Positions 1 to 64,000 of a stretch of DNA of 64,000 nt are shown piece by piece. Below the pieces are notes generated by a model, which saw nothing but the letters and a program-made list of their open reading frames with translations, had not been told where the DNA came from and made no database searches. How positions within the stretch are numbered: the stretch's first letter is position 1; each line of letters opens with the position of its first letter. Location of the stretch: positions 1,054,001 to 1,118,000 of the forward strand of contig NZ_CP110136.1 of the NCBI RefSeq assembly GCF_025979705.1. Direction: 5' to 3'. This DNA is from Hymenobacter sp. YIM 151858-1 (GTDB lineage: Bacteria; Bacteroidota; Bacteroidia; Cytophagales; Hymenobacteraceae). A program made the translations under genes and the position numbers.

Positions 1-69
1 CCGGTAGCGGGCCAGTTCGTCGTACGCCTCGGCCGGCGACAACACAATTTCTACTTCGCGTTTCTGCAT
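1..69 (-). CDS. 5' end of an unidentified gene (possible oxidoreductase)
   Basis: Only the first 23 codons lie in the window. The ATG is read leftward from position 69, and the peptide starts MQKREVEIVLSPAEAYDELA. This opening resembles the N-terminus of Bacteroidota FAD-dependent oxidoreductases, which begin with a short beta strand and then L-P/S-x-x-A-x-x-E. Twenty-three residues are too few to assign function. The next gene is divergent, at 294, with about 220 bp of regulatory sequence between them. Confidence 0.5.
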   Translation of the reverse strand, partial: MQKREVEIVLSPAEAYDELARYR

Positions 70-293
70 GAAAGGCGGCGGAAGGGAGTTAGGCCTTCAG
101 GCCGGTAAGGGTTCAGACAGCAAAAGTACGGCGGGTGTTCCGAATGGCGGCCCTAGGTGCGCGGCATGTTGGGAGGGGTGGGGCCTGAGCAAAGGTATGG
201 CTGGGGCGTACTGCGGCGCCTACTTACTAAACAGTAGGTACCCCCTAGGTCGTTTGTTGCTGAAACCAACCCACAACCCTCGGCAGAACCCCC

Positions 294-926
294 ATGAAAA
301 CCCTTGCCCTCTTCGGCGCCACCGGCAAAACCGGCCGGCAGTTTCTCGACCAGGCCCTGGCCGCCGGCTACCGCATGCGCGCGCTGGTGCGCGACCCTGC
401 CAAGCTGCCTGTGCAGCACCCCAACCTCGAAGTTATCGGCGGCGACGTGCTCAACCCCGACGACGTAGCGCGCACCGTAGCCGGCACCGAGGTGGTGGTG
501 AGCCTGTTCGGCCACGTAAAAGGCTCGCCCGAGTGGCTGCAAACCAACGGCACGCGCCACATTGTGCAGGCCATGCAGCAGCACGGCGTGCGCAAAATCA
601 TCAGCCTTTCGGGCGGCGGCCTGCCCTACGAGCAAGACCGCCCCAAGCTGCCCGATTACCTTATCCGGGGCATCATGAAGCTGGCCGTGCCCAAGGTGCT
701 GAACGACGCCATCCGGCACGCCGAGCTGCTGCAAGCCAGCGGCCTCGACTGGCTGATCGTGCGCGGCCCCCGGCTTACCGACGAGCCCCGCCGCGGGCAG
801 TACCGCGTGGGCTGGGTGGGCGTAAACGCCAGCACCAAAGTAGGCCGCGCCGATCTGGCCGCCTTCATCCTGCAGCAGGTGGAGGACAACGGCTTTGTGC
901 ACAAAATGCCCTTTGTGAGCTACTAA
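294..926 (+). CDS. NAD(P)-binding SDR-like oxidoreductase (NmrA/atypical SDR)
   Basis: A 210-aa protein that opens with a Rossmann fold: MKTLALFGATGKTGRQF carries the GxxGxxG dinucleotide-binding loop of atypical short-chain dehydrogenases (NAD(P)H-binding/NmrA-like families). The DPAKL segment after strand beta2 and the later SLSGGG motif fit that family. The length is normal for the single-domain group. It lacks the classical YxxxK pair, so it may be a sensor or an epimerase-like enzyme, and the substrate is unknown. It converges on the TPR gene across a strong hairpin at 940-970. Host gene. Confidence 0.85.
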   Translation: MKTLALFGATGKTGRQFLDQALAAGYRMRALVRDPAKLPVQHPNLEVIGGDVLNPDDVARTVAGTEVVVSLFGHVKGSPEWLQTNGTRHIVQAMQQHGVRKIISLSGGGLPYEQDRPKLPDYLIRGIMKLAVPKVLNDAIRHAELLQASGLDWLIVRGPRLTDEPRRGQYRVGWVGVNASTKVGRADLAAFILQQVEDNGFVHKMPFVSY

Positions 927-939
927 CGCCCAAAAGCAC

Positions 940-970
940 CCAGGGCCCGGCTGCGGCAGCCGGGCCCTGG
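940..970. terminator. GC-rich hairpin between convergent genes
   Basis: Two almost perfect 15-nt arms (940-954 and 956-970, starting CCAGGGCCCGG) flank one base. They lie between the stops of the convergent genes ending at 926 and 994. There is no long U tract, so this is probably a shared bidirectional terminator, inferred from symmetry and position. Confidence 0.6.
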
Positions 971-993
971 GGCGGGGTAGCGGGGCAAACCAC

Positions 994-1473
994 CTAGGCG
1001 TTGCGCGGGGCTTGCTTTTTGGCTTTGTAGTAGAGCGACAACCGGTCGTAATACTTGTTGGCGCCCTGGTTGCGCGAATCGAGGCGCTGGGCCATCAGGA
1101 AATAGCGGTGGGCACCGGCCGCGTCGCCTTTTTCGCTCAGGCAGGCGCTGAAGCCGTAGTACACGTTGCAGTTCGTCGAGTCGAGCAGCCAGGCCTGGTT
1201 GAAGCGCTTGACGGAAGTGGAGAAGTTGTTGTCGTAGAAGTAGCTCCAGCCCTGCACCACGCAGCTTTCGGAGGCGGCGCGGCGGTCGTTGTTGTACTGG
1301 CGCAAGGCCGAGGCGATAAACTCCTGGTCGAGCTGGCGCAGGGCCTTGCTCTTGACGATGCCGCCGTACCTGGGCAGCGAGTTGATGCCTTCCTTGGCCT
1401 GGCCCATGGCGGGCACGCGCAGCAGCGCAATGCTTAACAGTAGTAACGGATACGCCAGACGCTTCATAGCCAC
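994..1473 (-). CDS. Secreted/periplasmic tetratricopeptide-repeat protein
   Basis: 159 aa. The N-terminus (MAMKRLAYPLLLLSIALL, then VPAMGQA) is a signal peptide with a plausible cleavage after GQA, so export is expected. Residues ~50-145 contain helical pairs of TPR type (for example WSYFYDNNFSTSVKRFNQAW and YYGFSACLSEKGDAAGAHRY). TPRs mediate protein-protein contacts and the partner is unknown. A second ATG two codons downstream (1467) is an equally good start. It lies downstream of the tryptophan dioxygenase gene but is separated from it by a terminator hairpin. Confidence 0.75.
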   Translation of the reverse strand: MAMKRLAYPLLLLSIALLRVPAMGQAKEGINSLPRYGGIVKSKALRQLDQEFIASALRQYNNDRRAASESCVVQGWSYFYDNNFSTSVKRFNQAWLLDSTNCNVYYGFSACLSEKGDAAGAHRYFLMAQRLDSRNQGANKYYDRLSLYYKAKKQAPRNA

Positions 1474-1498
1474 ATAATTAGCAAGTGCTCAAAACAAT

Positions 1499-1537
1499 CG
1501 ACCCAACCCGCCAAATATAACGAGGCGGGTTGGGTCG
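1499..1537 (-). terminator. Intrinsic terminator downstream of the dioxygenase gene
   Basis: A 14-bp perfect stem (arms 1499-1512 and 1524-1537, CGACCCAACCCGCC and its complement) with an 11-nt loop. Read leftward it is followed by ATTGTTTTG, a short U-rich tail. It sits just after the stop of the gene ending at 1546. Confidence 0.75.
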
Positions 1538-1545
1538 TTGGTATT

Positions 1546-2535
1546 TTATTTCGGGCTTTCTGCGCCAATTTCCTCCAGCACCTTCTCCACCCAGCTTTTG
1601 CCCCAGTCCTCAAACTCGTGCTCCGACCACAGCTGGGGGTAAAAAATGCGCTTCTGAAACTTGGGCGGCAGGTACTTGCGCCAGTTGGTGCCGCCCGTGG
1701 CGGGCACCGCGTCGCCGGCTTGCCGCTCCAAGTAGCGCACCGCCGATTTGTAGTGCATCAGCGGCCAGTTGATGTTCACGTTCACGTCGAGCTGCTTGAG
1801 CTGGCGCACCAGGCGCGGGTGGCGGCGGTCTTCTTCGGGCAGGCGCTGCACCACGGCCCACACGTTTCGCTCGCGGAAGCGCTGGGCGTGGGCCGAAAGC
1901 TGCTCGTGGTATTTCTGCTCGAACTGCACGAGCGTGAGCGTTTTGGCGCCGCCTTCTTCGAGCGTGGCGCCCGCCTTCCAGTAAATGCAGCCCATCAGCT
2001 CGTCGTGGGCGGCGGCTTCGCCCAGCAGGCGGCGCTTTTCCTTATCGAGCAGGTTGTTGAGGGCCGTGGAGGCAATTTCAATGTAGCGGTACTGCACCGA
2101 TTGAAAGCCCGAAGCCGGCATCAGCGACATGCGGAACTGCAGGAACTGCTGGCGGTCCATGCCGTCTACCATCACATCAAACGAGTTGATGAGGTTTTCG
2201 AAGTAACGGTTGATGCGGCCCAGGCGCAGCACCAGCTCACCTAGGGTGGGCTGCTGCAGGTCGCCGATTTGCTCGTACTCGCACAGGCAAAGCTTAAAGT
2301 AGAGCTCCGTAATCTGGTGGTAGATAATGAAGATCTGCTCGTCGGGGAAGTTGGTGAGCGGCCGCTGCAGCGAGAGCAGCGTGTCGAGCTCGATGTAGTC
2401 CCAGTAATTGACGTAGTCGGCGTGGTACAAACCCTCGAGGTACGCTGCCAGATCCTGGTTATCGGCGGCGTACTTTTCCTGTAGGCGCCGCAGTTGGGTG
2501 AGTACCGCGGGCGAAAATTCTTCTTCTAAGGGCAT
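1546..2535 (-). CDS. Tryptophan 2,3-dioxygenase family protein
   Basis: About 329 aa from the ATG at 2535 (MPLEEEFSPAVLTQL); an in-frame ATG at 2586 adds 17 proline-rich residues and is less likely. The family signature FIIYHQITELYFKL is present, whose His ligates haem in tryptophan 2,3-dioxygenases, together with the preceding YVNYWDYIELDTLLSLQ and the helical SFDVMVDGMDRQQFLQFR. The enzyme family opens the indole ring of L-tryptophan to N-formylkynurenine in the cytoplasm. The Bacteroidota branch is longer and diverged from classical KynA, so exact substrate use is inferred. Host gene, single-gene unit ending in the 1499-1537 terminator. Confidence 0.85.
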   Translation of the reverse strand: MPLEEEFSPAVLTQLRRLQEKYAADNQDLAAYLEGLYHADYVNYWDYIELDTLLSLQRPLTNFPDEQIFIIYHQITELYFKLCLCEYEQIGDLQQPTLGELVLRLGRINRYFENLINSFDVMVDGMDRQQFLQFRMSLMPASGFQSVQYRYIEIASTALNNLLDKEKRRLLGEAAAHDELMGCIYWKAGATLEEGGAKTLTLVQFEQKYHEQLSAHAQRFRERNVWAVVQRLPEEDRRHPRLVRQLKQLDVNVNINWPLMHYKSAVRYLERQAGDAVPATGGTNWRKYLPPKFQKRIFYPQLWSEHEFEDWGKSWVEKVLEEIGAESPK

Positions 2536-2697
2536 GAAAGCGGGGTGGCGGGGTAAGGAGGTGGGGAAGAGTGGGTGGGTTCGCAAAGAACGAAAAACCC
2601 TACAAATTGGCCACGCCCAAGCAACGTTTGGGTGGGTTGCGGCATCGGATAGTTGCGGCCCCGCAGGCGGCTGCGCCCTAGGTGCTTTGGGCCGGGT

Positions 2698-2726
2698 TGG
2701 TTTTGTGCACCGGGGCAGTACCTTTA
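2698..2726 (+). promoter_or_regulatory. Bacteroidota-type promoter (TTG...TACCTTTA)
   Basis: TTG at 2698-2700 and TACCTTTA at 2719-2726 are separated by 18 bp, matching the Bacteroidota -33/-7 consensus. An ATG follows at 2736, but its reading frame is only 35 codons long. Confidence 0.6.
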
Positions 2727-2735
2727 GCCCGCATT

Positions 2736-2843
2736 ATGGCTGAGAAAAGCAGTATGTCAGTGCGGATACTGGCCGCCAACTACTTGCGGGCATTTTCCGC
2801 GTTTGGAACAACAGCGGGTAAACTTTTTCCTGTTTGTTCTTGA
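2736..2843 (+). pseudogene. 35-codon ORF behind a good promoter, possible truncated gene start
   Basis: ATG at 2736 opens MAEKSSMSVRILAANYLRAF and the frame stops at 2843. The first ~24 residues look like a normal amphipathic N-terminus, after which the frame runs into KLFPVCS and a stop. Promoter and start context are good, while the length is too short for a usual protein. Inference: the 5' remnant of a chromosomal gene interrupted where phage DNA begins. It could instead be a leader peptide or chance. Confidence 0.3.
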
Positions 2844-2859
2844 AACAGTTAAAAACTTC

Positions 2860-2890
2860 TTGCCTCTCAGTTCGTATTTCGCGTACTTTG
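2860..2890 (+). promoter_or_regulatory. Probable promoter of the HTH regulator gene
   Basis: TTG at 2860-2862 and TACTTTG at 2884-2890, 50 bp upstream of the ATG at 2941, in an AT-rich stretch. Spacing of 21 bp is slightly long for the class. Confidence 0.4.
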
Positions 2891-2940
2891 CTTTCACGCT
2901 ACCGTTCCTATCTACCCAACCTTCTCCAACACGTTACCCC

Positions 2941-3738
2941 ATGCCAACCACCCTTACCCCGCCCAACGTGGCCGCCCGCAACCGGCAGCGCCGCATCACC
3001 GACAAGGACGCCAAGAAACTTGAAACCTACGAAATCGACTTCCGCTTCGTGCGCGAAGTCGAACGCCTCGAACGCGAGGGCCGCGTCCGCTCCCGCGTTA
3101 CGCTCGAAAAAGATTTGGGCATGAGCAAGGGCACCATCAGCACCGTGCGCGCCGGCCACCGGGGCGTCGGGGCCGAGCACCTGAAGCGCCTGAAGGAAAA
3201 ATACAACGGGGATTACCACTACATCCTCTTTGGCTTCAAAGACCCGCACGATACCAGCGGCCCGCTGCGCATGGGGCGCCGCCTCGACGTGCATGTGCCC
3301 TACACCCTGCGCTACGCCGCCCCGGCCGCGTGGAAGTGCGGGCCGCGCCCCGAGGAAGATGCTGCTCACTACCCCGACGACCCGCAGAACGAGCTGCACC
3401 CGTGGCGGGTGAGCGGCAAGCCCGAGAAGCCCCAGCCCATCGCCCCCGAGCAGGCCCCGAACTACCCGGCCATCATCGCCGCGTTGCGCTCGTTTGAGCA
3501 GCAGCGGCGGGGCTTAGTGGGTGCGCCCGAGGTGGTGTACTACCTCGCCACCAACGCCAAGCAGATCGAGGGCATTGAGCTGGTGATCGAGGAGCGGGGC
3601 TACGCCAAGGGCCGTGCCTACCGCGCCATCAAGGCCGCGTGGCACGAACTGCTGCGGGTGCTCGGGGAAGAAACGGGTGTCGGGGTCAGCACGGGCCACG
3701 CGCCCACGCCCGACGCCCGCCTCGTGAGCATTGGCTAA
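2941..3738 (+). CDS. Helix-turn-helix regulator (phage/mobile-element type)
   Basis: 265 aa from the ATG at 2941; the frame is open upstream to 2803, but that part is T-rich promoter sequence. Residues ~30-95 form an XRE-like DNA-binding domain: VTLEKDLGMSKGTISTVRAG is a clear helix-turn-helix, followed by LKRLKEKYNGDYHYILFG as in Bacteroidota phage repressors that bind as dimers. The middle is Pro-rich, and residues ~165-250 (ALRSFEQQRRGLVGAPEVVY onward) are helical with no assigned domain. It is the leftmost gene that looks phage-derived and ends in a strong terminator, facing the leftward early operon. It may be the lysogeny or early regulator. Confidence 0.6.
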   Translation: MPTTLTPPNVAARNRQRRITDKDAKKLETYEIDFRFVREVERLEREGRVRSRVTLEKDLGMSKGTISTVRAGHRGVGAEHLKRLKEKYNGDYHYILFGFKDPHDTSGPLRMGRRLDVHVPYTLRYAAPAAWKCGPRPEEDAAHYPDDPQNELHPWRVSGKPEKPQPIAPEQAPNYPAIIAALRSFEQQRRGLVGAPEVVYYLATNAKQIEGIELVIEERGYAKGRAYRAIKAAWHELLRVLGEETGVGVSTGHAPTPDARLVSIG

Positions 3739-3752
3739 GCCAGCAGCATACG

Positions 3753-3784
3753 AGAAAAGCCCGACCGAAAGGCCGGGCTTTTCT
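3753..3784. terminator. Bidirectional intrinsic terminator
   Basis: Arms AGAAAAGCCCG (3753-3763) and CGGGCTTTTCT (3774-3784) make an 11-bp stem with a T-rich end on both strands. It separates the rightward regulator gene from the 3' end of the leftward early operon. Confidence 0.85.
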
Positions 3785-3813
3785 ATTGGTGGAGAGTGGT
3801 AAGCGGGGGTTAG

Positions 3814-4038
3814 TTACAGAATAGAAACCTGATTGGAGTGGTGAGGCCGGATTACCATAGTAGAGTCGTCGCCCGCCTTGGTAATAATAAGCTCGCCATC
3901 GAGGCCAATCTGAATACGGTAAGTAAGCTCGCCATCCGCGCGCTCAATGTGCAACGTGCTAGGCATGTGGTGAACTTGGCGCTTAGGGTGCGCGCGGCTT
4001 CCGGTGGCAATGGTAAAATCGTTGTGCGAGTACTGCAT
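3814..4038 (-). CDS. Small early phage protein, unknown
   Basis: 74 aa, last gene of the leftward early operon. It has a beta-rich middle (HIERADGELTYRIQIGLDGEL) and no recognised motif. An internal ATG gives a 50-aa form starting MPSTLHIERAD. A partial copy of the start-associated repeat (GGTTATCGCTCGG, about 4054-4066) lies upstream but overlaps the end of the preceding gene. Function unknown. Confidence 0.5.
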   Translation of the reverse strand: MQYSHNDFTIATGSRAHPKRQVHHMPSTLHIERADGELTYRIQIGLDGELIITKAGDDSTMVIRPHHSNQVSIL

Positions 4039-4056
4039 AGCGGGTTTAGTAAGCGG

Positions 4057-4344
4057 TTATCGCTCGGTAAGTTTTTGCAGGATGATGTCGAACGGGCTTG
4101 GTTGCGTCGCCTTCCAGGCTTGGTAGCCGTCGGCGGTATTCCACGTCCATTGCTTGCCGTCGTAGTAATGGCAAACCGTTTTGCGCTGCGTGGCCTCGGC
4201 TAAGCCGGCTGGATCAACATGGGCTTGCGTGTTCATGTACTCGCACAATTGCTCATCGCTCATGGCGCGCACCTTGGAAAAGCGGGGCACGGTGATTGGC
4301 CCGATGGGGCTGGGTACAGTGCCCCAATCGTTGTCTTGGTTCAT
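4057..4344 (-). CDS. Small early phage protein, unknown
   Basis: 95 aa, hydrophilic, with a Trp-rich C-terminal half (KQWTWNTADGYQAWKATQ). No family recognised. It is 18 bp from the next gene and 12 bp from the previous one, consistent with one operon. It lacks the start-associated repeat. Confidence 0.55.
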   Translation of the reverse strand: MNQDNDWGTVPSPIGPITVPRFSKVRAMSDEQLCEYMNTQAHVDPAGLAEATQRKTVCHYYDGKQWTWNTADGYQAWKATQPSPFDIILQKLTER

Positions 4345-4356
4345 GGTCGAGCGGGG

Positions 4357-4788
4357 TTAGTATGCGTTTTGAATGCGGTTGGCAGCGGTCAGTAGCTCGT
4401 TGCGGAATAGTCCGCAATTGCACTTTTTACGAGCTAGCACAATTTTACGTAGTTCTCCAAATGGGTAAGCCTGCTGCCGGTCGAGCCGGTTAAACTCGTA
4501 AAAGCGGCTTACCTGCTGCGGGTTTAGTCCGAAGGATACGAGCAGGGCCGGCGTTACCTGCGTAGCGTCGATCTGCGCCTGTTTCTGCTGATGCTCGGCA
4601 ATGGCCTGGCGCACGAGCTGCGCGGCGTGCTGGTGCGTGGCGGCCGTGGCTTGCTGGCCTCGGTAGCGCACGGCAAACAGCGGGGCCTCACCGGGTTTGG
4701 TCAGGCGGGCAACGTGGGCCTTGCCGATGGTGTGCAGGGGGAATACGCGCCAACCTTGGTGGCGGTAAGCGGTGAAGGGAGTAGGCAT
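4357..4788 (-). CDS. Early phage protein, unknown
   Basis: 143 aa. The central helix (HAAQLVRQAIAEHQQKQAQI) is likely coiled, and the C-terminus is basic with a CNCG pair near KKCNCGLFRNELL. The start at 4788 is supported by a start-associated repeat copy at 4794-4816. Unknown function. Confidence 0.6.
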   Translation of the reverse strand: MPTPFTAYRHQGWRVFPLHTIGKAHVARLTKPGEAPLFAVRYRGQQATAATHQHAAQLVRQAIAEHQQKQAQIDATQVTPALLVSFGLNPQQVSRFYEFNRLDRQQAYPFGELRKIVLARKKCNCGLFRNELLTAANRIQNAY

Positions 4789-4836
4789 AAGCGGGTGCGC
4801 GTAACGTGGCGCGGCGAAATTCGGGGGTTAGTAGGG

Positions 4837-5088
4837 TTAAAGGGTTTTGAAAGTACCGTCAGCGGTTTCGCGGTAATGTACGAGCACGCGGCGCCGCTCC
4901 CAATTGTCTACGCGCAAGATGTGGCGGTAATTGGTTTTAATCACATTGCCCCGGTAGGTGCATTTGCGCACTACTATAAGTTTGCGGCCGGCTATTTCAA
5001 CGTAATGCTCTTGCCCGATAGTATCGCCTACTACATTGGCAATGCTTTCGTACGTGGCGTTGGTGGGGTCTAGGGTAATAACGTGCAT
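4837..5088 (-). CDS. Small early phage protein, unknown
   Basis: 83 aa, beta-rich and basic (YVEIAGRKLIVVRKCTYRG, then NWERRRVLVHYRETADGTF), compatible with a small barrel or nucleic-acid-binding fold, but no family is recognised. The start at 5088 is preceded by the best copy of the start-associated repeat (5094-5116). Confidence 0.6.
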   Translation of the reverse strand: MHVITLDPTNATYESIANVVGDTIGQEHYVEIAGRKLIVVRKCTYRGNVIKTNYRHILRVDNWERRRVLVHYRETADGTFKTL

Positions 5089-5142
5089 CAGGTGGTGCCG
5101 GTAACGCTCGGCGGCGAAAAGTGAAAATCGGTTGAAACGGGC

Positions 5143-5379
5143 CTAGTTGGTCGATTTACTTCGGAGTTGCCGAAGAACTTCGTCGTGTTGCTCGGGCGTG
5201 ACGAAATCAGCATCAGTGCCTAGGCAGCGATAATAAGAACGCGTAACGGTGTATTCCTGCCCTTTGTAGGCCAGTACAACCTTCTCGCTTTTTAGTTGCG
5301 CTTTGCAGTCAGCGAACGGGCTGTTAATAAAGCTCGCTGCGTTTGTTGGCGTAGAGGGCTGGGCCTTTTCGGTATTCAT
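5143..5379 (-). CDS. Small early phage protein, faint YgiT-like C-terminus
   Basis: 78 aa. The C-terminal half (VLAYKGQEYTVTRSYYRC, then DFVTPEQHDEVLRQLRSK) weakly recalls the N-terminal region of YgiT/MqsA-type proteins but lacks their CxxC zinc pairs, so no function is claimed. Its start at 5379 lies inside the end of the upstream gene (56-bp overlap), which is unusual in this operon. A later start cannot be excluded. Confidence 0.45.
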   Translation of the reverse strand: MNTEKAQPSTPTNAASFINSPFADCKAQLKSEKVVLAYKGQEYTVTRSYYRCLGTDADFVTPEQHDEVLRQLRSKSTN

Positions 5380-5647
5380 TCGGGTATTTAAGCTGATAAA
5401 ACAAGTTAACTGCTATCCGCCAAGTGGTATACATGCGCGAGCCTAAACCGCCTACAATGTGCGTAAACGGTTTATTCGTCCCGTGTGCCAACATAGCACG
5501 TTTCAAGCTTTCGAGTGTCAGCACTTCGGCGGTTCTTACGCCTTCGCGCGTCGTATAAACAACCCAGTCTTTACGGCCGTAACGGGCTTTCTTTTCGGCT
5601 TCCTGGCCGGCCATCGGGCCGGTTAGTTTGGTTACTGCTTTGCTCAT
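5324..5647 (-). CDS. Early phage protein, unknown
   Basis: 107 aa from the ATG at 5647 (MSKAVTKLTGPMAGQEAEKK); longer in-frame starts run through the repeat sequence upstream. A start-associated repeat at 5653-5675 fixes the start. Contains GRKDWVVYTTREGVRTAEVL and a Gly-rich loop. No recognised family. Confidence 0.6.
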   Translation of the reverse strand: MSKAVTKLTGPMAGQEAEKKARYGRKDWVVYTTREGVRTAEVLTLESLKRAMLAHGTNKPFTHIVGGLGSRMYTTWRIAVNLFYQLKYPNEYRKGPALYANKRSELY

Positions 5648-5702
5648 GGCATGGTGCCCGTAACGCAGGGCGGCGAAAAGGTTGGAAACTGGTAAAACGG
5701 GT

Positions 5703-5822
5703 CTAGTTGCCGCGAATCTTGCGGACGGTTTGGGCAATGCGTTCGAGGCGGCGCTGGTGCTCGGCGCGTACGGTGGCAAGGCAGCGCACGGGCAACGGCG
5801 GGGCGTGAATGGGTGCTTTCAT
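5703..5822 (-). CDS. 39-aa basic peptide
   Basis: MKAPIHAPPLPVRCLATVRA followed by a basic helix rich in Arg. The frame fills the gap between the neighbouring genes, and its stop codon lies in a block (about 5680-5707) that closely resembles the sequence at 5117-5147 around the stop of another gene, supporting a real gene boundary. Function unknown. Confidence 0.45.
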   Translation of the reverse strand: MKAPIHAPPLPVRCLATVRAEHQRRLERIAQTVRKIRGN

Positions 5823-5925
5823 AGCAGTATGCGTGTTTGGTACTCGGGAGCGTGGGGTACAACGCAGCCGGTTAAGGCTGCCGCACTGTGCCTAATGTCT
5901 GTTTAGGCTCGCACAGTCGAGCGGG

Positions 5926-6120
5926 TCAACCGTTAAAATTCCACTTTTTAAATCCTGGCTTTTTAACCTTTGTGGGTTCTCCTTCGCCCCATATCTCGAA
6001 GTTGTAGTGTCCCGCGTTGCGGGTAATGCTGTTAGCTTCGTTTTTGTCGTGTGCATAGGCGGTGCCGATGGCAGCGAACTTGCCCATAATAACAAATGCT
6101 AGGAGCGGAGTATTTTTCAT
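5926..6120 (-). CDS. Small exported phage protein
   Basis: 64 aa from the ATG at 6120; the longer frame to 6156 translates the repeat. It begins MKNTPLLAFVIMGKFAAIGT followed by AYAH, a signal peptide with a likely cleavage after AYA, leaving about 40 residues. A start-associated repeat copy lies at 6128-6150. A small periplasmic or surface role, such as superinfection exclusion, is possible but is only inferred from export. Confidence 0.6.
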   Translation of the reverse strand: MKNTPLLAFVIMGKFAAIGTAYAHDKNEANSITRNAGHYNFEIWGEGEPTKVKKPGFKKWNFNG

Positions 6121-6197
6121 AAACAGCGGTGCTCGGTAACGCTGAGCGGCGTGCAATTTGGTTTGTGATTATTCAGGGATGCGGGAATAGTTGGGGC

Positions 6198-6386
6198 TTA
6201 ATCCAGCCAAGCTCCGCACGTAGTTATGTATAGGTGTTGCGCGTCCTCGTTTAGCCAGTTGCCTAGGCTGTCGAGCACTCCGGCTTGCTTGAGGTCGGCC
6301 AGTACTTGCCGGCGTTGGGGCTCGTCGCGGTTGGTGGCGTTGAGGCGGGCAAGGGTGCGTACTTTGTCGGCGTGTGGGGCTTGCAT
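6198..6386 (-). CDS. Small early phage protein, unknown
   Basis: 62 aa from the ATG at 6386 (MQAPHADKVRTLARLNATNR), 13 bp after the stop of the upstream gene; the ATG at 6419 would overlap it. Mostly helical, ending TTCGAWLD. No family recognised. Confidence 0.5.
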   Translation of the reverse strand: MQAPHADKVRTLARLNATNRDEPQRRQVLADLKQAGVLDSLGNWLNEDAQHLYITTCGAWLD

Positions 6387-6399
6387 GGTGCTGCGTTGG

Positions 6400-6696
6400 T
6401 TAGGCGGTGTAACAATCACAGAACAAGTCAGCGTCGCCGCTCAGGTGCTCAAGTATGCCGTAAGCCGCGCGGAAAGCGTCGCCGTACCAATAGCCTTGCG
6501 CGCTAAGACCTAAGAACGCGAGGAGCTTGCGGGCCAACTTGCGGCCGTTGCGGTCGGTTTCCAGTACGCTGGCTAGGGCCAACGTGCATTGATTGGCGGT
6601 GATGTTGCCGTATTGCTCGGTGCTGAGCTGTTTTTGTAGCCAGTTGGCAAACTCAGCTGCGTCTAATTTCAGGGCGGCGTAAATCGGGGCTTTCAT
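6400..6696 (-). CDS. Early phage protein, unknown
   Basis: 98 aa, helical (FANWLQKQLSTEQYGNITAN, then LARKLLAFLGLSAQGYWYG), ending DLFCDCYTA. A degenerate start-associated repeat lies at 6704-6725. No family recognised. Confidence 0.55.
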   Translation of the reverse strand: MKAPIYAALKLDAAEFANWLQKQLSTEQYGNITANQCTLALASVLETDRNGRKLARKLLAFLGLSAQGYWYGDAFRAAYGILEHLSGDADLFCDCYTA

Positions 6697-6740
6697 GGTT
6701 GGCGGTGCGGCTATCCGGCCGCGCGGGGTTTAGTGGGGTG

Positions 6741-7166
6741 TTAGCCTCTGGGGTGGTATGATCCGGTTTCATGGCAGCCGCAACAAGTGCGCCGCGCTAA
6801 GCAGTGCAATGCTTGGGCGTAGTCGGGTGGTAGTTCGCTGCCCGTTACTTTGTTAGCAATGCCTGCGGATTCTATGACGATTTCTAATTGTCTGCGGGCA
6901 ACCTCGGCCTTATTGCATCGGCTGCGACCCGTGCGGCGGGCGTCCTCGTTCAACGATTCAATAAATTCCAGTACTTGTTCCTTTGTTTGGATAGAGGCCA
7001 ATGCGGAGCGCAGAAAATGCCCGGAATTAAATCTGTTTATGCTGTTCGGTATTAGGTAGCCGTACTGCTCCCAAACAGCCTGTATTTCTTGTTTGCTGCT
7101 TTTGGGGTGCGTGGCGTTCTGTATTTCCTCTTGGAATTTGAACGGCGGGCGGGGTGCGTGTCTCAT
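6741..7166 (-). CDS. Early phage protein with C-terminal Cys cluster
   Basis: 141 aa, largely helical. The C-terminus carries CLARRTCCGCHETGSYH, four Cys and a His within 16 residues, suggesting a metal site. A start-associated repeat at 7172-7194 supports the ATG at 7166. Unknown function. Confidence 0.6.
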   Translation of the reverse strand: MRHAPRPPFKFQEEIQNATHPKSSKQEIQAVWEQYGYLIPNSINRFNSGHFLRSALASIQTKEQVLEFIESLNEDARRTGRSRCNKAEVARRQLEIVIESAGIANKVTGSELPPDYAQALHCLARRTCCGCHETGSYHPRG

Positions 7167-7290
7167 ATCCTGGTGCCGTGTGACGCTCGGCGGCGTGGGT
7201 TGGGGTTGGTTCCTTGCTCTGCGTTTATCGAGGCTTGCAACTCGCTCTAATGAGGCCGCATTAAGGGCCGGCGCTGGGCCGGCTGTCGTG
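7167..7290 (-). repeat. Duplicated intergenic block, copy 1 (hairpin plus start repeat)
   Basis: Read leftward it holds, in order, a start-associated repeat, a GCAGAGCAAGGAACC box and, next to the following gene's stop, a GC hairpin built from two GCCGGC arms. The same order and related sequences recur at 8158-8273. No protein-coding gene is evident. The hairpin may limit transcription or protect a 3' end. Confidence 0.5.
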
Positions 7291-7563
7291 TTAATGTTTT
7301 GCTTGTTTGCGTCGGTTGTACTCGGCCATGTATGCCTCTTGGCGAGATATGCGGGCGTTATATTCCTCGTCTGTTTCTAGGCGCGTCGCATATACTTCTA
7401 TGCGGTATCCGCTTGTATCTTCCGATACACTGAACGGGTTAGCTCCTACAATCGGCTCAAGTTCCTTAAGGGTTAGGCGGGTGCTATCAGTGTATTCGGT
7501 AAACGTCGCCGGAATTACTTCCTTGCTGCGGTTGATCTTGATTGGGTAGGCAAAAGCTGGCAT
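7291..7563 (-). CDS. Early phage protein, unknown
   Basis: 90 aa, 12 bp downstream of the ArdA gene and probably translated with it. It starts MPAFAYPIKINRSKEVIPAT and ends in a charged helix (LETDEEYNARISRQEAYMAE). No family recognised. An ardA-linked anti-defence role is a positional guess only. Confidence 0.55.
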   Translation of the reverse strand: MPAFAYPIKINRSKEVIPATFTEYTDSTRLTLKELEPIVGANPFSVSEDTSGYRIEVYATRLETDEEYNARISRQEAYMAEYNRRKQAKH

Positions 7564-7575
7564 GTTGCGGAGTGG

Positions 7576-8157
7576 TTAACGGTTGCGGAAAACGTGATTG
7601 TTTTCGCTTATCCAGTAGTCACCGATAAAAATATCCCGTGCAAAAGCCTTGGTATCGAAATAGAAGGCGTTTATACCTGCCTTCTTCATAGCGTCAAAGT
7701 ATCCAAGCTCCTCGGCTATGTGGTCGGCGAAAGCTTCTTCGCTGTCGTGCTGGCCTTGGTAGTCCTCGCGGAACTCCTCAACCAGTTCGGCGGCTTCGCT
7801 TAGGTCGCGGCCGAGGTTATCGCAGTAGTCTTGGAATGCCTCTTGCTCGTCTTCGCTCAGCTCGTTCATGGCTTCGGCGTAGTTGTAATACGCTTCAAAA
7901 TCCATGCTTTCCGAGTATAGCGAGCGGGGGAACCCTTCAAAGTCGTGGGCTGCCCATTCCTCGCGGGGCTGGCCGCAATTCTCGGCGGTGCCGTGCTCCT
8001 CGTCGTACTTCTTGAGCATGTCGGCAATTGCTTCGAGCATTTCGTCGGCGCTGCTGTAGTCGTCGAGGTCGAACCATTCACCGAGTAAGGAGCCGGCGTT
8101 GTAGTCAGATAGCGAGGCGATGTAAACGCGTGGGGCGGTCGTGGTGTTGTTTTTCAT
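7576..8157 (-). CDS. ardA: Antirestriction protein ArdA
   Basis: 193 aa from the ATG at 8157 (MKNNTTTAPRVYIASLSDYN). The ArdA opening PRVYIASLSDYNAGSLLGEW, the acidic helices, WAAHDFEGFPRSLYSES, and the C-terminal FDTKAFARDIFIGDYW match the family along its whole length. ArdA is an acidic DNA mimic that occupies the DNA site of type I restriction-modification enzymes and protects incoming DNA. The protein is strongly acidic, as expected. Its position in the early operon fits a role right after entry. A start-associated repeat lies at 8163-8186. Confidence 0.95.
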   Translation of the reverse strand: MKNNTTTAPRVYIASLSDYNAGSLLGEWFDLDDYSSADEMLEAIADMLKKYDEEHGTAENCGQPREEWAAHDFEGFPRSLYSESMDFEAYYNYAEAMNELSEDEQEAFQDYCDNLGRDLSEAAELVEEFREDYQGQHDSEEAFADHIAEELGYFDAMKKAGINAFYFDTKAFARDIFIGDYWISENNHVFRNR

Positions 8158-8273
8158 GGGTTGGTGCCGTTTAATGCCTGGCGGGCTTTGTGGTTGGGTT
8201 CCTGTTTCTGCTTTTGCTTCATCAGCTACGGCGCACACCGTAGGACAGGGCCGGACGGGGCCGGTTGTCGTGG
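8158..8273 (-). repeat. Duplicated intergenic block, copy 2
   Basis: Counterpart of 7167-7290. Next to the upstream gene's stop lies an ACGACAACCGGCCCCGTCC hairpin (about 8248-8271), then a GCAGAAACAGGAACCC box, then the start-associated repeat in front of ardA. In the other copy the hairpin is ACGACAGCCGGCCC. No protein-coding gene is evident. Confidence 0.5.
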
Positions 8274-8588
8274 TTAATATTCCCAAATGGCGCGGGCGGT
8301 AACTACCAGCACATTAACACGGGCTTCCTGCAACTGCTCTAGGTTGTTCTTGCTCGCGGCGGTGTTGCTGAAATTGTGGCCGGTTGCGCGGTCTACTAGC
8401 GTGCAACTAACAGCGGGCCAACTGGCAAAGGCGTTAAGATTGTTGTAATACCTGCCCTCCTGGCGCACGTCGTACCCTAGGGCGCTGACGTGCTGCTTAA
8501 ACTGCTGCGGGGTCATTACCTGACCGCCTGCGGCTACGTGTTGGCTTATGCGGTGCTGTACTTCGGCGGTGTATTTCGTGGCTTTCAT
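8274..8588 (-). CDS. Early phage protein, unknown
   Basis: 104 aa, starts MKATKYTAEVQHRISQHVAA, alpha/beta in character, no recognised motif. The start at 8588 is preceded by a start-associated repeat copy at 8594-8616. Confidence 0.6.
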   Translation of the reverse strand: MKATKYTAEVQHRISQHVAAGGQVMTPQQFKQHVSALGYDVRQEGRYYNNLNAFASWPAVSCTLVDRATGHNFSNTAASKNNLEQLQEARVNVLVVTARAIWEY

Positions 8589-8639
8589 GGTTGGGTCGCG
8601 GTAACGCTGCGGGCGTGGGTGTGAGGGGTGTGTTGGTTC

Positions 8640-8855
8640 TTACTGCTGGCTGATAACATCAGCCGCCGTAATAGGCTCGTATACATCCTGATTACCGCGC
8701 AGAATACGACCGTACAACTGGCCTGCTAGTGTCATGGTCGCGGTTAAGATGTGCGGCCGGTTGTACTGCTCGGCGTTAAACCGAATCACAACGGGCGAAA
8801 TGCGGCCCGTTTCGAGAGCTTTGTTTATGGCTTCGGCGGTGTTGTTGATAAACAT
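8640..8855 (-). CDS. Early phage protein, first gene after the early promoter
   Basis: 71 aa (MFINNTAEAINKALETGRIS). First gene behind the leftward promoter at 8917-8946, with a ~55-nt CA-rich leader and a start-associated repeat at 8860-8883. Function unknown. Confidence 0.6.
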   Translation of the reverse strand: MFINNTAEAINKALETGRISPVVIRFNAEQYNRPHILTATMTLAGQLYGRILRGNQDVYEPITAADVISQQ

Positions 8856-8916
8856 ATATGGTTGCCTGTGACGCTGGCGGCGTTGGGTTGTTGTGTGTGT
8901 CTGTGTTGTTGTACGT

Positions 8917-8946
8917 CAAAGGTAATACACTGTTTCATTATTGCAA
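8917..8946 (-). promoter_or_regulatory. Main leftward early promoter
   Basis: Read leftward: TTG (8944-8946), 19 bp, then TACCTTTG (8924-8917), a perfect Bacteroidota -7 element. It should drive the operon from 8855 down to 3814. Confidence 0.75.
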
Positions 8947-8948
8947 CA

Positions 8949-8980
8949 ACATTGTGAAAAATAATTTCATACAACAATGT
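8949..8980. promoter_or_regulatory. Candidate operator dyad upstream of the early promoter
   Basis: ACATTGT (8949-8955) and ACAATGT (8974-8980) are 7-bp inverted arms 18 bp apart in an AT-rich stretch, with inner GAAA/TTTC matches. It abuts the -33 box of the early promoter and the 3' end of a winged-helix gene, so it may be that protein's binding site. Confidence 0.4.
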
Positions 8981-8989
8981 AATTGCTTG

Positions 8990-9427
8990 TTACACAGGCG
9001 TATTATTTTCTGCATTTGCTGTACTCGCTTGTTTCTTTACGTACGCGCGCGGGTATTTCTTCAGCTCGGCGCCGGTTATGCGTTCCTTCTGGCTGCGTAG
9101 TTCCCTGGCTAGTCGGCCGCATACCAGTGCGCCGGCAGAAGTCGGGCGGTAACTCGTGCGGGTGCTGAGCCGTGCACCTCGGGCGCGTTCAAGCCAGTTC
9201 CGTTGGATCAGGTTGCTCAGCAGGTGGTGCGTATAACTGTAGTCAATGCCTAGGAATGTTGCCACATCCTTAGCCCGTACCAACTTGCCCATGCTGCCCC
9301 ATGCCGATACGAGCTGCAAGGCTTGTAAATGACGCGTGCTGCATTGTTCTCGCTCGGCTGTGCGTTCGTAGGCTGCAAGCCATGCGGGGCCGTGTACATC
9401 GTGTTTGTTCTGTGGAGTGGATGCCAT
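8990..9427 (-). CDS. Winged-helix (MarR-like) DNA-binding protein
   Basis: 145 aa from the ATG at 9427 (MASTPQNKHDVHG); a start at 9475 is possible. Residues ~45-110 carry a winged helix: LVRAKDVATFLGIDYSYTHH followed by LLSNLIQRNWLERARG and a wing with TSYRPTSAGALVCGRL, the MarR-like helix-turn-helix then beta-wing order. It lies directly upstream of the leftward early promoter and its candidate operator, so it may regulate early transcription. The upstream ACACCTTGTACAC could be its promoter. Confidence 0.65.
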   Translation of the reverse strand: MASTPQNKHDVHGPAWLAAYERTAEREQCSTRHLQALQLVSAWGSMGKLVRAKDVATFLGIDYSYTHHLLSNLIQRNWLERARGARLSTRTSYRPTSAGALVCGRLARELRSQKERITGAELKKYPRAYVKKQASTANAENNTPV

Positions 9428-10081
9428 GTGTACAAGGTGTGGAAAGAATGGGAGTTGTTTAGTAGTCCGTCCCACCTACACACACCACGTCGCCCACAAT
9501 CCCCATACTCCACGTCCGCCAAACAAGGCAGGGGAGGGGCGAAGGGCGCATGTTCCCGTGGCCGGCGCATTGCCTTGCTGTATGGGGTTTCGGATTATAT
9601 ACCAACCACTACTTAACATAATGAATATTATACATGACAATATCCTATTTTGTACCAGCCTTCCGCATGGGAACGGGTTCCGGTTTGTACTGGCAAAAAC
9701 GGGCCTGGTGGTCGCGCAGAGGGTACCCGGTGCTGTGGTTTTGAAGTTGGGAACGGCCCCGGCGCGGGGAAAACTGCCGCTTGGTCTTTCATCTCACCTA
9801 CACCGAGCCTTCAATCTAACTTACTCAGAGTACTTCGCCAATGCCTGCTGGCGGCACGACGATAGGAGTGTGGATGTAGGCGCTGGATGCAATGGCCTTA
9901 TTGCACTCCCGTAGGTGGGATAGTATTATATACACCGCTCAGGGGAAGCCTTATATACAGGCACTTGCGGGTAGAGCATATGTATCTGCTCGCCACCGTA
10001 TAAGTATGCATTGTAAACCATGGGTGAAATATTTTCTCGATAATGCTTGCATTAATGGAATAATGTTGCAACCTTTGGAAC
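9428..10081. other. 654-bp gene-free region, candidate origin
   Basis: No convincing gene lies between the divergent genes at 9427 and 10082. AT-rich islands at 9586-9650 and 9918-10081 sit in otherwise GC-rich DNA. TTATATAC occurs three times (9595-9602, 9926-9933, 9951-9958). Two small hairpins lie nearby (GCCT-N7-AGGC around 9949; GAGCA-N8-TGCTC around 9973). It lies immediately upstream of a RepL-like initiator gene, the usual place for a plasmid-type origin. A GC-rich centre (9660-9800) has further short hairpins such as CCCCGGCGCGGGG. Confidence 0.4.
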
Positions 10082-10561
10082 ATGGCACGACAGCAAGTAA
10101 GAGAGGAGCTTAATCCTCAGACGGGGCGCTGGGAGCGCAAGATTCTAAACCAGTACAGCCAGCGTGTTAAAACGCAGTTGTTCTCCATGCTACCTCACCC
10201 GACCAGCCCGCTATTGTTTTCTATTACCCGCATCAAGGATATGCATGTGCTGCTGGCCTTGTGCGAGTTTGCGGAGTTCAATACCAACAAGGTGTACTTA
10301 ACCGGCGCCCGCCGACAAGAAGTAATGGCGCTGGCTGGCGTCACCTCGCAACACCTAAGCAATGCGCTGCGCCGACTGCGCGAGAAAGGCGTTCTTACTT
10401 CAGGTAAAGGCGAGGTTGCTATCCAGCCTTCCGTTATCTGGAAAGGAACCACCGGCAGGAGGGCAGAGGTGCTTGGGGGCAATCAACCCGACGAGAAGCC
10501 CACGAGCAAAGCGGCAAGCCCGTCACTAGCCCACGTAGAATCAACCTTTGATAGCGAATAA
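10082..10561 (+). CDS. RepL-like replication initiator / winged-helix protein
   Basis: 159 aa. MARQQVREELNPQTGRWERK leads into a winged helix at ~70-125 (TGARRQEVMALAGVTSQHLS, then NALRRLREKGVLTSGKGEVA, then IQPSVIWKG). This arrangement and the closing hydrophobic-N/Q-P-x-x-x-WKG motif are those of RepL-type plasmid initiators, which bind an origin near or within their gene. The C-terminus is Ser/Lys-rich and disordered. First gene of the rightward early operon, next to an AT-rich gene-free region. It could instead be a transcription factor. Confidence 0.65.
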   Translation: MARQQVREELNPQTGRWERKILNQYSQRVKTQLFSMLPHPTSPLLFSITRIKDMHVLLALCEFAEFNTNKVYLTGARRQEVMALAGVTSQHLSNALRRLREKGVLTSGKGEVAIQPSVIWKGTTGRRAEVLGGNQPDEKPTSKAASPSLAHVESTFDSE

Positions 10562-10562
10562 C

Positions 10563-11315
10563 ATGGTATACTGCATCGGTTCCCGCGAGCATAAGGTTTG
10601 CAAGATTGGCTACTCCAATAACCCGGAGGATCGCATGAAGAAGCTGCAATGCGGCTTCCCGTTTCAACTTGAGGTGCTGGCTGAAAAGGAGGGCGGCCAA
10701 AAGGAAGAAGCACTGCTGCACCAGCGTTTTGCCGAAGACCGGCTCAACGGCGAGTGGTTTACTCTAACCGCTGAAATCGCCGCCTACTTCGGCTTTATGG
10801 GCGAGAGTATGTTTCGCGTTGCACCGGGCGCTTTCGAGCGCATATCCAGTCTTTCGCCTACCGCGCTGACGGTTTATGCCCTAGCGACCACCGGCCGAAA
10901 GGACGACGTTGTAATTCTGGATACCGCGAAGTTAAACGACATTGCCACCCGTTCAGGCTTGCGTTTGTCTGTGGTCGAGCAAGCCATTGACGAATGCATT
11001 GACGAAAAAGTGTTGGTGCCAGAGAGCATGAGCAAGCTGTCCGCCGACCAACAGAAAGAAGGCATGGGTTTATACGTGGCCTCTATTCACTTCGAGTGTC
11101 AAACCTACGAGTTCTCAGACCCCGTTCAAGTCCATATTATGGAGCCCTTGGTATGCAGGAGTCGCAGGGCGGCTATTGAATTGGCTAAGAGGGTTACCCT
11201 CAAGCCTTATAAGTGCAAGCTAAAAGGCGACTGTGAATGGTGGCAAGCGGGCCTGCAAGTAATACCTGTTACAAAAGACCAGCTTAAAGACTGGTTGCGC
11301 CAAGTATCTCACTAG
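10563..11315 (+). CDS. T5orf172 / GIY-YIG-related domain protein
   Basis: 250 aa from the ATG at 10563, one base after the upstream stop. Residues 1-80 (MVYCIGSREHKVCKIGYSNN, then PEDRMKKLQCGFPFQLEVL and a later GEWF) match the T5orf172/MUG113 branch of the GIY-YIG nuclease superfamily, common in phages. Y3, the KIGYS strand and R24 occupy catalytic-like places, but the glutamate is not obvious, so activity is uncertain. Residues ~90-180 look like a winged-helix region (LNDIATRSGLRLSVVEQAI). DNA nicking or binding is likely from the fold. Confidence 0.75.
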   Translation: MVYCIGSREHKVCKIGYSNNPEDRMKKLQCGFPFQLEVLAEKEGGQKEEALLHQRFAEDRLNGEWFTLTAEIAAYFGFMGESMFRVAPGAFERISSLSPTALTVYALATTGRKDDVVILDTAKLNDIATRSGLRLSVVEQAIDECIDEKVLVPESMSKLSADQQKEGMGLYVASIHFECQTYEFSDPVQVHIMEPLVCRSRRAAIELAKRVTLKPYKCKLKGDCEWWQAGLQVIPVTKDQLKDWLRQVSH

Positions 11316-11317
11316 CC

Positions 11318-11485
11318 ATGCCCGAAACCCCGATACCATGCGAATACTGCGCCCACATGCGCAAACCTCGTAAAGACCGAGCTGCGCTCCCGTGCTACGG
11401 CATGTGCTACGCCGGCAGCCGTGGCCGCCTTATCCCAAACATCAAAGATGAGCCGCCGAAGTGGTGCCCGCTCCGCAAAGAATAG
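11318..11485 (+). CDS. 55-aa Cys-rich protein (putative zinc-binding)
   Basis: MPETPIPCEYCAHMRKPRKD begins the protein. Cys at 8, 11, 26, 30 and 50 suggest one zinc site (CxxC plus CxxxC). The start lies in TAGCCATG directly after the upstream stop. Codon use is similar to its neighbours. Function unknown. Confidence 0.6.
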   Translation: MPETPIPCEYCAHMRKPRKDRAALPCYGMCYAGSRGRLIPNIKDEPPKWCPLRKE

Positions 11486-11564
11486 GCAAACGCCTGCGCC
11501 TGAAGCATAAATTCTCCAAACCAACCCACCAATCGTAGATAGCCGCCTTTTTGCCCGAAACCCC

Positions 11565-11693
11565 GTGAACACCCTCGCCCGCATCGCCGACTCCCTGCTC
11601 ACCCCCGCGCAATGGCGCGACCTCATCCGGGCGATGAACACCGCCCGCCGCATCCAAGCCCAACAGGCCCAGCCCAATACCCCAACCCACTAA
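11565..11693 (+). CDS. 42-aa helical peptide (GTG start)
   Basis: GTG at 11565, read MNTLARIADSLLTPAQWRDL, then an Arg/Gln-rich helix. It fills the gap before the gene at 11698. A small DNA-binding or regulatory peptide is possible, and no family is recognised. Confidence 0.4.
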   Translation: MNTLARIADSLLTPAQWRDLIRAMNTARRIQAQQAQPNTPTH

Positions 11694-11697
11694 CACC

Positions 11698-11901
11698 ATG
11701 CCCTGTTACCTAGAAATCTTGCCGGCTTACGCCCGAGGCCCGAGGCCCGTTCGTCGCTACGATGTAACGCAATTCAGCGACGCGCAAACGCAGCGGTTTG
11801 CCGACCGCCTCGATAGCCGCCTGCCTGCTCGGTATTGCGTGCGGTTGCGCGAGTCCGCCCGCCGCCTGCCGCGCCTGCACAAACCTGTTTATCGCCACTA
11901 G
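11698..11901 (+). CDS. Small basic early protein, unknown
   Basis: 67 aa, strongly basic (PVRRYDVTQFSDAQTQRFAD, then an Arg-rich end HKPVYRH). ATG at 11698, 4 bp after the previous stop. No family recognised. Confidence 0.5.
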   Translation: MPCYLEILPAYARGPRPVRRYDVTQFSDAQTQRFADRLDSRLPARYCVRLRESARRLPRLHKPVYRH

Positions 11902-11903
11902 CC

Positions 11904-12134
11904 ATGCCTTCAATTGACGCTGAACAGCCCCTAGGCGGGTGGGCATCGCGGCCCGCTCACGCCACACGCCACTACTACCAACGCAATACCAGCACCGGCC
12001 CGCTGCTCTACAAAACGCTGTGCGGGCGCTACACCGTCGGCCGGGCCATTGTCCCCTACCTGAGCTCGGTGCACCATCGTCTTGTCGATTGCAAAACCTG
12101 CGCCCGCCTACTAGCTAACCCCCTCACCAACTAA
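11904..12134 (+). CDS. Small early protein, unknown
   Basis: 76 aa from the ATG at 11904 within TAGCCATG. Contains LLYKTLCGRYTVGRAIVPYL and VDCKTCARLL; the two Cys in DCKTC with the earlier Cys and His could bind metal. No family recognised. Confidence 0.5.
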   Translation: MPSIDAEQPLGGWASRPAHATRHYYQRNTSTGPLLYKTLCGRYTVGRAIVPYLSSVHHRLVDCKTCARLLANPLTN

Positions 12135-12144
12135 CCCCAACCCC

Positions 12145-12720
12145 ATGCCCACCACCCCCGACCCCGTGAACCTGGAGGCCCTGTGCCCCGACTGCAAAGG
12201 CAGCGGTGGCGTGGAGGTAGGCGAGCACGAATACGCCACATGCCCCTGTGTTAAGCAACCGACCAACCCCAACCGACCCGATAGCATGAGCCAGGAAGAA
12301 CTACAAGCCGCCCAAAATATAGCCGAGTCTTTGTTTGCGCCTTACACGTCGGCGTGGCACAACCAAACTCAAACGCTCACGGACTGCGAAGGTGACGAAG
12401 TAATGAGCGACACCTACCCCTGCCGGCACAGCGAGATACCCGACCTGCATCGGACTCCCACTATACAGGACGACATACGGGAGGCTCTGAACACATACCC
12501 AGCCTTGGTTGAAGCCCTTACGGCCGCCACCCAACGCGCCCAAGCCGCCGAGGAAGCCTACACGCAGCTGCGGTTGCAGGTGACGGATGCGCTGCGGGAC
12601 ATGATGCTTGACGATTCAGCCATTTACCGCCACGAATCTGATGCGAAAGCAGCCCGCGCATTCAATCAGCACATCGAACAGGTTGCCCGCGGCCTCGACA
12701 TCGACCTAGACGAAGCATAG
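12145..12720 (+). CDS. Protein with N-terminal zinc-ribbon-like motif
   Basis: 191 aa. Residues 14-35 hold CPDCKGSGG and CPC, a single DnaJ-type CxxCxGxG turn with a second Cys pair, likely one zinc site. The rest is acidic and helical (LVEALTAATQRAQAAEEAY), probably a short coiled coil. Next gene starts 2 bp downstream in TAGCCATG. Unknown role. Confidence 0.6.
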   Translation: MPTTPDPVNLEALCPDCKGSGGVEVGEHEYATCPCVKQPTNPNRPDSMSQEELQAAQNIAESLFAPYTSAWHNQTQTLTDCEGDEVMSDTYPCRHSEIPDLHRTPTIQDDIREALNTYPALVEALTAATQRAQAAEEAYTQLRLQVTDALRDMMLDDSAIYRHESDAKAARAFNQHIEQVARGLDIDLDEA

Positions 12721-12722
12721 CC

Positions 12723-13019
12723 ATGAGCAAGCCCCAAGCCAAAGAGTGGTACGACCCCGTGCCCCGCAAATACCAGCCGCATGTAGACGTGCTGCTGCGT
12801 CGCCTACACCGCCGGATGCGTGCCTACGTGCTTACCCTGATCGACATAGCCGAGCGCGAACACCCCAACCGCAATGTGCTCAAAGACCCGCGCCAAATTG
12901 TGCTATTAGCCATGCAGCACGAATGCGAGAAGATAGCCAAGGAACTGCAAGGCCAGTTGCAAGCCGAGTTCGACCTAGAGGACATGCTGAGTGACCTCGA
13001 TATACCGACCAGCGAATGA
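12723..13019 (+). CDS. Unknown protein, paralogue of the gene at 39172
   Basis: 98 aa, all-helical. The core RLHRRMRAYVLTLIDIAE, then PRQIVLLAMQHECEKIAKEL and EDMLSDLDI aligns with the 96-aa product of 39172-39462 (HRRLWSYMRAMVQ, then PRQVLLLAIHAEAEKIS and EDLLADLGI). Two copies, one early and one in a late-region accessory block, imply a useful phage-specific function, still unknown. Confidence 0.6.
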   Translation: MSKPQAKEWYDPVPRKYQPHVDVLLRRLHRRMRAYVLTLIDIAEREHPNRNVLKDPRQIVLLAMQHECEKIAKELQGQLQAEFDLEDMLSDLDIPTSE

Positions 13020-13186
13020 AAAAGCGCCTACGCAAGAAGCTAGGGGTAGGCGAGTACGCCAACCCCTACCGCAAAACCCGCAAGCAGCGCGAACACGAAG
13101 CCAAGTTGCGCGCCGCCTTTCAAGCACTCCCGAAATCCTTTTGGGATAAGCTATTCAGCCAACTCGACACGGCAAACGAAGCATAG
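13016..13186 (+). CDS. 56-aa highly basic protein
   Basis: MKKRLRKKLGVGEYANPYRK then a basic helix and KSFWDKLFSQLDTANEA. ATGA overlap with the upstream stop suggests translational coupling. The charge suggests nucleic-acid binding. No family recognised. Confidence 0.5.
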   Translation: MKKRLRKKLGVGEYANPYRKTRKQREHEAKLRAAFQALPKSFWDKLFSQLDTANEA

Positions 13187-13188
13187 CC

Positions 13189-13434
13189 ATGTACACCTAC
13201 CTCAAGCCTTTCACCCTTAACGGCCGCCGCTTTGCCAAGGTCGTGACCTACGGCACCAACGAGTTCTTTGGCTTCTACAAGGGTTGCCAAATCGACCTAA
13301 GCCGCAAATGCAAGAACAGCCGCTGGTCTATCGACGTACGCCACAAAGACGGCGGCTACCTATACGACGGCTACTACGATGCCGATACGCTTCAAGAAGC
13401 CCTAGAAGAAGCCATTAATGGCTCTTGCCTGTAA
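13189..13434 (+). CDS. Small early protein, unknown
   Basis: 81 aa, beta-rich and aromatic (KVVTYGTNEFFGFYKGCQID, then WSIDVRHKDGGYLYDGYYDA), ending in a short acidic helix. Start within TAGCCATG. No family recognised. Confidence 0.55.
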   Translation: MYTYLKPFTLNGRRFAKVVTYGTNEFFGFYKGCQIDLSRKCKNSRWSIDVRHKDGGYLYDGYYDADTLQEALEEAINGSCL

Positions 13435-13448
13435 CACACCGCACCAAA

Positions 13449-13757
13449 ATGAACCAACCACTCTCCATGCGCGAATACGATGAGAACACGTTCGCGCCCC
13501 TCAAAGCCGCCCTCGACGGCCTCGAAGATATTCTCCGCTACAAGAACCGTCAGTATGGGAACTCTGGCCTTGAGCCTATCGGGGTCTTTAGCAAGACCTC
13601 AACCCTTGACAAACTGCTGGCCCGCGCCGACGACAAGGTGGCGCGCATCCGCAACAGCGAGGAGTTACGCAAGAATGACGTGGCCGACCTCATGGGCTAC
13701 CTTGTTTTGATTTGCGCCCACCAAGGCTGGACAGATTTCAGCGAGCAGAAGGACTAA
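13449..13757 (+). CDS. DUF1599 / nucleotide modification associated domain 1 protein
   Basis: 102 aa from the ATG at 13449. KNRQYGNSGLEPIGVFSKTS, then LLARADDKVARIRN and NDVADLMGYLVLICAHQ, fit the DUF1599 family (Pfam Nucleotide modification associated domain 1), which has a MazG-like all-helical character and occurs in phages with modified bases. It could act on a nucleotide precursor. No base-modifying partner of known type is adjacent. Last gene of the rightward early operon. Confidence 0.7.
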   Translation: MNQPLSMREYDENTFAPLKAALDGLEDILRYKNRQYGNSGLEPIGVFSKTSTLDKLLARADDKVARIRNSEELRKNDVADLMGYLVLICAHQGWTDFSEQKD

Positions 13758-13785
13758 GTAAGCTAAGAACGTACGAAAAAACTGG

Positions 13786-13816
13786 AATGCAGACCGCCCC
13801 ACGGTCTGCATTTTTT
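13786..13816 (+). terminator. Intrinsic terminator at the end of the early operon
   Basis: An 11-bp perfect stem (AATGCAGACCG, 13786-13796, with 13802-13812), a CCCCA loop, and a T6 run. The T run is also the upstream part of the next promoter-like element. Confidence 0.85.
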
Positions 13817-13824
13817 GTACCTTG
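13811..13824 (+). promoter_or_regulatory. Phage late promoter, GTACCTTG class
   Basis: TTTTTTGTACCTTG, 18 bp before the ATG at 13843. Same element as at 26343, 36084, 41693 and 51054. No TTG at -33. Confidence 0.6.
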
Positions 13825-13842
13825 CCAATACCAGTTACGCCC

Positions 13843-14415
13843 ATGCCCGAGTCCAATCCCCCCGCCCGCCGCAAGATTGCCCTGACCGGCACCTACAACA
13901 CGGCCCCGAACGTGGCTCCCAAAGCCGCTTCGGATCGCAACGCCACCTACGCCTACCTCGAACAGTTCAACCAGGACCCGCGCGGGTTGCAGGAACTGTA
14001 CGCGGCGGGCATCAACGACCTTGACGACCCGCTCGCCCCCGGCCAGCGCATCAACTACGGCCAGCTCAAGGCCCGCTTCGCTTCGCCCGCCACGGCCAAG
14101 CAGATGTTCGAGAGCCAAGCCTACCGGCAGGGCGGCTACCGCGACGCCGGGGCCTACCTGCAAGCCATGCACGACCAAGGCAAGGCCCGCCTGATGCAGC
14201 GCGCCACGGCCACGCCGCAGCAGGTGGTGTTCGCCCCCGAAGCCCTGCAAGCCGCCGCCGCCCTTCGGGGCCAGAACTTCATCAACGAGACGCAGGTGGT
14301 GCTGCCCGACGGCACGCCCCGGCAAGTGGCCGCCGCCGACATGGCCCGCCGCTACACCGTTGTTCCCCGTGGCACGGGCGCTGCCGCTCCCGGTCGTACG
14401 ATTAAGCTCCAATAA
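13843..14415 (+). CDS. First late gene, unknown
   Basis: 190 aa from the ATG at 13843; a TTG 21 bp upstream belongs to the promoter. Mixed composition with YAYLEQFNQDPRGLQELYAA and an Ala/Gln-rich C-terminal half. No recognised motif. Placed just before the packaging genes, so possibly a packaging or virion accessory protein. Confidence 0.55.
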   Translation: MPESNPPARRKIALTGTYNTAPNVAPKAASDRNATYAYLEQFNQDPRGLQELYAAGINDLDDPLAPGQRINYGQLKARFASPATAKQMFESQAYRQGGYRDAGAYLQAMHDQGKARLMQRATATPQQVVFAPEALQAAAALRGQNFINETQVVLPDGTPRQVAAADMARRYTVVPRGTGAAAPGRTIKLQ

Positions 14416-14437
14416 CCCAACTCATACCAACCATACC

Positions 14438-14656
14438 ATGACCCGCGAAACCCTCGCCTTCGCCAACGAACTCTCCACCAACATCCAGTTGCAGGAGGAC
14501 GAAATCATTCGCATGAAAGCGCAGCAGCGAATGCAGAAGCTACGCCACACCTTGCACAGCTCGCCCGCCGTCTGCGAGGAGGACTACTTCGAGAAAGAGA
14601 TTAAGAACTCGGAGGAGCGCCTGCGCAAGATGAAAGACGAGTTCGAGCGCCTGTAA
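14438..14656 (+). CDS. Small coiled-coil protein
   Basis: 72 aa, nearly all helix with heptads (NIQLQEDEIIRMKAQQRMQK, later EKEIKNSEERLRKMKDEFER). Its last bases overlap the next start as TAATG. Unknown function. Confidence 0.55.
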   Translation: MTRETLAFANELSTNIQLQEDEIIRMKAQQRMQKLRHTLHSSPAVCEEDYFEKEIKNSEERLRKMKDEFERL

Positions 14657-14844
14657 TGACCTACGCCCTCAGCCTGTTGTCGCTGGCGTTGCTCCTGGCT
14701 TACGGCCACCAGCGACGACGGCGGCAGCAGGCCGAGCGGGCGCAGCGCCTCGCTGAACTCAACCTCTACTCGCAACAGCAACGGGCTGACCACTGCCGCG
14801 AGCAGGTTAAGAAACTCCTCCGCCAACTACCAACCAACCAATGA
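14656..14844 (+). CDS. Small single-pass membrane protein
   Basis: 62 aa: MTYALSLLSLALLLAYGHQR is one N-terminal membrane segment, followed by a charged cytoplasmic coiled coil. The start overlaps the previous stop and the end overlaps the next ATG, so the three are translationally linked. Spanin-like topology, but far from the lysis genes. Confidence 0.5.
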   Translation: MTYALSLLSLALLLAYGHQRRRRQQAERAQRLAELNLYSQQQRADHCREQVKKLLRQLPTNQ

Positions 14845-15653
14845 CTTGTGATTTAACGCCGTTAGCCAATTACCTACTGGTGAGCGTGCCGGCCAGAGCA
14901 CCGCAACCCGCAGGCGCGCCCAAGCTCGTTACCCTGAAAGGTGCCGACGACTGGCAAGCCCTGACTGCTGCCTTGCAGGCCGGCACCGAGTTTCACGCCG
15001 AAACCAACGAAGACCCCGCCCAAGCGCCCGTGAACATCGGGCAGGTGCTGCGCCTGCCGGAGCGCCTGACCCCGGATATGATTTTGTGTGCTGGCGGGCT
15101 CAAGAACAAGGGCCGCCGCACCGCCGAAGACATCTTGCAGGTAATCAGCGTGGGCGACCACATCTACTGCGACAACCTGACCTTCAGCAAGGAAAACGAG
15201 TTACAGCCCGGCATCTACCGCGTGCCGTACTCATCGGTGGTGTGCATCGTAGAGTTGGCGGTGGATAGCCACGGCAAGCGCATTCCCGAGTTGGATGTGT
15301 TAACACCCGTGGCGGGCTACGTGCTGCTCAACCGCATCTGGCCCGCCGAGTGCTTCGAGGAGCGCATCGACGGCGTAGTGCGCAAGGTGCGCCGCAACAG
15401 CCTCGGCCTCGTGGAAGTCTGCGCCCCGCTGGACAACGAAGGCATCGTGGCCTACGCGGGCGACCCGTTGGGCGAGCAGTCGTTTACGCTGCAACCCGGT
15501 CAGCGCGTGCTCTGCCAGCCCGGCTTTGCCTCGCCCGTCACCATCGAAGGTGAATCATATCTGGCTGTGCGACAGGATTACATCGCCGCCATTCTCGAAG
15601 ACAAGCCGCAGTACGCCGTGCTGCCGCTGAACAGCAAGTACTACGACGCATAA
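14841..15653 (+). CDS. Tandem GroES-like (co-chaperonin fold) protein
   Basis: 270 aa. The C-terminal half (~156-258) reads like GroES/Cpn10: AGYVLLNRIWPAECFEE at the start, QPGQRVLCQPGFASPVTIEG, then ESYLAVRQDYIAAIL, corresponding to the GD-x-V-x-F, I-x-G-x-x-Y-x-x-x-R-x-x-D-I-x-A-x-x core. The N-terminal half (1-125) repeats the scheme more loosely (ANYLLVSVPAR, GQVLRLP, VGDHIYCDN, YRVPYSSVVCIV). Phage co-chaperonins such as T4 gp31 help GroEL fold the capsid protein. Location just before the terminase genes fits capsid assembly. The fused pair is unusual. Confidence 0.6.
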   Translation: MTCDLTPLANYLLVSVPARAPQPAGAPKLVTLKGADDWQALTAALQAGTEFHAETNEDPAQAPVNIGQVLRLPERLTPDMILCAGGLKNKGRRTAEDILQVISVGDHIYCDNLTFSKENELQPGIYRVPYSSVVCIVELAVDSHGKRIPELDVLTPVAGYVLLNRIWPAECFEERIDGVVRKVRRNSLGLVEVCAPLDNEGIVAYAGDPLGEQSFTLQPGQRVLCQPGFASPVTIEGESYLAVRQDYIAAILEDKPQYAVLPLNSKYYDA

Positions 15654-16303
15654 TGGCTGAGGATACCTACGCTCACCGTTTCCGCTACGACATTACCCAG
15701 CTCCGCAAAGGGGAGACGGTTTTGGAGCGTTGGCCGGAGTTGGCCGCCGCCAACGACAAGCTAATTACCTACGGAGCAGGGGAGAACGACCCTTTTCTTC
15801 GCTACGCCATCTACCTCGGCGAAGGCAGCGGCCTGCACACGGCGGGCCTCGACTGGCACGAGCGCAAAAAGGAAGCCCTGCGCCTCGCCGGCATTCCGGC
15901 CGACCACCCCCGCGTCGAGAAAATCCTGAACCTCACCGACGACCCCACGCGCGAACTCCGCTGGGCGTGGCTGCGCGTCACGTCCTCGCGCCTGTTCCGC
16001 TCCTACGTGGCGGGCTGCGAAGCCTACGACCAGACCTGCGAACGGGTGGAGAAGCGCATCGCCGAGGAGGAAGACGCCGCCGACAAAGGCGACCTGAAGG
16101 CCGACGCCGAAATGCGGGCCAACCGCTCGCGCATCGACCTCTGGCTCGACCTTGACCGCATGGAAGTGAAGCTCAAAGAAATGGAGGCCCGCTTGTTCTT
16201 TGACGACGAAGACATGAAAAAGCAGGCTGCCGAAGAAGCCAAGCCCCAGGCCGCCCGCGACTCGTGGGAAAACCAGGTGCTGAGCCGCAAGAAAAAGAAG
16301 TAA
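15653..16303 (+). CDS. Probable small terminase subunit
   Basis: 216 aa ending one codon before the large terminase start. Helical, with a central Trp-rich helix (RELRWAWLRVTSSRLFRSYV) and a long acidic coiled coil (RVEKRIAEEEDAADKGDLKA), compatible with the oligomerising region of small terminases. No DNA-binding HTH is obvious at the N-terminus. Assignment is mainly positional. TAATG overlap with the upstream gene. Confidence 0.5.
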   Translation: MAEDTYAHRFRYDITQLRKGETVLERWPELAAANDKLITYGAGENDPFLRYAIYLGEGSGLHTAGLDWHERKKEALRLAGIPADHPRVEKILNLTDDPTRELRWAWLRVTSSRLFRSYVAGCEAYDQTCERVEKRIAEEEDAADKGDLKADAEMRANRSRIDLWLDLDRMEVKLKEMEARLFFDDEDMKKQAAEEAKPQAARDSWENQVLSRKKKK

Positions 16304-18385
16304 GTGCAGCGCAGCCTCGAATTTGAGAAGCTAAAGGACGGCCGCCTCAAGGTTTGCATTGCCGACCTCGATTGCTTTACCCCGCCCGTACCCAAAGACA
16401 AGAGCGGCTTTCTCAACGGGCACGTCAAAAGCCGCAAAGACCAACGCTGGGAGCGCGACTTTCCCACCGACGAGGAACTTGACCTGCTCTCGGAAAAGGA
16501 ATACCTCGACTTACAGGCCCGCGAAGCCGACCGCATCTTCAACGGCTGCTGGTTTCTCAACGACGGCGAGCCCACCTACCTCACGGGGGTTCACTACACC
16601 TTCCTGACCCACTTTCAGCTCCCCTCGGGCGAGTACGCCGACTTCCGCGAGGCTGACCAAAAGGACTTCCTGCACGACGAGGCCGCGTTCAACGACCCGC
16701 AGTGCATCGGCAAAATCTTCCTCGGCGCCCGCCAGCGCGGCAAAACCGCCCGCCGCGCCTGCCGCCTGTTCTGGCGCGCCATCACCGACATGGGTATTCG
16801 CTTGGGTATTCAGTCGAAAAACGACGAATCCGCCCAGGACGTACTCAATAAGTTCGTCTCGCACGCGCTGCGCAACCTCTCGCGTCTGATTCGCCCCGTT
16901 ACCGACCTGGCAACGGACAACGCGCAGAAAAAGATCAACTTCAAAGCTCCGGCGCGGCGCGGCAAGACGGCCTTAAACTCGCCCAAGGTCATTGCCCTGA
17001 ACACCACCATCGAGCGCCGCAACTCCAAGCCGCAGGCGTTCGACGGCGACACGCTCGCCGAGTGGCTGGGCGACGAGTGGGCCAAGAAACAGGACTACGA
17101 CTCCGAGGAACGCTTCAACGTAGTGTCGCGCATGATGCGACGCGGCGGCAAGGCCATCGGCTTCTGCTGGCTGCCCTCCACCATCGACGAGAAGGAGGAC
17201 TTCGAGCCCGACATGCCGTTGCGCATGTGGAAGGACGCCGACCCGACCAAGCGCAAAACCACGGGCAGCACCGAGAACGGACTGGTGCGCTTATTCGTGC
17301 CCGCCTACGAAGGCCACATCATCGACGCCTACGGCCGCTCGCTGATTCGGGAGTCGATTGCCGACCTCGAAGCCAACTGCCCCTCCGACCCGGTGCAGGC
17401 GCAACGCTACTGGCGCGCCAACCCCCGCGACGTAAACGACGCCTTCGCCACGGCCGGCCGCGACTCCATCTTCAACGTCGATGTGCTGCGCGCCGTGGAA
17501 AAGAAAATCAACCACGAGCTTGACCCGCACATCGTCCAGCAGGTTGATCTGGTCTGGACGGATCACACCCGCACCGCCGTCAAGACGAGCCCCAACAAGG
17601 AGAACGGCCGCTTTAAGCTGGTGATGCGCGCCCTGCCGCCCGAGCAAAACAACGTCGTGCAGGCGGGCTACATGCAAAACGAGCAGGGGCAGACCGTGCC
17701 CACGTTCAAGCCGCTCAACGACCACCGCTACGCCGTGGGCTGCGACCCCTACGACGCACGTACCGTCGCCAAGCTCTCCACCGCTTCCAAGGGCGCGGCC
17801 TACGTGCTCTGGAAGCCCGACATGCTCCACGAGCAGGAGCGACTCGGGGCCGACGGGGTGGAGCGCGGCGGCTACTGGCCCTCCGACTCGTTTATCGTCG
17901 AGTACATCAACCGCCCGCCGCGCCCGCAGGACTTCTACGAGGACATGGTAAAGCTCTGCCACTTCTTCGGCTGCTCTTTGCTGCCCGAGCGCCAGAAGCC
18001 CGGCATCATCCACTACTTCGAGAACCGGGGCTACAAAGCCTTTATCGGCGGGCAGGTGGCCCTTACCGACACCGACCGCAAGAAGCTGGCGAAGAAAAAG
18101 GACGCCGACAACTACGGCCACGCCGCCTCCACGGAAGCGACCGTGCAGTGGTCGGAGCTGATGGCGATTTACTCGCACGGCCCTTTGGCCGACGACTGGC
18201 GCCGGATGCCCTTCGCCGCGCAGGTCAAGGACTGGCTCTCGCTCGACGTGCTCGACACGCAGAAGTACGACGCGGCCGTGGCCTCGGGCTGGACGCTCAT
18301 GCAGGCCCGGCGCTTCGTGCGCCGCAGCGGGCGCCCGCTACCCCCCGCCGACGTGTTCAACCTGCGCAATTTCTTCAACGTCTGA
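16304..18385 (+). CDS. Terminase large subunit
   Basis: 693 aa with a GTG start abutting the previous stop. ATPase motor: Walker A GARQRGKTAR at 141-150 and Walker B ending in DE at 257-258 (LAEWLGDEWAK). The C-terminal RNase H-like nuclease begins at YAVGCDPYD (~477-484, first acidic residue D481). It pumps DNA into the prohead and cuts it at headful or specific sites. Longer than the usual 450-600 aa, with an N-terminal extension of ~120 residues as in other Bacteroidota podoviruses. Confidence 0.9.
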   Translation: MQRSLEFEKLKDGRLKVCIADLDCFTPPVPKDKSGFLNGHVKSRKDQRWERDFPTDEELDLLSEKEYLDLQAREADRIFNGCWFLNDGEPTYLTGVHYTFLTHFQLPSGEYADFREADQKDFLHDEAAFNDPQCIGKIFLGARQRGKTARRACRLFWRAITDMGIRLGIQSKNDESAQDVLNKFVSHALRNLSRLIRPVTDLATDNAQKKINFKAPARRGKTALNSPKVIALNTTIERRNSKPQAFDGDTLAEWLGDEWAKKQDYDSEERFNVVSRMMRRGGKAIGFCWLPSTIDEKEDFEPDMPLRMWKDADPTKRKTTGSTENGLVRLFVPAYEGHIIDAYGRSLIRESIADLEANCPSDPVQAQRYWRANPRDVNDAFATAGRDSIFNVDVLRAVEKKINHELDPHIVQQVDLVWTDHTRTAVKTSPNKENGRFKLVMRALPPEQNNVVQAGYMQNEQGQTVPTFKPLNDHRYAVGCDPYDARTVAKLSTASKGAAYVLWKPDMLHEQERLGADGVERGGYWPSDSFIVEYINRPPRPQDFYEDMVKLCHFFGCSLLPERQKPGIIHYFENRGYKAFIGGQVALTDTDRKKLAKKKDADNYGHAASTEATVQWSELMAIYSHGPLADDWRRMPFAAQVKDWLSLDVLDTQKYDAAVASGWTLMQARRFVRRSGRPLPPADVFNLRNFFNV

Positions 18386-18390
18386 TTTAC

Positions 18391-18397
18391 TACCTTG
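18391..18397 (+). promoter_or_regulatory. Possible late promoter within the packaging operon
   Basis: TACCTTG preceded by GATTTAC lies 7 bp before the portal ATG. It is a weaker T tract than in the other copies. Confidence 0.4.
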
Positions 18398-18403
18398 TAG
18401 GTA

Positions 18404-20845
18404 ATGCAACAGCTATCCTCGCCCTTAACGGCCCCGTGGCCGTATCCAGAGACGTTTGACACGCGCGATCCCAGGAAAAAGAACGCCGCGTGGATTTTGC
18501 AGTGGGGGCGGGGCTTTTACTCGCAGTACCGCACCGGCACCAGCAAGGACTTCTACCACGGCCACACCTCCGGCCGCTACGAACTCGCCCGCCAGTACGC
18601 GCTCGGCCTGCACCAACCCGTGCAAGCCCTCAAGGACGTGGAAGGCAACCCCGACGCCGACCGCAACAAGAAGCTCGACTTCCGCCCCCTGCCGATTCTT
18701 GACCGTTACCTGCGCGCCACCGAGGGCGTGCTCAAAGACCACGAGTTCGACGCCTCCGTGAGCTGCGTGGACGAGCAGGCCGCCGCCGACAAGCAACGCT
18801 ACGCCGCCGAGGTGCAAGCCTCGTGGGCCGCGCAGCAGATGGGGGCCGCCGACCTCGACCCCATGCAGGGCCAGCCCGACGTGCCGCAAGACCCGGCCGA
18901 ACTCGAACTCGCCCAGCAGCGCCGCAAAACCGAGGAGGAAGCAGCCCTGGAGCGCAAGTTGCAGTACGCCCTGTTCCTGGCGAACTACGACCAGCAGAAC
19001 CGCGAGTGCCAGCGCAACGAAATGCTCTACGGCGTATCGGTGATTTACCAGCGTCCGTGGGGCACCCGCCGCCTGCCCGCCGCGCTCTACCCCGGCGACT
19101 GCTTTTTCCTGCCCTCCTTAACCGAGGACTTCGCGGGCTTGCAGGCCGGGGCCCACCTCGAACGCATCACCCTCGCCCAGCTCAAGGCCGAGGTTGCCGC
19201 CGACCCCCACGCCAAGTTTACCGACGCGGACTGGGAGCACCTGCGCAGCATCGCCAAAACCTCCATGCAGAACGGCGGGCGCGAGTTGCGCTACGATTCC
19301 ACGCTCGGCAAGGAACCCGAACTCGCCGGCCAGATCGAGGTAATCCGCTTCTCCTTCTTCTCCACCGACGAGTACGTGCAGGCCACCGCCGAGGGCAAGC
19401 CGTGGCGCGAGAAGCAGGCCGGGTACGACAACCCCCGCAACTACTACAGCCAAGTCGAAAAAGCGCAGATGCAGTCGGTGTACGAAGGCACGCTCATTGC
19501 CAGCAACCTCGAACTCGGCTACGGGGCCCGCCGCGCCCACTCCCAACTGCGCGACGAAAGCAACCCCCTGAACTGCCACCCCTTCTACGTCGTGTCGGCC
19601 CCCGGCCGCCTGCACGGGCAGTCGCGCTCGATGGTCGAGCTGTGCTTCTCGCCCTACGACACCTACCAGCGCGAGTGGCTGAGCCTGCAAAACTCGCTGG
19701 CGACGGCCGTGCCGTGGTGGCTGGAATTTAACGTCGGTGCCATCCGCGAGAAGGTCATGGAAGGCGACAAGAGCAAGCCGGACGGCGGCGTGGCCGACGC
19801 GATTCGCGGCCTGCTCAAGAACCGTTGGATGCCCGCCAACAACACCGACGAGGAAGGCAACGAAATCAACCGCGCCGCCATTACTTCCGGCTTCACCCAA
19901 GGCTGGGAGCAGGAAGTCAACCTGCGCTGGTCGAACATGGAGCGCGCCCGCTTGGAAATCGAAGCCATCAGCGGCATCAACGGGGCCATCGCCGCCGCCA
20001 ACCCCACCGCCGACGTGGGCAAGGGCGTAACCGAGCAGGCCGTCTCGGGCGCGCAGAACGCGCTCGAACTCTACTACCACAGCAAGCGCCGCCGCTTTAA
20101 CCAAGTGGTGCAGGCGCTGGGCTCCACGATCAAGTACAACGAAGCCGACGCCCCGCTGACCGGCTCGTTCTCGCTGCCGGTGGGCGGCATGGGCAAAACG
20201 CAAGCCGTGAGCGTGGCCGCCGCCCCGGAGATTGCGGGCCGTAAGTTCCAGTACATGATCGAGCGCCGCCCCACCCAACAGGAGTGGCAGCGCGTGTACG
20301 CCGCCGCCGACAACGCCGTGGCCTCGGGCAACCTCCTGATGGACGACTACGTGCAGCTTACGTTCGTTCCAAACCTCAAGGACGCGGCACTGCACCTGAC
20401 CACGGGCATCCGCAAAAAGCAGCGCATGGATCAGGAAAACAGCCTGATGCAGCAGCAGCAGACCGGCCAGGTTCAGATGCAGAGCGCGCAGGCCGCCGAG
20501 GAGGAAAAACGCAAGACCGCGCAGATGGAGCACGAGCTGCGGATGCAGTTGGAGCAGCACATCACCGAGCGCGCCGTGCTCGTGGCCCGCATCCAGCAGG
20601 AAACGGCCGTGCAGAACACCGGCACGCAAACCGACGGCAAGCTCTCCGCGACGCAGCTCTTGGCCGAGGCGCAGGTAACGGTGGCCGAAATCAAGAGCGG
20701 CACCGACGCCGAGCAGGCCGAGCGGGAGCGGATGCAGGCGGATCAGCACCACCTCGAAGGCATTGACCGCGACCTCGTGTTGCAGCAGCGACAGGCGGAG
20801 GCGCAAAAGCAAGCCGCCAAAGCCCGGCCGCAAGCGGGCAAGTAG
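18404..20845 (+). CDS. Portal protein
   Basis: 813 aa directly downstream of terL. Features of large podovirus portals: LQNSLATAVPWWLEFNVGAI, SGINGAIAAANPTADVGKGV, then GAQNALELYYHSKRRRFNQV in the stem/wing region, and a long C-terminal Gln/Glu-rich coiled coil (~655-813) that could form the barrel seen in P22-like portals. Forms the dodecameric DNA channel at one capsid vertex. Terminated by a strong hairpin at 20863-20903. Confidence 0.85.
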   Translation: MQQLSSPLTAPWPYPETFDTRDPRKKNAAWILQWGRGFYSQYRTGTSKDFYHGHTSGRYELARQYALGLHQPVQALKDVEGNPDADRNKKLDFRPLPILDRYLRATEGVLKDHEFDASVSCVDEQAAADKQRYAAEVQASWAAQQMGAADLDPMQGQPDVPQDPAELELAQQRRKTEEEAALERKLQYALFLANYDQQNRECQRNEMLYGVSVIYQRPWGTRRLPAALYPGDCFFLPSLTEDFAGLQAGAHLERITLAQLKAEVAADPHAKFTDADWEHLRSIAKTSMQNGGRELRYDSTLGKEPELAGQIEVIRFSFFSTDEYVQATAEGKPWREKQAGYDNPRNYYSQVEKAQMQSVYEGTLIASNLELGYGARRAHSQLRDESNPLNCHPFYVVSAPGRLHGQSRSMVELCFSPYDTYQREWLSLQNSLATAVPWWLEFNVGAIREKVMEGDKSKPDGGVADAIRGLLKNRWMPANNTDEEGNEINRAAITSGFTQGWEQEVNLRWSNMERARLEIEAISGINGAIAAANPTADVGKGVTEQAVSGAQNALELYYHSKRRRFNQVVQALGSTIKYNEADAPLTGSFSLPVGGMGKTQAVSVAAAPEIAGRKFQYMIERRPTQQEWQRVYAAADNAVASGNLLMDDYVQLTFVPNLKDAALHLTTGIRKKQRMDQENSLMQQQQTGQVQMQSAQAAEEEKRKTAQMEHELRMQLEQHITERAVLVARIQQETAVQNTGTQTDGKLSATQLLAEAQVTVAEIKSGTDAEQAERERMQADQHHLEGIDRDLVLQQRQAEAQKQAAKARPQAGK

Positions 20846-20862
20846 GGCGGGGGAGTAACGTA

Positions 20863-20903
20863 AATGAGCGTGGCGAGAAAAACTTGCCACGCTCATTGTT
20901 TTT
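20863..20903 (+). terminator. Intrinsic terminator after the portal gene
   Basis: A 12-bp perfect stem (AATGAGCGTGGC, 20863-20874, with 20886-20897) followed by GTTTTT. Confidence 0.9.
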
Positions 20904-20918
20904 GGTCAGCAGTTAGAG

Positions 20919-20926
20919 TACATTTA
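20919..20926 (+). promoter_or_regulatory. Promoter of the PP-loop enzyme gene
   Basis: TACATTTA, a Bacteroidota -7 element, 19 bp upstream of the ATG at 20946 and just after the portal terminator. This makes the accessory gene independently transcribed. Confidence 0.5.
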
Positions 20927-20945
20927 CGCCACATAGGAACAGTGT

Positions 20946-21794
20946 ATGGAACAACCGACCACCCATATCGTGTGCTTTAGCGGCGGGCATTCCTCCGGCA
21001 TCGTGGCGATTGAAGTAGTGCGCCGTTACGGCAAGGAGAACGTCTTGCTGCTCAACCACAACATCAACCGCAACTACGAAGACGCGGACATCAAGCGGTT
21101 CAAGCAGCAGGTGGCAGATTACCTCGGCCTACCCATTACCTACGCCAACATCGACGGCATCGAGGACGATGCGTTGATTCCTGATCAGTTCGATATAAGC
21201 CTGCGCAAAAAGGGGTTTAAAGCCCCGGGGACTGGGGACGCGTTCTGCACCTACGAATTAAAGACCAAGCCCTTTATGCAGTTCCTAGAGCTGAACTTCC
21301 CCGACAAGAACGTGGTGATTTACTACGGCTTTGATGACGACGAGCAGCACCGCATTGCCCGCCGCGAAATGATCCTCGGCAATAAGGGGTACAAAACTGA
21401 CTTTCCGATTGCCCGCTGGCCCTCCACGATTGAGGAAACGAGCGAAATTGGCATTCCGCGCCCCATGACATACGCCACGTACAAGCACGGCAACTGCGCT
21501 GGCTGCGAGAAGGGTGGCATTCAGCACTGGTATGTCACTTACTGCCACCGCTACGATGTGTTTACCAAAGCCAAAAACACCGAAGCCTCGCTTGGCTACA
21601 CCATTCTGAAAGACCAGCGCGGCGGCGTAACCAAGCCCTTGCCCCTTACCGACCTAGAGCCCGTGTTTGCGCGCATGAAGTGCGCGGGGGTGCCCAATAC
21701 CGAGCATTACGACGAGGGTAAATTTAAGAAGTACCTCAAGCAGTATCGCTTACCCGAACTCAGCCTGTTTGCTCCTTGCGAGTGCAGCTTCTAA
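20946..21794 (+). CDS. PP-loop ATPase / PAPS-reductase-like enzyme
   Basis: 282 aa. CFSGGHSSGIVAIEVVRRYG is the PP-loop (SGGxxS), which binds the ATP or adenylyl phosphate. LLNHNINRNYEDADIKRFKQ and the Cys cluster GNCAGCEKGG fit the phosphoadenosine phosphosulfate reductase superfamily, and C277/C279 lie near the C-terminus. Family members reduce PAPS or, in phages and Dnd systems, sulphurate other substrates; the substrate here is unknown. It has its own promoter and terminator-bounded upstream edge, inserted between portal and scaffold genes. Confidence 0.8.
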   Translation: MEQPTTHIVCFSGGHSSGIVAIEVVRRYGKENVLLLNHNINRNYEDADIKRFKQQVADYLGLPITYANIDGIEDDALIPDQFDISLRKKGFKAPGTGDAFCTYELKTKPFMQFLELNFPDKNVVIYYGFDDDEQHRIARREMILGNKGYKTDFPIARWPSTIEETSEIGIPRPMTYATYKHGNCAGCEKGGIQHWYVTYCHRYDVFTKAKNTEASLGYTILKDQRGGVTKPLPLTDLEPVFARMKCAGVPNTEHYDEGKFKKYLKQYRLPELSLFAPCECSF

Positions 21795-21810
21795 ACGCTA
21801 CCTGCCAACC

Positions 21811-22077
21811 ATGTCTACGCTCTCCCTGTTCGCCCTCGTGCTGCTGCAAAACGCCAGCTTCACCCTCGTATCGCGCGCCCGCAACTCCGGCTCCTACGCC
21901 TACCACGCGTTCGGGGCGGTGTGCTCCAATGGGATGTACCTGCTGGTGTTCAAGCAACTCTCGCTCAACATCAACGACACGACCACGCAGGCCACCTACC
22001 TCGTGGCGTCGGTGTGCGGCTCGCTGCTCATGCACCACGTCGCCCAACGGTTCTTTGAGCGCAAGAAACAAGGATGA
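21811..22077 (+). CDS. Small membrane protein
   Basis: 88 aa from the ATG at 21811. Two or three hydrophobic segments (LSLFALVLLQNASFTLV, AFGAVCSNGMYLLVF, ATYLVASVCGSLLMHHVA) and a basic C-terminal tail. Translated between the PP-loop enzyme and the next gene, whose ATG overlaps its stop. Unknown role. Confidence 0.6.
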   Translation: MSTLSLFALVLLQNASFTLVSRARNSGSYAYHAFGAVCSNGMYLLVFKQLSLNINDTTTQATYLVASVCGSLLMHHVAQRFFERKKQG

Positions 22078-22445
22078 GCAAAGACGAACTCAAAGCCATC
22101 TTCGCCAAGCTCCCGCTCGATCAGGACAAGCTCTACCCCCGCGACTACGTGCTGGACAAGCTGCCCGACACCCTGCGCGACAAAAGCGGGGCGGTGGACT
22201 ACGCCGTGCGACAGGGCTGGCTCTGCGCCCGCGACCAGTTCGGCATCCGCGAGCTGTGGGTAGACGGCCGCCCGGAGTGGAAGGCCACGCGCTTCGCCGC
22301 ACCCCGGCCACGCGTGTCCGCTTCGGTGTCCGCCGCGTCCGCTGCCGTGTCCGCCAGCGCCCCGCTCGACGCGGAAAAGAAAAAGCCGGCCGCCTCCCGA
22401 AAGAAGCAGCCGGCTCCGCAGCCCGTGGGCGGCTTGTTTAGCTAA
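22074..22445 (+). CDS. Unknown phage protein with Ala/Lys/Pro tail
   Basis: 123 aa. The N-terminal 75 residues look folded (LYPRDYVLDKLPDTLRDKSG, then YAVRQGWLCARDQFGIRELW). The C-terminal 50 residues are low-complexity Ala/Ser/Lys/Pro. ATGA overlap with the membrane protein. Function unknown. Confidence 0.5.
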   Translation: MSKDELKAIFAKLPLDQDKLYPRDYVLDKLPDTLRDKSGAVDYAVRQGWLCARDQFGIRELWVDGRPEWKATRFAAPRPRVSASVSAASAAVSASAPLDAEKKKPAASRKKQPAPQPVGGLFS

Positions 22446-22711
22446 CCCTCGTAGGGCTCGATTTCTGCATAGGCCAGGTACTCGTGTACTTGGTCTTTGT
22501 TTTTATAATCCAGCGTGCAATACCAGTTGTCGCCGTCCCAATCAAACCAGCCGATGTCGTACTTCTTCTCGACGCGGCCAAAGAACTTATCCTTCACCGT
22601 GTAGCAGATAAGCACCTTTACGGTGGCGGTTTGCATGGGCTCACACGCCGGCAACTCCATGCCTAGTACGTGTGGCTCGATCCAGTCGAGGTTTATTTTC
22701 TGCCAGTTCAT
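22442..22711 (-). CDS. Leftward accessory protein, unknown
   Basis: 89 aa, aromatic-rich (YDIGWFDWDGDNWYCTLDYK), ending AEIEPYEG. Its ATG overlaps the stop of the 53-aa gene upstream (ATGA), so the two form one leftward operon behind the promoter at 22912-22925. It overlaps the end of the rightward gene by 4 bp. No family recognised. Confidence 0.65.
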   Translation of the reverse strand: MNWQKINLDWIEPHVLGMELPACEPMQTATVKVLICYTVKDKFFGRVEKKYDIGWFDWDGDNWYCTLDYKNKDQVHEYLAYAEIEPYEG

Positions 22712-22869
22712 AATCCTTCGTTTTTAAGACCGATTCTTACCAGGTCACGGGCGGCTTCTGCGAAATAGCGGAAGCCGTTTTTTTGTTGGTGGCGCACCAC
22801 GCGCGCCCGGTCGTGCGGGGTCAGCGCGAGAAACACCTGATTGGGGTTGGCTTTGGGGGTTGCGGTCAT
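22708..22869 (-). CDS. 53-aa accessory protein
   Basis: MTATPKANPNQVFLALTPHD, then RARVVRHQQKNG and an amphipathic helix RYFAEAARDLVRIGL. Basic and helical, with a length and charge pattern like small ribbon-helix-helix regulators, but no clear match. First gene after a leftward GTACCTTG promoter. Confidence 0.5.
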   Translation of the reverse strand: MTATPKANPNQVFLALTPHDRARVVRHQQKNGFRYFAEAARDLVRIGLKNEGL

Positions 22870-22911
22870 GCGGAATTTCGTCTAGGGAGTAGCGCGGGCA
22901 ACCCCTAGTGG

Positions 22912-22925
22912 CAAGGTACAAAAAT
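22912..22925 (-). promoter_or_regulatory. Leftward promoter, GTACCTTG class
   Basis: Read leftward: ATTTTTGTACCTTG, the same element as the rightward late promoters. The ATG it serves is at 22869. Confidence 0.6.
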
Positions 22926-22965
22926 TTGGGAGGGGCTGACCTTGCCTCAGACCAACCCGCGTACC

Positions 22966-24099
22966 ATGTCCGAAACGGCAGAAAATCAATCCTTACCGAC
23001 GGCGGAACCCTCGCTGGCCGATGCGTTCCGCAACGCCGTGCCCGTGGGCCAGGCCGCGCCCGCCCCGGCCCAAACGCCGGAAGTTTCCGCGCCCGCAGCC
23101 GACGCTGCGGCCATTGCGCCGGGAACCGTAGATTCCGCCCCGCAGGCCGTAGCCCCGGCCGAACCCGCCGCCCCCCAAGCGCCCGCCTTTGACGAGGCTG
23201 CCTACCTGCGCGAGAAGTTCGGCGTGGAAACGCCCGCCGCCCTCGCCGAGCGCCTGAAGGCCGCCGAGGAAGCACAAACGCTCAAGCAGCAACTGGCCGA
23301 GGAAAACGCCCTGCGCAAGTGGGTTCACGACAACCCGCAGGAGGCCCGTGCCTACTTCGAGCTGCAAAGCACCGACTTCGAGGCAATGGACACCAAGGAG
23401 GTGTTGCGCGCCAAATTCCTGCACGACAACCCCGGCCTGACCGGGCGCTTGGCGGAAGTAAAGTTTGAGCGCGAGTTCGCCACCAAATACGGCGCGGCTG
23501 ATTTCGACGACCCCGACTCCATCGAGGCCGAGGAAGCCCGCCTGATGCTCGACTACGACGGCACGCAAGCCCGCGCCGCGATGAATACGATCAAGGAGGA
23601 AGCGAAACAAAAGCTGCCCGCTCCCGCCACCCCGGCCGAATCCGGCCCGAGCGCGGAGGAGGTAGCCCAGTACGAGGCCAACTGGATCAGCGGCGTGGAG
23701 CAATCCATCGCCGAAGACCTCGACATCGAGTTCCCCACGGACGGCGACCAGACCATTTCGGTGAAGCTCACCAAGGACGACCTCGCCATCCTGAAAGACC
23801 AGATGCTCGACCCCATCGGCTCCTTGCAGGCCGAAGTAGTAAAGGACGGGCAAAACGATTTCAGCGCCCTGTTGCGCCGCTCCATCGGCGGCAACCCCCA
23901 AGTCATGAAAGTCGCGCTGCAAAGAGCCTTTGAAGCGGGCAAGAAAAGCGTGGGGGCCGTGATTCCGATGAGCACCGCCGTCAACCCGCCCGCCGCAGTA
24001 GCCCCCACCGTTGCTTCGGGCAGCGACCGGGGCGGCCTCGCCAACGCGTTCCGCCAGGCCGCGCAGCAGGCCCAGTACCAAAACAACTTGCACCGCTAA
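22966..24099 (+). CDS. Capsid scaffolding protein
   Basis: 377 aa from the ATG at 22966 (a TTG at 22942 is in frame). Typical scaffold make-up: a disordered Ala/Pro-rich N-terminus (~20-85), a helical acidic middle (LAERLKAAEEAQTLKQQLAE), and a C-terminal region ending in a helix-prone tail (GGLANAFRQAAQQAQYQNN). It lies immediately before the major capsid gene. It should direct prohead assembly and then leave or be cleaved. Confidence 0.75.
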   Translation: MSETAENQSLPTAEPSLADAFRNAVPVGQAAPAPAQTPEVSAPAADAAAIAPGTVDSAPQAVAPAEPAAPQAPAFDEAAYLREKFGVETPAALAERLKAAEEAQTLKQQLAEENALRKWVHDNPQEARAYFELQSTDFEAMDTKEVLRAKFLHDNPGLTGRLAEVKFEREFATKYGAADFDDPDSIEAEEARLMLDYDGTQARAAMNTIKEEAKQKLPAPATPAESGPSAEEVAQYEANWISGVEQSIAEDLDIEFPTDGDQTISVKLTKDDLAILKDQMLDPIGSLQAEVVKDGQNDFSALLRRSIGGNPQVMKVALQRAFEAGKKSVGAVIPMSTAVNPPAAVAPTVASGSDRGGLANAFRQAAQQAQYQNNLHR

Positions 24100-24111
24100 T
24101 TCTAGCCCCTC

Positions 24112-25494
24112 ATGCCCTCTACTTTTGCGGCCTCTGCCGCCGTTCCCAACAGCGCGGCCAATTACGGCACCAGCACCTCGCAGCTCGTAACCGCCGACGA
24201 CTTTATCCAGAACCGCGACATCTTGGAAGCGGTTGACCCGACGTGGGTGGACGACAACTTTATCTCGTTCCTGGAAATCGCCAAGAACCGCTTGGTGAAG
24301 GCCGCCTCGTTCAACCACTACGAGGAAGGCTTGCTGTTCCGCGCCGTCAAGCCGCTGGCGGAAGTCGGCACGGGCTCGGCGGGTTCGGTAACCTTTACCC
24401 TCTCGGCCGACTCGTACACCAACGGGCAGGCCCCCATCAAGCAAAACGACATCGTTCACCTCATCGGTGACATCTACGGCTTCGTATCGGCCGTAAGCGG
24501 CACGGGCACCGCCCAGCAGTTTACCGTCGTGCGCCGCGCCGGCACCACGGAGGACGTGCGCGCCGCCATCCTCGCCCACATTTCGGGCGGCAAGGCAATG
24601 GCCGTGCAGTTCAACGCGTGGGGCGAAGGCTCGGGCTTCCCGATTGCGGGCCTGATTCCGCAGGCCACCCGCTTCCAGGGCCAGTTCCAGACCATCAAGT
24701 CGTTCGCCGGCACCACGGGCGACGCCGACTCGACCACGATGGAAGTGAACTGGGAGGGCACCAAGTACCACTTCCAGATGCGGACGGTGAAGATGCTGAA
24801 AGCCCACCGCGTGCAGCAGAACCTCGCCCTGATGTTCTCGCCCGGCGGCTCGTTCAACGACGCCTCGAACGCCTCGATTCCGCTGACCGCCTCGCTGCGC
24901 GGCAACCTGAAGGCGCTGGGCAACAAGCTGCTCTACGACGGCACCGCCGGCTTCACGCTGGCCGACCTCGACAAGCTGGTAACCCAAATCAAGCTGCTCA
25001 CGGGCGACCGCGAGGTGCACGCCTTCTGCGGCCCGGTGATTCGCGGCCAGATCGAGGACTTGCTGCGCACCTTCACCAAGGACGGCGGCATCAGCTACAA
25101 CTCGTTCGGCGACGGCGACGCCAAGAAGCGCGCCATCGACCTGGGCTTCTCGACGGTGACCTACAAGGACATCACCATCCACTTCCAGGAGTACCGCCTG
25201 CACACCCAGCTCACCGGCCTGGATTGGCAGACCTACGACCGCGAGATGTACATCCTGCCCGCGAACATGATGCAGGTAACGCGCAAGGACGCCATCAACG
25301 GCGTGCAGACCCTGAGCCTGAACGCGCTGACCTTGTGCTACAAGTCGCAGTCGAACGGCGTAGACCGCCGCTTCATCGAAGTAAACCGGGGCATGGAAGA
25401 AACCCGCGCCGACTACCGCGAGAAACTGCTGCAATCGCAGGAAGGCTTGCAATACGTTGGGGTGCGGAAAGGCTTCTTCGTAGCGCCGCAGTAA
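24112..25494 (+). CDS. Major capsid protein
   Basis: 460 aa. Placed between scaffold and a strong terminator with optimal-looking codon use. It has the composition of an HK97-fold coat protein: an N-terminal arm (SAANYGTSTSQLVTADDFIQ), an extended-loop region around VTFTLSADSYTNGQAPI, and a C-terminal A-domain-like stretch (YKDITIHFQEYRLHTQ, then DREMYILPANMMQV). Assignment is by gene order and size; the fold itself was not tested. Confidence 0.8.
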   Translation: MPSTFAASAAVPNSAANYGTSTSQLVTADDFIQNRDILEAVDPTWVDDNFISFLEIAKNRLVKAASFNHYEEGLLFRAVKPLAEVGTGSAGSVTFTLSADSYTNGQAPIKQNDIVHLIGDIYGFVSAVSGTGTAQQFTVVRRAGTTEDVRAAILAHISGGKAMAVQFNAWGEGSGFPIAGLIPQATRFQGQFQTIKSFAGTTGDADSTTMEVNWEGTKYHFQMRTVKMLKAHRVQQNLALMFSPGGSFNDASNASIPLTASLRGNLKALGNKLLYDGTAGFTLADLDKLVTQIKLLTGDREVHAFCGPVIRGQIEDLLRTFTKDGGISYNSFGDGDAKKRAIDLGFSTVTYKDITIHFQEYRLHTQLTGLDWQTYDREMYILPANMMQVTRKDAINGVQTLSLNALTLCYKSQSNGVDRRFIEVNRGMEETRADYREKLLQSQEGLQYVGVRKGFFVAPQ

Positions 25495-25536
25495 ACGCAT
25501 CAGTTGGTTGGTAAGACAGAGTGATGCCTGTCAAGC

Positions 25537-25567
25537 AAAAGGCCCCGGAACTTCCGGGGCCTTTTCT
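25537..25567. terminator. Bidirectional terminator after the capsid gene
   Basis: A 12-bp stem AAAAGGCCCCGG (25537-25548) with 25554-25565, an AACTT loop, and T-rich ends on both strands. It lies between the capsid gene and the convergent HD-hydrolase gene. Confidence 0.9.
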
Positions 25568-25570
25568 TTT

Positions 25571-26086
25571 TCAAGCGAAAGTCGCATCGAGGCGGTGCCA
25601 CATGGGCTCAAATTCCAGCCACGCCGGACGCAGGAACTTGGCAAAGTGCGCCTGCTCGCTTCGGTAGCGATTGAGCATAGAACTGCCCATGTCGCGGGAA
25701 TACTCCGCGTTGGCGATGCGGTCAGCTATCTTCACGAAGGTAGCCAAGCGATTGCGGCTCATTTCCTCATAATAGGCGTCGCAGTGCCGGTCTGCCCGCG
25801 AGCGGCCCTTGGGCGTTGCCAGCAGGTAAGCGATTTCCGCTACCGCTTCGTTGGTGGCGGCCTTCACGTCGTTGTAGGTCACTCGGCAATCCTCGATCAC
25901 ATCATGCACCCACGCTCCGGCAAAGGCGTGGTGCAGGTCTTGCAGATCGGGCAGTAGGTGCGTGAAGTTGCAACAGACCGCGTGAACCTGCTCTAAGTGC
26001 ATGGTATAGGGAAACCCGTCGTAAAACTGGCCCGCGTGCTGGGCGGTTGCGTATTGCTGCGCCCGCGTGTTGATAGAGTGCTTCAT
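25571..26086 (-). CDS. SpoT/MESH1-type HD-domain hydrolase
   Basis: 171 aa, one catalytic domain. H17, H30, H61-D62 with the HDxxED signature (VHDVIEDC, 61-66) and D122 in VKIADRIANAEYS match the metal and substrate residues of (p)ppGpp hydrolases of the SpoT/MESH1 (small alarmone hydrolase) type, in the expected order. These cleave the 3'-pyrophosphate of (p)ppGpp with Mn2+. No synthetase domain is present. ATGA overlap with the membrane-protein gene upstream, in a leftward two-gene unit with its own promoter. A counter-stress or anti-abortive-infection role is an inference. Confidence 0.85.
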   Translation of the reverse strand: MKHSINTRAQQYATAQHAGQFYDGFPYTMHLEQVHAVCCNFTHLLPDLQDLHHAFAGAWVHDVIEDCRVTYNDVKAATNEAVAEIAYLLATPKGRSRADRHCDAYYEEMSRNRLATFVKIADRIANAEYSRDMGSSMLNRYRSEQAHFAKFLRPAWLEFEPMWHRLDATFA

Positions 26087-26286
26087 CGCGCTAACAGGTG
26101 AATTGCCATGAGCACGACAACTGCCACGAGAAAAATCACCACGGCACCCACGAATACCATAAACGTGCCCAAGCCACTAAAGTAACCGCCCGTTTCTTTC
26201 GCGGCGGCGCTGCGTACCCAAAGCGCCAGCAATAGCACTACGGGCACCAGTAGCCAATAGTGGGAGAGGTGTAGGTTTATATCCAT
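26083..26286 (-). CDS. Small membrane protein coupled to the HD hydrolase
   Basis: 67 aa from the ATG at 26286; an ATG at 26304 would start inside the promoter. Two membrane segments (HYWLLVPVVLLLALWV and MVFVGAVVIFLVAVVVLMAI) with a short loop. First gene of the HD-hydrolase unit, whose ATG overlaps its stop. Confidence 0.7.
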   Translation of the reverse strand: MDINLHLSHYWLLVPVVLLLALWVRSAAAKETGGYFSGLGTFMVFVGAVVIFLVAVVVLMAIHLLAR

Positions 26287-26290
26287 GCTG

Positions 26291-26298
26291 TAAACGTA
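26291..26298 (-). promoter_or_regulatory. Promoter of the HD-hydrolase unit
   Basis: Leftward TACGTTTA, 4 bp before the ATG at 26286, so the transcript would be nearly leaderless. Divergent from the late promoter at 26336-26349. Confidence 0.55.
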
Positions 26299-26335
26299 CA
26301 TCAATTACAGATTCAAGGCAAGCAGACAGCCGTAA

Positions 26336-26349
26336 AAATTTGTACCTTG
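26336..26349 (+). promoter_or_regulatory. Late promoter, GTACCTTG class
   Basis: AAATTTGTACCTTG followed by ACAGCA, 25 bp before the ATG at 26375. The same ACAGCA follows the copy at 41693. Confidence 0.65.
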
Positions 26350-26374
26350 ACAGCAGCCAACCAACGTTCCGCAC

Positions 26375-27256
26375 ATGGATACGATCAAGTACAACGACAT
26401 CAGCCCCAAGCTCGCCGCGCTGATCCCGCCCTTCCCCAAGGGCAAAACCGTTACCTACCGCCTGCTCGCGGCCAACGCCGTCTTCAACGAGGTGCAGGAG
26501 GACAACACGCTCGTTTCGCGCCGCGTGGAAACCTCGCCCACCTACATCACGGCGCAGTGCAGCATCTACGACCCGTTTCAGGAAACGGACGTGTACCTGA
26601 TGGTGTCGAAGGGCTCGCGCCTCGTGGGCAACCCCGGCCAGCAGCAGCGCATCCCCAACGTGGAGTACATCGCCTTCGGCCCCACGGGCGAATGCACCCT
26701 GACCGAGCAGCAGATGGCGACCTACCGCCACATGGAACTCATGCCCTCGAACAAGAGCAACGTGGTGCCGGGCGCGACCATGCCCGAAACCGGCTTCCTG
26801 TTCGAGCGCGTAGACCCGGAGAAAACCGAGCGCGAACTGGCCGCCCGTGGCCGCCTCGTGGTGAAGGTACAGGCCCTGCTCAACGAGCTGACCGAGGCCG
26901 AGCTGCGCGCCCTGGCCGGCAAACTCGGCCGCGCCACCGACGGCACCGAGGACGCCGTGTTCAACGACCTTATCAGCGTGGCCTCGGGCTCGCCGGAGAA
27001 GGTGTTCGACTTCCTCTCGGGCGGCGAGCTGAAAGTAAGCGCGCTGATCGACGAAGCCCTGAGCCTGAAAGTGATCGAGTTCGTGGGCGAAAAGCAGCAG
27101 TGGGAGCAGACCAGCAACCGCGCCGCCGTGCTGCAAGTGCCGCAGGGCGAGCCCAAGGACAAACTGCTGGAATACCTGCTCGGTGACCAGGGGCAGAAAG
27201 CCAAGATCGCGCTGCAATCGGCCGTGAGCGAGGCCCAAAAGCGCAAGAAAAAGTAA
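26375..27256 (+). CDS. Virion protein, unknown
   Basis: 293 aa. The N-terminal ~140 residues are beta-rich (GKTVTYRLLAANAVFNEVQE, then DVYLMVSKGSRLVGN), and the C-terminal half is helical with a Lys-rich end. Follows the capsid gene across an accessory insertion, in the place of a head-decoration, head-completion or early connector protein. No family recognised. Confidence 0.6.
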   Translation: MDTIKYNDISPKLAALIPPFPKGKTVTYRLLAANAVFNEVQEDNTLVSRRVETSPTYITAQCSIYDPFQETDVYLMVSKGSRLVGNPGQQQRIPNVEYIAFGPTGECTLTEQQMATYRHMELMPSNKSNVVPGATMPETGFLFERVDPEKTERELAARGRLVVKVQALLNELTEAELRALAGKLGRATDGTEDAVFNDLISVASGSPEKVFDFLSGGELKVSALIDEALSLKVIEFVGEKQQWEQTSNRAAVLQVPQGEPKDKLLEYLLGDQGQKAKIALQSAVSEAQKRKKK

Positions 27257-27259
27257 CCC

Positions 27260-27958
27260 ATGCCCAAGCGCATCCACGCTATTGTCCGCACCGTTCGCGC
27301 CCTTGCCGATGAGCAGGGCTCGAACGTGTCGCCTTCCCGCCTCAACGCCCTGCTGCCCACGGTCAGCCAGGAGTTGTTCAACCACTTCCTCGGCCGCCCC
27401 GAAGACGGTACGCGCCAGCCCGCCTACCAGATCAACACCCGCGTTTCGGTGGCGCTCTGGCCGTTTCTGAAGGAGCAGGCGTACTCCACGAGCGAGGCGG
27501 CGATTGCGGCAGGGTTGGCGCGGCGCATGGACGCGCAGGGCAACCTGACGGCTCCGAGCGACTTGTGTTACCCCACGGCCATCCGCGTACCCGGTGCGAA
27601 GGTGGCCGTGGACTTGCTCGACGACGCGCAGCTTGACCACCGCCTGAACTGCCCGATTACCGGCCCCACGCCGGAGTACCCCTGCGCGGAAATGCGCCCC
27701 GGCTTCGGCTGGAAGCTCTACGGCGGGGCGGATAGCTGCACGGTGAAGTACCTCGCGTACCCGCCCGAGCCCAAGTACGCCTTCACCGTCGATGCCGACG
27801 ACAACGAGGTGTACGACGAGGCGAACTCGGTGGACACGGGCTGGGGCCGCGCCCACGAGCCCGACCTGGTAGCCCGCCTGCTCAAGTACCTAGGGCTTTC
27901 CATGCGCGAGGGCATGATGCAGCAAGCCGCGCAACTGCTGAGTCAAGAAAACGACTAA
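27260..27958 (+). CDS. Probable head-tail connector protein
   Basis: 232 aa. Starts with a basic helical region (MPKRIHAIVRTVRALADEQG), then PEDGTRQPAYQINTRVSVAL and a beta-rich section with DAQLDHRLNCPITGPTPEYP. Order between capsid and neck genes suggests a connector role. No recognised domain. Confidence 0.5.
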   Translation: MPKRIHAIVRTVRALADEQGSNVSPSRLNALLPTVSQELFNHFLGRPEDGTRQPAYQINTRVSVALWPFLKEQAYSTSEAAIAAGLARRMDAQGNLTAPSDLCYPTAIRVPGAKVAVDLLDDAQLDHRLNCPITGPTPEYPCAEMRPGFGWKLYGGADSCTVKYLAYPPEPKYAFTVDADDNEVYDEANSVDTGWGRAHEPDLVARLLKYLGLSMREGMMQQAAQLLSQEND

Positions 27959-27964
27959 CCAACC

Positions 27965-28318
27965 ATGAAAGTCCAATACCTTACTCCTTACAAGGATGCA
28001 GCCGGTGTAGACATCGAGCAGTTCGCTCAAGACAACGGCTTGACCCTACAGGTAATTGAACGTGAGCCGGTCTATCCGCGCTGGTGTAAGCGGTTCTATG
28101 CTTTCCTGAGCGCCGATGGAAAGGGCTCTATCGGCATTAACGAGGACAAGTCACGAGACGGCATGGTTCGTTACGGGGTAGAAGACGGCGACACACCGAA
28201 TGAGGCGGTAGCGGCCTACGCCAAGCGTATTAGCAACCAAAAGCTTGTGTTAGAGCACCGCGCCGACGGAAGGCGAGAGGTGTACGCGCTCAACATTACA
28301 TTCACCCCCGCCGAGTAA
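27965..28318 (+). CDS. Accessory protein of lower GC, unknown
   Basis: 117 aa, alpha/beta (VYPRWCKRFYAFLSADGKGS, then TPNEAVAAYAKRISNQKLVL). Its codon choice is visibly more AT-rich than the flanking virion genes, suggesting later acquisition. The next gene starts right at its stop. Confidence 0.55.
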   Translation: MKVQYLTPYKDAAGVDIEQFAQDNGLTLQVIEREPVYPRWCKRFYAFLSADGKGSIGINEDKSRDGMVRYGVEDGDTPNEAVAAYAKRISNQKLVLEHRADGRREVYALNITFTPAE

Positions 28319-29077
28319 ATGGCTGACTACCCCTTCATTGCCCGCCCCGAAACCGACCGGCTGGACGTGCTCGCCGCCGAGGTGCATCGCATCGTGGCGG
28401 GCGGCAACGTCTCGGCCGATTCGCCCGTTGACCGCCGCGAGTGCCGCCTAGCGGTGCAGCACGCCTACGACGCCCGCAAGCAGGACGTAGCCAAGTACAA
28501 CGCCGACCGGCTGCAAAAGGACTTCACGGACCGACTGGCCGCCGACAAGGCCATCTACTTCGAGAACCTCGACGCCATCTACAAGTTCGACGGCACGGCC
28601 GACGCGTGGGTGCAGACCTGGGACAACTGGCCCGTGCACACCAACGACGACGGGGAGTACTACTGCCTCTTGCCGCAGGAGTTCGTTGCCATCCGCCGCT
28701 ACCAGAACCTGCCCGGCGAGGAGCTGGTACGCATGGCGGAGCCGCAGAAGGTGGTTGACCGCACCCGCCGCCAGTACCTGCCGCTGCGCCACGGCCAGGC
28801 CGCCGCGTGGCAGACGCTCTACGGCTCGATGGAAGGCAACTACGGTTTCCACCGCGAGGGCGATAGGCTGGTGCTGACCTACGCCTTGGGCAGCGCCCCG
28901 CCGCCCGACAAGGTATTGCGCTTGCAGGCCGTGATTCGCCCCAAGAGTGACACACTGCCCGAGCCGGGCTTGCTGGAAGCCATGAACGAGGAGGATATTC
29001 TGCGCCGCGCCGTGGCAATCGTCACCCGCACCCGCGCCGAAGACAAGATCAACGACAACAACGCCAACCTCGCCTAG
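28319..29077 (+). CDS. Neck/ring protein candidate
   Basis: 252 aa. Helical N-terminus and a beta-rich C-terminus with YCLLPQEFVAIRRYQNLPGE, then ADKAIYFENLDAIYKF. Shares general size and order with the following 244-aa protein, as in podoviruses with two or more ring or adaptor proteins below the portal. Family not recognised. Confidence 0.5.
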   Translation: MADYPFIARPETDRLDVLAAEVHRIVAGGNVSADSPVDRRECRLAVQHAYDARKQDVAKYNADRLQKDFTDRLAADKAIYFENLDAIYKFDGTADAWVQTWDNWPVHTNDDGEYYCLLPQEFVAIRRYQNLPGEELVRMAEPQKVVDRTRRQYLPLRHGQAAAWQTLYGSMEGNYGFHREGDRLVLTYALGSAPPPDKVLRLQAVIRPKSDTLPEPGLLEAMNEEDILRRAVAIVTRTRAEDKINDNNANLA

Positions 29078-29811
29078 TGAGCCAGTTCAGCACCATTGAT
29101 AAAGTCGTCAAGCAGACCTGCCAGCAGCTCGGCGACGCGCTCAACCGCAAGTACTTCGACCTGCTGCCGTACGCCTACGCGTGGCTGGGCGAACACCGCG
29201 CTTCCTCGTCCCGCGAGCTGAAGACCGTGCGCCTGTTCGTCGGCCCCGACCGCGTAGCCATGCTGCCCGACGACTACGTGGATTGGGTTACCGTGGGCCG
29301 CGAGTACGCGGGGCCGAAAGGGGAGGCGCTGGTCAGGAACCTCGCCTTCAACCCGCGCCTGTCGCTGCTCGACCCCGTGGAGCCGTTTCTAGACCGCGTG
29401 CCGCTCGACGAGTGCCCCGATACCGCGTGGCCCGTCTACCACTACGTCGGCGGCGAAAGCCCCGTGTGCGGCTACGGCTGGGGCGAGTACCGCGAGGAGT
29501 TCACCATCGACGCGCAGGAGCGCACCTTGCGCCTGTCCAGCCTGCTCAACCCCGACGAGCCGCTGTACTTCCAGTACGTGTCGAACGGGCTGAACCCGAG
29601 CGCCGCCACGCCGATTCACGAGTACTGCCACGAGAACCTGCGCTGGTATCTGCTCTGGCAGCTCTGGCTGATGAAGGGCGACAACCGCTACCAGGAGGCC
29701 GAGAAGAACTACTGGCGCACCCACCGCAAGATGAACGGGCGGCTCAAGCCCTACACGCAGGCCATGTTCGAGGCGCAGATGCGGGAAGCCTTCTCGCAAA
29801 CCCCGATGTAA
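29077..29811 (+). CDS. Tail-tubular/neck protein candidate
   Basis: 244 aa, GTG start sharing one base with the previous stop. VAMLPDDYVDWVTVGREYAG, then LYFQYVSNGLNPSAATPIHE and a terminal helical part with YLLWQLWLMKGDNRYQEAEK are typical of short-tailed phage adaptor/ring proteins (tail tubular protein A-like arrangement). It should join portal to tail hub. Followed by a strong terminator. Confidence 0.6.
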   Translation: MSQFSTIDKVVKQTCQQLGDALNRKYFDLLPYAYAWLGEHRASSSRELKTVRLFVGPDRVAMLPDDYVDWVTVGREYAGPKGEALVRNLAFNPRLSLLDPVEPFLDRVPLDECPDTAWPVYHYVGGESPVCGYGWGEYREEFTIDAQERTLRLSSLLNPDEPLYFQYVSNGLNPSAATPIHEYCHENLRWYLLWQLWLMKGDNRYQEAEKNYWRTHRKMNGRLKPYTQAMFEAQMREAFSQTPM

Positions 29812-29816
29812 ACAAG

Positions 29817-29844
29817 AAGCCCCGGTTCGTCGCCGGGGCTTTTT
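29817..29844. terminator. Intrinsic terminator after the neck genes
   Basis: Stem AAGCCCCGG (29817-29825) with 29833-29841, then TTTT. It faces the 3' end of a leftward operon. Confidence 0.85.
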
Positions 29845-29858
29845 GTGTGCAGGCAGGA

Positions 29859-30353
29859 CTACCCGCGCGGGTGGTCGCCGGGAATACGCGGCGGGGTTGC
29901 GACGTTGCGCAGCACCTGAGTATTCGTCGATTCAACAGGCGTGAAGTCGATGTAGAACTCCGCCTGCGGCTTAAATCCAGCCAAGGCGGTGCGGTTCTGA
30001 ATCATTAACTCGATGGAGCCGCAGGGTGTGGCATCCCAGAAGGTTTTGTTCTCGCCGCTGGTGCCGTATACGGGCGACAATTTAACGGTGGCCGACGTGC
30101 CGAAGTCTTGCACGTAGTCAACCTTGAATTTGGCACGGGTCGTGCTCATAGAGGGGTTGTTTAAGGGTGATGTGGTGGTTTGACGCTGCGCAGCATTGTA
30201 GTTTATATACCTATTCAGTAATACGTGTTGAATAGACACAAAATCAGCGTTATACACTTTGTTGGCCTGCTCGTTCGTCAGTGCTCCCGTTGCTAGGGCA
30301 TGGTCGATTGCGATTAGCAATTGTCCATACTCTTCTTTTTCATGTTCGGTCAT
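29859..30353 (-). CDS. Phage accessory protein, possibly two fused parts
   Basis: 164 aa as an open frame from the ATG at 30353. The C-terminal 96 residues, from an internal ATG at 30149 (MSTTRAKFKVDYVQDFGTSA), look like a common small phage protein with a closing FKPQAEFYIDFTPV. The N-terminal 68 residues are helical and unrelated in composition. Either the genes are fused in frame, or translation starts at 30149 and the upstream part is fortuitous. Last gene of the six-gene leftward operon. Confidence 0.6.
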   Translation of the reverse strand: MTEHEKEEYGQLLIAIDHALATGALTNEQANKVYNADFVSIQHVLLNRYINYNAAQRQTTTSPLNNPSMSTTRAKFKVDYVQDFGTSATVKLSPVYGTSGENKTFWDATPCGSIELMIQNRTALAGFKPQAEFYIDFTPVESTNTQVLRNVATPPRIPGDHPRG

Positions 30354-30362
30354 CTTCGGTGG

Positions 30363-30521
30363 TTATAAGTGTTGCGTGTAGCGATGGAATGCCTCCCGGA
30401 ATACACGGGTTGCAGCCCGAGTAGCCTGTTCGTGGCTGGCATGGCCGCTGCGCATCAAGAAGTAAGTCTTTTCCGCCTTGCGGTTGGCGGCGCTGTAGGC
30501 AAATACAGGAAGCAGGCTCAT
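30363..30521 (-). CDS. 52-aa basic protein
   Basis: MSLLPVFAYSAANRKAEKTY, then an Arg/His-rich helix (SHEQATRAATRVFREAFHRY). ATGA overlap with the upstream 151-aa gene supports translation. No family recognised. Confidence 0.55.
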   Translation of the reverse strand: MSLLPVFAYSAANRKAEKTYFLMRSGHASHEQATRAATRVFREAFHRYTQHL

Positions 30522-30973
30522 GCGTTCGGGTGCGCTTTAAAAAGTTTGCGCTTGTCGCGGAGTTGTTGCTCGACTTTCTTGTGTTCCTTCAGTTCGGCGG
30601 TGAGGCGCTGGGTAACGAAGCGGCACAAGTCCTCGCGAGAGGTGGCGTACACGGTTTTTAGGTCCGCTTTCGAGTCCGGTGAGGCCAGCGTGTAGTCCTC
30701 AAAGTTGGGGTATTCGCCAGCCGTGTAAATAATCCGCCGCTCGTCGTTTGGAACCACTGGGCCGAATCGGCAACCAGTAAACTGGTAGCGGTGATACTTC
30801 CACCGCTCTACCTTTTGGGCTGTTATCTGACGCGGGCCAGCGGGGCTAAACACCCAGATTTGTTCGGGATTTGCGGCCCACCGTTCCACCGTGGTATCGG
30901 CCCAGCCGACCAAGCCCATCCACTTGCCCCATCCATCTTCAGCGGGCAAGGCTTCGATTTCTGCTCTGGTCAT
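30518..30973 (-). CDS. Phage accessory protein, unknown
   Basis: 151 aa. Trp-rich N-terminus (DGWGKWMGLVGWADTTVERW) and a charged C-terminal helix (AELKEHKKVEQQLRDKRKLF). Start 2 bp after the previous stop (TAGCCATG). No family recognised. Confidence 0.6.
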   Translation of the reverse strand: MTRAEIEALPAEDGWGKWMGLVGWADTTVERWAANPEQIWVFSPAGPRQITAQKVERWKYHRYQFTGCRFGPVVPNDERRIIYTAGEYPNFEDYTLASPDSKADLKTVYATSREDLCRFVTQRLTAELKEHKKVEQQLRDKRKLFKAHPNA

Positions 30974-30975
30974 GG

Positions 30976-31254
30976 CTAGTACTTGCTGGCGGCTATCATT
31001 GCGAATCCCAGCGCCAAGGTTCTGTCGTCAGGACGCGGGAACGCGTGGCCGTACTTGTTTTTGATGCGGTTGGCTACGCCGGGTTTCTTACGGGCGAGAC
31101 ACTTCACATAAACGCGAAACGCCTTCCGGCCTTTGTTCTGCTGGTCGAGCTTGTCGCCAAAGGCAAGCATACCATCAATCAGCGACTGGTCAAAGTACGG
31201 GCGGGCGCTGCCGTTGATGAACTCATCAAGGTGCTTTCTCAGTTGGTCTTTCAT
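30976..31254 (-). CDS. Phage accessory protein, unknown
   Basis: 92 aa, basic and helical (MKDQLRKHLDEFINGSARPY, then KCLARKKPGVANRIKNKYGH). ATGA overlap with the gene upstream. No family recognised. Confidence 0.6.
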   Translation of the reverse strand: MKDQLRKHLDEFINGSARPYFDQSLIDGMLAFGDKLDQQNKGRKAFRVYVKCLARKKPGVANRIKNKYGHAFPRPDDRTLALGFAMIAASKY

Positions 31255-31748
31255 GGCGTTTGTTTTGGCAAGTCAGGGTAATTCGACCATTCGTCGGCCG
31301 CCCACAGAATCTGCTGCCCGGTAGTGGCATCATATGACACATTACCGCCGCAACGTCTGGCAGCCAAGGGCGCGGCGAACGTGGGTGTGTGCGAGTAAAC
31401 CGGCGTGTAGTAACCGGGCTGCCCCGTGGTCGTGCTCGGCTGCACCCACGCCAGCGTTACGTGGGGAACTGCCGTCAGAGCGGATTGCAGGCGGTGCTCC
31501 AAGTCCCGAATCCGGCTGATGGCTTGCGCTACTGGCTCCGTGCCCCATGTATCCCAGTTGAACGGCTTGCCGGGGCATACAGCCGACCACAGGTCATAAA
31601 GAGCGCCGCGCAGGGCTTTTTCCCGTTCGTTTTCCTCGCGCATGGCACGCAGCGCGGCGCCTTGTAGGCCGCCACGCTCGCCGTTGGAAGCAGTCTCGGT
31701 AAGCAGCGGCCCTTCCACGGGGCAGTTGTTGATGTCGCAGTCGTTCAT
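31251..31748 (-). CDS. Phage accessory protein, unknown
   Basis: 165 aa. A helical N-terminal half with RDLEHRLQSALTAVPH, then a Pro/Thr/Tyr-rich linker (PSTTTGQPGYYTPVYS), ending in an ILWAADEWSNYPDL tail. Four Cys are spread out. Unknown function. Confidence 0.55.
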   Translation of the reverse strand: MNDCDINNCPVEGPLLTETASNGERGGLQGAALRAMREENEREKALRGALYDLWSAVCPGKPFNWDTWGTEPVAQAISRIRDLEHRLQSALTAVPHVTLAWVQPSTTTGQPGYYTPVYSHTPTFAAPLAARRCGGNVSYDATTGQQILWAADEWSNYPDLPKQTP

Positions 31749-31750
31749 AA

Positions 31751-32014
31751 CTATATGGTGTTAAAGCGTTCGTGCAACTTAACGGACTCCTGTTGGCGGC
31801 GTTTGATAAGCTGCTCCACAAAAGCACGCGCCAGCTCCGCGTCGGGATGCTCGGAACTCTCACTTGTGCCGATGGTGCTCATCAGGCTAAAGCCAAAATC
31901 ATTGTGGTGAATCCGCAACACCAGATTCGGCTGTTGCAGGTCAGCTATTTCGGCGTGGAGCTTGCCGATCCGCTGGTCTAACTCTTTGGCTTGTTGCAGG
32001 GTTTCTTTGGTCAT
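31751..32014 (-). CDS. Phage accessory protein, coiled coil, unknown
   Basis: 87 aa, first gene of the leftward operon. An N-terminal coiled coil (MTKETLQQAKELDQRIGKLH), a middle with RIHHNDFGFSL, and a C-terminal helix. Promoter-like TACCTTCA lies 22 bp upstream. No family recognised. Confidence 0.6.
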   Translation of the reverse strand: MTKETLQQAKELDQRIGKLHAEIADLQQPNLVLRIHHNDFGFSLMSTIGTSESSEHPDAELARAFVEQLIKRRQQESVKLHERFNTI

Positions 32015-32035
32015 GCTTATTCCAATTGGGTGATG

Positions 32036-32043
32036 TGAAGGTA
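32036..32043 (-). promoter_or_regulatory. Promoter of the six-gene leftward operon
   Basis: Leftward TACCTTCA, 22 bp before the ATG at 32014. Divergent from the late promoter at 32114. Confidence 0.45.
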
Positions 32044-32103
32044 CGCTAAGCGCGAACTATAAGCAAGCTATTCGTCATAAATATTTGCACATTCACACCT
32101 CTT

Positions 32104-32120
32104 TTGGAATGCGTACCTTG
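32104..32120 (+). promoter_or_regulatory. Late promoter, GTACCTTG class
   Basis: TTGGAATGCGTACCTTG, followed by the ATG at 32126 only 5 bp later, so the transcript would be leaderless or nearly so. Confidence 0.55.
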
Positions 32121-32125
32121 AGGCT

Positions 32126-35100
32126 ATGCCCATTACGCGCCGAACCTTTCTCTCGCAGGACACCGACACCGACGCCTCGCTGCTGCCCGCCACGGCCTTT
32201 CGCCAAGCCCGCAACCTCTTTCTCGAACGCGGCTTTGTAACCGGCGCGTGGGGCAACCGGCCCATCGGCACGGCCCTGCCCACGGGGCAGAACACCGTCG
32301 TCGGCGCGTGCTGGGACGCGGAAACCCAAGCCCTGTACTACCTCGTCTACAACGCCGACGGCCAGCACGGCGCTTACCGCTACCGCCCCGAAGCCGACCA
32401 GATTGAGCGCCTGCTGCAATGGTCGGGCCTGAGCCTGCCGAGCCTGCCGGGCAAGGCGCAGCCCTGCGTCACCGACGGCTTCCTGCTCTTTCTCGACGCG
32501 GCGGGGGAGGTGCGCAACCTGCCCATCGCCCGCTGCCTCAGCGGCTACTACAACCCCGTGCTGCTCGCGGCCGAGCCCTTCTGCCTGCATTTGCTGAAAG
32601 TGCCGCCCCTGTCGCCCCCCTCGGTCGGGCGGGTGCAGGGCGGCTACGACCCCTCGGCGTACTCGGCCGTGATGGCGGCGGCGTGGCAGTTCGCCCTCCG
32701 CTACCGCTACCTCGACGGCGAAACCACCATTCTCTCGCCCTACTCCAACATCCTGCCGCCCTTGGCACCCACCGACGCGGCGCGCGGGGCCGTGCAGGTA
32801 ACGTGGCCGCAGCCCCCGCAGGGCGTGCTCGAAGTCGAGGTGCTGGTGCGCAAGAACGCCGAAACCGCGTGGCAAATCGCCGACACCCTGCGCCGCACGG
32901 GCAACACCCTCGCTACTTCCTACACCTTCGCGGGCGCCACCTCCGGCGCGGTGCTTTCCGCCGACGAGGCGGGCAAAACCGCCGAAGCCCTCTGGCCGGC
33001 CGAAGCCCTCGCCGTGGCCCGCAACCGGGCGTGGGTGGCAAACCTGCGGGAAGGCTACGTGACGCCGCAGCCCGCGCTGAGCGTGGCCGTGGCGGACTTC
33101 GCCGCCGCCACCGCCACCAACGTCACCCGCCGCATCTTCCGCCGCACCGTCGTTTTCAACGGGCAGAACCTCGTGCGCGAGTACGCGGAGGTGGCCGAGA
33201 ACTTCGACACCAAGACGGGCACCTACCTGCTAGTGGGCAACACCAGCGGGCTCTACTACCCGCTCAGCAACGTTCCCTACACCTACAACCAGGCGTTCGT
33301 CAACTACGGGGCGGGGGAGACGGCCGTGCAGGGCATCCCCAACAACGGCACCATCAGCCTCGGCGCGTTTCCCTACCAGACCTCGGCCCCGGCCACGGCG
33401 GGCACCCAGCCCACCTGGCACGAAAAGACCCGCTACCGCGTCGGCATCCAGTTCCGCGATGCCCTGGGCCGCCCCGGCGGGGTGGGCGCGGTGCAAAGCG
33501 TGGAGATTCCGGCGCAGACCTACGACGCGCCCAAGCAGCGGGTGCTGCGCTGGTCGCTGCCCTCGGGCGACCAGTCGGCCGTGATTCCGGCGTGGGCCGC
33601 CACCTACCAGCTCGTTGTTTCGCGCAACGAGCGGGTGGGTTTCTTCCGCCAACTGCGCCTCGCCGCGATGTGGAGCAACGTAAGCACCAACGCCGACAAG
33701 AGCATCAGCTACGCCGCGCCCGGCCTGAGCGGGGCCCCGCACCTGTGGCTGGACATCCGCCCGCTCGCCTCGCAGGGCTCGGGCTACGTGTGGGCCAGCG
33801 GCTCGGGCGACCGCGTGCGCTTCGTGGATACCGGGGCCGACCTGCCCATCGTCGGCCAGCAGGGCGACTACCTGCTGGTGCCGTGGACAACGGCCGCGTT
33901 CGGCACCTCGCGCACCCCGCGCATCGAAATCTACTCGCCCGTTACCGCCGCCGCCGACGTGTTCTATGAAACCGGGCCGAGCTACCGCATCGACCAGCAG
34001 GGCGCGCAGCGGGCGTTCGCCGTCACCACCGCCGATTTGACCGGCGAGAGCTGGCTGGTGCAGCGCGAGCGGTACACGGCCGTCACCGACGCGGGCGCGC
34101 TGCGCACCTACGACCGCGTAAGCGAGAGCGGCGGCTGGGTCAGCGACTACTTCGAGGCCGTGAGCCCAAGCAAGGAGCAGCCGGGCCTGAACGCGGGCGT
34201 GGAGCGGGGCCGCGTGGCCGTGCGCCTGCCCGACGCGCAGCAGCAAACCCACCTGCCCAACGCCGTGCGCTTCTCTTTGGTGCGCCTCGCAGGCACCCAA
34301 ACCAACGGCCTCTCCTCGTGGGAGCCCTTGAACCTCGAAGACCAGCGGGTGCCGCGCGAAATCGGCCCCGTCACGGCGCTCTGCGTCGCCGACGACACGC
34401 AGGCGCAGGGCTCGCTTTTGGTGGCTTTGTGCCGCAACGGGCTGGCCTCCATCGGCCTCGGCGTCTCGCAGGCCCGGCAAACCGACGGCGGCGCGCTGCT
34501 CGTGGAGGTAGACCGCGTAATCGGCTTTGTCAACACCCTGAACGGCGGCTTCGGCTGCCAGGACGCGCAGACCGTGAGCGCCCACGGCGGCAAGGTGTAC
34601 TTCTTTGACCGCACCCGGCAGGAGTGGTGCCGCTACGCGCAGAACGGCGTGACGCCCCTGGGGCAAGCCTACAACTGCAAAGCGGCCGTGCGCCAGCTCG
34701 CGGCCTCGGGGCTCACGGGCGCGGCCTACGACCCGGTGCGCGACGAGGCGCTGCTGCTCACGCCCTTGGGCGCGCAGGTGTTCCGCGCCCGCTCGGAGGC
34801 TATGGCGGGCATCCGCTCGCTGCTGGGGGCCGACGCCGCGCTCGGTACGCCCTTTGGCTTGTTTAGCTGGCAGAACGCGGTCTTGCACCGCCACGACCGG
34901 CAAGCCCCGCGCTGCACCTACTTCGGCCTCTACAATGCCCCGGAAGTGACGGTGGAAAGCGCCGAGGCACCGGGCACGGCGAAGCGGTATAACGCCGTGG
35001 CGGTGGAAAGCGCCCGGCAGGGGGTGTGGGCCATAACGCACCTCAGCACCGACTTCGGGCACCGCTCCCGTACCCGCCCGGCGTGGTACGAGTACCGCGA

Positions 35101-35305
35101 AGGGGTGTGGCGGGCCGCGCTGAAAAACAACTACGCCGCGCCGGGCTTTGCCTCGGAGCAGCAGGCGCTCATTGCCGGGCCGCCCGTGCAGGGTCAGAAA
35201 CTCACCTACACGCTCACGGCGCCCACAGGCGGGGAAGATGTACCCCTGACGGCGTGCAGCGTCTCCTGGAAGCCGCTGAGCGGGCAAACGATGGGGCAGG
35301 TCTAA
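32126..35305 (+). CDS. Large tail/stopper protein (muzzle-like)
   Basis: 1059 aa. Beta-rich throughout. The segment FALRYRYLDGETTILSPYSN is a recurrent motif of large tail-hub or muzzle proteins in Bacteroidota podoviruses and crAss-like phages, and a second RYRVGIQFRDALGRPGG repeats the pattern. Later stretches (LNGGFGCQDAQTVSAHGGKV) look like propeller blades. It probably closes the tail channel and holds tail fibres. Family name by motif and gene order only. Confidence 0.65.
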   Translation: MPITRRTFLSQDTDTDASLLPATAFRQARNLFLERGFVTGAWGNRPIGTALPTGQNTVVGACWDAETQALYYLVYNADGQHGAYRYRPEADQIERLLQWSGLSLPSLPGKAQPCVTDGFLLFLDAAGEVRNLPIARCLSGYYNPVLLAAEPFCLHLLKVPPLSPPSVGRVQGGYDPSAYSAVMAAAWQFALRYRYLDGETTILSPYSNILPPLAPTDAARGAVQVTWPQPPQGVLEVEVLVRKNAETAWQIADTLRRTGNTLATSYTFAGATSGAVLSADEAGKTAEALWPAEALAVARNRAWVANLREGYVTPQPALSVAVADFAAATATNVTRRIFRRTVVFNGQNLVREYAEVAENFDTKTGTYLLVGNTSGLYYPLSNVPYTYNQAFVNYGAGETAVQGIPNNGTISLGAFPYQTSAPATAGTQPTWHEKTRYRVGIQFRDALGRPGGVGAVQSVEIPAQTYDAPKQRVLRWSLPSGDQSAVIPAWAATYQLVVSRNERVGFFRQLRLAAMWSNVSTNADKSISYAAPGLSGAPHLWLDIRPLASQGSGYVWASGSGDRVRFVDTGADLPIVGQQGDYLLVPWTTAAFGTSRTPRIEIYSPVTAAADVFYETGPSYRIDQQGAQRAFAVTTADLTGESWLVQRERYTAVTDAGALRTYDRVSESGGWVSDYFEAVSPSKEQPGLNAGVERGRVAVRLPDAQQQTHLPNAVRFSLVRLAGTQTNGLSSWEPLNLEDQRVPREIGPVTALCVADDTQAQGSLLVALCRNGLASIGLGVSQARQTDGGALLVEVDRVIGFVNTLNGGFGCQDAQTVSAHGGKVYFFDRTRQEWCRYAQNGVTPLGQAYNCKAAVRQLAASGLTGAAYDPVRDEALLLTPLGAQVFRARSEAMAGIRSLLGADAALGTPFGLFSWQNAVLHRHDRQAPRCTYFGLYNAPEVTVESAEAPGTAKRYNAVAVESARQGVWAITHLSTDFGHRSRTRPAWYEYREGVWRAALKNNYAAPGFASEQQALIAGPPVQGQKLTYTLTAPTGGEDVPLTACSVSWKPLSGQTMGQV

Positions 35306-35309
35306 ACGA

Positions 35310-35337
35310 AGAACGCCACCTTAACGGGTGGCGTTCT
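35310..35337. terminator. Bidirectional hairpin terminator
   Basis: An 11-bp perfect stem AGAACGCCACC (35310-35320) with 35327-35337. It lies between convergent genes ending at 35305 and 35341. Confidence 0.8.
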
Positions 35338-35340
35338 GCT

Positions 35341-36000
35341 TTACTGCGCTGCTCTTAGCAAGTGAGCGCCGATAAACTTGGTATAGGCGGGAGGAATGGC
35401 TTGCGCCAGCCCGTAGCGGCTAGCCCAGGGCATATCCATTACCTCGCGCGCATACGCCACCCCATTAAAGTTTCCAACGATGTGCATGTACTCCAAGCCC
35501 GGCTTGGGCTTGCGCCCCATCTTGGTTGTTTTCTTAACGTGGCTACACGGAGCGGGCGGAAACCACAGTGTAGGCTGGCACTCAAACAGCCGGTGACGGG
35601 TGGTTTCCAAGCCAAACATAGTGCCGCACAACGTTATAGGATTGAGCAATGGCGCGCCGGGCACGTTCTCAATGGCGTAAGGCTTGCCGCTTTGCTCTAG
35701 CAAAGCGCGAACGGGCTCTATAAGCAATGGATGCTCGTTGCCTTGTAGTTTTTGCGTGTTGCTGTACCCTTGGCAGGGTGGAGAGGCGTGAATGGCGGCA
35801 AAATCCGTAAGGGCATAACCGTGCCAGTGGCCGGTTTCCACCAACTCGCGCAATGCCTGTACAGCATCGGCTTGGATAAAAGCATACGGGTAGTTAGGCT
35901 GCGGTTCTATATCGACGCCTACTACCTCGAACCCGGCATCGACATACCCTTTCGCCGCCCCTCCCTCGCAACAGAATAAGTCTAACAGCTTCGGCTTCAT
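35341..36000 (-). CDS. Orphan C5-cytosine DNA methyltransferase
   Basis: 219 aa from the ATG at 36000. Motif I LLDLFCCEGGAAKGY binds S-adenosylmethionine, motif IV ASPPCQGYS carries the catalytic Cys76, motif VI is ENV (111-113), motif VIII RHRLFE (135-140), and QAIPPAYTKFIG is motif X-like. It is much shorter than host Dcm enzymes (~400 aa), with a reduced target-recognition region, as in other phage solitary methyltransferases. No restriction enzyme is adjacent. It may protect phage DNA from host restriction. Own promoter and terminator. Confidence 0.9.
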   Translation of the reverse strand: MKPKLLDLFCCEGGAAKGYVDAGFEVVGVDIEPQPNYPYAFIQADAVQALRELVETGHWHGYALTDFAAIHASPPCQGYSNTQKLQGNEHPLLIEPVRALLEQSGKPYAIENVPGAPLLNPITLCGTMFGLETTRHRLFECQPTLWFPPAPCSHVKKTTKMGRKPKPGLEYMHIVGNFNGVAYAREVMDMPWASRYGLAQAIPPAYTKFIGAHLLRAAQ

Positions 36001-36005
36001 AGGTG

Positions 36006-36013
36006 TAAATGTA
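36006..36013 (-). promoter_or_regulatory. Promoter of the methyltransferase gene
   Basis: Leftward TACATTTA, 5 bp before the ATG at 36000, giving an almost leaderless message. Confidence 0.55.
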
Positions 36014-36076
36014 CAGCAAATGCAGATGCATAAGGTATGATAATGGCAAAATATTTTCGCCAATCACTTATCCGCC

Positions 36077-36090
36077 TTTTGTGTACCTTG
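36077..36090 (+). promoter_or_regulatory. Late promoter, GTACCTTG class
   Basis: CTTTTGTGTACCTTG region, with the ATG at 36096 5 bp downstream. Confidence 0.6.
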
Positions 36091-36095
36091 TCTCT

Positions 36096-36776
36096 ATGCC
36101 AGCACCCTTCTTAGTTGCTACCCTCGCCGGCATGGGCCTGCAAGCCGGACAGAAAATCCTGTCGGGCATCACGCAGAACCGCCAGGCAAACCGTCTGAAA
36201 ATTCAGGACACAACCCCAGCGGCGTTCAAGGAGCGGCTGGGCCTCTCGCGCCTCGCGGCGGGCGACTACCGCCTGCCCGGCCAGGGGCTGCTGGAAAACA
36301 AGCTCGGCCAGTCGCAGGCCGCCGCCACCTCGGCCGCGACCCGTTCGGGCGCTTCGACGGGGGCCATCCTCGGCACCATCGCGGGCCTTGACCAGCAGCG
36401 CCAGCAGGGCATCGAGCGCATCGGGATGCAGGCCGAGCAAAACCGCCTCGGAATGCAGCAGCGGCTCAACCAGGACTTGCAAACCCTCGGCGATTACCAG
36501 ACGAACGATCTGAACAACTACCGCCGCGACAAGGCCGCGTTGAAGGAAGCCGCCAACCGCAACCTCGCGGGCGCTTTCAGCGACGTAGCCACGGGCGCCG
36601 CCACGCTCTACAACATGGACATGAACCAGCAGAACCTGCAAACCATGTACGGGCAGGGCGGCGCGGGCATGGCGCCGATGCAAGACCCCGGCGTGGGCAT
36701 GGGCTTGGGCCTCAGCGGCTACCGCTCGCGCACGAAAGGCGCGGGCATGGGCATGAACCGCTTGGGCGTGCGTTAA
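36096..36776 (+). CDS. Probable internal virion/ejection protein
   Basis: 226 aa from the ATG at 36096. Gly/Ala/Gln/Met-rich with an N-terminal hydrophobic stretch (MPAPFLVATLAGMGLQAGQK), helical Gln-rich repeats (QQGIERIGMQAEQNRLGMQQ), and a Gly/Met-rich tail. This composition and the position between tail hub and larger internal proteins resemble podovirus ejection proteins (T7 gp14 type). No sequence family was identified. Confidence 0.5.
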   Translation: MPAPFLVATLAGMGLQAGQKILSGITQNRQANRLKIQDTTPAAFKERLGLSRLAAGDYRLPGQGLLENKLGQSQAAATSAATRSGASTGAILGTIAGLDQQRQQGIERIGMQAEQNRLGMQQRLNQDLQTLGDYQTNDLNNYRRDKAALKEAANRNLAGAFSDVATGAATLYNMDMNQQNLQTMYGQGGAGMAPMQDPGVGMGLGLSGYRSRTKGAGMGMNRLGVR

Positions 36777-36787
36777 GCCCCGCTGCC

Positions 36788-36937
36788 ATGCTGCTGTCGC
36801 GGACTGAACTGGCCCTGTTGGTGTTCCCGCTGCTCAGCGGCCGGTCGCTGCGCCCCGACCCCGCCGTGGTGTGGGAGTGCTGCGACCCCGACTTTGACTT
36901 CACCCAATATTACCTACCAGCCCCCATTTGGAACTAA
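36788..36937 (+). CDS. 49-aa protein, unknown
   Basis: MLLSRTELALLVFPLLSGRS, then a short acidic tail ending YYLPAPIWN. The N-terminus is weakly hydrophobic. Its stop overlaps the next ATG (TAATG), which argues that it is translated. Confidence 0.45.
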   Translation: MLLSRTELALLVFPLLSGRSLRPDPAVVWECCDPDFDFTQYYLPAPIWN

Positions 36938-37203
36938 TGGCTAAGAAATCTACCCCCGCCGTAGCCGCCGAAGTGGCCGCCGAACTACCCGTGGCCGCCG
37001 CGCCGCAGCCCGCCGCGAAAGCCAAGGGCCTTGTGATTGACTTCGGCACCGGCTCGAAAATCAAGGCCGGCAGCGTCATCAACTCGTACTACGGCGTGAG
37101 CGGCAAGGTCGTGGACGTGACCGTGCCCGTGCTCAACGAGGACGGCACCCGCGAAGGCATTGTGCTGCGCGAAATTCCCGAGCGGTTCGTGAAGGCCGAA
37201 TAG
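36937..37203 (+). CDS. Small virion-region protein, unknown
   Basis: 88 aa from the ATG at 36937. An Ala/Pro/Lys-rich N-terminus, then a compact beta domain (GLVIDFGTGSKIKAGSVINS, then GKVVDVTVPVLNEDG). Unknown role, ahead of a strong terminator. Confidence 0.5.
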   Translation: MAKKSTPAVAAEVAAELPVAAAPQPAAKAKGLVIDFGTGSKIKAGSVINSYYGVSGKVVDVTVPVLNEDGTREGIVLREIPERFVKAE

Positions 37204-37225
37204 GTTGCCTCACAGCTTGGAATAC

Positions 37226-37259
37226 GAAAAGGCCGCTCCCGATTGGAAGCGGCCTTTTC
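37226..37259. terminator. Bidirectional intrinsic terminator
   Basis: A 12-bp stem GAAAAGGCCGCT (37226-37237) with 37248-37259. U-rich on both sides, between convergent genes. Confidence 0.85.
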
Positions 37260-37287
37260 TGTTGCAGTAAGCTATTTGACAGCTAGA

Positions 37288-37638
37288 TCAGAACGGAAGA
37301 TCATTCGTATCATTCTGTTTTACAGCGCGTTGCGGCTGTGCAGAGCCCGCGCGCTGGCCCGTCTGCGAGGCCGCACCCTCTAATTTCCAGCCAGCCAGCG
37401 ATACGAAATACTTGCCGTTCCATTCACGGCCCCTAATATTCACGTAGGCGGAGGCGGTCTGCCCGACCTTGTAGCCTTCGGTTAGGTCGATCTTGTCATT
37501 GATAAACTCGACGGCTACTACTTCCGGGTACGTGCCCTCGGTGGTAATCACAACGAGTTTCTTGCGCATCTTCTCCGTGATTTGCTGCTCATCGGAGATG
37601 TGGGAGATGGTGCCGGTAATTTTTACCTGGTCGCTCAT
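37288..37638 (-). CDS. DUF3127 single-stranded-DNA-binding-like protein
   Basis: 116 aa. MSDQVKITGTISHISDEQQI, KMRKKLVVITTEGTYPEVVA, VEFINDKIDLTEGYKVGQTA and GREWNGKYFVSLAGWKLE match the DUF3127 OB-fold family of Bacteroidota. The C-terminus is disordered and ends DLPF, the acidic-hydrophobic tip by which SSB recruits replication and repair proteins. Probably a phage SSB-like protein. Leftward, downstream of a small membrane-protein gene with a TACCTTTA promoter. Confidence 0.8.
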   Translation of the reverse strand: MSDQVKITGTISHISDEQQITEKMRKKLVVITTEGTYPEVVAVEFINDKIDLTEGYKVGQTASAYVNIRGREWNGKYFVSLAGWKLEGAASQTGQRAGSAQPQRAVKQNDTNDLPF

Positions 37639-37650
37639 GGGTATGGTTGG

Positions 37651-37953
37651 TTAAGCGTTGTCTCGTTCGTAGTCGGCGCTCCACTGGCCCTGATAGACCA
37701 CCTTGCCGTTGTACTCGATCTTGCAGGACTGCGTGATGACATACAGCGCGAGAGCCGTGAAAACACTGGCGACGTAGCCCCAAAAGCTAAGCGGGCCTTG
37801 CCACGCAACTTCTGAGCCGTTTAAGTTCAGCCGCACGTTATGCACCAGCGCAATTTCACCGATGGCGAAGATGGCGTAGGCCAGGGCGAAGCGCAGGGTA
37901 ACGCGCAGGACGCGGCCCAATACGTAGCCCGCACGGTAAAGAAACTTCTGCAT
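37651..37953 (-). CDS. Two-pass membrane protein
   Basis: 100 aa with two hydrophobic segments (FALAYAIFAIGEIALVHNV and FWGYVASVFTALALYVI) and a charged tail. Co-transcribed with the DUF3127 gene 12 bp downstream. Unknown function. Confidence 0.65.
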   Translation of the reverse strand: MQKFLYRAGYVLGRVLRVTLRFALAYAIFAIGEIALVHNVRLNLNGSEVAWQGPLSFWGYVASVFTALALYVITQSCKIEYNGKVVYQGQWSADYERDNA

Positions 37954-37975
37954 GGAGAGGTTGATTGGTATGCTG

Positions 37976-37983
37976 TAAAGGTA
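37976..37983 (-). promoter_or_regulatory. Promoter of the DUF3127 unit
   Basis: Leftward TACCTTTA, 22 bp before the ATG at 37953. Confidence 0.6.
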
Positions 37984-38060
37984 CAGGAGTTACAGACAAT
38001 AACAAGCTGTAACGGCAAAAATATTTTGCTGACCACAGTTGTATTGTTCGGATTATTGTG

Positions 38061-38068
38061 TACCTTTA
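38061..38068 (+). promoter_or_regulatory. Promoter upstream of a candidate RNA
   Basis: ATTGTGTACCTTTACATT with TACCTTTA as the -7 element. The next open gene starts almost 400 bp later, so the transcript begins with non-coding RNA. Confidence 0.55.
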
Positions 38069-38072
38069 CATT

Positions 38073-38175
38073 ACAAACGCGGGTAGCAGCGCGTCGAGAC
38101 TTTACCACCTCCTGCGACCCTCGCGGTACGAAGTGGCCCAGCCCCGGCAGCCTGCTACCTGTCGGGGCTTTCTTT
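38073..38175 (+). ncRNA. Candidate small RNA or attenuator leader
   Basis: About 100 nt between the promoter at 38061 and a terminator. A small hairpin GCGA-CCC-TCGC (38114-38124) lies inside CCAC...GTGG (38105-38135). The 3' end is a terminator: AGCCCCGGCAG (38140-38150) pairs with CTGTCGGGGCT (38159-38169), then TTCTTTT. GGTAGCAG near the 5' end (38082-38089) is complementary to CTGCTACC (38152-38159) in the terminator loop, allowing a pseudoknot or a competing antiterminator fold. No protein frame fits. Confidence 0.45.
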
Positions 38176-38224
38176 TGCCCTGTTTGTTCTGGCCTATCCA
38201 GAGTCTCGAAGTCCTGAGTAGCGT

Positions 38225-38412
38225 GATGCCGTACTGGACGGAGAGGGATAGGTGGTGGCAATGCCTTTAGGTTAGGGGACTGGACGGGCGCTACCCTGTT
38301 ATACTGACGACGACGACTGGCTCCGCGAGACGTGTCTTGGTAACAGTAGAAAGAACACTCTAACCTGTGCCGTAGGCATGGGGGAAGGGGGCTGTTTCTT
38401 TCTGCTGTTACC
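38225..38412 (+). ncRNA. Candidate structured RNA with pseudoknot
   Basis: No credible ORF. A 17-bp helix (GGTAACAGTAGAAAGAA, 38339-38355, with 38396-38412, one G-U) closes a 40-nt loop. That loop contains CTAACCT (38360-38366) and AGGCAT (38374-38379), complementary to upstream AGGTTAG (38269-38275) and ATGCCT (38261-38266), which would form a pseudoknot. ACTGGACGG occurs twice (38233-38241, 38279-38287), and CCGT-N5-ACGG makes a small hairpin at 38229-38241. The endonuclease gene starts 45 nt downstream. Not matched to any RNA family I recognise. Confidence 0.4.
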
Positions 38413-38457
38413 TAACTCTGAACAACTTCACCGCAGACGTATTACTACAACGATTAC

Positions 38458-39132
38458 ATGAAGACAACTAATGAAATGAAGGGTTTTGCGGCGCAGATGC
38501 GGCGCGTAAAGACCCCGGCTGAGCAGACGGCTTACAACATCCTGAAGGATAATTTTCTGGCAACGGGCGCCGGCTTTAAGAACCAGGTGGTGTTTGGCTA
38601 CTACATCCTCGACTTTGTGGTGCCAAGCAAGATGCTGGTGATTGAACTGGACGGCAGTTCGCACGAGGGCCGCGAAGCATACGATGCCCGTCGCGACGCC
38701 TTCGTAAAAGAGTGCGGCCTGACGACCATTCGCCTGCACAACGACAACGCCGCACTGGTGGCCGCAGAACTAGCCGCCGCGCCCTTCGTGATGAACTGGA
38801 TGAATACGTGGGAGCGCGCGAAGAAGGTGGCCGCTAAAGCCAAGAAAACGGGCCAAGATGTTGCCAAAATTTCTTCTCAGACATCCACTAAGACAGGAGA
38901 GGAGTCGTACCTTCATTTGGCAAGACAGCCACGTAAACCCAAGAAGCGTCGGGAGATTAGCATGGCTGAAGCCTACGCTCGTCAGCTAGCTAAAAAGGGC
39001 AAACGATTCGAGCAAATCGCGGCTGCCATCAAGGCTACAGGCAAGCCTACCGGCATTAAAGAGGCCCGCAAAAACTGGGTTGAGAAACGCTCAGCAGCTA
39101 AAGCAGAAGCTCTTGCAAGGTTAAAGTCTTAG
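38458..39132 (+). CDS. DUF559 / Vsr-like endonuclease
   Basis: 224 aa. Residues ~5-105 are a DUF559 domain: MRRVKTPAEQTAYNILKDNF, GYYILDFVVPSKMLVIELDG, then SSHEGREAYDARRDAFVKEC and RLHNDNAAL. D54 and E63 with the following SSHE fit the PD-(D/E)xK/Vsr-like catalytic core. Residues ~150-224 are a basic region with a helix-turn-helix-like KKGKRFEQIAAAIKATGKPT that may read DNA. Free-standing enzymes of this kind can be homing or defence nucleases. It directly follows a structured non-coding segment. Confidence 0.75.
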   Translation: MKTTNEMKGFAAQMRRVKTPAEQTAYNILKDNFLATGAGFKNQVVFGYYILDFVVPSKMLVIELDGSSHEGREAYDARRDAFVKECGLTTIRLHNDNAALVAAELAAAPFVMNWMNTWERAKKVAAKAKKTGQDVAKISSQTSTKTGEESYLHLARQPRKPKKRREISMAEAYARQLAKKGKRFEQIAAAIKATGKPTGIKEARKNWVEKRSAAKAEALARLKS

Positions 39133-39171
39133 TCAGAACGTTCACACCCGTCACGTACATACCCCAACACT

Positions 39172-39462
39172 ATGCCAGAAGAACAAGACTTTGCAAGAAT
39201 ACCTTTCCCGCCTGAGTATGCGGCCGAAGCAGACCGTATCTTACAGTACGCTCACCGTCGCCTGTGGAGCTATATGCGGGCAATGGTGCAGGTGACGGAA
39301 GGGATGCCCGACCGGAAGTACTATAAGTCGCCGCGTCAAGTATTGCTTCTGGCTATTCACGCGGAGGCAGAGAAGATTTCCGCCGATGCGATGGCAGCGT
39401 TAAAAAGCGAACACGCAGTCGAAGATTTACTAGCCGACCTCGGCATTGAACCAGAGAAATAA
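39172..39462 (+). CDS. Unknown protein, paralogue of the gene at 12723
   Basis: 96 aa, helical. Shares HRR, PRQxxLLA and ED-L-DL-I blocks with the early protein at 12723-13019. Its presence in a different transcription unit points to a duplication. Function unknown. Confidence 0.6.
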   Translation: MPEEQDFARIPFPPEYAAEADRILQYAHRRLWSYMRAMVQVTEGMPDRKYYKSPRQVLLLAIHAEAEKISADAMAALKSEHAVEDLLADLGIEPEK

Positions 39463-39463
39463 G

Positions 39464-39640
39464 ATGGAGGCTAAATTCATGGTAGGCACGACCCAGCCCT
39501 TCGCGACCTGCCGCCCTGTTCAGGGCTCGAACAAATACCGCTGCGCTCATCACCGTCGCGCATCGCTTGTGGTGAAGGATATGGACGAGGCGGATGCCCG
39601 CGCCTTTTGCGCCAAGCACAAGATTGATTTTCCCGGTTAG
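39464..39640 (+). CDS. Small Cys/His protein, unknown
   Basis: 58 aa from the ATG at 39464 (a second ATG lies 15 bp on). C16, C27, H29, H30 and C49 might form one metal site (FATCRPVQGSNKYRCAHHRR). The start is 1 bp from the upstream stop. No family recognised. Confidence 0.5.
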   Translation: MEAKFMVGTTQPFATCRPVQGSNKYRCAHHRRASLVVKDMDEADARAFCAKHKIDFPG

Positions 39641-39642
39641 CC

Positions 39643-39676
39643 TGAAAACCGCTTACCGCCCGTGAAAACCGCTTAC
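39643..39676 (+). repeat. Two tandem ~20-bp repeats before a GTG-start gene
   Basis: TGAAAACCGCTTAC occurs at 39643-39656 and 39663-39676. The second unit reads GTG AAA ACC GCT TAC TAA, a five-codon mini-ORF that resembles the GTG AAA AAC start of the following gene at 39692. Confidence 0.5.
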
Positions 39677-39691
39677 TAACCGCCTGCACCC

Positions 39692-40039
39692 GTGAAAAAC
39701 ACTTTATACATCGTCAAGCAATCCAGCGGCTCCTACGACGATTATATCTCGTGGCCGGTAGCCGCCTTCACCACCAAGCAAGCCGCCGAGGCTTGGGTCG
39801 CCGCCGCCAATGCAGCCTTTGCCAAAGACGTAGAGCGCCGCGTTGGCTTGTACAAGGAGTACGAGAAGGAGTACGACGCGCTAGTGGAGAAACACAAAGA
39901 GAATAAGTGGGAGTCGAAAGAGTGGAGGCAGGAGTACGAAGCACTGGACAAGAAGTACGCCGACCGCCTCGACCCCTACGACAAACTGCACGAGTACAAG
40001 TTGGTAAAGGAGCCCATACCGCTAAACCCTGCAATCTAG
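39692..40039 (+). CDS. Phage accessory protein, coiled coil
   Basis: 115 aa, GTG start at 39692. The N-terminal ~45 residues are alpha/beta (MKNTLYIVKQSSGSYDDYIS), followed by a charged coiled coil (YKEYEKEYDALVEKHKENKW). Unknown function. Next gene starts 2 bp later in TAGCCATG. Confidence 0.55.
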   Translation: MKNTLYIVKQSSGSYDDYISWPVAAFTTKQAAEAWVAAANAAFAKDVERRVGLYKEYEKEYDALVEKHKENKWESKEWRQEYEALDKKYADRLDPYDKLHEYKLVKEPIPLNPAI

Positions 40040-40041
40040 CC

Positions 40042-40308
40042 ATGCACGACTACGGAACCCCGCTTACCCTCGACTACCTAGAAGGCATCATTCGTGATGC
40101 CATACGCCACAACCCGCGCATGAGTGGGTTCTTTGGTTTCGACCTCGCGTGGGAAGTAACTGGCAAACGCCACAAACTCATCACCCGCCGCCGCAACGGG
40201 CGCGTGGAAATCCAGCGCATCCGCTACGTGCCGCGCACGCCCGAACTCGGCATTGACTGCGACTACTACCGTGGCCCCATCTACATGACCAACGCACCCG
40301 GACTATGA
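40042..40308 (+). CDS. Phage accessory protein, unknown
   Basis: 88 aa (MHDYGTPLTLDYLEGIIRDA), basic, with KRHKLITRRRNGRVEIQRIR and an aromatic end. ATGA overlap with the next small gene. No family recognised. Confidence 0.55.
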   Translation: MHDYGTPLTLDYLEGIIRDAIRHNPRMSGFFGFDLAWEVTGKRHKLITRRRNGRVEIQRIRYVPRTPELGIDCDYYRGPIYMTNAPGL

Positions 40309-40397
40309 AACCCCTGCTGCTCTGCCTCGTGCTCGCCCTGCCCGTGGCGCTGGCCCTTGCCAAGTCGAAACCCCAACCCGAAGCCCTGTTTGTATGA
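40305..40397 (+). CDS. 30-aa hydrophobic peptide
   Basis: MKPLLLCLVLALPVALALAK followed by SKPQPEALFV: one membrane or signal segment and a ten-residue tail. Overlaps both neighbours as ATGA, which supports translation. It could be a membrane-active peptide. No family recognised. Confidence 0.4.
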   Translation: MKPLLLCLVLALPVALALAKSKPQPEALFV

Positions 40398-40720
40398 TAA
40401 CGGTCGTCAGCCGTCACTGGCACAAGCCCAAGGAAGGGGAGACGGACTACTACGTGGGCCGGGGTACGCCGCTCGGCAACCCGTTCTCACACCTCGAAGG
40501 CGCCAAAGCGCAGTTCAGGGTGGGTTCCCGCGACGAGGCGGTTGACTGCTACGCGGCGTGGCTCAGGCAGAAGCTGGCTGACAAAGACCCCGACGTATGC
40601 GGCGAAATGAACCGTATCTTCTCACTGGCAAAGGAAGGCCCGGTCAACCTGCTTTGTTACTGTGCGCCCCAACGCTGCCATGCGGGCGTGATAAAGGAGC
40701 TGATCGAATCGAAGCTGTAA
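40394..40720 (+). CDS. DUF4326 protein
   Basis: 108 aa. YYVGRGTPLGNPF, GSRDEAVDCYAAWL and NLLCYCAPQRCHAGVIKEL fit the DUF4326 family, whose conserved G-R-x-S/T-P-L-G-N-P and C-x-C-x-P-x-x-C-H blocks are common in phages. A nucleotide-related role is suspected for the family but unproven. Ends before a strong terminator. Confidence 0.8.
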   Translation: MITVVSRHWHKPKEGETDYYVGRGTPLGNPFSHLEGAKAQFRVGSRDEAVDCYAAWLRQKLADKDPDVCGEMNRIFSLAKEGPVNLLCYCAPQRCHAGVIKELIESKL

Positions 40721-40721
40721 A

Positions 40722-40757
40722 CAAAAGCCCGGCCTCTGCAAAGAAGCCGGGCTTTTG
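40722..40757. terminator. Bidirectional intrinsic terminator
   Basis: A 12-bp stem CAAAAGCCCGGC (40722-40733) with 40746-40757, closing the accessory operon and facing the leftward gene that ends at 40819. Confidence 0.85.
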
Positions 40758-40818
40758 CTTGGCGCCGCGTTTGGCAGCCGCCGCGCCTGCTACGTGGGTA
40801 AGCCGTGCGTAAAGATAC

Positions 40819-41400
40819 TCACGGGGCCACGCACACCGGGCACATCGCCCAGCTCGTCAGGTCGGCGCTGCGCCCCGTGGTGGCCGCGCACATGCCGCTC
40901 TTGCCCGCCGCGCAGCCGACGGCCCGCATACACAGCAGCTTGCCGCCCACCTGCTGCACCAGCGTCGGCAAGCCCGCCCGGCGCACCACCTGGTAGACGG
41001 CCCGCACCTGCGCCCGGCGGTAGGGCACCGCGCCCAGCGCCCCGGCCTCGGCCCGGATGCCGGTGAGCACCCCGTCCGCGCCCCACTCGTTGCGCACCAC
41101 CCGCAGGTACTCCGAGAAGTGGTAGTGGGTCTGCGCGTCGCTGTCCTCGTCGGCCCACGTCAGCAGCAGGAGCTGCCCGGTGGCGAGGCCGTCCCACTCG
41201 CTCGCGGGCACGGGGCGGGCAATCACGCCCTCGCCCGCCCACAAGGCCGGGGAAACGCTGTTGTCGGGCACGGGGAACAGGCAGCAGCCCGCCAGCACCT
41301 CGGCGTCGGTCAACACGCTCAGCAGGCGGGCATCGGTCAGGGGCGACAAAGACGCGGACAAATCCAAGTCGGCGGGGTAAGCGGGAGCGGCAAGCGGCAT
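40819..41400 (-). CDS. S24/LexA-like domain protein without a DNA-binding head
   Basis: 193 aa. VPDNSVSPALWAGEGVIARP, then LATGQLLLLTWADEDSDAQT and YLRVVRNEW follow the layout of the S24 peptidase fold of LexA/CI-type repressors (V-x-D-x-S-x-x-P, then G-D-x-V-like, then a strand with R). No helix-turn-helix precedes it and the catalytic Ser-Lys pair is uncertain. C-terminal Cys residues (GKLLCMRAVGCAAGKSGMCA) are an extra element. It may modulate a repressor elsewhere. Leftward single gene. Confidence 0.5.
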   Translation of the reverse strand: MPLAAPAYPADLDLSASLSPLTDARLLSVLTDAEVLAGCCLFPVPDNSVSPALWAGEGVIARPVPASEWDGLATGQLLLLTWADEDSDAQTHYHFSEYLRVVRNEWGADGVLTGIRAEAGALGAVPYRRAQVRAVYQVVRRAGLPTLVQQVGGKLLCMRAVGCAAGKSGMCAATTGRSADLTSWAMCPVCVAP

Positions 41401-41706
41401 AATAAGCGGTAAGAAATGAAGGGTAAGAAAAAGGGTAAAAACGCGAAATCAACTCAAGGGCGGCCGATCCGCAGCGGCCGTTACGAATATAGACACCCCG
41501 CTACGCTTGCATGAAGGAAAGATGAAGATTCTTGAAAAGTTCATGTTTGCCAAGCGTTAAATGCACCGCCCGAACCGGCGTTTTTTCGGGCCGGCCCCCG
41601 CCCCGCCGGGGCCAACAAACTGAGGCTTAGCGGCCCCGCGCCGGGCGGAATTATGCAAGCCGCGCAAATACCCAAACGTTCTGCATTTTGCGTACCTTGA
41701 CAGCAT
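41401..41706. other. Gene-free regulatory region
   Basis: 306 bp between divergent genes. A leftward -7 candidate TATATTCG (41484-41491) could serve the S24-like gene, and a late promoter at 41686-41699 serves the rightward gene. GC-rich hairpin-prone DNA lies between. No protein gene recognised. Confidence 0.4.
41686..41699 (+). promoter_or_regulatory. Late promoter, GTACCTTG class
   Basis: CATTTTGCGTACCTTG region followed by ACAGCAT and the ATG at 41707. Confidence 0.65.
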
Positions 41707-43422
41707 ATGGCGCTCCTTTCCCTTTCCGAAGCTGCTCCGGCTTCGCCCGGCCGGGCGGGCACCGGCCTGGCCTACACCTTGCCTTCCGATAACTCAGCCG
41801 CCCGCATTTTATTGCAGGGCGAACAGTTGCGCGCCGCCGCCCGGCAGCGCGCGGAGATGGCGCGGGCCAAGGCCAACAAGGAAGAAGCCTCCCGCCTGCT
41901 CTCCGACATGAATCTCGACCTGAAAACCGGCGAGGAGTACCAGCAGCTCATCTACGAAAAGCTGGCAAAGGAGAAGCAAAACGAAATTCTGCAATCCTAC
42001 CAGCAGAACCCCGGCGATACGTTGGGCAACATCGCCCGCGTGGCCGAAGCCAAACGCTCTTTGGCCTACGAGCGCGACCGGGGGCTTGCCATCCACGAGG
42101 AGCGGATGCGCCGCATCAACGCTGCCCGCACCGACACGGAGCGCAATGAGGACGTGTACACGGCCAAGCTGATTGGAATGCAGAAGGACGCTGCCGGCAA
42201 CTACCTCAACCCGTCGGCCTTCCGCCCCGAAGCCTGGAACGACCTCGATAACGACGCAAGCACCTTTAATGCTCCGGTTGTAATCAGCAACGCCATCAAG
42301 GGCTTCAAGGCATCGTCGGATGCCTATGCGCGCGCTGGGAAAGCCGGCGGCACGCACAACACGGCGACGCTTACCTCCTTGTTTTATAAGATAGACAAGG
42401 ACGCGCAAGGCCGCCCCGTAGTCGCCCGCCACGCCGATGGAACCGAAATAATCAACATCACACCCGAGTCGCTGGGCGTGCTTAAACAAAATCAGCGGTT
42501 CAACGTGCTGCTGCAAGACCGGGTGAAGCAGTCGGGCGAGTCAGAGGAGAGGGCTGCCGCCTCGCTCATCGGCCCTTATGCGTATTACCGCGAAACAGAA
42601 AACGAAACGCGCAACCGCGCCGTGAAAACGGGCGGCTCGGGTCGCGGTGGCGCGCCCAAGTACACCCCGAACGCGGGCACGCCCAGCGGCTACGGCAACG
42701 TCGGCTTCCAGACCCAGGGCGACCAAGGCCGGCAGGGCGGCCTGCCCACGCTCTACCACGAGACGGCCCCGACCCGCACCAAGAGCAACGGCGACATCGT
42801 TCCCTACACCTACAAGCAGGCCCAGCACCGCACCTACATCGTGCAGGTGCCCGGCCGCAACGCCGAGCTGGTCACCAACAACTCGCAGCCGCAGAACCTG
42901 CAATACGGCGAGGTGATTACCGCCCTGACTTCTTCCACCGGCAAGGTGTACCACCCCACCGACCCGGCCATCGCCGCCGACCCCAAGCGATTCGAGCAGT
43001 GGATGCGCGAGACGCGGGCCAAGTACCCCTCCCTCAAGCTGCAAGCCTACGTGCAGGCCGCACCCGTCAAGGGGGAAAACGACCTCGGCAGCGAGGAGGA
43101 CTACTACCAATCCTATAAAGCGGCCGAAGACGCCGCCGTGGAGTCCGACCCTTACCACAAGCGGAAGGCCGAGGTGGCGCTGCGCGCCCTCGCCCGCAAG
43201 GAATACGCCAAGCGCGACGCCTCCTACCTGATTCCGCTCGCGGGCGACGAGGAACGCCGCCTCTACGCCTACACGGGCGAGGCATACAAGCAAACCGCCG
43301 CCCAGCGCGCCAAGGCCATCAAGGAACTTGACGCCCGCACCCGCCCCGGTAGCCAAGCTGCCGCCCCCAAGTCTTCCACTTCCACCGCGCCGGCCAAAAA
43401 GTCAACCGGCGTGAAATGGTAA
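41707..43422 (+). CDS. Probable internal virion protein
   Basis: 571 aa. Helical N-terminal half with Gln/Glu/Lys-rich coiled segments (EEYQQLIYEKLAKEKQNEIL), a disordered Gly-rich linker near 310-335, then a mixed domain (TYIVQVPGRNAELVTNNSQP), and a Ser/Thr/Lys tail. Precedes the 2521-aa protein by 3 bp, consistent with two cargo/ejection proteins co-expressed. No recognised family. Confidence 0.55.
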   Translation: MALLSLSEAAPASPGRAGTGLAYTLPSDNSAARILLQGEQLRAAARQRAEMARAKANKEEASRLLSDMNLDLKTGEEYQQLIYEKLAKEKQNEILQSYQQNPGDTLGNIARVAEAKRSLAYERDRGLAIHEERMRRINAARTDTERNEDVYTAKLIGMQKDAAGNYLNPSAFRPEAWNDLDNDASTFNAPVVISNAIKGFKASSDAYARAGKAGGTHNTATLTSLFYKIDKDAQGRPVVARHADGTEIINITPESLGVLKQNQRFNVLLQDRVKQSGESEERAAASLIGPYAYYRETENETRNRAVKTGGSGRGGAPKYTPNAGTPSGYGNVGFQTQGDQGRQGGLPTLYHETAPTRTKSNGDIVPYTYKQAQHRTYIVQVPGRNAELVTNNSQPQNLQYGEVITALTSSTGKVYHPTDPAIAADPKRFEQWMRETRAKYPSLKLQAYVQAAPVKGENDLGSEEDYYQSYKAAEDAAVESDPYHKRKAEVALRALARKEYAKRDASYLIPLAGDEERRLYAYTGEAYKQTAAQRAKAIKELDARTRPGSQAAAPKSSTSTAPAKKSTGVKW

Positions 43423-43425
43423 CCC

Positions 43426-46400
43426 ATGCCCGATCCGCAACAACCCGCTGGCCGCGCCCGCCTGCAAACCCTGCACGCCTTTCTGGTCAAGGAATACGGC
43501 GACGCACCAACCGACTACAACACATTTGAAACGAAGCTGCTGGAAGACCCCGCCCGGATGCAGGGCCTATACCAGCAGCTCAGCAAGGACGGCGCGGACG
43601 TGCCGGGCGACTACGCCACCTTCGAGCTGAAGCTGACCGAGGGGCTAAAAAAAAAAGAGTCCGGCTCCGCATCCGTTACGCCTGCGCCCGCTTCGCCGCC
43701 TACTGGCACGCCTGCACCGCTTGGTTCTACGGCTGGTGAGCCGGTAGCCGACACGCTCGCTCAGGCGGGCGAAAGCGAGCAGGACGCGGCCTACCGTTTG
43801 CAAGCCGAAGCCGAGCAGGCCACGGGCGCGCTGGGCACGTTCATGCCCCGCGAAACCGTGCCCACCCCCGAATCGCTGGCGGGCATCAAGCAAGCCTCGG
43901 CCGAATACGACGCCGAGCAGGCCGCCTTGCAGCAAAAGCGCGAGGACGACTACTACCGCTCCTTGGCAATAACCGGCGCGATGGATCGCTTCGGCGTACC
44001 CGGCTCCGGCACGGTGCTGCAATGGCTCTCGGATTTTTCCACGGGGGCCTACAACAACATCGTGCCGGGTACGATGCGCAACTTCGCCAACCTGCTCGAA
44101 GGCACGGGCGATCTGGTGCAAAGCCGGGGCGCGCTGGGCGAACCCGCCACCGACGACAAGTGGAGCGACGAGCTGGCCGATAAGTGGCGCAAAAAAGCGG
44201 CCGAGCTGCGCGCCTACCTGCCGCCCGCCTACGAGCAGGACGTGCTGGAACACCCCACCTCGGGGGCCGCGTGGACGGCCCTCGCCTCGTCGGCGTTCGG
44301 CTCGCTTTCCAAGATGATGATTGCGGGCCGCGTGGCCGGCGCGCCCGGCGCGATGCTCGTGGGCGGGGCCGATGCCTACGGCGGGGTGTACGACGCGGCT
44401 GAGCAGGCCGGGCTTAACGACGACGAGAAAGCCGTGTTTGCCACCGCCCTGGCCGTACCCCTGATGCTGCTCGATAAGGTGGGCCTCGAAGGTGTTCTGG
44501 CGAAGAAAGCCGCGCAGGCGGGCCTTGCCAAAGCCGTGCTGCGCGAAGCAGGGGAGGACTTGAGCGAGAAAGGCATCGCCGCCGCCGTGGGCCGCGTCAT
44601 GCCCAAGCTGGTAGCCGCCGCCAAGCAAACCGGCCGCACGGTGCTGCAAGGCGCCAAAACCGAGGGCGTCACCGAGGCCGCGCAGTCGGCGGTGGAAAAC
44701 GCCACTTACTATGCCTACGACGCGGCCAGCGGCAACCTCGGCCAACCCAAGGGCAACGGCTCCTTCGGCACGCTGGAAAACGGCTACGGGCAGGGAGCCC
44801 TTGATATTCTCAAGCAGGCGGGCATCGAAGGCTTGGTGGGCACGGCAATGGCGGGCTCCATCGAGGGCCTGAAGCTCGACCCCGCTACCAATCAGGTCAG
44901 CACTGCCGATGGGCAGGCCGCGCCGCAGGAGCTAACGGTAACGCTCTCCGACGGCACGCCCGCCGTGGTGCGCCCCGTGGAAGTGGCCGCCGCCCTGCAA
45001 GCGGGCAAAATCGAAGCCGCCGTACAGGCGGGCAAGCTCAAGCCCGAGCACGCCGTTGAAGTTATCGAAGCGGCGGGGCTCGAAGTGCCCGAAAGCCTGC
45101 GTACATTGGTAGAAACCGCGCCCGAGGTAGATGAACAACCTGTTGCCGCCCTTGACGAATCCGAGCCTGCTGAACTCGCTGTACCTGGAACCGCCGACGT
45201 GGCAGTGCCCGCAGATGGAGGGCTGGCACCAGTACTTTCAGGACAAAGCGCGGATGCAGTCGGGGCACTACCCGAAGAAACCCCTGCCGCGCCGGAAGCC
45301 GCGCCCCAACCTGCCGAAACAAGGGTAGGCGAGGAGTTTCCCATCGTTCGCATCGACCAGGCAGACTTCGACCCCGCGCAGCCCAAGCCGCACGGCCTGT
45401 ACGTCTCCACGCCCGCCGACCCCGCCAACTTCACCAGCCCGTTCGAGGACGACGGCGACACCCGCTACACGGGCGTTGCCCGGCCGAAGAACCCGCTGCG
45501 CCTGACCGAAACCACCGTGCGCCACGCCCGCTTCGGCTGGCGCGAAACCGGCGCGGCCTCGGCCGGGGTCGCCGCGCTCAAAACCCTCGTGCCCGAAGCG
45601 GAGTTCAGCCGCCTCGCCGCCCTGCCCAAAGCCGAGCTGGCCGCCGAGCTGGAAGCCCGCTTTCCTGGCCCCGACTACGGCCGCTACCACGACAGCTACG
45701 AACTGCTGGAGGTCTACGGCGCGGAACTGGCCCGGCAGGCGGGCTACGACGCGCTGATCCTGCCCGATAGCCAGAGCCCCGACCTGAGCGAAGCCGTGCT
45801 GCTCGACCCGGCCGCCGCCGAGTGGGACAACCGCCCCGCGTCTACAAATAGTGGACAGGCCCCGGAAAGCGGACAGGGGAATTTGCCCGCCGACAACGCG
45901 CCCACCTACGCCGCCCGCGTGGGCCGCAGCACGTACTCGGTGCAGCTGGCCGAAAGCGGCTGGGTCGTAACCAACGACAAGACGGGGGCCGCGCTCAGCG
46001 AAGGCAGCAGCCAGTACAAGGCCGCCGTCAAGCAGGCCGAAGCCGCCCGCAGCCAGCAGGAGCAGGAGGCAAAGCGGGAGAAAGCCCACAACTCCCTCGT
46101 GGCGACCGTGCAGGAGTACAACAACCTCGGCGGCACGCAGCGCAACGGCAGGCAGGGCGCGCAGCTCCGGCAGAAGATTGCCCAATTGGCGGCCGAATCC
46201 GGCCTCGTGGCGAAGCTGCGCGGCGACGGCAAGTATTCACTCACCACCCAGGACGGCAAGCGCGTGACGAGCACCAAAGCGGCTACCACGCTCACCTCGC
46301 CCGCCACCTCCGCCCCGCTCGCCGAGCGCCGCCCCGAAGTGCAGCAGGCCACGCGCGAACTCGTGGACATGATCGACGGCAACGCCGCCACGATGCTGCC

Positions 46401-49400
46401 CGCCCTGAACTTCAAGCAGCTCGGCTTTACCAACGCCCGCGACCTGCAAGCCGCCGTCAAGGACGTGCAGCAGGGCAAGCACACCAAGCGGGCCGAAGCC
46501 CTGATCCAGCGGGCCGAGGAGGCGGCCGAGCGCGGCTACTTCACCGTGGACGACCCGCTTATCGGCCCGTACCCGGTGTATACCGGCGAGGCCGCCCGCC
46601 CGAGCGACATGCGGGCGTGGGGCGAGGATACCCGCTCGGACGAAGACATTGCCGACCTGCTGGCGGCCGAGCCGGACTTCGCCGCCTTTATCGACTCGGT
46701 GGTGGCCGACGAGGAGGGCAACATCGACTTAAACAAACTGGCGGACAAGCTCAACGGCCCCGCCGCCGCAAACTTATTGGGCGCGGAGGCGGTAAACTCC
46801 GAAGCATTCCAGAAATTACGCACCTATGCTACCGAGCAAACCGCAGCCAATCGACCAGCCGGGGCCGCACCCGACCCCGCAGCCGCTCCCCAACCAGAAG
46901 CAGATCAACGCGGTGCGCAAACTCCGCGAGTTGCTGCTGCAAGCCAACCAGCCGAAGTAAGCGACCGCCTCGCCGCCATCGAGCAGGAGCGCCAAGCCGC
47001 TATCGAGGACTTCAAGCGCCTGCTTAAAAAGCCCAAGACGCAGCTTAACAGCTCGTTTATCGGCCTCGACCCGGACATTGCCATTGCCGCCGCCCGCATC
47101 GTCAAAACCTACGTGCAGGAAGGCGTGGTGCGTGCCGAGGACGTGATTGCCCGCTTCCGTGCCGAGGTCGGCAACCGCGAGGAAACGACCCTTTCGGACG
47201 ACGACTTGGCGTTGCTCGTGCAGATGGTGCAGGGCCGCGCCGCGCAGGCTGCCACCTTGCCCCAGCCGGAGGAGGCCCCGCTCACCGAGAACGCGAAAAC
47301 GCGCCGCTCAATGGAGCGGTACGCCGCCGATCCCAACTCGCCGGAAGGGCTGGTGGAGCGCATCAGGGAAACGGGCCTCGACAAGTACGAGCCCCGCTCG
47401 CTCGCGGACGCGGAGGCGTTCGTGGAGCGGCAGATGCAGGTACTCAGCTTAAACGACGCCATCGACGCGGCCGTGAGCGGCACCCTGTTGCGCAACGGCG
47501 ACACCCGCACCGCCCTGCGCGTAAAGGTGCTCAACGTGCTCAACACCCAAATCGACGCGGCCCTGGAGCGCGGCGACCAAGCGGCGGCCGACGCCCTGCA
47601 CGAGAAGGCGTTCGAGGTAGCCGAGGCCATTGCCAAGCGCGGCACCGACCTCGGCCAAGAACTGAACGCCTACAAGCTGCTGGCGGCGGCGACCCACTCG
47701 CCGGCATCCGTCGTGGTGGACACCCAGAAGGCCGTGCGCGAGCAGCGCGAAAGCAAGCTCGGCAAGGCCCGGAAGGTGGTAGCGACCGTTGCCAAGCGCG
47801 CCCGCACGGCCAAGAAGAAAGCCCTCGACGCGGCGCTGAACACCGCCGCCGTGCAGGACGCCGAAGCCCGCGTGGTGGAATGGCAGCAAACCGGCTCCAA
47901 GCCCAAAGCCGACCCGGCCTCGGCCGTAGCCCCCGACAGCCCAGCTTACGGGGCCACCAACCGCTACTTCACCAAGCAGGGCTACCAGGACTTGAAAAAG
48001 CGCCTGAAGGGCTTGGCGTTCTCCACGCCCCTGCCGCCCGATTTGGTGTACCTCGGCGCTTACCACATCGAGGCCGGGGCCCGCCGCTTTGCCGACTTCT
48101 CCAAGAAGGTGCTGCGCGACGTAGGCGCCCGCGTCAAGCCCCACCTCGCCCAACTCTACGAGGAAGCCAAGGCCGAACTCGTCAGCCGGGGCGCGGCCAT
48201 CGACGGCACCGAAGGCCCCGACGGCGTGGCCCTCGCGCTGGAAAAGGAGCAAGCCGCCGCGCTCGCCAAACGCGTGGTGAAGCTCGTGGAAGACAAGGAC
48301 GGCGACGTGCAGGCCGACCCCACAAAGCGGATGCTGCAAACCCTGCTGAAGAAGGTGCAGCAGAACCTACCCAAGACGCCCAAGCAGCCCAGCCTCACGC
48401 AAGCGCAGCAGGTGGTGGAAGCCATCGAGCGGCAAGCGGAGTTCGCCGCCGTGTGGGAACGCGCCAAGGCCGACACGGAAGCCCTGATCGACAACCTGCC
48501 CGACACCTCCTCGGCGCAGAAAAAGCAGATGCACGAGGCGCTGGAAGACTTTTACCAGGAAGTCATCGGCCAGCCCTACGCCGACGCCCAGCTCACGGGC
48601 GCGGTGAAGGAGGGGCTGAAAGGCGCGGACGTCAGCCTCGACCAGCTCGCCCGCGAGTTCCTGGTCGACGAGCAGCAGGCCGGCAAGGACTTGGCCGCCT
48701 ACCTCGTGAAGCGCGCCCGCCTCAGCCCGCAGCAGGCGCAGTACTACGCCGCCGTGGTGGAGGAGGAGTTCGCCAAGCAGCTCGAAGCCAAGCGCGCCAG
48801 CATCCTCGACGGCATCTACAGCCGCCTCGTGCGCTACCGCCTGCCCAATAAGACCAGGACGGCGCTGGAAAAGGTGCAGGAGTTGTTTGCGCTTTCGCCC
48901 ACCTCCGACGAGCGCATCGTGGGCCTCGTGGCGAAGGAGCTGGACTTGCCGGAACTCACCGTCGAGCAGGTGCAGCAATTGCGCCAACTGGCCGCCAAAG
49001 CGCAGGCCGCGCCCGAAGGCTGGCAAAAGATTGCCGCCACCGAAGAACTGCTCAAGGCGCAGGCCCGCGTGGCGGGGCTCTCCTTTATGGACATGGCAAA
49101 CGCCATGTGGTACGCGCACGGTCTGATGGGGCCGAAGACGCACGCCATCAATATGTATACCACGGGCCTCGCGGTCTTGGAGGAGAATATTATCTCCACC
49201 TTGTACCAGCTCGGCCGTACGCGCAGCCTGGCGGCTTTCGCGCCGTGGCGCGGCCTGACCCACGGCTTTGCCCAAGGGGCGCGCGACGCGGGCTACGTGT
49301 GGCAGACCGGCCACAACGTTTACAGCGATTACAAGGTCGAGGTGCCGTCCGAGCTGGAGGTGTACCGCGCCCTCGACCCGGCCACCGCCTCGGGCGTCAA

Positions 49401-50991
49401 GAAGCTGTGGGCCTACCTGAGCAAGTACCCCGAGCTGCTGCGCTACGTCGGCCGCGCCCTGCGCGCGGAGGATGCCTTCTTTACGGGTGGGGCGAAGGAG
49501 ATGCGGGCGTGGGAATACGCCATGATGGAAGCCGACCGCCAAGGCAAGGGGCAGCCCACGAAAGCCATCTGGCAGCAAGCCAGCGAAACGCTTTACGGCA
49601 CCAAAGAGCGGTTCGCCGCCGCCGAGCAGCAGGCCAAAGCCGAAGGCTTGCAGGGCCGCGACTACAAGCGCCGCGTGTTTGAAATCGTGGAGCAAAGCCG
49701 CCCGGCTGCCCTGCGCGAAGACAGCCTGCGCTGGGCCCGCCGCACCACCTTCAACTCCGCGCCCAAAGGCACGGTAGGCGCGCTGGCCGGCGTTATCAGC
49801 CAAGCTACCCGCCTGAGCATCTACGGGTTCCGCCCGCTCATGTTTCTTGCCCCGTACACCCGCGTACCGGCCAACATCGCCAACCGGGCGCTGGAATACA
49901 CCCCGCTCGGCTACCTTCGGGCCATCAAGGGGGGCATCGGCTTCCACAACAAGGCGTACGGGCAGTTCTACGACCCCTACACCCCGGAGGAGAAATCCAA
50001 GGCCGCCATCCGCGCCACGGCGGGCCTCGCCCTGATGGCGCTGTTCTACGCCTGGTCGCACGACAAGGATGAGGAAGGGCAGCCGCAGCTCGAAATCACC
50101 GGCTACGGCCCCCGCGACTTCGCCAAGCGCCAGCAGTGGATGCAGGCGGGCAACCGCCCGTACAGCGTGCGCAAGCGCGGCTCGGGCGTATCGGTCAGCT
50201 ACCAGGGAATGCCGTGGGCCGCCGCGATGGTCGCGGCGGGCACCATCCGCGACATGGAGCAGTTCGAGGGCAAGACGTGGGCTGACCGCGATATGACCGA
50301 CCGGGCGTTTCTGCTGGCGGTAAAAACGGCGCAGTACAACATGAACCTGACCAGTACGCGCGGGCTCTACGAAGGCTTGGACGCCTTCAACAACCCGAAC
50401 TCCGACGCGCTGCTCAAGTACGGCAACCGCCTCGTGGGCAACTCGCTGAAAAACTACCTGTTGCCGGGCGGCGCGCTGACCACGCAGCTGAGTAAAACGG
50501 CGCAGAACATCGCGGAGATGCCCAAGAAGGAGGTAAACGGCATTCTGGATGTGATAGTGCAGGACATCCCGTTTGCCCGGCGCGGCCTGACCGACGCCGT
50601 GGATGCCTTGGGCGAGCGCATCGTCGTCGATACCGACCGCGTGTTCGGCGAGCCCCAGCCGCGCTCGGCCGAGTCGCAGCGGATTTGGGCGGTGTTGCTG
50701 AAGAAGCGGGCGTTTATTTCCATACCCGACCGCCGCACGCTGACCATTGCCAACCTCGAAACCCGCACCGAGGAGCCCGCCACGCCCGAGCAGTACCACG
50801 ACTTTCTCGTGGCGCGCGGCGAAATCCTGCGGGCCCTGCTCGGCAAGCAGTTGGCGCTGATCGAGCGGTCGCCCCGGCCGAGGGCGCGCAAAATCGTCAG
50901 CAGGGCCACGCGCCTCGCCGGCCAGCGTGCCAAGATCAAGGTGTTCGGCCCCGCCGCACGGGTGAAGCTCCCCGAAGAAGATGAGTATTAA
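43426..50991 (+). CDS. 2521-aa polyvalent internal virion protein with ADP-ribosyltransferase-like domain
   Basis: Largest gene of the window. Residues 1-75 contain two short repeats (LHAFLVKEYGDAPTDYNTFE and LYQQLSKDGADVPGDYATFE). Residues ~635-805 look like a polyvalent ADP-ribosyltransferase domain (KPHGLYVSTPADPANFTSPF, DTRYTGVARPKNPLRL, then QAGYDALILPDSQSPDLSEA and VLLDPA). Residues ~1040-1880 are largely coiled helix. Residues ~1885-2521 contain hydrophobic segments and HGLMGPKTHAINMYTTGLA, as in large polyvalent-protein-associated domains. Such giant proteins are packaged and injected with DNA. Enzymatic activity is unproven. Confidence 0.65.
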   Translation: MPDPQQPAGRARLQTLHAFLVKEYGDAPTDYNTFETKLLEDPARMQGLYQQLSKDGADVPGDYATFELKLTEGLKKKESGSASVTPAPASPPTGTPAPLGSTAGEPVADTLAQAGESEQDAAYRLQAEAEQATGALGTFMPRETVPTPESLAGIKQASAEYDAEQAALQQKREDDYYRSLAITGAMDRFGVPGSGTVLQWLSDFSTGAYNNIVPGTMRNFANLLEGTGDLVQSRGALGEPATDDKWSDELADKWRKKAAELRAYLPPAYEQDVLEHPTSGAAWTALASSAFGSLSKMMIAGRVAGAPGAMLVGGADAYGGVYDAAEQAGLNDDEKAVFATALAVPLMLLDKVGLEGVLAKKAAQAGLAKAVLREAGEDLSEKGIAAAVGRVMPKLVAAAKQTGRTVLQGAKTEGVTEAAQSAVENATYYAYDAASGNLGQPKGNGSFGTLENGYGQGALDILKQAGIEGLVGTAMAGSIEGLKLDPATNQVSTADGQAAPQELTVTLSDGTPAVVRPVEVAAALQAGKIEAAVQAGKLKPEHAVEVIEAAGLEVPESLRTLVETAPEVDEQPVAALDESEPAELAVPGTADVAVPADGGLAPVLSGQSADAVGALPEETPAAPEAAPQPAETRVGEEFPIVRIDQADFDPAQPKPHGLYVSTPADPANFTSPFEDDGDTRYTGVARPKNPLRLTETTVRHARFGWRETGAASAGVAALKTLVPEAEFSRLAALPKAELAAELEARFPGPDYGRYHDSYELLEVYGAELARQAGYDALILPDSQSPDLSEAVLLDPAAAEWDNRPASTNSGQAPESGQGNLPADNAPTYAARVGRSTYSVQLAESGWVVTNDKTGAALSEGSSQYKAAVKQAEAARSQQEQEAKREKAHNSLVATVQEYNNLGGTQRNGRQGAQLRQKIAQLAAESGLVAKLRGDGKYSLTTQDGKRVTSTKAATTLTSPATSAPLAERRPEVQQATRELVDMIDGNAATMLPALNFKQLGFTNARDLQAAVKDVQQGKHTKRAEALIQRAEEAAERGYFTVDDPLIGPYPVYTGEAARPSDMRAWGEDTRSDEDIADLLAAEPDFAAFIDSVVADEEGNIDLNKLADKLNGPAAANLLGAEAVNSEAFQKLRTYATEQTAANRPAGAAPDPAAAPQPEADQRGAQTPRVAAASQPAEVSDRLAAIEQERQAAIEDFKRLLKKPKTQLNSSFIGLDPDIAIAAARIVKTYVQEGVVRAEDVIARFRAEVGNREETTLSDDDLALLVQMVQGRAAQAATLPQPEEAPLTENAKTRRSMERYAADPNSPEGLVERIRETGLDKYEPRSLADAEAFVERQMQVLSLNDAIDAAVSGTLLRNGDTRTALRVKVLNVLNTQIDAALERGDQAAADALHEKAFEVAEAIAKRGTDLGQELNAYKLLAAATHSPASVVVDTQKAVREQRESKLGKARKVVATVAKRARTAKKKALDAALNTAAVQDAEARVVEWQQTGSKPKADPASAVAPDSPAYGATNRYFTKQGYQDLKKRLKGLAFSTPLPPDLVYLGAYHIEAGARRFADFSKKVLRDVGARVKPHLAQLYEEAKAELVSRGAAIDGTEGPDGVALALEKEQAAALAKRVVKLVEDKDGDVQADPTKRMLQTLLKKVQQNLPKTPKQPSLTQAQQVVEAIERQAEFAAVWERAKADTEALIDNLPDTSSAQKKQMHEALEDFYQEVIGQPYADAQLTGAVKEGLKGADVSLDQLAREFLVDEQQAGKDLAAYLVKRARLSPQQAQYYAAVVEEEFAKQLEAKRASILDGIYSRLVRYRLPNKTRTALEKVQELFALSPTSDERIVGLVAKELDLPELTVEQVQQLRQLAAKAQAAPEGWQKIAATEELLKAQARVAGLSFMDMANAMWYAHGLMGPKTHAINMYTTGLAVLEENIISTLYQLGRTRSLAAFAPWRGLTHGFAQGARDAGYVWQTGHNVYSDYKVEVPSELEVYRALDPATASGVKKLWAYLSKYPELLRYVGRALRAEDAFFTGGAKEMRAWEYAMMEADRQGKGQPTKAIWQQASETLYGTKERFAAAEQQAKAEGLQGRDYKRRVFEIVEQSRPAALREDSLRWARRTTFNSAPKGTVGALAGVISQATRLSIYGFRPLMFLAPYTRVPANIANRALEYTPLGYLRAIKGGIGFHNKAYGQFYDPYTPEEKSKAAIRATAGLALMALFYAWSHDKDEEGQPQLEITGYGPRDFAKRQQWMQAGNRPYSVRKRGSGVSVSYQGMPWAAAMVAAGTIRDMEQFEGKTWADRDMTDRAFLLAVKTAQYNMNLTSTRGLYEGLDAFNNPNSDALLKYGNRLVGNSLKNYLLPGGALTTQLSKTAQNIAEMPKKEVNGILDVIVQDIPFARRGLTDAVDALGERIVVDTDRVFGEPQPRSAESQRIWAVLLKKRAFISIPDRRTLTIANLETRTEEPATPEQYHDFLVARGEILRALLGKQLALIERSPRPRARKIVSRATRLAGQRAKIKVFGPAARVKLPEEDEY

Positions 50992-51017
50992 ACCACTGCT
51001 GTAGCAGTACGCAAACG

Positions 51018-51052
51018 TCAGAGCGGGCCGTCTAGTCCGCTCTGATTTTTTT
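51018..51052 (+). terminator. Intrinsic terminator after the giant gene
   Basis: A 9-bp stem TCAGAGCGG (51018-51026) with 51037-51045 and a T7 run that merges into the next promoter element. Confidence 0.85.
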
Positions 51053-51060
51053 GTACCTTG
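51046..51060 (+). promoter_or_regulatory. Late promoter, GTACCTTG class
   Basis: TTTTTTTGTACCTTG directly after a terminator stem, as at 13811. The first ATG is at 51089. Confidence 0.65.
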
Positions 51061-51088
51061 TTATCACACCGCTACACCACCGCCAACC

Positions 51089-51370
51089 ATGTCCAGCCCC
51101 GCCTCTTACGACGCCCCCGTGTCCGAGCCCGCGAACTTCCTCACCTACGCCTCCCTGACCCGCCCCTCGGTGTGGCCCACGGCCACGCTCGACAAGGCGG
51201 TGAAAGCCGGGGCCGTGGCCCAGACCCGCGAGGGACTACCGGCCAAGTGGGGCTTCGCGGATGAGCTGCACCGCCGCCACGCGGCCGGGCTGACCCACCC
51301 CGCCGTCAACGCCGCCAAACTCGCCCACGCCGCCGCCGCGCTCTGCGACGACGGTACGCCCCGCCTGTAA
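51089..51370 (+). CDS. Tail-region protein, unknown
   Basis: 93 aa with a small helical domain (VWPTATLDKAVKAGAVAQTR, then VNAAKLAHAAAALCDD). First gene of the tail-fibre operon. No family recognised. Confidence 0.5.
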   Translation: MSSPASYDAPVSEPANFLTYASLTRPSVWPTATLDKAVKAGAVAQTREGLPAKWGFADELHRRHAAGLTHPAVNAAKLAHAAAALCDDGTPRL

Positions 51371-52081
51371 ATGCTGAACGCCGCCGCTGCCCTGCTGGCC
51401 CAAACCTACGCCCGCCACCGCGCCCGGCCCGACCTGCACGGGGCGAGCGAGGCGTTTTACCGCTTCTGGCTGCGGCTGGCCTCGGCCCGCGCCGCCCTCA
51501 AGGAAGGCAACAACGTCGCAGCCGCGCAGCACCTCAAGCGCCTGCCCGCCCCGCGCGTCGCTGCCGCTGAACTGACCACGCCCGCGCAAGGGTGGCCGTG
51601 GCTGCAACCCGGCGTGAGCTACGAACTCAAGGCCCAGGAAGCCACCGTATACGCCGACCTGCAAGCGGGGCCGGGGCAGGCCCTCACCGCCCGCTTCCGC
51701 CGCCCCCAAGACCCGACGTGGCGCGCCTGCGGGGTCACGCAGGCCGCCGTGCGCGCCACCATTGCCGTGCCGCTGACCGCCGCCGACGGCCTCTACGAAG
51801 TGGAGGTGCGCGTGAGCAGCGCCGTCGCGGCCCGCCTCTTTATTCCCGTCTACCGCCGCGTGGAGCAGCAGGTACGCGCGCAGGTGCGCCGCTACACCGC
51901 CTTGCAGGTCGCCAAGCCCCAGCGCCTGCCCGACGCCGACGCCGAGCGGCTCGCCCTGCACCGCGCCCTGCTCGCCGCCGCCGACCTCGGCCAGCCCGAA
52001 AAGGCCGCCGTGTACGCCGCCGCCCTCGCCGCCCTGCCCGGCGAAGCTACCCCCACCGCCTTATCGCACCTCGCCCCGTGA
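51371..52081 (+). CDS. Tail-region protein, unknown
   Basis: 236 aa abutting the previous stop. An Ala/Arg-rich helical N-terminus, a beta-rich middle (PGVSYELKAQEATVYADLQA, then LYEVEVRVSSAVAARLF), and a helical end. The next GTG overlaps its stop. Possibly a fibre-attachment or baseplate-like protein. Confidence 0.5.
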   Translation: MLNAAAALLAQTYARHRARPDLHGASEAFYRFWLRLASARAALKEGNNVAAAQHLKRLPAPRVAAAELTTPAQGWPWLQPGVSYELKAQEATVYADLQAGPGQALTARFRRPQDPTWRACGVTQAAVRATIAVPLTAADGLYEVEVRVSSAVAARLFIPVYRRVEQQVRAQVRRYTALQVAKPQRLPDADAERLALHRALLAAADLGQPEKAAVYAAALAALPGEATPTALSHLAP

Positions 52082-52458
52082 GCCCCCTGAACTGGAACGC
52101 GGTGTACGCCGCCGCGCAGCGCCGCATCATGGAACTGGCCGACGCCGCCCTGCTCGCCAAAGAGCGGGGGGTGGATCAGCTCGCCCACGGGCACTACCGC
52201 CGCCTGCTCGACCTTGCCGTGGGCCTCGACGCGGTGGCCGTAGACCAAGACGCCGCCTCGGCCGCGCAAACCACGGGCTACCTCGTGGAAACCTACGGCC
52301 TCGCGACGAGCGAGCTGAACGCGTGGGGCCAGCCCGGCGTGCCGCCCGTGCCCGCGCAGGGCGGCAAGGTGGTGCCCAGGATTCTGTTTCTCAACGGCCG
52401 CGCCCTGCACCTGCACGGGCGGCCTTTCTGCGTCGGCTACGGCGTAATCCCTGCTTAA
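52078..52458 (+). CDS. Tail-region protein, unknown (GTG start)
   Basis: 126 aa from GTG at 52078 overlapping the stop TGA of the previous gene. Helical first half (AAQRRIMELADAALLAKERG), then a Pro-rich and beta end (VPRILFLNGRALHLHGRPF). No family recognised. Confidence 0.5.
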   Translation: MSPLNWNAVYAAAQRRIMELADAALLAKERGVDQLAHGHYRRLLDLAVGLDAVAVDQDAASAAQTTGYLVETYGLATSELNAWGQPGVPPVPAQGGKVVPRILFLNGRALHLHGRPFCVGYGVIPA

Positions 52459-52461
52459 CAC

Positions 52462-53838
52462 ATGGCTGACAACTTCATCGAAATCAAGCCCGACGACCCG
52501 CTGTTTGTGCGGCCGGCGGGCGTGCCCATCGCCGAAAACGAGGGGGTAATACTGACCAACGCGGCGGGCACCCCCACCTACATCGACGACATCAGCGAGT
52601 TGCGCAAGGTCATTGCGCCCGCCCCCATCATCAAGGCGGCGGCCCCGACCAGCGCCGACCCCGGCAAGCCCGGCCAGATGTACTACCACCAGCAGGGCAC
52701 GGGCAAGACCAGCGTGTACACCTTCACGGGCCAAGGCGCGACCGGCTGGCAGCTCATCGTGGAAATCGGCGCGCTCTCCGCCGCCGTGTTTACCGCCACC
52801 AAGAGCTTTACGGCCGTCTGCGGCGAGGGCACCACGGGCGCGAGCGTTACCCGCGAAGCCACCCGCACCTCTACCCAGGACCAGGCCGACGCCGACAAGC
52901 TCGCCCTGCAAGCCGCCAAGGAGGCCGCGACGGCGCTGCTCGTCTGCACGCCGGTTGTCAACACCAGCCCGATCACCGTGGGCCTGCAAGCCTCGGCCTC
53001 GGCGCTCTCCGACGGCCAGTCGCTCTCGCTCACGCCCACGTTCGACCTCGCGCCGGGCACGGCCGTTACCGTGGAGTTCTTCAACACGCAGAACGGCGTA
53101 CCGAGCAAGGTGGGCGAAACCAACGGCGACGTGCTCACCCTGACCCCGCCCGTGGGCAACCACGCCTACACCGCCAAGGTAACGGCGGGGCCGCGCACGG
53201 GCACCTCGCCCGCCCGCAACGTAACCGTGAGCGCGGTGAACGCGGCCCCCTCGGGCGCGACGCTGCAACTCTCCACGCCTTCGACCTACGTGGGCACCAG
53301 CGTCACGGCCACGGTCAACGGCACCGACGACAAGGGGCTGACCAAGGCCGAGCTGTACGAGGGCAACGTGAAGGTGGCCGAAAGCACCACCCTGACCGCT
53401 TCGGGCTTCGCCCTGACCTACACGCCCGCCGCCACGGGCACGAAAGCCCTGAAGGGCCGCGTCTACGACCAGCAGGGCCTGTTCGCGGAAACCGCCGTGC
53501 AGAACCTCGGCGTGCAGCCCGCCCCGCTCTCGTTTGACACCATCATCGACGAGAACACGGCCGGCGCGGTCGTGTACGGCCAGAGCTTCCAGGCCGAGTT
53601 CAAGTCGCTGGTGTTCTCGGCCAACATCGGCACCAAGCTCCGGCTCAACGCGGCCGACGTGGTGGGCGGCGACCCGGCCTTCGCCGTGATGGCGCCCTCG
53701 GTCAGCGGCGCGCAGATCGGGCAGGTGAGCCTGCACCCGAACACCCTGGGCAAGCCCTGCGCTTTCGTGCATAACGGGCAGACCTACGTGACGACCTTCC
53801 AGAACACGCCCGACGGGCAATTTACCAGCATCGGTTAA
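52462..53838 (+). CDS. Tail fibre/adhesin with DUF5977-like and Ig-like domains
   Basis: 458 aa. The N-terminal ~110 residues resemble fibre-base domains (TPTYIDDISELRKVIAPAPI). Residues ~112-165 carry a DUF5977-type repeat (FTAVCGEGTTGASVTREATR, then DADKLALQAAKEAATALLVC). Residues ~170-350 are two bacterial Ig-like sandwiches, and the C-terminus is a separate beta domain. Likely receptor-binding tail fibre. Its stop overlaps the ATG of the next fibre gene. Confidence 0.7.
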   Translation: MADNFIEIKPDDPLFVRPAGVPIAENEGVILTNAAGTPTYIDDISELRKVIAPAPIIKAAAPTSADPGKPGQMYYHQQGTGKTSVYTFTGQGATGWQLIVEIGALSAAVFTATKSFTAVCGEGTTGASVTREATRTSTQDQADADKLALQAAKEAATALLVCTPVVNTSPITVGLQASASALSDGQSLSLTPTFDLAPGTAVTVEFFNTQNGVPSKVGETNGDVLTLTPPVGNHAYTAKVTAGPRTGTSPARNVTVSAVNAAPSGATLQLSTPSTYVGTSVTATVNGTDDKGLTKAELYEGNVKVAESTTLTASGFALTYTPAATGTKALKGRVYDQQGLFAETAVQNLGVQPAPLSFDTIIDENTAGAVVYGQSFQAEFKSLVFSANIGTKLRLNAADVVGGDPAFAVMAPSVSGAQIGQVSLHPNTLGKPCAFVHNGQTYVTTFQNTPDGQFTSIG

Positions 53839-55838
53839 TGGCTTCCATCCCGCAGTACTTCTCCTACGTTATCTGGAACGCGCCCACCCTGACCATTGCC
53901 GGGTCAGGGGCGGGCACGCTGCCGCCTTGGTTTACCTTCGCCAACGTCGGCGGCATCTACGAGCCCTCCGTCAACCGGCAGGGGCACGTCGCCTCCAAGC
54001 CCGCCAACGCCACCCCCATTCTTAACTCCTTTGCCGGCGTGAAGACGCTGGTAAAGGGGCAGGTGTACGAAATCTACGCCAAGCAGGCGTTTACAACCGG
54101 CAGCGAGTTGCTGCTGACGATGCCCGACCAGGCACCCGCGAACCAAGCCCCGTCGGTGGCCCTCTCTCTGTCCACCACCAACGTTACGGCGGGCCAGCAG
54201 GTCACGGCTACGGCCCTGGCCTCCGACTCGGACGGCACCGTAACGAAAGTGGAGTTCTACAACGGCAGCACCTTGCTCGGGGAGGACACCGTTTCGCCGT
54301 ACGCCTACTCCTGGTCGCCCGCAGCGGGAGCTTATAGTATCACGGCCAAGGTCTACGACGACAAAGGAGGCAGCAACACCTCCTCGCCCGTGACGCTTAC
54401 GGTAAACGCGGCGGTGGTAACCCCCACCGTTACGGGCATGAGCCCGGCCAGCGGCCCGGTGGGTACGTCGGTTACCTTCACGGGCACGGGCCTGAGCCAA
54501 ATCCAATCGGTGTCGTTCGGCGGGGCCGGGCAAATCACGGTATTGGTAAACGGCGCGGGCACGCAGCTCACGGCCGCCGTGCCTGCGGGTGCCAGCTCAG
54601 GCAACGTGCTGCTGAACTACCCCGGCAATTCGCTCACGGCGGGCGTGTTCACGGTAACGCCAGCGGCCCCGCTGCCGGTGGAGTACATCGCCTTTGGCAA
54701 CTCCATTACAGCAGGCTACGGCCTTACCAACCAATCCGACCGCTGGGCCGACCAGGCGGTAACCTTGCTGAGTGGGTCGGGCGTTACGCTCCGCTCGGTG
54801 CTGGGTTACCCCGGCCAGAACATTACCTACCTCAAAGCGCGGGTATCGGACGCGCTGCAACCCCTGCGCGACAGCAGCAAGGAGCAATGGGTGTTGATTC
54901 AGGAACTCACCAACACCACCACGGACGGCACCGCTGCGGCGAACGTGTACGCGCAGCTAGTCGAGTTGCAGCAGCAGGTAAAGGCGCTGGGCTTCAAGGT
55001 GGCCTCGTTTACCATGACGCCGCTGGATACGAGCACGCCGCTGCGCAACCAGCAGGCCGCCGATATTGCCGTACTGCAACGCAGCAACGTGGGCAGCAAC
55101 GGCTCGGACATGGTGCTGGACATTCGTTCAAGCCAGTACTTCAACGAAGCCGCCGACAGCAACGACACGCGGGTTTTCAACCCGGATAAGCTGCACATCG
55201 CCCCCGATGGCTACAAGGTCATGGCGCAGCTCGTGAACAAGGCCCTGCGCCTGACCACGAAGACGGGCGTGGTAACCATCAGCGAATACACGCTGCCCGT
55301 CATCGCCCCGCCCCCCATCCCCGTAGAAGACGTGGTTTGGGCGGGCTTCACCACCGGCATCAGCGCCACGGGCAACACCCTGAACGCCACCACCGACGGC
55401 GGGGCCTACTCCACGCGGGCGGTGAACTTGCAGACCAGCGCCACCGACAGCTACTACGAGTTCACTATCGACGACATTGCGCGCGGCGACCAGTACGTAA
55501 CGGGCTTTTCCGACCACGCCACGGCCGCCTCTGACTTTGGCGACCACCAGATCAGCGTCCACATCTTGTCGGGCCAGATACGCGCCTTTGGCTCGGCCAA
55601 AACGGGCAACTGGTACAACGGCAACAATGGTTCTGGCATGGTACCCGGCGACAAGGTGCGGATTACCCTGCGCAAGAACGGCAGCGAATCGAAGGTGATT
55701 TACTCGATCAACGGAACGCAGTTCGACGAGGTGGCCCTGCCGGTCATCAGCGGGCCGCTACGGGTAGACGCGGCCTTCCTGGGCGCGGGCGTACTCGCCA
55801 GCGCCAAGATCAGCGGCCCGAATTTGGTAACCGCTTAA
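53838..55838 (+). CDS. Tail protein with Ig, IPT/TIG and SGNH-esterase domains
   Basis: 666 aa. An Ig-like domain at ~105-190 (VEFYNGSTLLGEDTVSPYAY), an IPT/TIG at ~195-275 (TGMSPASGPVGTSVTFTGTG), then an SGNH/GDSL hydrolase at ~282-470: IAFGNSITAGYG with Ser289, GYPGQNI, ELTN, and the DKLHIAPDGY pair D450/H453. A C-terminal beta sandwich follows. SGNH enzymes on tails deacetylate or de-esterify surface polysaccharides. Expected to process host capsule or O-antigen during adsorption. Confidence 0.85.
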   Translation: MASIPQYFSYVIWNAPTLTIAGSGAGTLPPWFTFANVGGIYEPSVNRQGHVASKPANATPILNSFAGVKTLVKGQVYEIYAKQAFTTGSELLLTMPDQAPANQAPSVALSLSTTNVTAGQQVTATALASDSDGTVTKVEFYNGSTLLGEDTVSPYAYSWSPAAGAYSITAKVYDDKGGSNTSSPVTLTVNAAVVTPTVTGMSPASGPVGTSVTFTGTGLSQIQSVSFGGAGQITVLVNGAGTQLTAAVPAGASSGNVLLNYPGNSLTAGVFTVTPAAPLPVEYIAFGNSITAGYGLTNQSDRWADQAVTLLSGSGVTLRSVLGYPGQNITYLKARVSDALQPLRDSSKEQWVLIQELTNTTTDGTAAANVYAQLVELQQQVKALGFKVASFTMTPLDTSTPLRNQQAADIAVLQRSNVGSNGSDMVLDIRSSQYFNEAADSNDTRVFNPDKLHIAPDGYKVMAQLVNKALRLTTKTGVVTISEYTLPVIAPPPIPVEDVVWAGFTTGISATGNTLNATTDGGAYSTRAVNLQTSATDSYYEFTIDDIARGDQYVTGFSDHATAASDFGDHQISVHILSGQIRAFGSAKTGNWYNGNNGSGMVPGDKVRITLRKNGSESKVIYSINGTQFDEVALPVISGPLRVDAAFLGAGVLASAKISGPNLVTA

Positions 55839-55992
55839 CCGCTGCCGCCGCCTGCTGCTGGTCGGCTTCTTCGTGGGCCAGCAGCACGGCGTACTCCTCG
55901 TCGTCCAAGGGATAGGGCGCGGGCTTGTAGTTGGGGTGGGAACTAAACACCCAGGCAAACAGGCGGCGGGCGAGAGGTAGAATCTTGAGCAT
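55810..55992 (-). CDS. 60-aa leftward protein
   Basis: MLKILPLARRLFAWVFSSHP, then DDEEYAVLLAHEEADQQQA. It overlaps the last 29 bp of the SGNH gene on the other strand. A near-consensus TAGGTTTG lies 4 bp upstream of its ATG. Likely a small acidic/membrane-associated protein; function unknown. Confidence 0.45.
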   Translation of the reverse strand: MLKILPLARRLFAWVFSSHPNYKPAPYPLDDEEYAVLLAHEEADQQQAAAAVKRLPNSGR

Positions 55993-55996
55993 ACCG

Positions 55997-56004
55997 CAAA
56001 CCTA
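55997..56004 (-). promoter_or_regulatory. Promoter of the 60-aa gene
   Basis: Leftward TAGGTTTG fits the TAnnTTTG element exactly; 4 bp to the ATG. Confidence 0.45.
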
Positions 56005-56052
56005 CGCAGAACCCGCCCTGAATGGTTGCCTAACCCGCTAAAAAAACCGCCG

Positions 56053-56331
56053 ATGGCGACGATTACGAACCTCAAGCAAACCTTCACTTATCGCGGCAGC
56101 GGCCTCCTGCTCACGGAGGCCGCTTTCCTCGGCAACGTGGAGAAAATCTTCCGCATGACGGCGCAGGGCAACTTCGCCCCGTTCGTGCCCGGCTCGGCCT
56201 TCAACGCCTTCACCCGCCTCGACGACGGGGTGGCCTACGTGCTCTTCAGCAAGCAGGTGCCCTACGAGATTCCCACCACCGAAGCCAAGGGCGCCCCCAC
56301 GGAGTTCGTGCTGCTCTCGGAACTGACTTAA
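56053..56331 (+). CDS. Small tail-region protein
   Basis: 92 aa from the ATG at 56053. Beta-rich (LKQTFTYRGSGLLLTEAAFL, then YVLFSKQVPYEIPTTEAKGA). Precedes the tail-spike gene by 15 bp and may be its adaptor or chaperone. No family recognised. Confidence 0.5.
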   Translation: MATITNLKQTFTYRGSGLLLTEAAFLGNVEKIFRMTAQGNFAPFVPGSAFNAFTRLDDGVAYVLFSKQVPYEIPTTEAKGAPTEFVLLSELT

Positions 56332-56346
56332 CGCCCGCCCCTACGC

Positions 56347-58752
56347 ATGGCAACCGCGCAACGCAAAAACGACTTTTACTACGGCATCCTCGACGATTTG
56401 ACCGGCGAGGCGCTTACCTACGCCAAGGTCACCAAGTGGGCCAACGGGCAGGCCATGACCGACTCGCTCGTGGACGGGGCCATCTACAAGAAGATCGGCA
56501 CCGAGTACTTCAAGCGCGTGGTGCAGGGCCCGGTGAACGTGCTCTCGCTCGGCGTCAAAAACGACGACAGCACCCGCAACCAAGCCGCCCTGCAACGGGC
56601 GATGGAGCTGCTGCCGCCCAACACGACCTTCTTCTTCCCGCAGGGCACCTACCGCTTCGGCCCGCTGCCCGCCCGCTACAACTGCTTCGGCGTCACGCCC
56701 GTCGCCATCCACATCTCGGCCACGGGCGCGCACTTCGTGGGCGAGCAGGAAACCGTGTTCAAGTTCGACGAGGGCTGCATCGGCGTACAGCTCAACGGCG
56801 GCACGGCGCGCGGGCTGTGGAAGTCCGAGAACATCCGCTACATCGGCCCCGGCTCGGACTCCCTGCTCGAAGGCCGGGTGCTGCACACGGGCGCGACCAA
56901 GCCCAACGGGCAGCCCAACCCCGACGCGGGCCGCACCCTCGGCGACGCCTCGCTCGACTACGAGAACTACCAGTTCAACGGCATCAACGGCTGGGGGCAG
57001 TTCATCCTCCACAACTGCGACGTGCAGCAGTTCTCCGGCCACGGGGTCTGCATCTACGGCTCGCCCGAGGTGTACATGCCCGGCGTCAAGTTCGACATCA
57101 CGGGTACGCTCTCGCCCTTCCAGCCCCCGGCCAACCAGTTGTTTACCCCCGACGACCCCGGCGACCAGTACCGCGTCGGCAACGGCTGGAAGGTAACCAT
57201 CAACGGGGCCACGGCCCAGAACACGGGCTACGTCAACCAAGGCTTCGCCATCAACCTCGTGGATTTGGTCACGGGGGCCCCCATCCCGAACATGCCCACC
57301 TCGGGCAAGTGGACGGCCACCATCGAGCCGCGCGGCGGGGCGCTCATCGCCGACAACTCCCAGATCACGGGCGTCTGCAACTTCGACTACAACGGCGGCT
57401 GCGGCCTCTACATGGTCGGGGCCGACGGCAACCAGACCAACGTGGTGGGCTTGTCCGTGCGCGAGAACGGGCTGTGGGGCATCGACGACAACTCCTTCCT
57501 CGGCTCGGGCTTCTACGGCTGCCACGGCACGCGCAACGGCCGCCGCATCAACAAGCTGGCCATCAACAACATCTTCGGCCACGACTACCTGCCCATCGGC
57601 TCGTTCCGCACCCGCTCGCTCAACGCCCGCTCGTTCTGGTCGTTCTGCTACTCCGAGCAGGGCAACCAGGGCAACAGCTTCGTGGAAGCCAACTCGGTGG
57701 TGATCGGCGGCCTCGACGGCCAGCCGTGGGACGGGCCGGGCCTGGTCATCATCGGCTCGCAGATGAACAACTTCGGCATCGGGCGCTTCGGCTTCAACCG
57801 CGAGGGCCTGACCTTTACGCCCACCCGTGACCGCTACGTGGTGCTGCAAGCCACGGTGGAGCTGCGGGCGGGCAACCAGCTCTGGTTTACCATGAACTCG
57901 GACGCGGACGCCAACCGCATCCCGGCCGTGGGCCAGAAGGTCAACGTGCTCAAGCTGGAAGCCACCATCCTCGAACGCCAGGGCCGCTCGTTCCGCTACG
58001 GCCCGCCCGAGCCCTACCAGCCCACCTCGGGCACCTGGCCGGTGGCCTTCACGGAGCTGAGCACCAACCCGCAGAAAGACATGCTCCGCTTCCGCGAGTC
58101 GGCGGCGGGGGCGTGGGTGTTCGGCTACGGCGGCTCCGACATCGGGCAGGGCGAGCAAAACCGCCTGACCTTCGCCGAGGCCGGCCACGTCGTCAGCGAG
58201 CGGGTGATACCCGTGCCGGGCCTGCACACCAGCCACCGCTACCTCGGGGCGCGGCTGGAAACCGTGGCCGCCACCCCGCAGGCGTTCTACGACGCGCTGC
58301 CCGCCGGCGCGGCCGTGCGCGTCAACGACCAGGTAAGCGCCGCCTCGGGCGCGGAAAACAGCCCGCTCGGCTGGGTATGCGTGCAGGGCGGGGTCAAGGC
58401 CAGCCTGCCCGCCGGCGTCACGGCCAACGGCAACGGCCCCACCTTCCAGCTCTCGCAGGGCTGGGCGGCGCTGGGCATCGCCAACGGGGCCTACCTGAAA
58501 ATCGGCAACTTCGTCTACCAGGTAACGGGCTTCGACGGGCAGAACGGCGTGTACGTGAGCCCTGGCCCGCAGGACTACAGCCAGGGCCAGAGCGTGCAGT
58601 ACGCGACCCCGAAGTGGCGCCCCCTGGGCACGGGCCTCGGCACCACGGCGCAGCGCCCCAACCTGGCGGGCTTCGCCGGGCCGTGGCCGTACTTCAACAC
58701 CGAACTCGGCAAACAAGAGGTCTGGACGGGGAGCGCCTGGGTTTTTAACTAG
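56347..58752 (+). CDS. Tail spike with pectate-lyase-type beta-helix
   Basis: 801 aa. A short N-terminal attachment region, then LSLGVKNDDSTRNQAALQRA with TTFFFPQGTYRFGPL at ~75-115, the entry motif of the pectate lyase 3/right-handed beta-helix superfamily used by phage depolymerases. Repeating turns continue to ~500, followed by a beta C-terminal part (GNQLWFTMNSDADANRI) and a tail ending in WTGSAWVFN. Likely binds or cleaves surface glycan; catalytic residues not assigned. Confidence 0.8.
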   Translation: MATAQRKNDFYYGILDDLTGEALTYAKVTKWANGQAMTDSLVDGAIYKKIGTEYFKRVVQGPVNVLSLGVKNDDSTRNQAALQRAMELLPPNTTFFFPQGTYRFGPLPARYNCFGVTPVAIHISATGAHFVGEQETVFKFDEGCIGVQLNGGTARGLWKSENIRYIGPGSDSLLEGRVLHTGATKPNGQPNPDAGRTLGDASLDYENYQFNGINGWGQFILHNCDVQQFSGHGVCIYGSPEVYMPGVKFDITGTLSPFQPPANQLFTPDDPGDQYRVGNGWKVTINGATAQNTGYVNQGFAINLVDLVTGAPIPNMPTSGKWTATIEPRGGALIADNSQITGVCNFDYNGGCGLYMVGADGNQTNVVGLSVRENGLWGIDDNSFLGSGFYGCHGTRNGRRINKLAINNIFGHDYLPIGSFRTRSLNARSFWSFCYSEQGNQGNSFVEANSVVIGGLDGQPWDGPGLVIIGSQMNNFGIGRFGFNREGLTFTPTRDRYVVLQATVELRAGNQLWFTMNSDADANRIPAVGQKVNVLKLEATILERQGRSFRYGPPEPYQPTSGTWPVAFTELSTNPQKDMLRFRESAAGAWVFGYGGSDIGQGEQNRLTFAEAGHVVSERVIPVPGLHTSHRYLGARLETVAATPQAFYDALPAGAAVRVNDQVSAASGAENSPLGWVCVQGGVKASLPAGVTANGNGPTFQLSQGWAALGIANGAYLKIGNFVYQVTGFDGQNGVYVSPGPQDYSQGQSVQYATPKWRPLGTGLGTTAQRPNLAGFAGPWPYFNTELGKQEVWTGSAWVFN

Positions 58753-58813
58753 CCCGGCCGGGGAGCCGGGCACCGCCGAGGATTTTACGATTACCGCCGT
58801 TACCGCTTCGTAA

Positions 58814-60229
58814 ATGCCCAACACCGTCACCGTTACCGCCACGACCACCCCGGCCTCCGGGGTGGCCCTGGAGTACCAGCACCCCAACACGCAGCAGTGG
58901 CAGGACAGCCCCGTGCTGACGGGCGTGAGTACGGCGGCCTACGCGGCGGGCGTGTTCAAGGTGCGCCTGAAAAACACGCCCGCCTTCGTCAAGGCGTGGC
59001 AGCAGGAAGTGGTGGTGCTCGACCCCCGGTTCACCCTCGGCTACTACCAAGGGCCGCTGCCCAAGACCTACCCGCCCTTGCCCCGCCGCCCCAAGCCGAC
59101 AAGCTGGGAAACGGGCACGCAGGTTATCAGCCCGAGCGCGAGCGGGCAGACGCTGGTCATTGAGAACCGCAACTTCCACAACAACAACGCCGGCCAGCCC
59201 GCCCTGAAGGTACACGCCAACGGGCTGAGCAACTGCACGGTTATCGTGCGCAACTGCAACTTCACGGGCTTCGCGCCCTCCTGCCTGTTGGAGTTTTGGG
59301 GCCTCAACGCCTCCTGCACCCTCGACGTGTACAACTGCGGCTTCTACGGCTACCAGACGCCGAGCGGGCAGGCGGGCTACCCCGGCAAGGGCATCGACCT
59401 GCTGAGCAGCGTGGCGGCCACCACGACGCTGCGCAACAATTACTTCGAGAACATCCTGGGGATTCTCGTGGATCGGTACGGCTCGCAGACGAACCTCTTG
59501 ACGATTCAGGGCAACTACCTGCACAACGTGCAGAAGCTCGACCAAAACGGCAACACCGACCAGTACGGCAACGGCATTCAGCTCTTGCAGTGCTTCGAGG
59601 TGACGGCCGACGTGCGGTTCAACTACATCAAAAACGAGCCCGGCCAGTGCTCGCAGCAGGACGGCATCAATTTGCACGGCACCTCGGGCCGCCCGACCCG
59701 CCGGTTGCGCGTGCAGGGCAACATGCAGCACGGGCTCTACATCCACCCCTCGACCAGCAACAGCACGGGCTCCTCGATCACCACCGACAACGACCTGCAA
59801 TCCGACGCGGTGGGCAGCAAAGACCCGCACTACGTGGACGTGATCGAGAACTACTCGGCCGGGGCCACCTTCGGCGGGTTCAACCTCGCGGGCGGCTACG
59901 AGAACCGTATGGAGCGCAACGTGAACGTGAGCACGGGCCGCAAGCCCGACGGCACGGCCAACGGCTCGCACTCGCAGGGCCTCTCGCTCTACAACTACCT
60001 CAACCGCCCCGCCGCCTACTACCGCGACAACGTGGTGAAGGATAACCTGCTCGGCGTGTTTGCCACCAACGGCACGAGCCGCAACGACTTCGGGCAGGAC
60101 GCGCCGGGCGCGCAGCAACTGCTGTTTCCCAGCGCCTTTATCACGCAGGCCAACCAGGACCGGCTCTACCACTTCTGGCGCAAGGACGCCGAGGACGCGG
60201 GCGTGGCCGTGGGCCTCGTGTCCGTCTAA
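58814..60229 (+). CDS. Second beta-helix tail spike/fibre
   Basis: 471 aa. An N-terminal beta domain (~1-95) with KVRLKNTPAFVKAWQQEVVV, then Asn-rich helical-turn repeats (LSNCTVIVRNCNFTG, LDVYNCGFYG, LLTIQGNYLHNV), characteristic of right-handed parallel beta-helices. Shorter than the preceding spike. Probably a second receptor-binding or branching spike. Confidence 0.75.
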   Translation: MPNTVTVTATTTPASGVALEYQHPNTQQWQDSPVLTGVSTAAYAAGVFKVRLKNTPAFVKAWQQEVVVLDPRFTLGYYQGPLPKTYPPLPRRPKPTSWETGTQVISPSASGQTLVIENRNFHNNNAGQPALKVHANGLSNCTVIVRNCNFTGFAPSCLLEFWGLNASCTLDVYNCGFYGYQTPSGQAGYPGKGIDLLSSVAATTTLRNNYFENILGILVDRYGSQTNLLTIQGNYLHNVQKLDQNGNTDQYGNGIQLLQCFEVTADVRFNYIKNEPGQCSQQDGINLHGTSGRPTRRLRVQGNMQHGLYIHPSTSNSTGSSITTDNDLQSDAVGSKDPHYVDVIENYSAGATFGGFNLAGGYENRMERNVNVSTGRKPDGTANGSHSQGLSLYNYLNRPAAYYRDNVVKDNLLGVFATNGTSRNDFGQDAPGAQQLLFPSAFITQANQDRLYHFWRKDAEDAGVAVGLVSV

Positions 60230-60248
60230 TCCTTCGTAACTTATAGCC

Positions 60249-60695
60249 ATGCCCCCGAATGCTCCGCGCCCCCCGCGCACCGTTACGCACTCTCCCGACG
60301 AGCGGCTGGATTTTCTCATGCTGCGCTTCGAGGAGTTTAAAGACTGGCAGGGCCGCGTCGATCAGCGGCTCGACGAGAACGACCGCAACATGGATGCCAT
60401 GAAGCACCAGATGCAGGGCATCGCCACCGGCCAGAAAGACCAGATCATCCTCCTGCAAAAGCTGGAGCTGCTGCTGCGCGGGCAGCGCGAGCCCGGCCTG
60501 GAGCGCCCCGGCCTCACCGACGACTTCAAGGACATGCAGAAGAAGTGCGAGCACCTGGACTCGCGCATCAACGGGTTGGACGACTGGAAAAAAGGCGTTG
60601 TCAACCGGGCCATCGGCTACGGGGTGGGCGCGGGGATAGGGGGCGGCAGCTTTGCCGTGGGCGTCAAATTACTCATCGAACTCCTCACCAAATGA
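60249..60695 (+). CDS. Coiled-coil protein with C-terminal membrane segment
   Basis: 148 aa. A coiled coil at ~18-110 (FEEFKDWQGRVDQRLDENDR, later KDMQKKCEHLDSRINGLDDW) and one C-terminal Gly-rich membrane helix (AIGYGVGAGIGGGSFAVGVK). First gene of the lysis cassette, ATGA overlap with the next. Resembles XhlA/holin-associated or i-spanin-like proteins with reversed topology. Confidence 0.55.
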   Translation: MPPNAPRPPRTVTHSPDERLDFLMLRFEEFKDWQGRVDQRLDENDRNMDAMKHQMQGIATGQKDQIILLQKLELLLRGQREPGLERPGLTDDFKDMQKKCEHLDSRINGLDDWKKGVVNRAIGYGVGAGIGGGSFAVGVKLLIELLTK

Positions 60696-61180
60696 AGCAC
60701 CTGCTCGCCTGTTTCGCCTTCGCCGCCTGCGCCGCGTGCGTACCCACCAAGCCCGTGGCGGAAGCCCCGAAGCCCCGCGTGGAAGCCCCGCAAGCCCCGG
60801 CGCCAAGCCCCGCCGCCCCGGCAGTACCGCTTACGGGGCCCGAGGCCCGGCAGTACCGCAAGAACCTGAAGGCCGAAAGCAAAGCCGCCGCCCGCGTGGC
60901 GAAGGCCCAAAAGCCCGCCGTGCCCAAAAAGGTAATCGTCGAGGACGGCGCGTTTGCGTGGGGCGAGCAGGCCACCGCCGAGGCCGACAACTCGCAGGCC
61001 AAGGACAAGTCCGTGCGCAAGCAAAAGCCCGTGACCAAGGACAAGTCCAACGTAAAAACCAAGCCCAACCACAGCGTCAAAAGCGGCCTGCCAGCGGGCG
61101 CGTACATCCTCGGCGGCCTGTTGCTGCTGTTGCTGCTGGTGCTGGGCCTCCACAAACTAATTCGCGGACGGTGGCTGTAA
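60692..61180 (+). CDS. Putative lipoprotein with C-terminal membrane helix (lysis cassette)
   Basis: 162 aa from the ATG at 60692. MKHLLACFAFAACAACVPTK carries lipobox-like FAAC/CAAC (Cys13 or 16), then a Pro/Ala/Lys-rich extended region (~20-130), and a C-terminal membrane segment (AYILGGLLLLLLLVLGLHKL). An anchor at both ends resembles a unimolecular spanin that could bridge the two membranes. This is inferred from architecture and position between TM protein and holin. Confidence 0.5.
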   Translation: MKHLLACFAFAACAACVPTKPVAEAPKPRVEAPQAPAPSPAAPAVPLTGPEARQYRKNLKAESKAAARVAKAQKPAVPKKVIVEDGAFAWGEQATAEADNSQAKDKSVRKQKPVTKDKSNVKTKPNHSVKSGLPAGAYILGGLLLLLLLVLGLHKLIRGRWL

Positions 61181-61482
61181 ACCAGTTTTTCAAGGACGCG
61201 CGCGGCGTGTTCAACATCTTCACCGTCATTGCCCTGCTCGCGGGCCTGACGGTGGTGGGCCTGCCGTGGTGCATCGTCCTGCAAGGCTATCCCAACCCCG
61301 AGCGCATCGACACGCTGGCCTACGCCAACTTTTTTCTGGTGCTCGCCGCCTCGGTGGGCGACACGCTGCTGTCGCTGATTATGGAGCGCGGCTTCTGGCA
61401 GGCGCGCAAAGCCCCCGAGAACGTGAACGTGCAGACCGGCGAGCACCCCGTAAACAACCAACTGCCCGACGACGAAGCATGA
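61171..61482 (+). CDS. Putative holin
   Basis: 103 aa from GTG at 61171, overlapping the upstream gene by 10 bp. Two membrane segments (FNIFTVIALLAGLTVVGLPW and YANFFLVLAASVGDTLLSLI) and a charged C-terminal tail. The next gene is the endolysin, with ATGA overlap. Two-TM holins of this size form the pore that starts lysis. Confidence 0.65.
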   Translation: MAVNQFFKDARGVFNIFTVIALLAGLTVVGLPWCIVLQGYPNPERIDTLAYANFFLVLAASVGDTLLSLIMERGFWQARKAPENVNVQTGEHPVNNQLPDDEA

Positions 61483-61892
61483 GGCGCATTGATTACATCG
61501 TGGTTCACACCACGGCGACCCCGCAAACCGCTACGGTCGAAAGCATTACCCGCTACTGGCGGGAGGTAAAAGGCTGGCGAACCGTGGGCTACCACAAAGT
61601 CGTGCCGCCCAACGGGGCCACCGTGCGGTTAGCGCCGGACAGCGCCGTTACCAACGGCGTGGCGGGCCACAACAGCAACAGCCTGCACGTTAGCTACATC
61701 GGCGGCGTTGATGCCAAAGGCCGGGCGCTGGACAACCGCACGCCCCAGCAGAAGGCGGAATTGGAGCGTATTATCACGGCGTGGCTGGCGCTGTACCCCA
61801 ATGCCAAGGTGGTGGGGCACCGCGACTTTCCCGGCGTGAAAAAAGCCTGTCCGTCATTTGATGTCGCCGCGTGGTGGGCCAGCGTGAAGTAG
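61479..61892 (+). CDS. T7-lysozyme-type N-acetylmuramoyl-L-alanine amidase (endolysin)
   Basis: 137 aa, one Amidase_2 domain. Zinc ligands H10 (VVHTT), H114 (VVGHRDF) and C124 (KKACPSFD); Y38 and K122 occupy the catalytic positions of T7 lysozyme. AGHNSNSLHVSYIGG is the conserved middle strand. It cleaves the bond between N-acetylmuramic acid and L-alanine of peptidoglycan. No signal peptide, so it should leave through the holin encoded just upstream. Last gene of the late operon. Confidence 0.9.
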   Translation: MRRIDYIVVHTTATPQTATVESITRYWREVKGWRTVGYHKVVPPNGATVRLAPDSAVTNGVAGHNSNSLHVSYIGGVDAKGRALDNRTPQQKAELERIITAWLALYPNAKVVGHRDFPGVKKACPSFDVAAWWASVK

Positions 61893-61938
61893 TCGAAAAA
61901 TAATTGCTCCTCACAGCCAATTACTTCTGTAATTGCTG

Positions 61939-61946
61939 TACTTTTA
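61939..61946 (+). promoter_or_regulatory. Promoter of the phosphoesterase gene
   Basis: TACTTTTA, 21 bp before the ATG at 61968; TTCTGTAATTGC lies upstream. Confidence 0.5.
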
Positions 61947-61967
61947 CAGTAGACCAACCACCCGTCG

Positions 61968-63314
61968 ATGCCCACCACCACCGGCCCCGCCTACGCGCAG
62001 TTAGCGAAGGAGTACGTTGAGCGTTATCCCTTTAAAAGCGCGGAACAAATACGCGAGATTATTTTCCGCGAACACCCCGAAATCAAGAACGCGCCGCGCG
62101 CCTCGTTTAACGTGCTGCAAGCGGTTCGGCGCGAGCAGTTCCGCAGCGCGGGCGAGCCCGCCAAAGCCGAGGCCGCAGCCGAGGAGCAAGTAAACGACGC
62201 GATGGAGGACGGGCAGCGCGTGATTTACGTGACCGAATCCAACTCCATCCGTACGCTCGATGGCTTGCTCGCCGCCGCCAAGGTAAACCCCTTGGAGTGG
62301 GAGGTAAGCAATTGGGTGGCAAACAAGTGGGATGTGACCATGAAGGGCGACAACGGCCCCGAGGTGGCGACCAACTGGCAGGTCAAGGCGTGGCTCAAGC
62401 CCGTGGAGCGCCTGACGGAACTGACCGTGGAGGAAATTGCCAAGGCGCTCGCGCCCATCGTTAAGCCCCAGGGCTTTAATTTCCGCCCGAAGCCCTTGGC
62501 GGGCAGCGAGAACTACATGCTGGAAATCGACATCTTCGACCTGCACTTGGGCAAGGTGGCCGATCCACTGGAATCCGGCGAGAGCTACAGCCTCGAAATC
62601 GCCTGCGCGCTCTATAAGATGGCGGTGGAAACGCTGCTCGAACGCGCCAAGGGCTACCCGATTGGCACCATCGTCCTGCCCGTCGGCAACGACTTCTACA
62701 ACTCCGACTCCATCCTGAACGCCACCACCAAGGGCACGCCCCAGCACGAGGCGGGCCGGTGGCAGCGCACCTTCGTTACCGGCGCCACGCTGGTTGCCAG
62801 CACCGTTAATTACCTGCGCCAGCGCGGCTTCAAGGTAAAAGTGGTGATGGTGCCCGGCAACCACGATTTTCAGCGCCTGTTCTACTTGGGACAGGTATTG
62901 GAAGCCACGTTCAGCGGCTGCGCCGACGTGGAGGTAGACGCCTCGTTCTCCCCCCGCAAGTACGTGCAGTTTCACGACTGCGCCATCATGTATACCCACG
63001 GCAGCGACGAGAAAGAAGGCAACCTGCCGATGATCTTCGCGCAGGAGCAGCCGGCGATGTGGGCCGCCACGCGGTTCCGCGAGGCGCACCTGGCGCACAT
63101 CCACCACAAGAAGGAATTTAAGTACCGCACCATCCACGAAAACATCGGCCTGACCGTGCGCTACATGCGCTCGTTGTCCGCCGTCGATGCGTGGCACCAC
63201 CAGAAAGGATACGTGGGCTCGCTGCGCTCCGCTGAAGCCTTTGTGTGGGCCAAAGGAGAGGGAGTGGTTGCCCACCTGACGTTCACCTACACCAACCAGT
63301 CATTAGCTGCCTAG
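61968..63314 (+). CDS. Calcineurin-like metallophosphoesterase
   Basis: 448 aa. Helical/winged N-terminus (~1-60, YPFKSAEQIREIIFREHPE), then the phosphoesterase core with DIFDLHLGK (D188-H193), GND (240-242), GNHD (297-300), YTHG (H344) and HIHH (377-380), the complete di-metal set. Phage enzymes of this form are annotated as DNA repair or DNA-end-processing phosphatases, and they may remove terminal phosphates or cleave cyclic nucleotides. The substrate here is unknown. Has its own promoter after the lysis cassette. Confidence 0.85.
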   Translation: MPTTTGPAYAQLAKEYVERYPFKSAEQIREIIFREHPEIKNAPRASFNVLQAVRREQFRSAGEPAKAEAAAEEQVNDAMEDGQRVIYVTESNSIRTLDGLLAAAKVNPLEWEVSNWVANKWDVTMKGDNGPEVATNWQVKAWLKPVERLTELTVEEIAKALAPIVKPQGFNFRPKPLAGSENYMLEIDIFDLHLGKVADPLESGESYSLEIACALYKMAVETLLERAKGYPIGTIVLPVGNDFYNSDSILNATTKGTPQHEAGRWQRTFVTGATLVASTVNYLRQRGFKVKVVMVPGNHDFQRLFYLGQVLEATFSGCADVEVDASFSPRKYVQFHDCAIMYTHGSDEKEGNLPMIFAQEQPAMWAATRFREAHLAHIHHKKEFKYRTIHENIGLTVRYMRSLSAVDAWHHQKGYVGSLRSAEAFVWAKGEGVVAHLTFTYTNQSLAA

Positions 63315-63316
63315 CC

Positions 63317-63679
63317 ATGAAAATCAACTACAACAAACTCAAATTCCCCGCTACTGTTGCGCTGGCAATTGCTGCCGTCGTACCCACCGTTGAATACGAG
63401 TTTACGGGCGGCTACGGCTGGCCTACCTATGTGTCGGTGGTCTACTTCGCCCTTGGCGTGGTGGCAATCGTTGCCGCGTCGGTCTACAACTGGTGGCTGG
63501 ATCGGCAAGCGCAGAAGCGCAAAGAATATGAGGCGCTGAGCAAGGCCCGTGTGCGCGCCCGTTCGCTTTTCGGACAGGGCTACATCGACGGAAAGCTGCT
63601 TGACCTAGCCGTTCGCCAGAAAAAGTCTGTGGATGTGAACGCCGTGTTGGACGGGGTTCTGAACGGCCGCGCGCGCTAA
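63317..63679 (+). CDS. Small membrane protein
   Basis: 120 aa. Two membrane segments (PATVALAIAAVVPTVEYEF and TYVSVVYFALGVVAIVAASV), then a charged cytoplasmic domain (KEYEALSKARVRARSLFGQG). Start in TAGCCATG after the phosphoesterase. Unknown role. Confidence 0.6.
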   Translation: MKINYNKLKFPATVALAIAAVVPTVEYEFTGGYGWPTYVSVVYFALGVVAIVAASVYNWWLDRQAQKRKEYEALSKARVRARSLFGQGYIDGKLLDLAVRQKKSVDVNAVLDGVLNGRAR

Positions 63680-64000
63680 TGCTGGCGCTGCTGGCTTACC
63701 TGCTCGGGGCGGGCGCTCAACACGGCGTTCTGTCGTGGCTGCTGCGCGAGTACGTGCCGCCGACGTGGGCGAAAATTATTGATTACGCCCTCCACTACGC
63801 CGGGCTCGCGTTGTATCTTGTGGTCGTGGCGCTCGTGGACGAGCAGCCGTGGCTGAGCGCGATGCTGCTGCGTCTGGCCTTGTTCGACCCCGTGCTCAAC
63901 CTTGTTCGCAACCTGATGAACAAGCAGGTGAGCCGAGCGAGCGAGCCGCTGCTGAGCGTGGGCACAACGAGCCTGACCGATAAAGCCATTCGTTACGTAG
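63679..64000 (+). CDS. Membrane protein, 5' part only
   Basis: 107 codons in the window, no stop before the edge. MLALLAYLLGAGAQHGVLSW and YAGLALYLVVVALVDEQ are likely membrane segments. Start overlaps the previous stop (TAATG). Continues to the right. Confidence 0.55.
   Translation, partial: MLALLAYLLGAGAQHGVLSWLLREYVPPTWAKIIDYALHYAGLALYLVVVALVDEQPWLSAMLLRLALFDPVLNLVRNLMNKQVSRASEPLLSVGTTSLTDKAIRYV

Follow-up and report, generated by a model that had tools for sequence, protein, structure and literature searches.

The window analysed here, a 64,000-nucleotide stretch of the Hymenobacter sp. YIM 151858-1 genome, includes a prophage whose leftward early operon carries a short hairpin just before nine of its gene starts. 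An earlier note on this DNA had listed nine start-associated copies of a repeat in this operon, and all nine coordinates hold. Matches to self-cleaving ribozymes lie in the gaps of the same operon. The features are as follows, with hairpin loops set off by slashes:

8917..8949, minus strand: predicted Bacteroidota-type promoter, consensus match to TTG-N19-TAnnTTTG
8860..8882, minus strand: class I hairpin CGCC-GCC/AGCGTCACA/GGC-AACC, preceding gene 8640-8855
8594..8615, minus strand: class I hairpin CGCC-CGC/AGCGTTACC/GCG-ACC, preceding gene 8274-8588
8211..8268, minus strand: candidate hammerhead-like sequence, Rfam score 16.1 against a gathering score of 37
8163..8186, minus strand: degenerate class I hairpin GCC/AGGCATTAAAC/GGC-ACC, preceding ardA-like gene 7576-8157
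7211..7267, minus strand: type-P1 twister ribozyme match, 49.6 bits, below the Rfam gathering score of 67.2
7172..7195, minus strand: class I hairpin GCCG/AGCGTCACA/CGGC-ACC, preceding gene 6741-7166
6704..6728, minus strand: class II hairpin CGC-GCGGC/CGGATA/GCCGC-ACC, preceding gene 6400-6696
6128..6151, minus strand: class I hairpin GCTC/AGCGTTACC/GAGC-ACC, preceding gene 5926-6120
5858..5922, minus strand: predicted pistol ribozyme (Rfam RF02679), 56.7 bits, above the gathering score
5653..5675, minus strand: class I hairpin GCCC/TGCGTTAC/GGGC-ACC, preceding gene 5324-5647
5094..5116, minus strand: class I hairpin GCCG/AGCGTTAC/CGGC-ACC, preceding gene 4837-5088
4794..4816, minus strand: class I hairpin GCGC/CACGTTAC/GCGC-ACC, preceding gene 4357-4788

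TTG-N19-TAnnTTTG is the consensus for Bacteroidota-type promoters, and the match at 8917..8949 is the sole full one on the minus strand below position 10000. The operon probably begins there, some 55-60 nt upstream of the ATG of the first gene with a hairpin; no full promoter match lies ahead of individual operon genes. Hairpins occur at nine of the ten starts that either open the operon or lie behind an upstream gap of 44 nt or more, and at none of the five with gaps of 18 nt or less (Fisher p=0.002 for association with the upstream gap). The operon genes without a hairpin of either class start at 7563, 6386, 5822, 5379, 4344 and 4038. Among the ribozyme candidates, the predicted pistol ribozyme matches RF02679 over the full model (positions 1-68), and 15 nt separate the twister-P1 match from the hairpin that precedes gene 6741-7166. 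The hammerhead-like sequence, directly before the hairpin of the ardA-like gene, has a core (CUGAUGA/GAAA/GUC) visible by eye and a stem II that opens with an A-A mismatch.

Read as RNA, the nine leaders share a hairpin plan: a 5' CGCC, a stem of 3-5 bp, a loop of 8-9 nt (AGCGUYAC), the 3' arm, ACC, a further 4-7 nt and the AUG. All nine copies are on the sense (minus) strand, with 4-7 nt from ACC to ATG throughout (5 nt in six of nine). The hairpins occupy positions from about -27 to -9 and so overlap each gene's initiation region, with the 3' arm at about -9 to -12 and 8-11 nt separating the hairpin end from the start codon. The class I loop is constant (GCGTYAC in most copies) while the stem letters differ from copy to copy; within each copy the two sides of the stem match, and between copies both sides change together. 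The GCCG-N8-CGGC dyad described in the earlier note is therefore real but not fixed. The poorest class I copy, at 8163, has a 3 bp stem and an 11-nt loop. Copy 6704, which had been called weak, does score only 11.0 bits with a covariance model built on eight copies, since it belongs to a second class of hairpin (GCGGC/CGGATA/GCCGC-ACC; loop CGGAU) with a counterpart in the diverged prophage G058.

Pairing between the arms was assessed across 11 leaders. Arms from the same leader pair and arms swapped between leaders do not: none of 200,000 permutations with swapped arms reached the observed sum of stem lengths, and a test on the number of stems with 3 bp or more gave a permutation p=5e-6. In an alignment, four of four stem pairs vary on both sides and 97% of cells are paired, compared with 71% in shuffles, though this alignment was fitted by hand and the arm-permutation test is the cleaner evidence; slid-alignment controls gave 16-40% paired. 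With stems that covary between copies, the repeat is not a simple DNA box but a strand-specific RNA hairpin whose loop and flanks are conserved.

The covariance model built from eight copies ranks those eight as the best matches in the window (21.5-36.4 bits), a result that follows by construction because the model derives from them; the informative result is that nothing else in the whole window scored above 14.1 bits. No Rfam 15 covariance model matched over any of the hairpins at E<=5. At about -4 to -7 kcal/mol the short stems are weak and no more stable than shuffled sequence, and energy minimisation of copies 8594 and 8860 gives another stem. This alternative pairs ACGC with the GCGU in the loop and suits most copies in the window; it fails in copy 4794 and, on inspection, reaches only ~2 bp in the G058 copies, so we rejected it as the principal stem. 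A two-state switch between the main and alternative stems is possible.

The element is limited to a small group of Hymenobacter-family phages and to one early operon. In G058, whose terminase is 36% identical to that of this prophage, both hairpin classes precede unrelated genes in the corresponding operon. The class II counterpart there reads GCTGC/CGGAT/GCAGC-ACC, and a pattern spanning both class II hairpins had exactly two matches in 205 genomes of the bacterial family, at the leader positions here and in G058. Hairpins placed before unrelated genes in different phages are evidently modular, and the recombination seam between cassettes suggested in the earlier note is neither shown nor needed. 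Single-protein TerL scans gave few relatives; a TerL alignment recovered G517, a metagenomic relative, in which a blind hairpin screen found a class-I-like GCCC/ACGTTAC/GGGC before a start. A match to model R3 in the hicB leader of a phage-like region of G031 reads GCCGC/AGCGTTAA/GCGGC-AACC-N4-ATG; hairpins of this type are absent from hicB relatives, and it is a suggestive candidate member only. The total spread is thus two prophages and these single candidates in G517 and G031. No hairpin was found in G048, the closest cultured relative, where the leader of the gene 4837-5088 homologue is unstructured, and none of the leaders examined for ArdA relatives in the bacterial family held a copy.

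In 391 genomes of the order, most matches to model R3 did not lie at real starts and were set aside, as were class I pattern matches in viral contigs, which among those listed fell mostly on unrelated contigs, none with two copies. The class II pattern matched viral contigs 11 times, never with a start at the right distance. We also looked for copies at random distances from starts in relatives and for equal matches elsewhere in the genome, either of which the earlier note had taken to count against a start-associated element. Neither the R2 matches examined in the bacterial family outside related phages nor the best repeat matches in the rest of this genome and in its genus lay 4-8 nt before an ATG, in keeping with a repeat restricted to this phage type.

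In Bacteroidia, initiation depends on A residues upstream of the start and on low structure, and the anti-Shine-Dalgarno (anti-SD) sequence is sequestered (PMC9976891). Host leaders, drawn from a 400 kb sample of host sequence with starts from a simple purpose-made gene caller, are G-poor and show no SD signal; 12 of 260 (4.6%) contain a hairpin, against 8.2% in shuffles. An SD-like (AGGAGG-like) stretch is absent at the usual distance from eight of the nine hairpin leaders, and in the ninth (gene 7166) AGGA directly abuts the ATG. The loop complement GTAACGC occurs once in 16S rRNA, near position 103, and duplexes of the element with the 16S 3' tail, their energies lacking a shuffled control, use the helix 45 region. 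We rejected element-16S pairing on these grounds, in agreement with the earlier remark that the repeat does not resemble an anti-16S sequence.

Our preferred explanation, in which we have about even confidence, is that the hairpins are multi-gene translational operators read by a trans-acting factor, probably a phage protein. The small hairpin would take up the landing place of the 30S subunit, in an SD-less host whose leaders avoid structure. A putative factor, in all likelihood an RNA-binding protein of the phage, would read the constant loop together with its CGCC/ACC flanks and, by holding or releasing the hairpin, would set initiation at all independent starts together; genes packed closely behind them would be translated by coupling. 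Repression is slightly favoured as the bound state, and the two loop classes may represent two specificities or two factors. Coordinated translational control through an RNA-level target, as the earlier note proposed, fits these data, to which stem covariation adds new evidence for RNA. Counting against an operator are the weak short stems, the narrow spread, the lack of the element in G048 and the absence of a recognisable RNA-binding regulator among the selected window proteins scanned against Pfam and PHROGs.

The main rival, possible though rather unlikely in our judgement, is a cis-acting ribosome-entry element, in which the hairpin would raise initiation by docking on the 30S platform (the usual place of the SD helix) or helping to position the start codon, with no trans factor. 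The 3' arm does sit in the SD-helix place, at almost fixed spacing to the ATG and only at starts needing their own ribosome entry, and the Bacteroidia anti-SD is sequestered (PMC9976891). However, hairpins are avoided at this place in host leaders, the related phage G048 manages without one, the case for 16S complementarity fails to convince, and a loop of conserved sequence points to specific recognition. Another reading is a target for an sRNA making a kissing-loop contact with GCGUYAC, as an 8-9 nt loop conserved above a variable stem might imply. Yet of ten window matches to GTRACGCT, five are simply the antisense of the elements and the rest fall outside this operon; two loop classes would also demand two sRNAs, which makes this a poor prospect.

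Modular placement before unrelated genes could mark a site acting at the DNA level, whether an operator, a promoter or a recombination seam, ahead of small gene cassettes. The three distal copies are similar over an extended length (family D1), and cluster K ESAS have been read as likely DNA sites (PMC3203893). We nevertheless consider such a site improbable: a DNA-binding protein of fixed specificity would not yield stems that covary between sites of one genome, all copies share one strand and nearly one distance to the ATG, and individual genes lack a full promoter match ahead. Least probable is an mRNA-processing role, in which a nuclease site and the ribozymes together would split the operon transcript into gene units. 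The pistol and twister-P1 matches and the hammerhead-like sequence in the operon gaps would suit it, but hairpin position is fixed to the start codon and not to the gap, and G058 has hairpins with no ribozyme match in its early region (L038).

The operator explanation can be extended, more speculatively, to a two-specificity regulon in which every independent ribosome entry site of a ribozyme-processed early polycistronic message would bear one of two interchangeable hairpins. These would replace Shine-Dalgarno as the control point and be read by one or two phage factors, with loop type assigning timing groups; we regard this full version as unlikely. Translation control in phages of Shine-Dalgarno-free Bacteroidota is poorly known, and a constant loop with a covarying stem at all gapped starts but one makes control directly testable here.

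Phage translational operators include the MS2-type coat operator and the T4/RB69 gp43 and gp32 operators. The hairpins described here resemble them as small hairpins at the ribosome binding site with a conserved loop and a variable stem. Known operator hairpins of MS2 and T4/RB69 mostly control one gene each, whereas here nine genes of one operon each have a copy, the host is SD-less and the binding protein is putative. Three hammerheads lie in the ardA operon of an Agrobacterium prophage, and Perreault et al. (2011, PMC3088659) suggested that they divide a long message into gene units. Our operon likewise has self-cleaving ribozyme matches in its gaps around an ardA-like gene, though of different classes (pistol, twister-P1 and hammerhead-like) and accompanied by start hairpins.

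The cluster K mycobacteriophage precedent cited in the earlier note stands for position and not for consensus or structure. In those phages (Pope et al. 2011, PMC3203893), SAS has the asymmetric 13-bp consensus GGGATAGGAGCCC, and ESAS is an imperfect inverted repeat of 17 bp. Our window shows no enrichment of the SAS consensus (3 matches at 2 mismatches vs 1.4 expected, 0 in the operon). As in cluster K, a short repeat lies just before many non-structural gene starts of varied gene families and is virtually absent from the host genome. In cluster K, mRNA hairpins found little support and left/right changes did not fit pairing (PMC3203893), whereas here left and right stem changes do. The hairpins give the unexplained start-associated sequences of mycobacteriophages a counterpart for which RNA pairing is supported, one that shares its operon with self-cleaving ribozyme matches.

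The short sequence ahead of nine genes in the leftward early operon is an RNA hairpin. All nine copies claimed by the earlier note (4794, 5094, 5653, 6128, 6704, 7172, 8163, 8594 and 8860) were found where it placed them, on the sense strand, and in every copy the closing ACC lies 4-7 nt from the ATG. Most copies belong to a first class (class I; written here as 5' arm-loop-3' arm), whose members include 4-bp stems (GCCG-AGCGTTAC-CGGC, GCGC-CACGTTAC-GCGC, GCCC-TGCGTTAC-GGGC, GCTC-AGCGTTACC-GAGC and GCCG-AGCGTCACA-CGGC), 3-bp stems (CGC-AGCGTTACC-GCG and GCC-AGCGTCACA-GGC) and one more, degenerate copy. Across copies the loop is almost invariant and the stem varies, both arms changing in concert. 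All four pairs vary on both sides in a hand-fitted alignment of ten copies, with 97% of cells paired (vs. 71% in shuffles and 16-40% in slid controls). We also permuted the 3' arms of eleven leaders 200,000 times, holding the 5' arm constant and allowing 0-2 nt of play on the 3' side; in this set, which takes in a suggestive copy from genome G031 and has hand-placed loop cores, the observed stem-length sum was reached in none of the 200,000 permutations (number of stems of at least 3 bp, p = 5e-6). Since folding energies were ordinary, the case for the hairpin is made by covariation, loop conservation and position.

Copy 6704 (GCGGC-CGGATA-GCCGC-ACC-N7-ATG, where N7 is the spacing in nt) represents a second class, also present in the leader of gene 7713 in G058, a genome with a related prophage (GCTGC-CGGAT-GCAGC-ACC-N7-ATG). 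When 205 genomes of the family were searched for a pattern spanning both copies, exactly two contained it, at those two sites, a result that speaks to specificity rather than discovery, the pattern having been built from these copies.

A covariance model built from eight copies returned the same eight as its top hits in the window (next best, 14.1 bits). The association with starts proposed earlier also held when the source genome (4.6 Mb) and eight congeners were scanned: other hits were weak, and those read were not ahead of starts. The operon extends from ~8.95 kb to a point below 4 kb, comprising small genes, mostly of unassigned function, and an ardA-like gene. Hairpins precede 9 of 10 starts comprising the first gene and nine genes with upstream gaps of at least 44 nt, the sole exception being a short gene starting at 5822, downstream of a predicted pistol ribozyme. 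No hairpin precedes any of the five genes that overlap their upstream neighbour or lie at most 18 nt from it (Fisher p = 0.002 vs. those ten starts), an association to which room alone could add, short gaps offering less non-coding space. The gapped-start rule is not general, because four gapped genes in the G058 operon lack hairpins.

Three ribozyme-like sequences lie in operon gaps:

5858-5922, minus strand, predicted pistol ribozyme, sense strand, above gathering score
7211-7267, minus strand, predicted type-P1 twister match, sense strand, below gathering score (E ~1e-9)
8211-8268, minus strand, candidate hammerhead-like sequence, ahead of the ardA-like gene

The last two flank the ardA-like gene; three hammerheads surround ardA in an Agrobacterium prophage (PMC3088659). 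A second leader motif, CYAACCCCG(YTTTACC) with near variants, often sits at a stop codon and ahead of a hairpin. In all four phages, its early-region copies were confined to the sense strand (window 3800-9500, minus strand; L036 of G048; L038 of G058; L373 of the metagenomic viral contig G517), with sense:antisense counts of 12:0, 11:0, 5:0 and 14:0, which are overstated, as the motif was chosen by eye from the same leaders. Except in G058, counts were higher than in any first-order Markov sample; host DNA carries ~0.25 per kb per strand, and the motif is rare in host leaders.

The window, positions 1054001-1118000 of contig C1 in the source genome (G000), contains a prophage, marked by two genes:

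16304-18385, plus strand, terminase
18404-20845, plus strand, portal

Against a phage collection, the terminase matched mostly Flavobacterium and Cellulophaga phages, the best at <30% identity. The closest relatives found, by terminase identity, were the prophage of G048 (63%; also the match recorded as Hymenobacter glacieicola), G517 (54%) and the G058 prophage (36%). A phosphoadenosine phosphosulfate reductase-like gene (20946-21794, plus strand) lies amid the structural genes, and a tryptophan 2,3-dioxygenase-like ORF with a TTG start (1546-2586, minus strand) is probably host DNA beside the prophage's left end.

In the leftward operon of G058, three hairpins (two of class I, one of class II) precede genes with no detectable similarity to the hairpin genes of the window. 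No hairpin was found in the G048 prophage, whose homologue of gene 4837-5088 is 55% identical from the first residue and has a CA-rich, unstructured leader. A blind screen of G517 recovered GCCC-ACGTTAC-GGGC, 6 nt ahead of a start. A loop-restricted screen of 800 kb of host strand gave 18 hairpins, three with an ATG 4-12 nt downstream; in phage sequences, every hairpin followed by a start within this range lay in an early operon or in the hicB antitoxin leader of G031 (G031:C7:193411-193443; GCCGC-AGCGTTAA-GCGGC-AACC-N4-ATG). This leader, in an unrelated phage-like region, fits class I and is suggestive; no class I-type leader was found in hicB relatives. On this distribution, the element is modular and a feature of a small group of phages.

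As the only Bacteroidota-type promoter on the operon strand lies at the operon head, the copies probably do not serve as promoters of single genes. Host leaders are G-poor, with no Shine-Dalgarno signal seen, and carry hairpins at the same place in 12 of 260 cases (4.6%, vs. 8.2% in shuffled leaders); initiation in Bacteroidia depends on upstream A residues and low structure, the anti-Shine-Dalgarno sequence being sequestered (PMC9976891). We therefore expect a hairpin at all but one independent start to affect initiation. It may do so as a cis-acting ribosome-entry element, the main rival reading, which we consider less likely. The constant loop suggests that some factor reads the hairpin, and we judge most likely, at about an even chance, that a phage protein would read this loop and that the hairpins would act as a translational operator over many genes of the operon; the hairpin, its covariation, its position and its distribution are observed here, and we infer that a reader exists, what it is and in which direction it acts. 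A small protein of unassigned function (30976-31254, minus strand), matched in G058 and not in G048 within the stretches compared, is a possible candidate for this reader.

No Rfam family covering the hairpins was found. The precedent suggested earlier, the start-associated sequences of cluster K phages, applies in part: their consensus is not enriched in the window and RNA pairing was considered improbable for their inverted repeats (PMC3203893), but position and modularity are common to both. With phage translational operators, the hairpins would share a mechanism class, putatively here.
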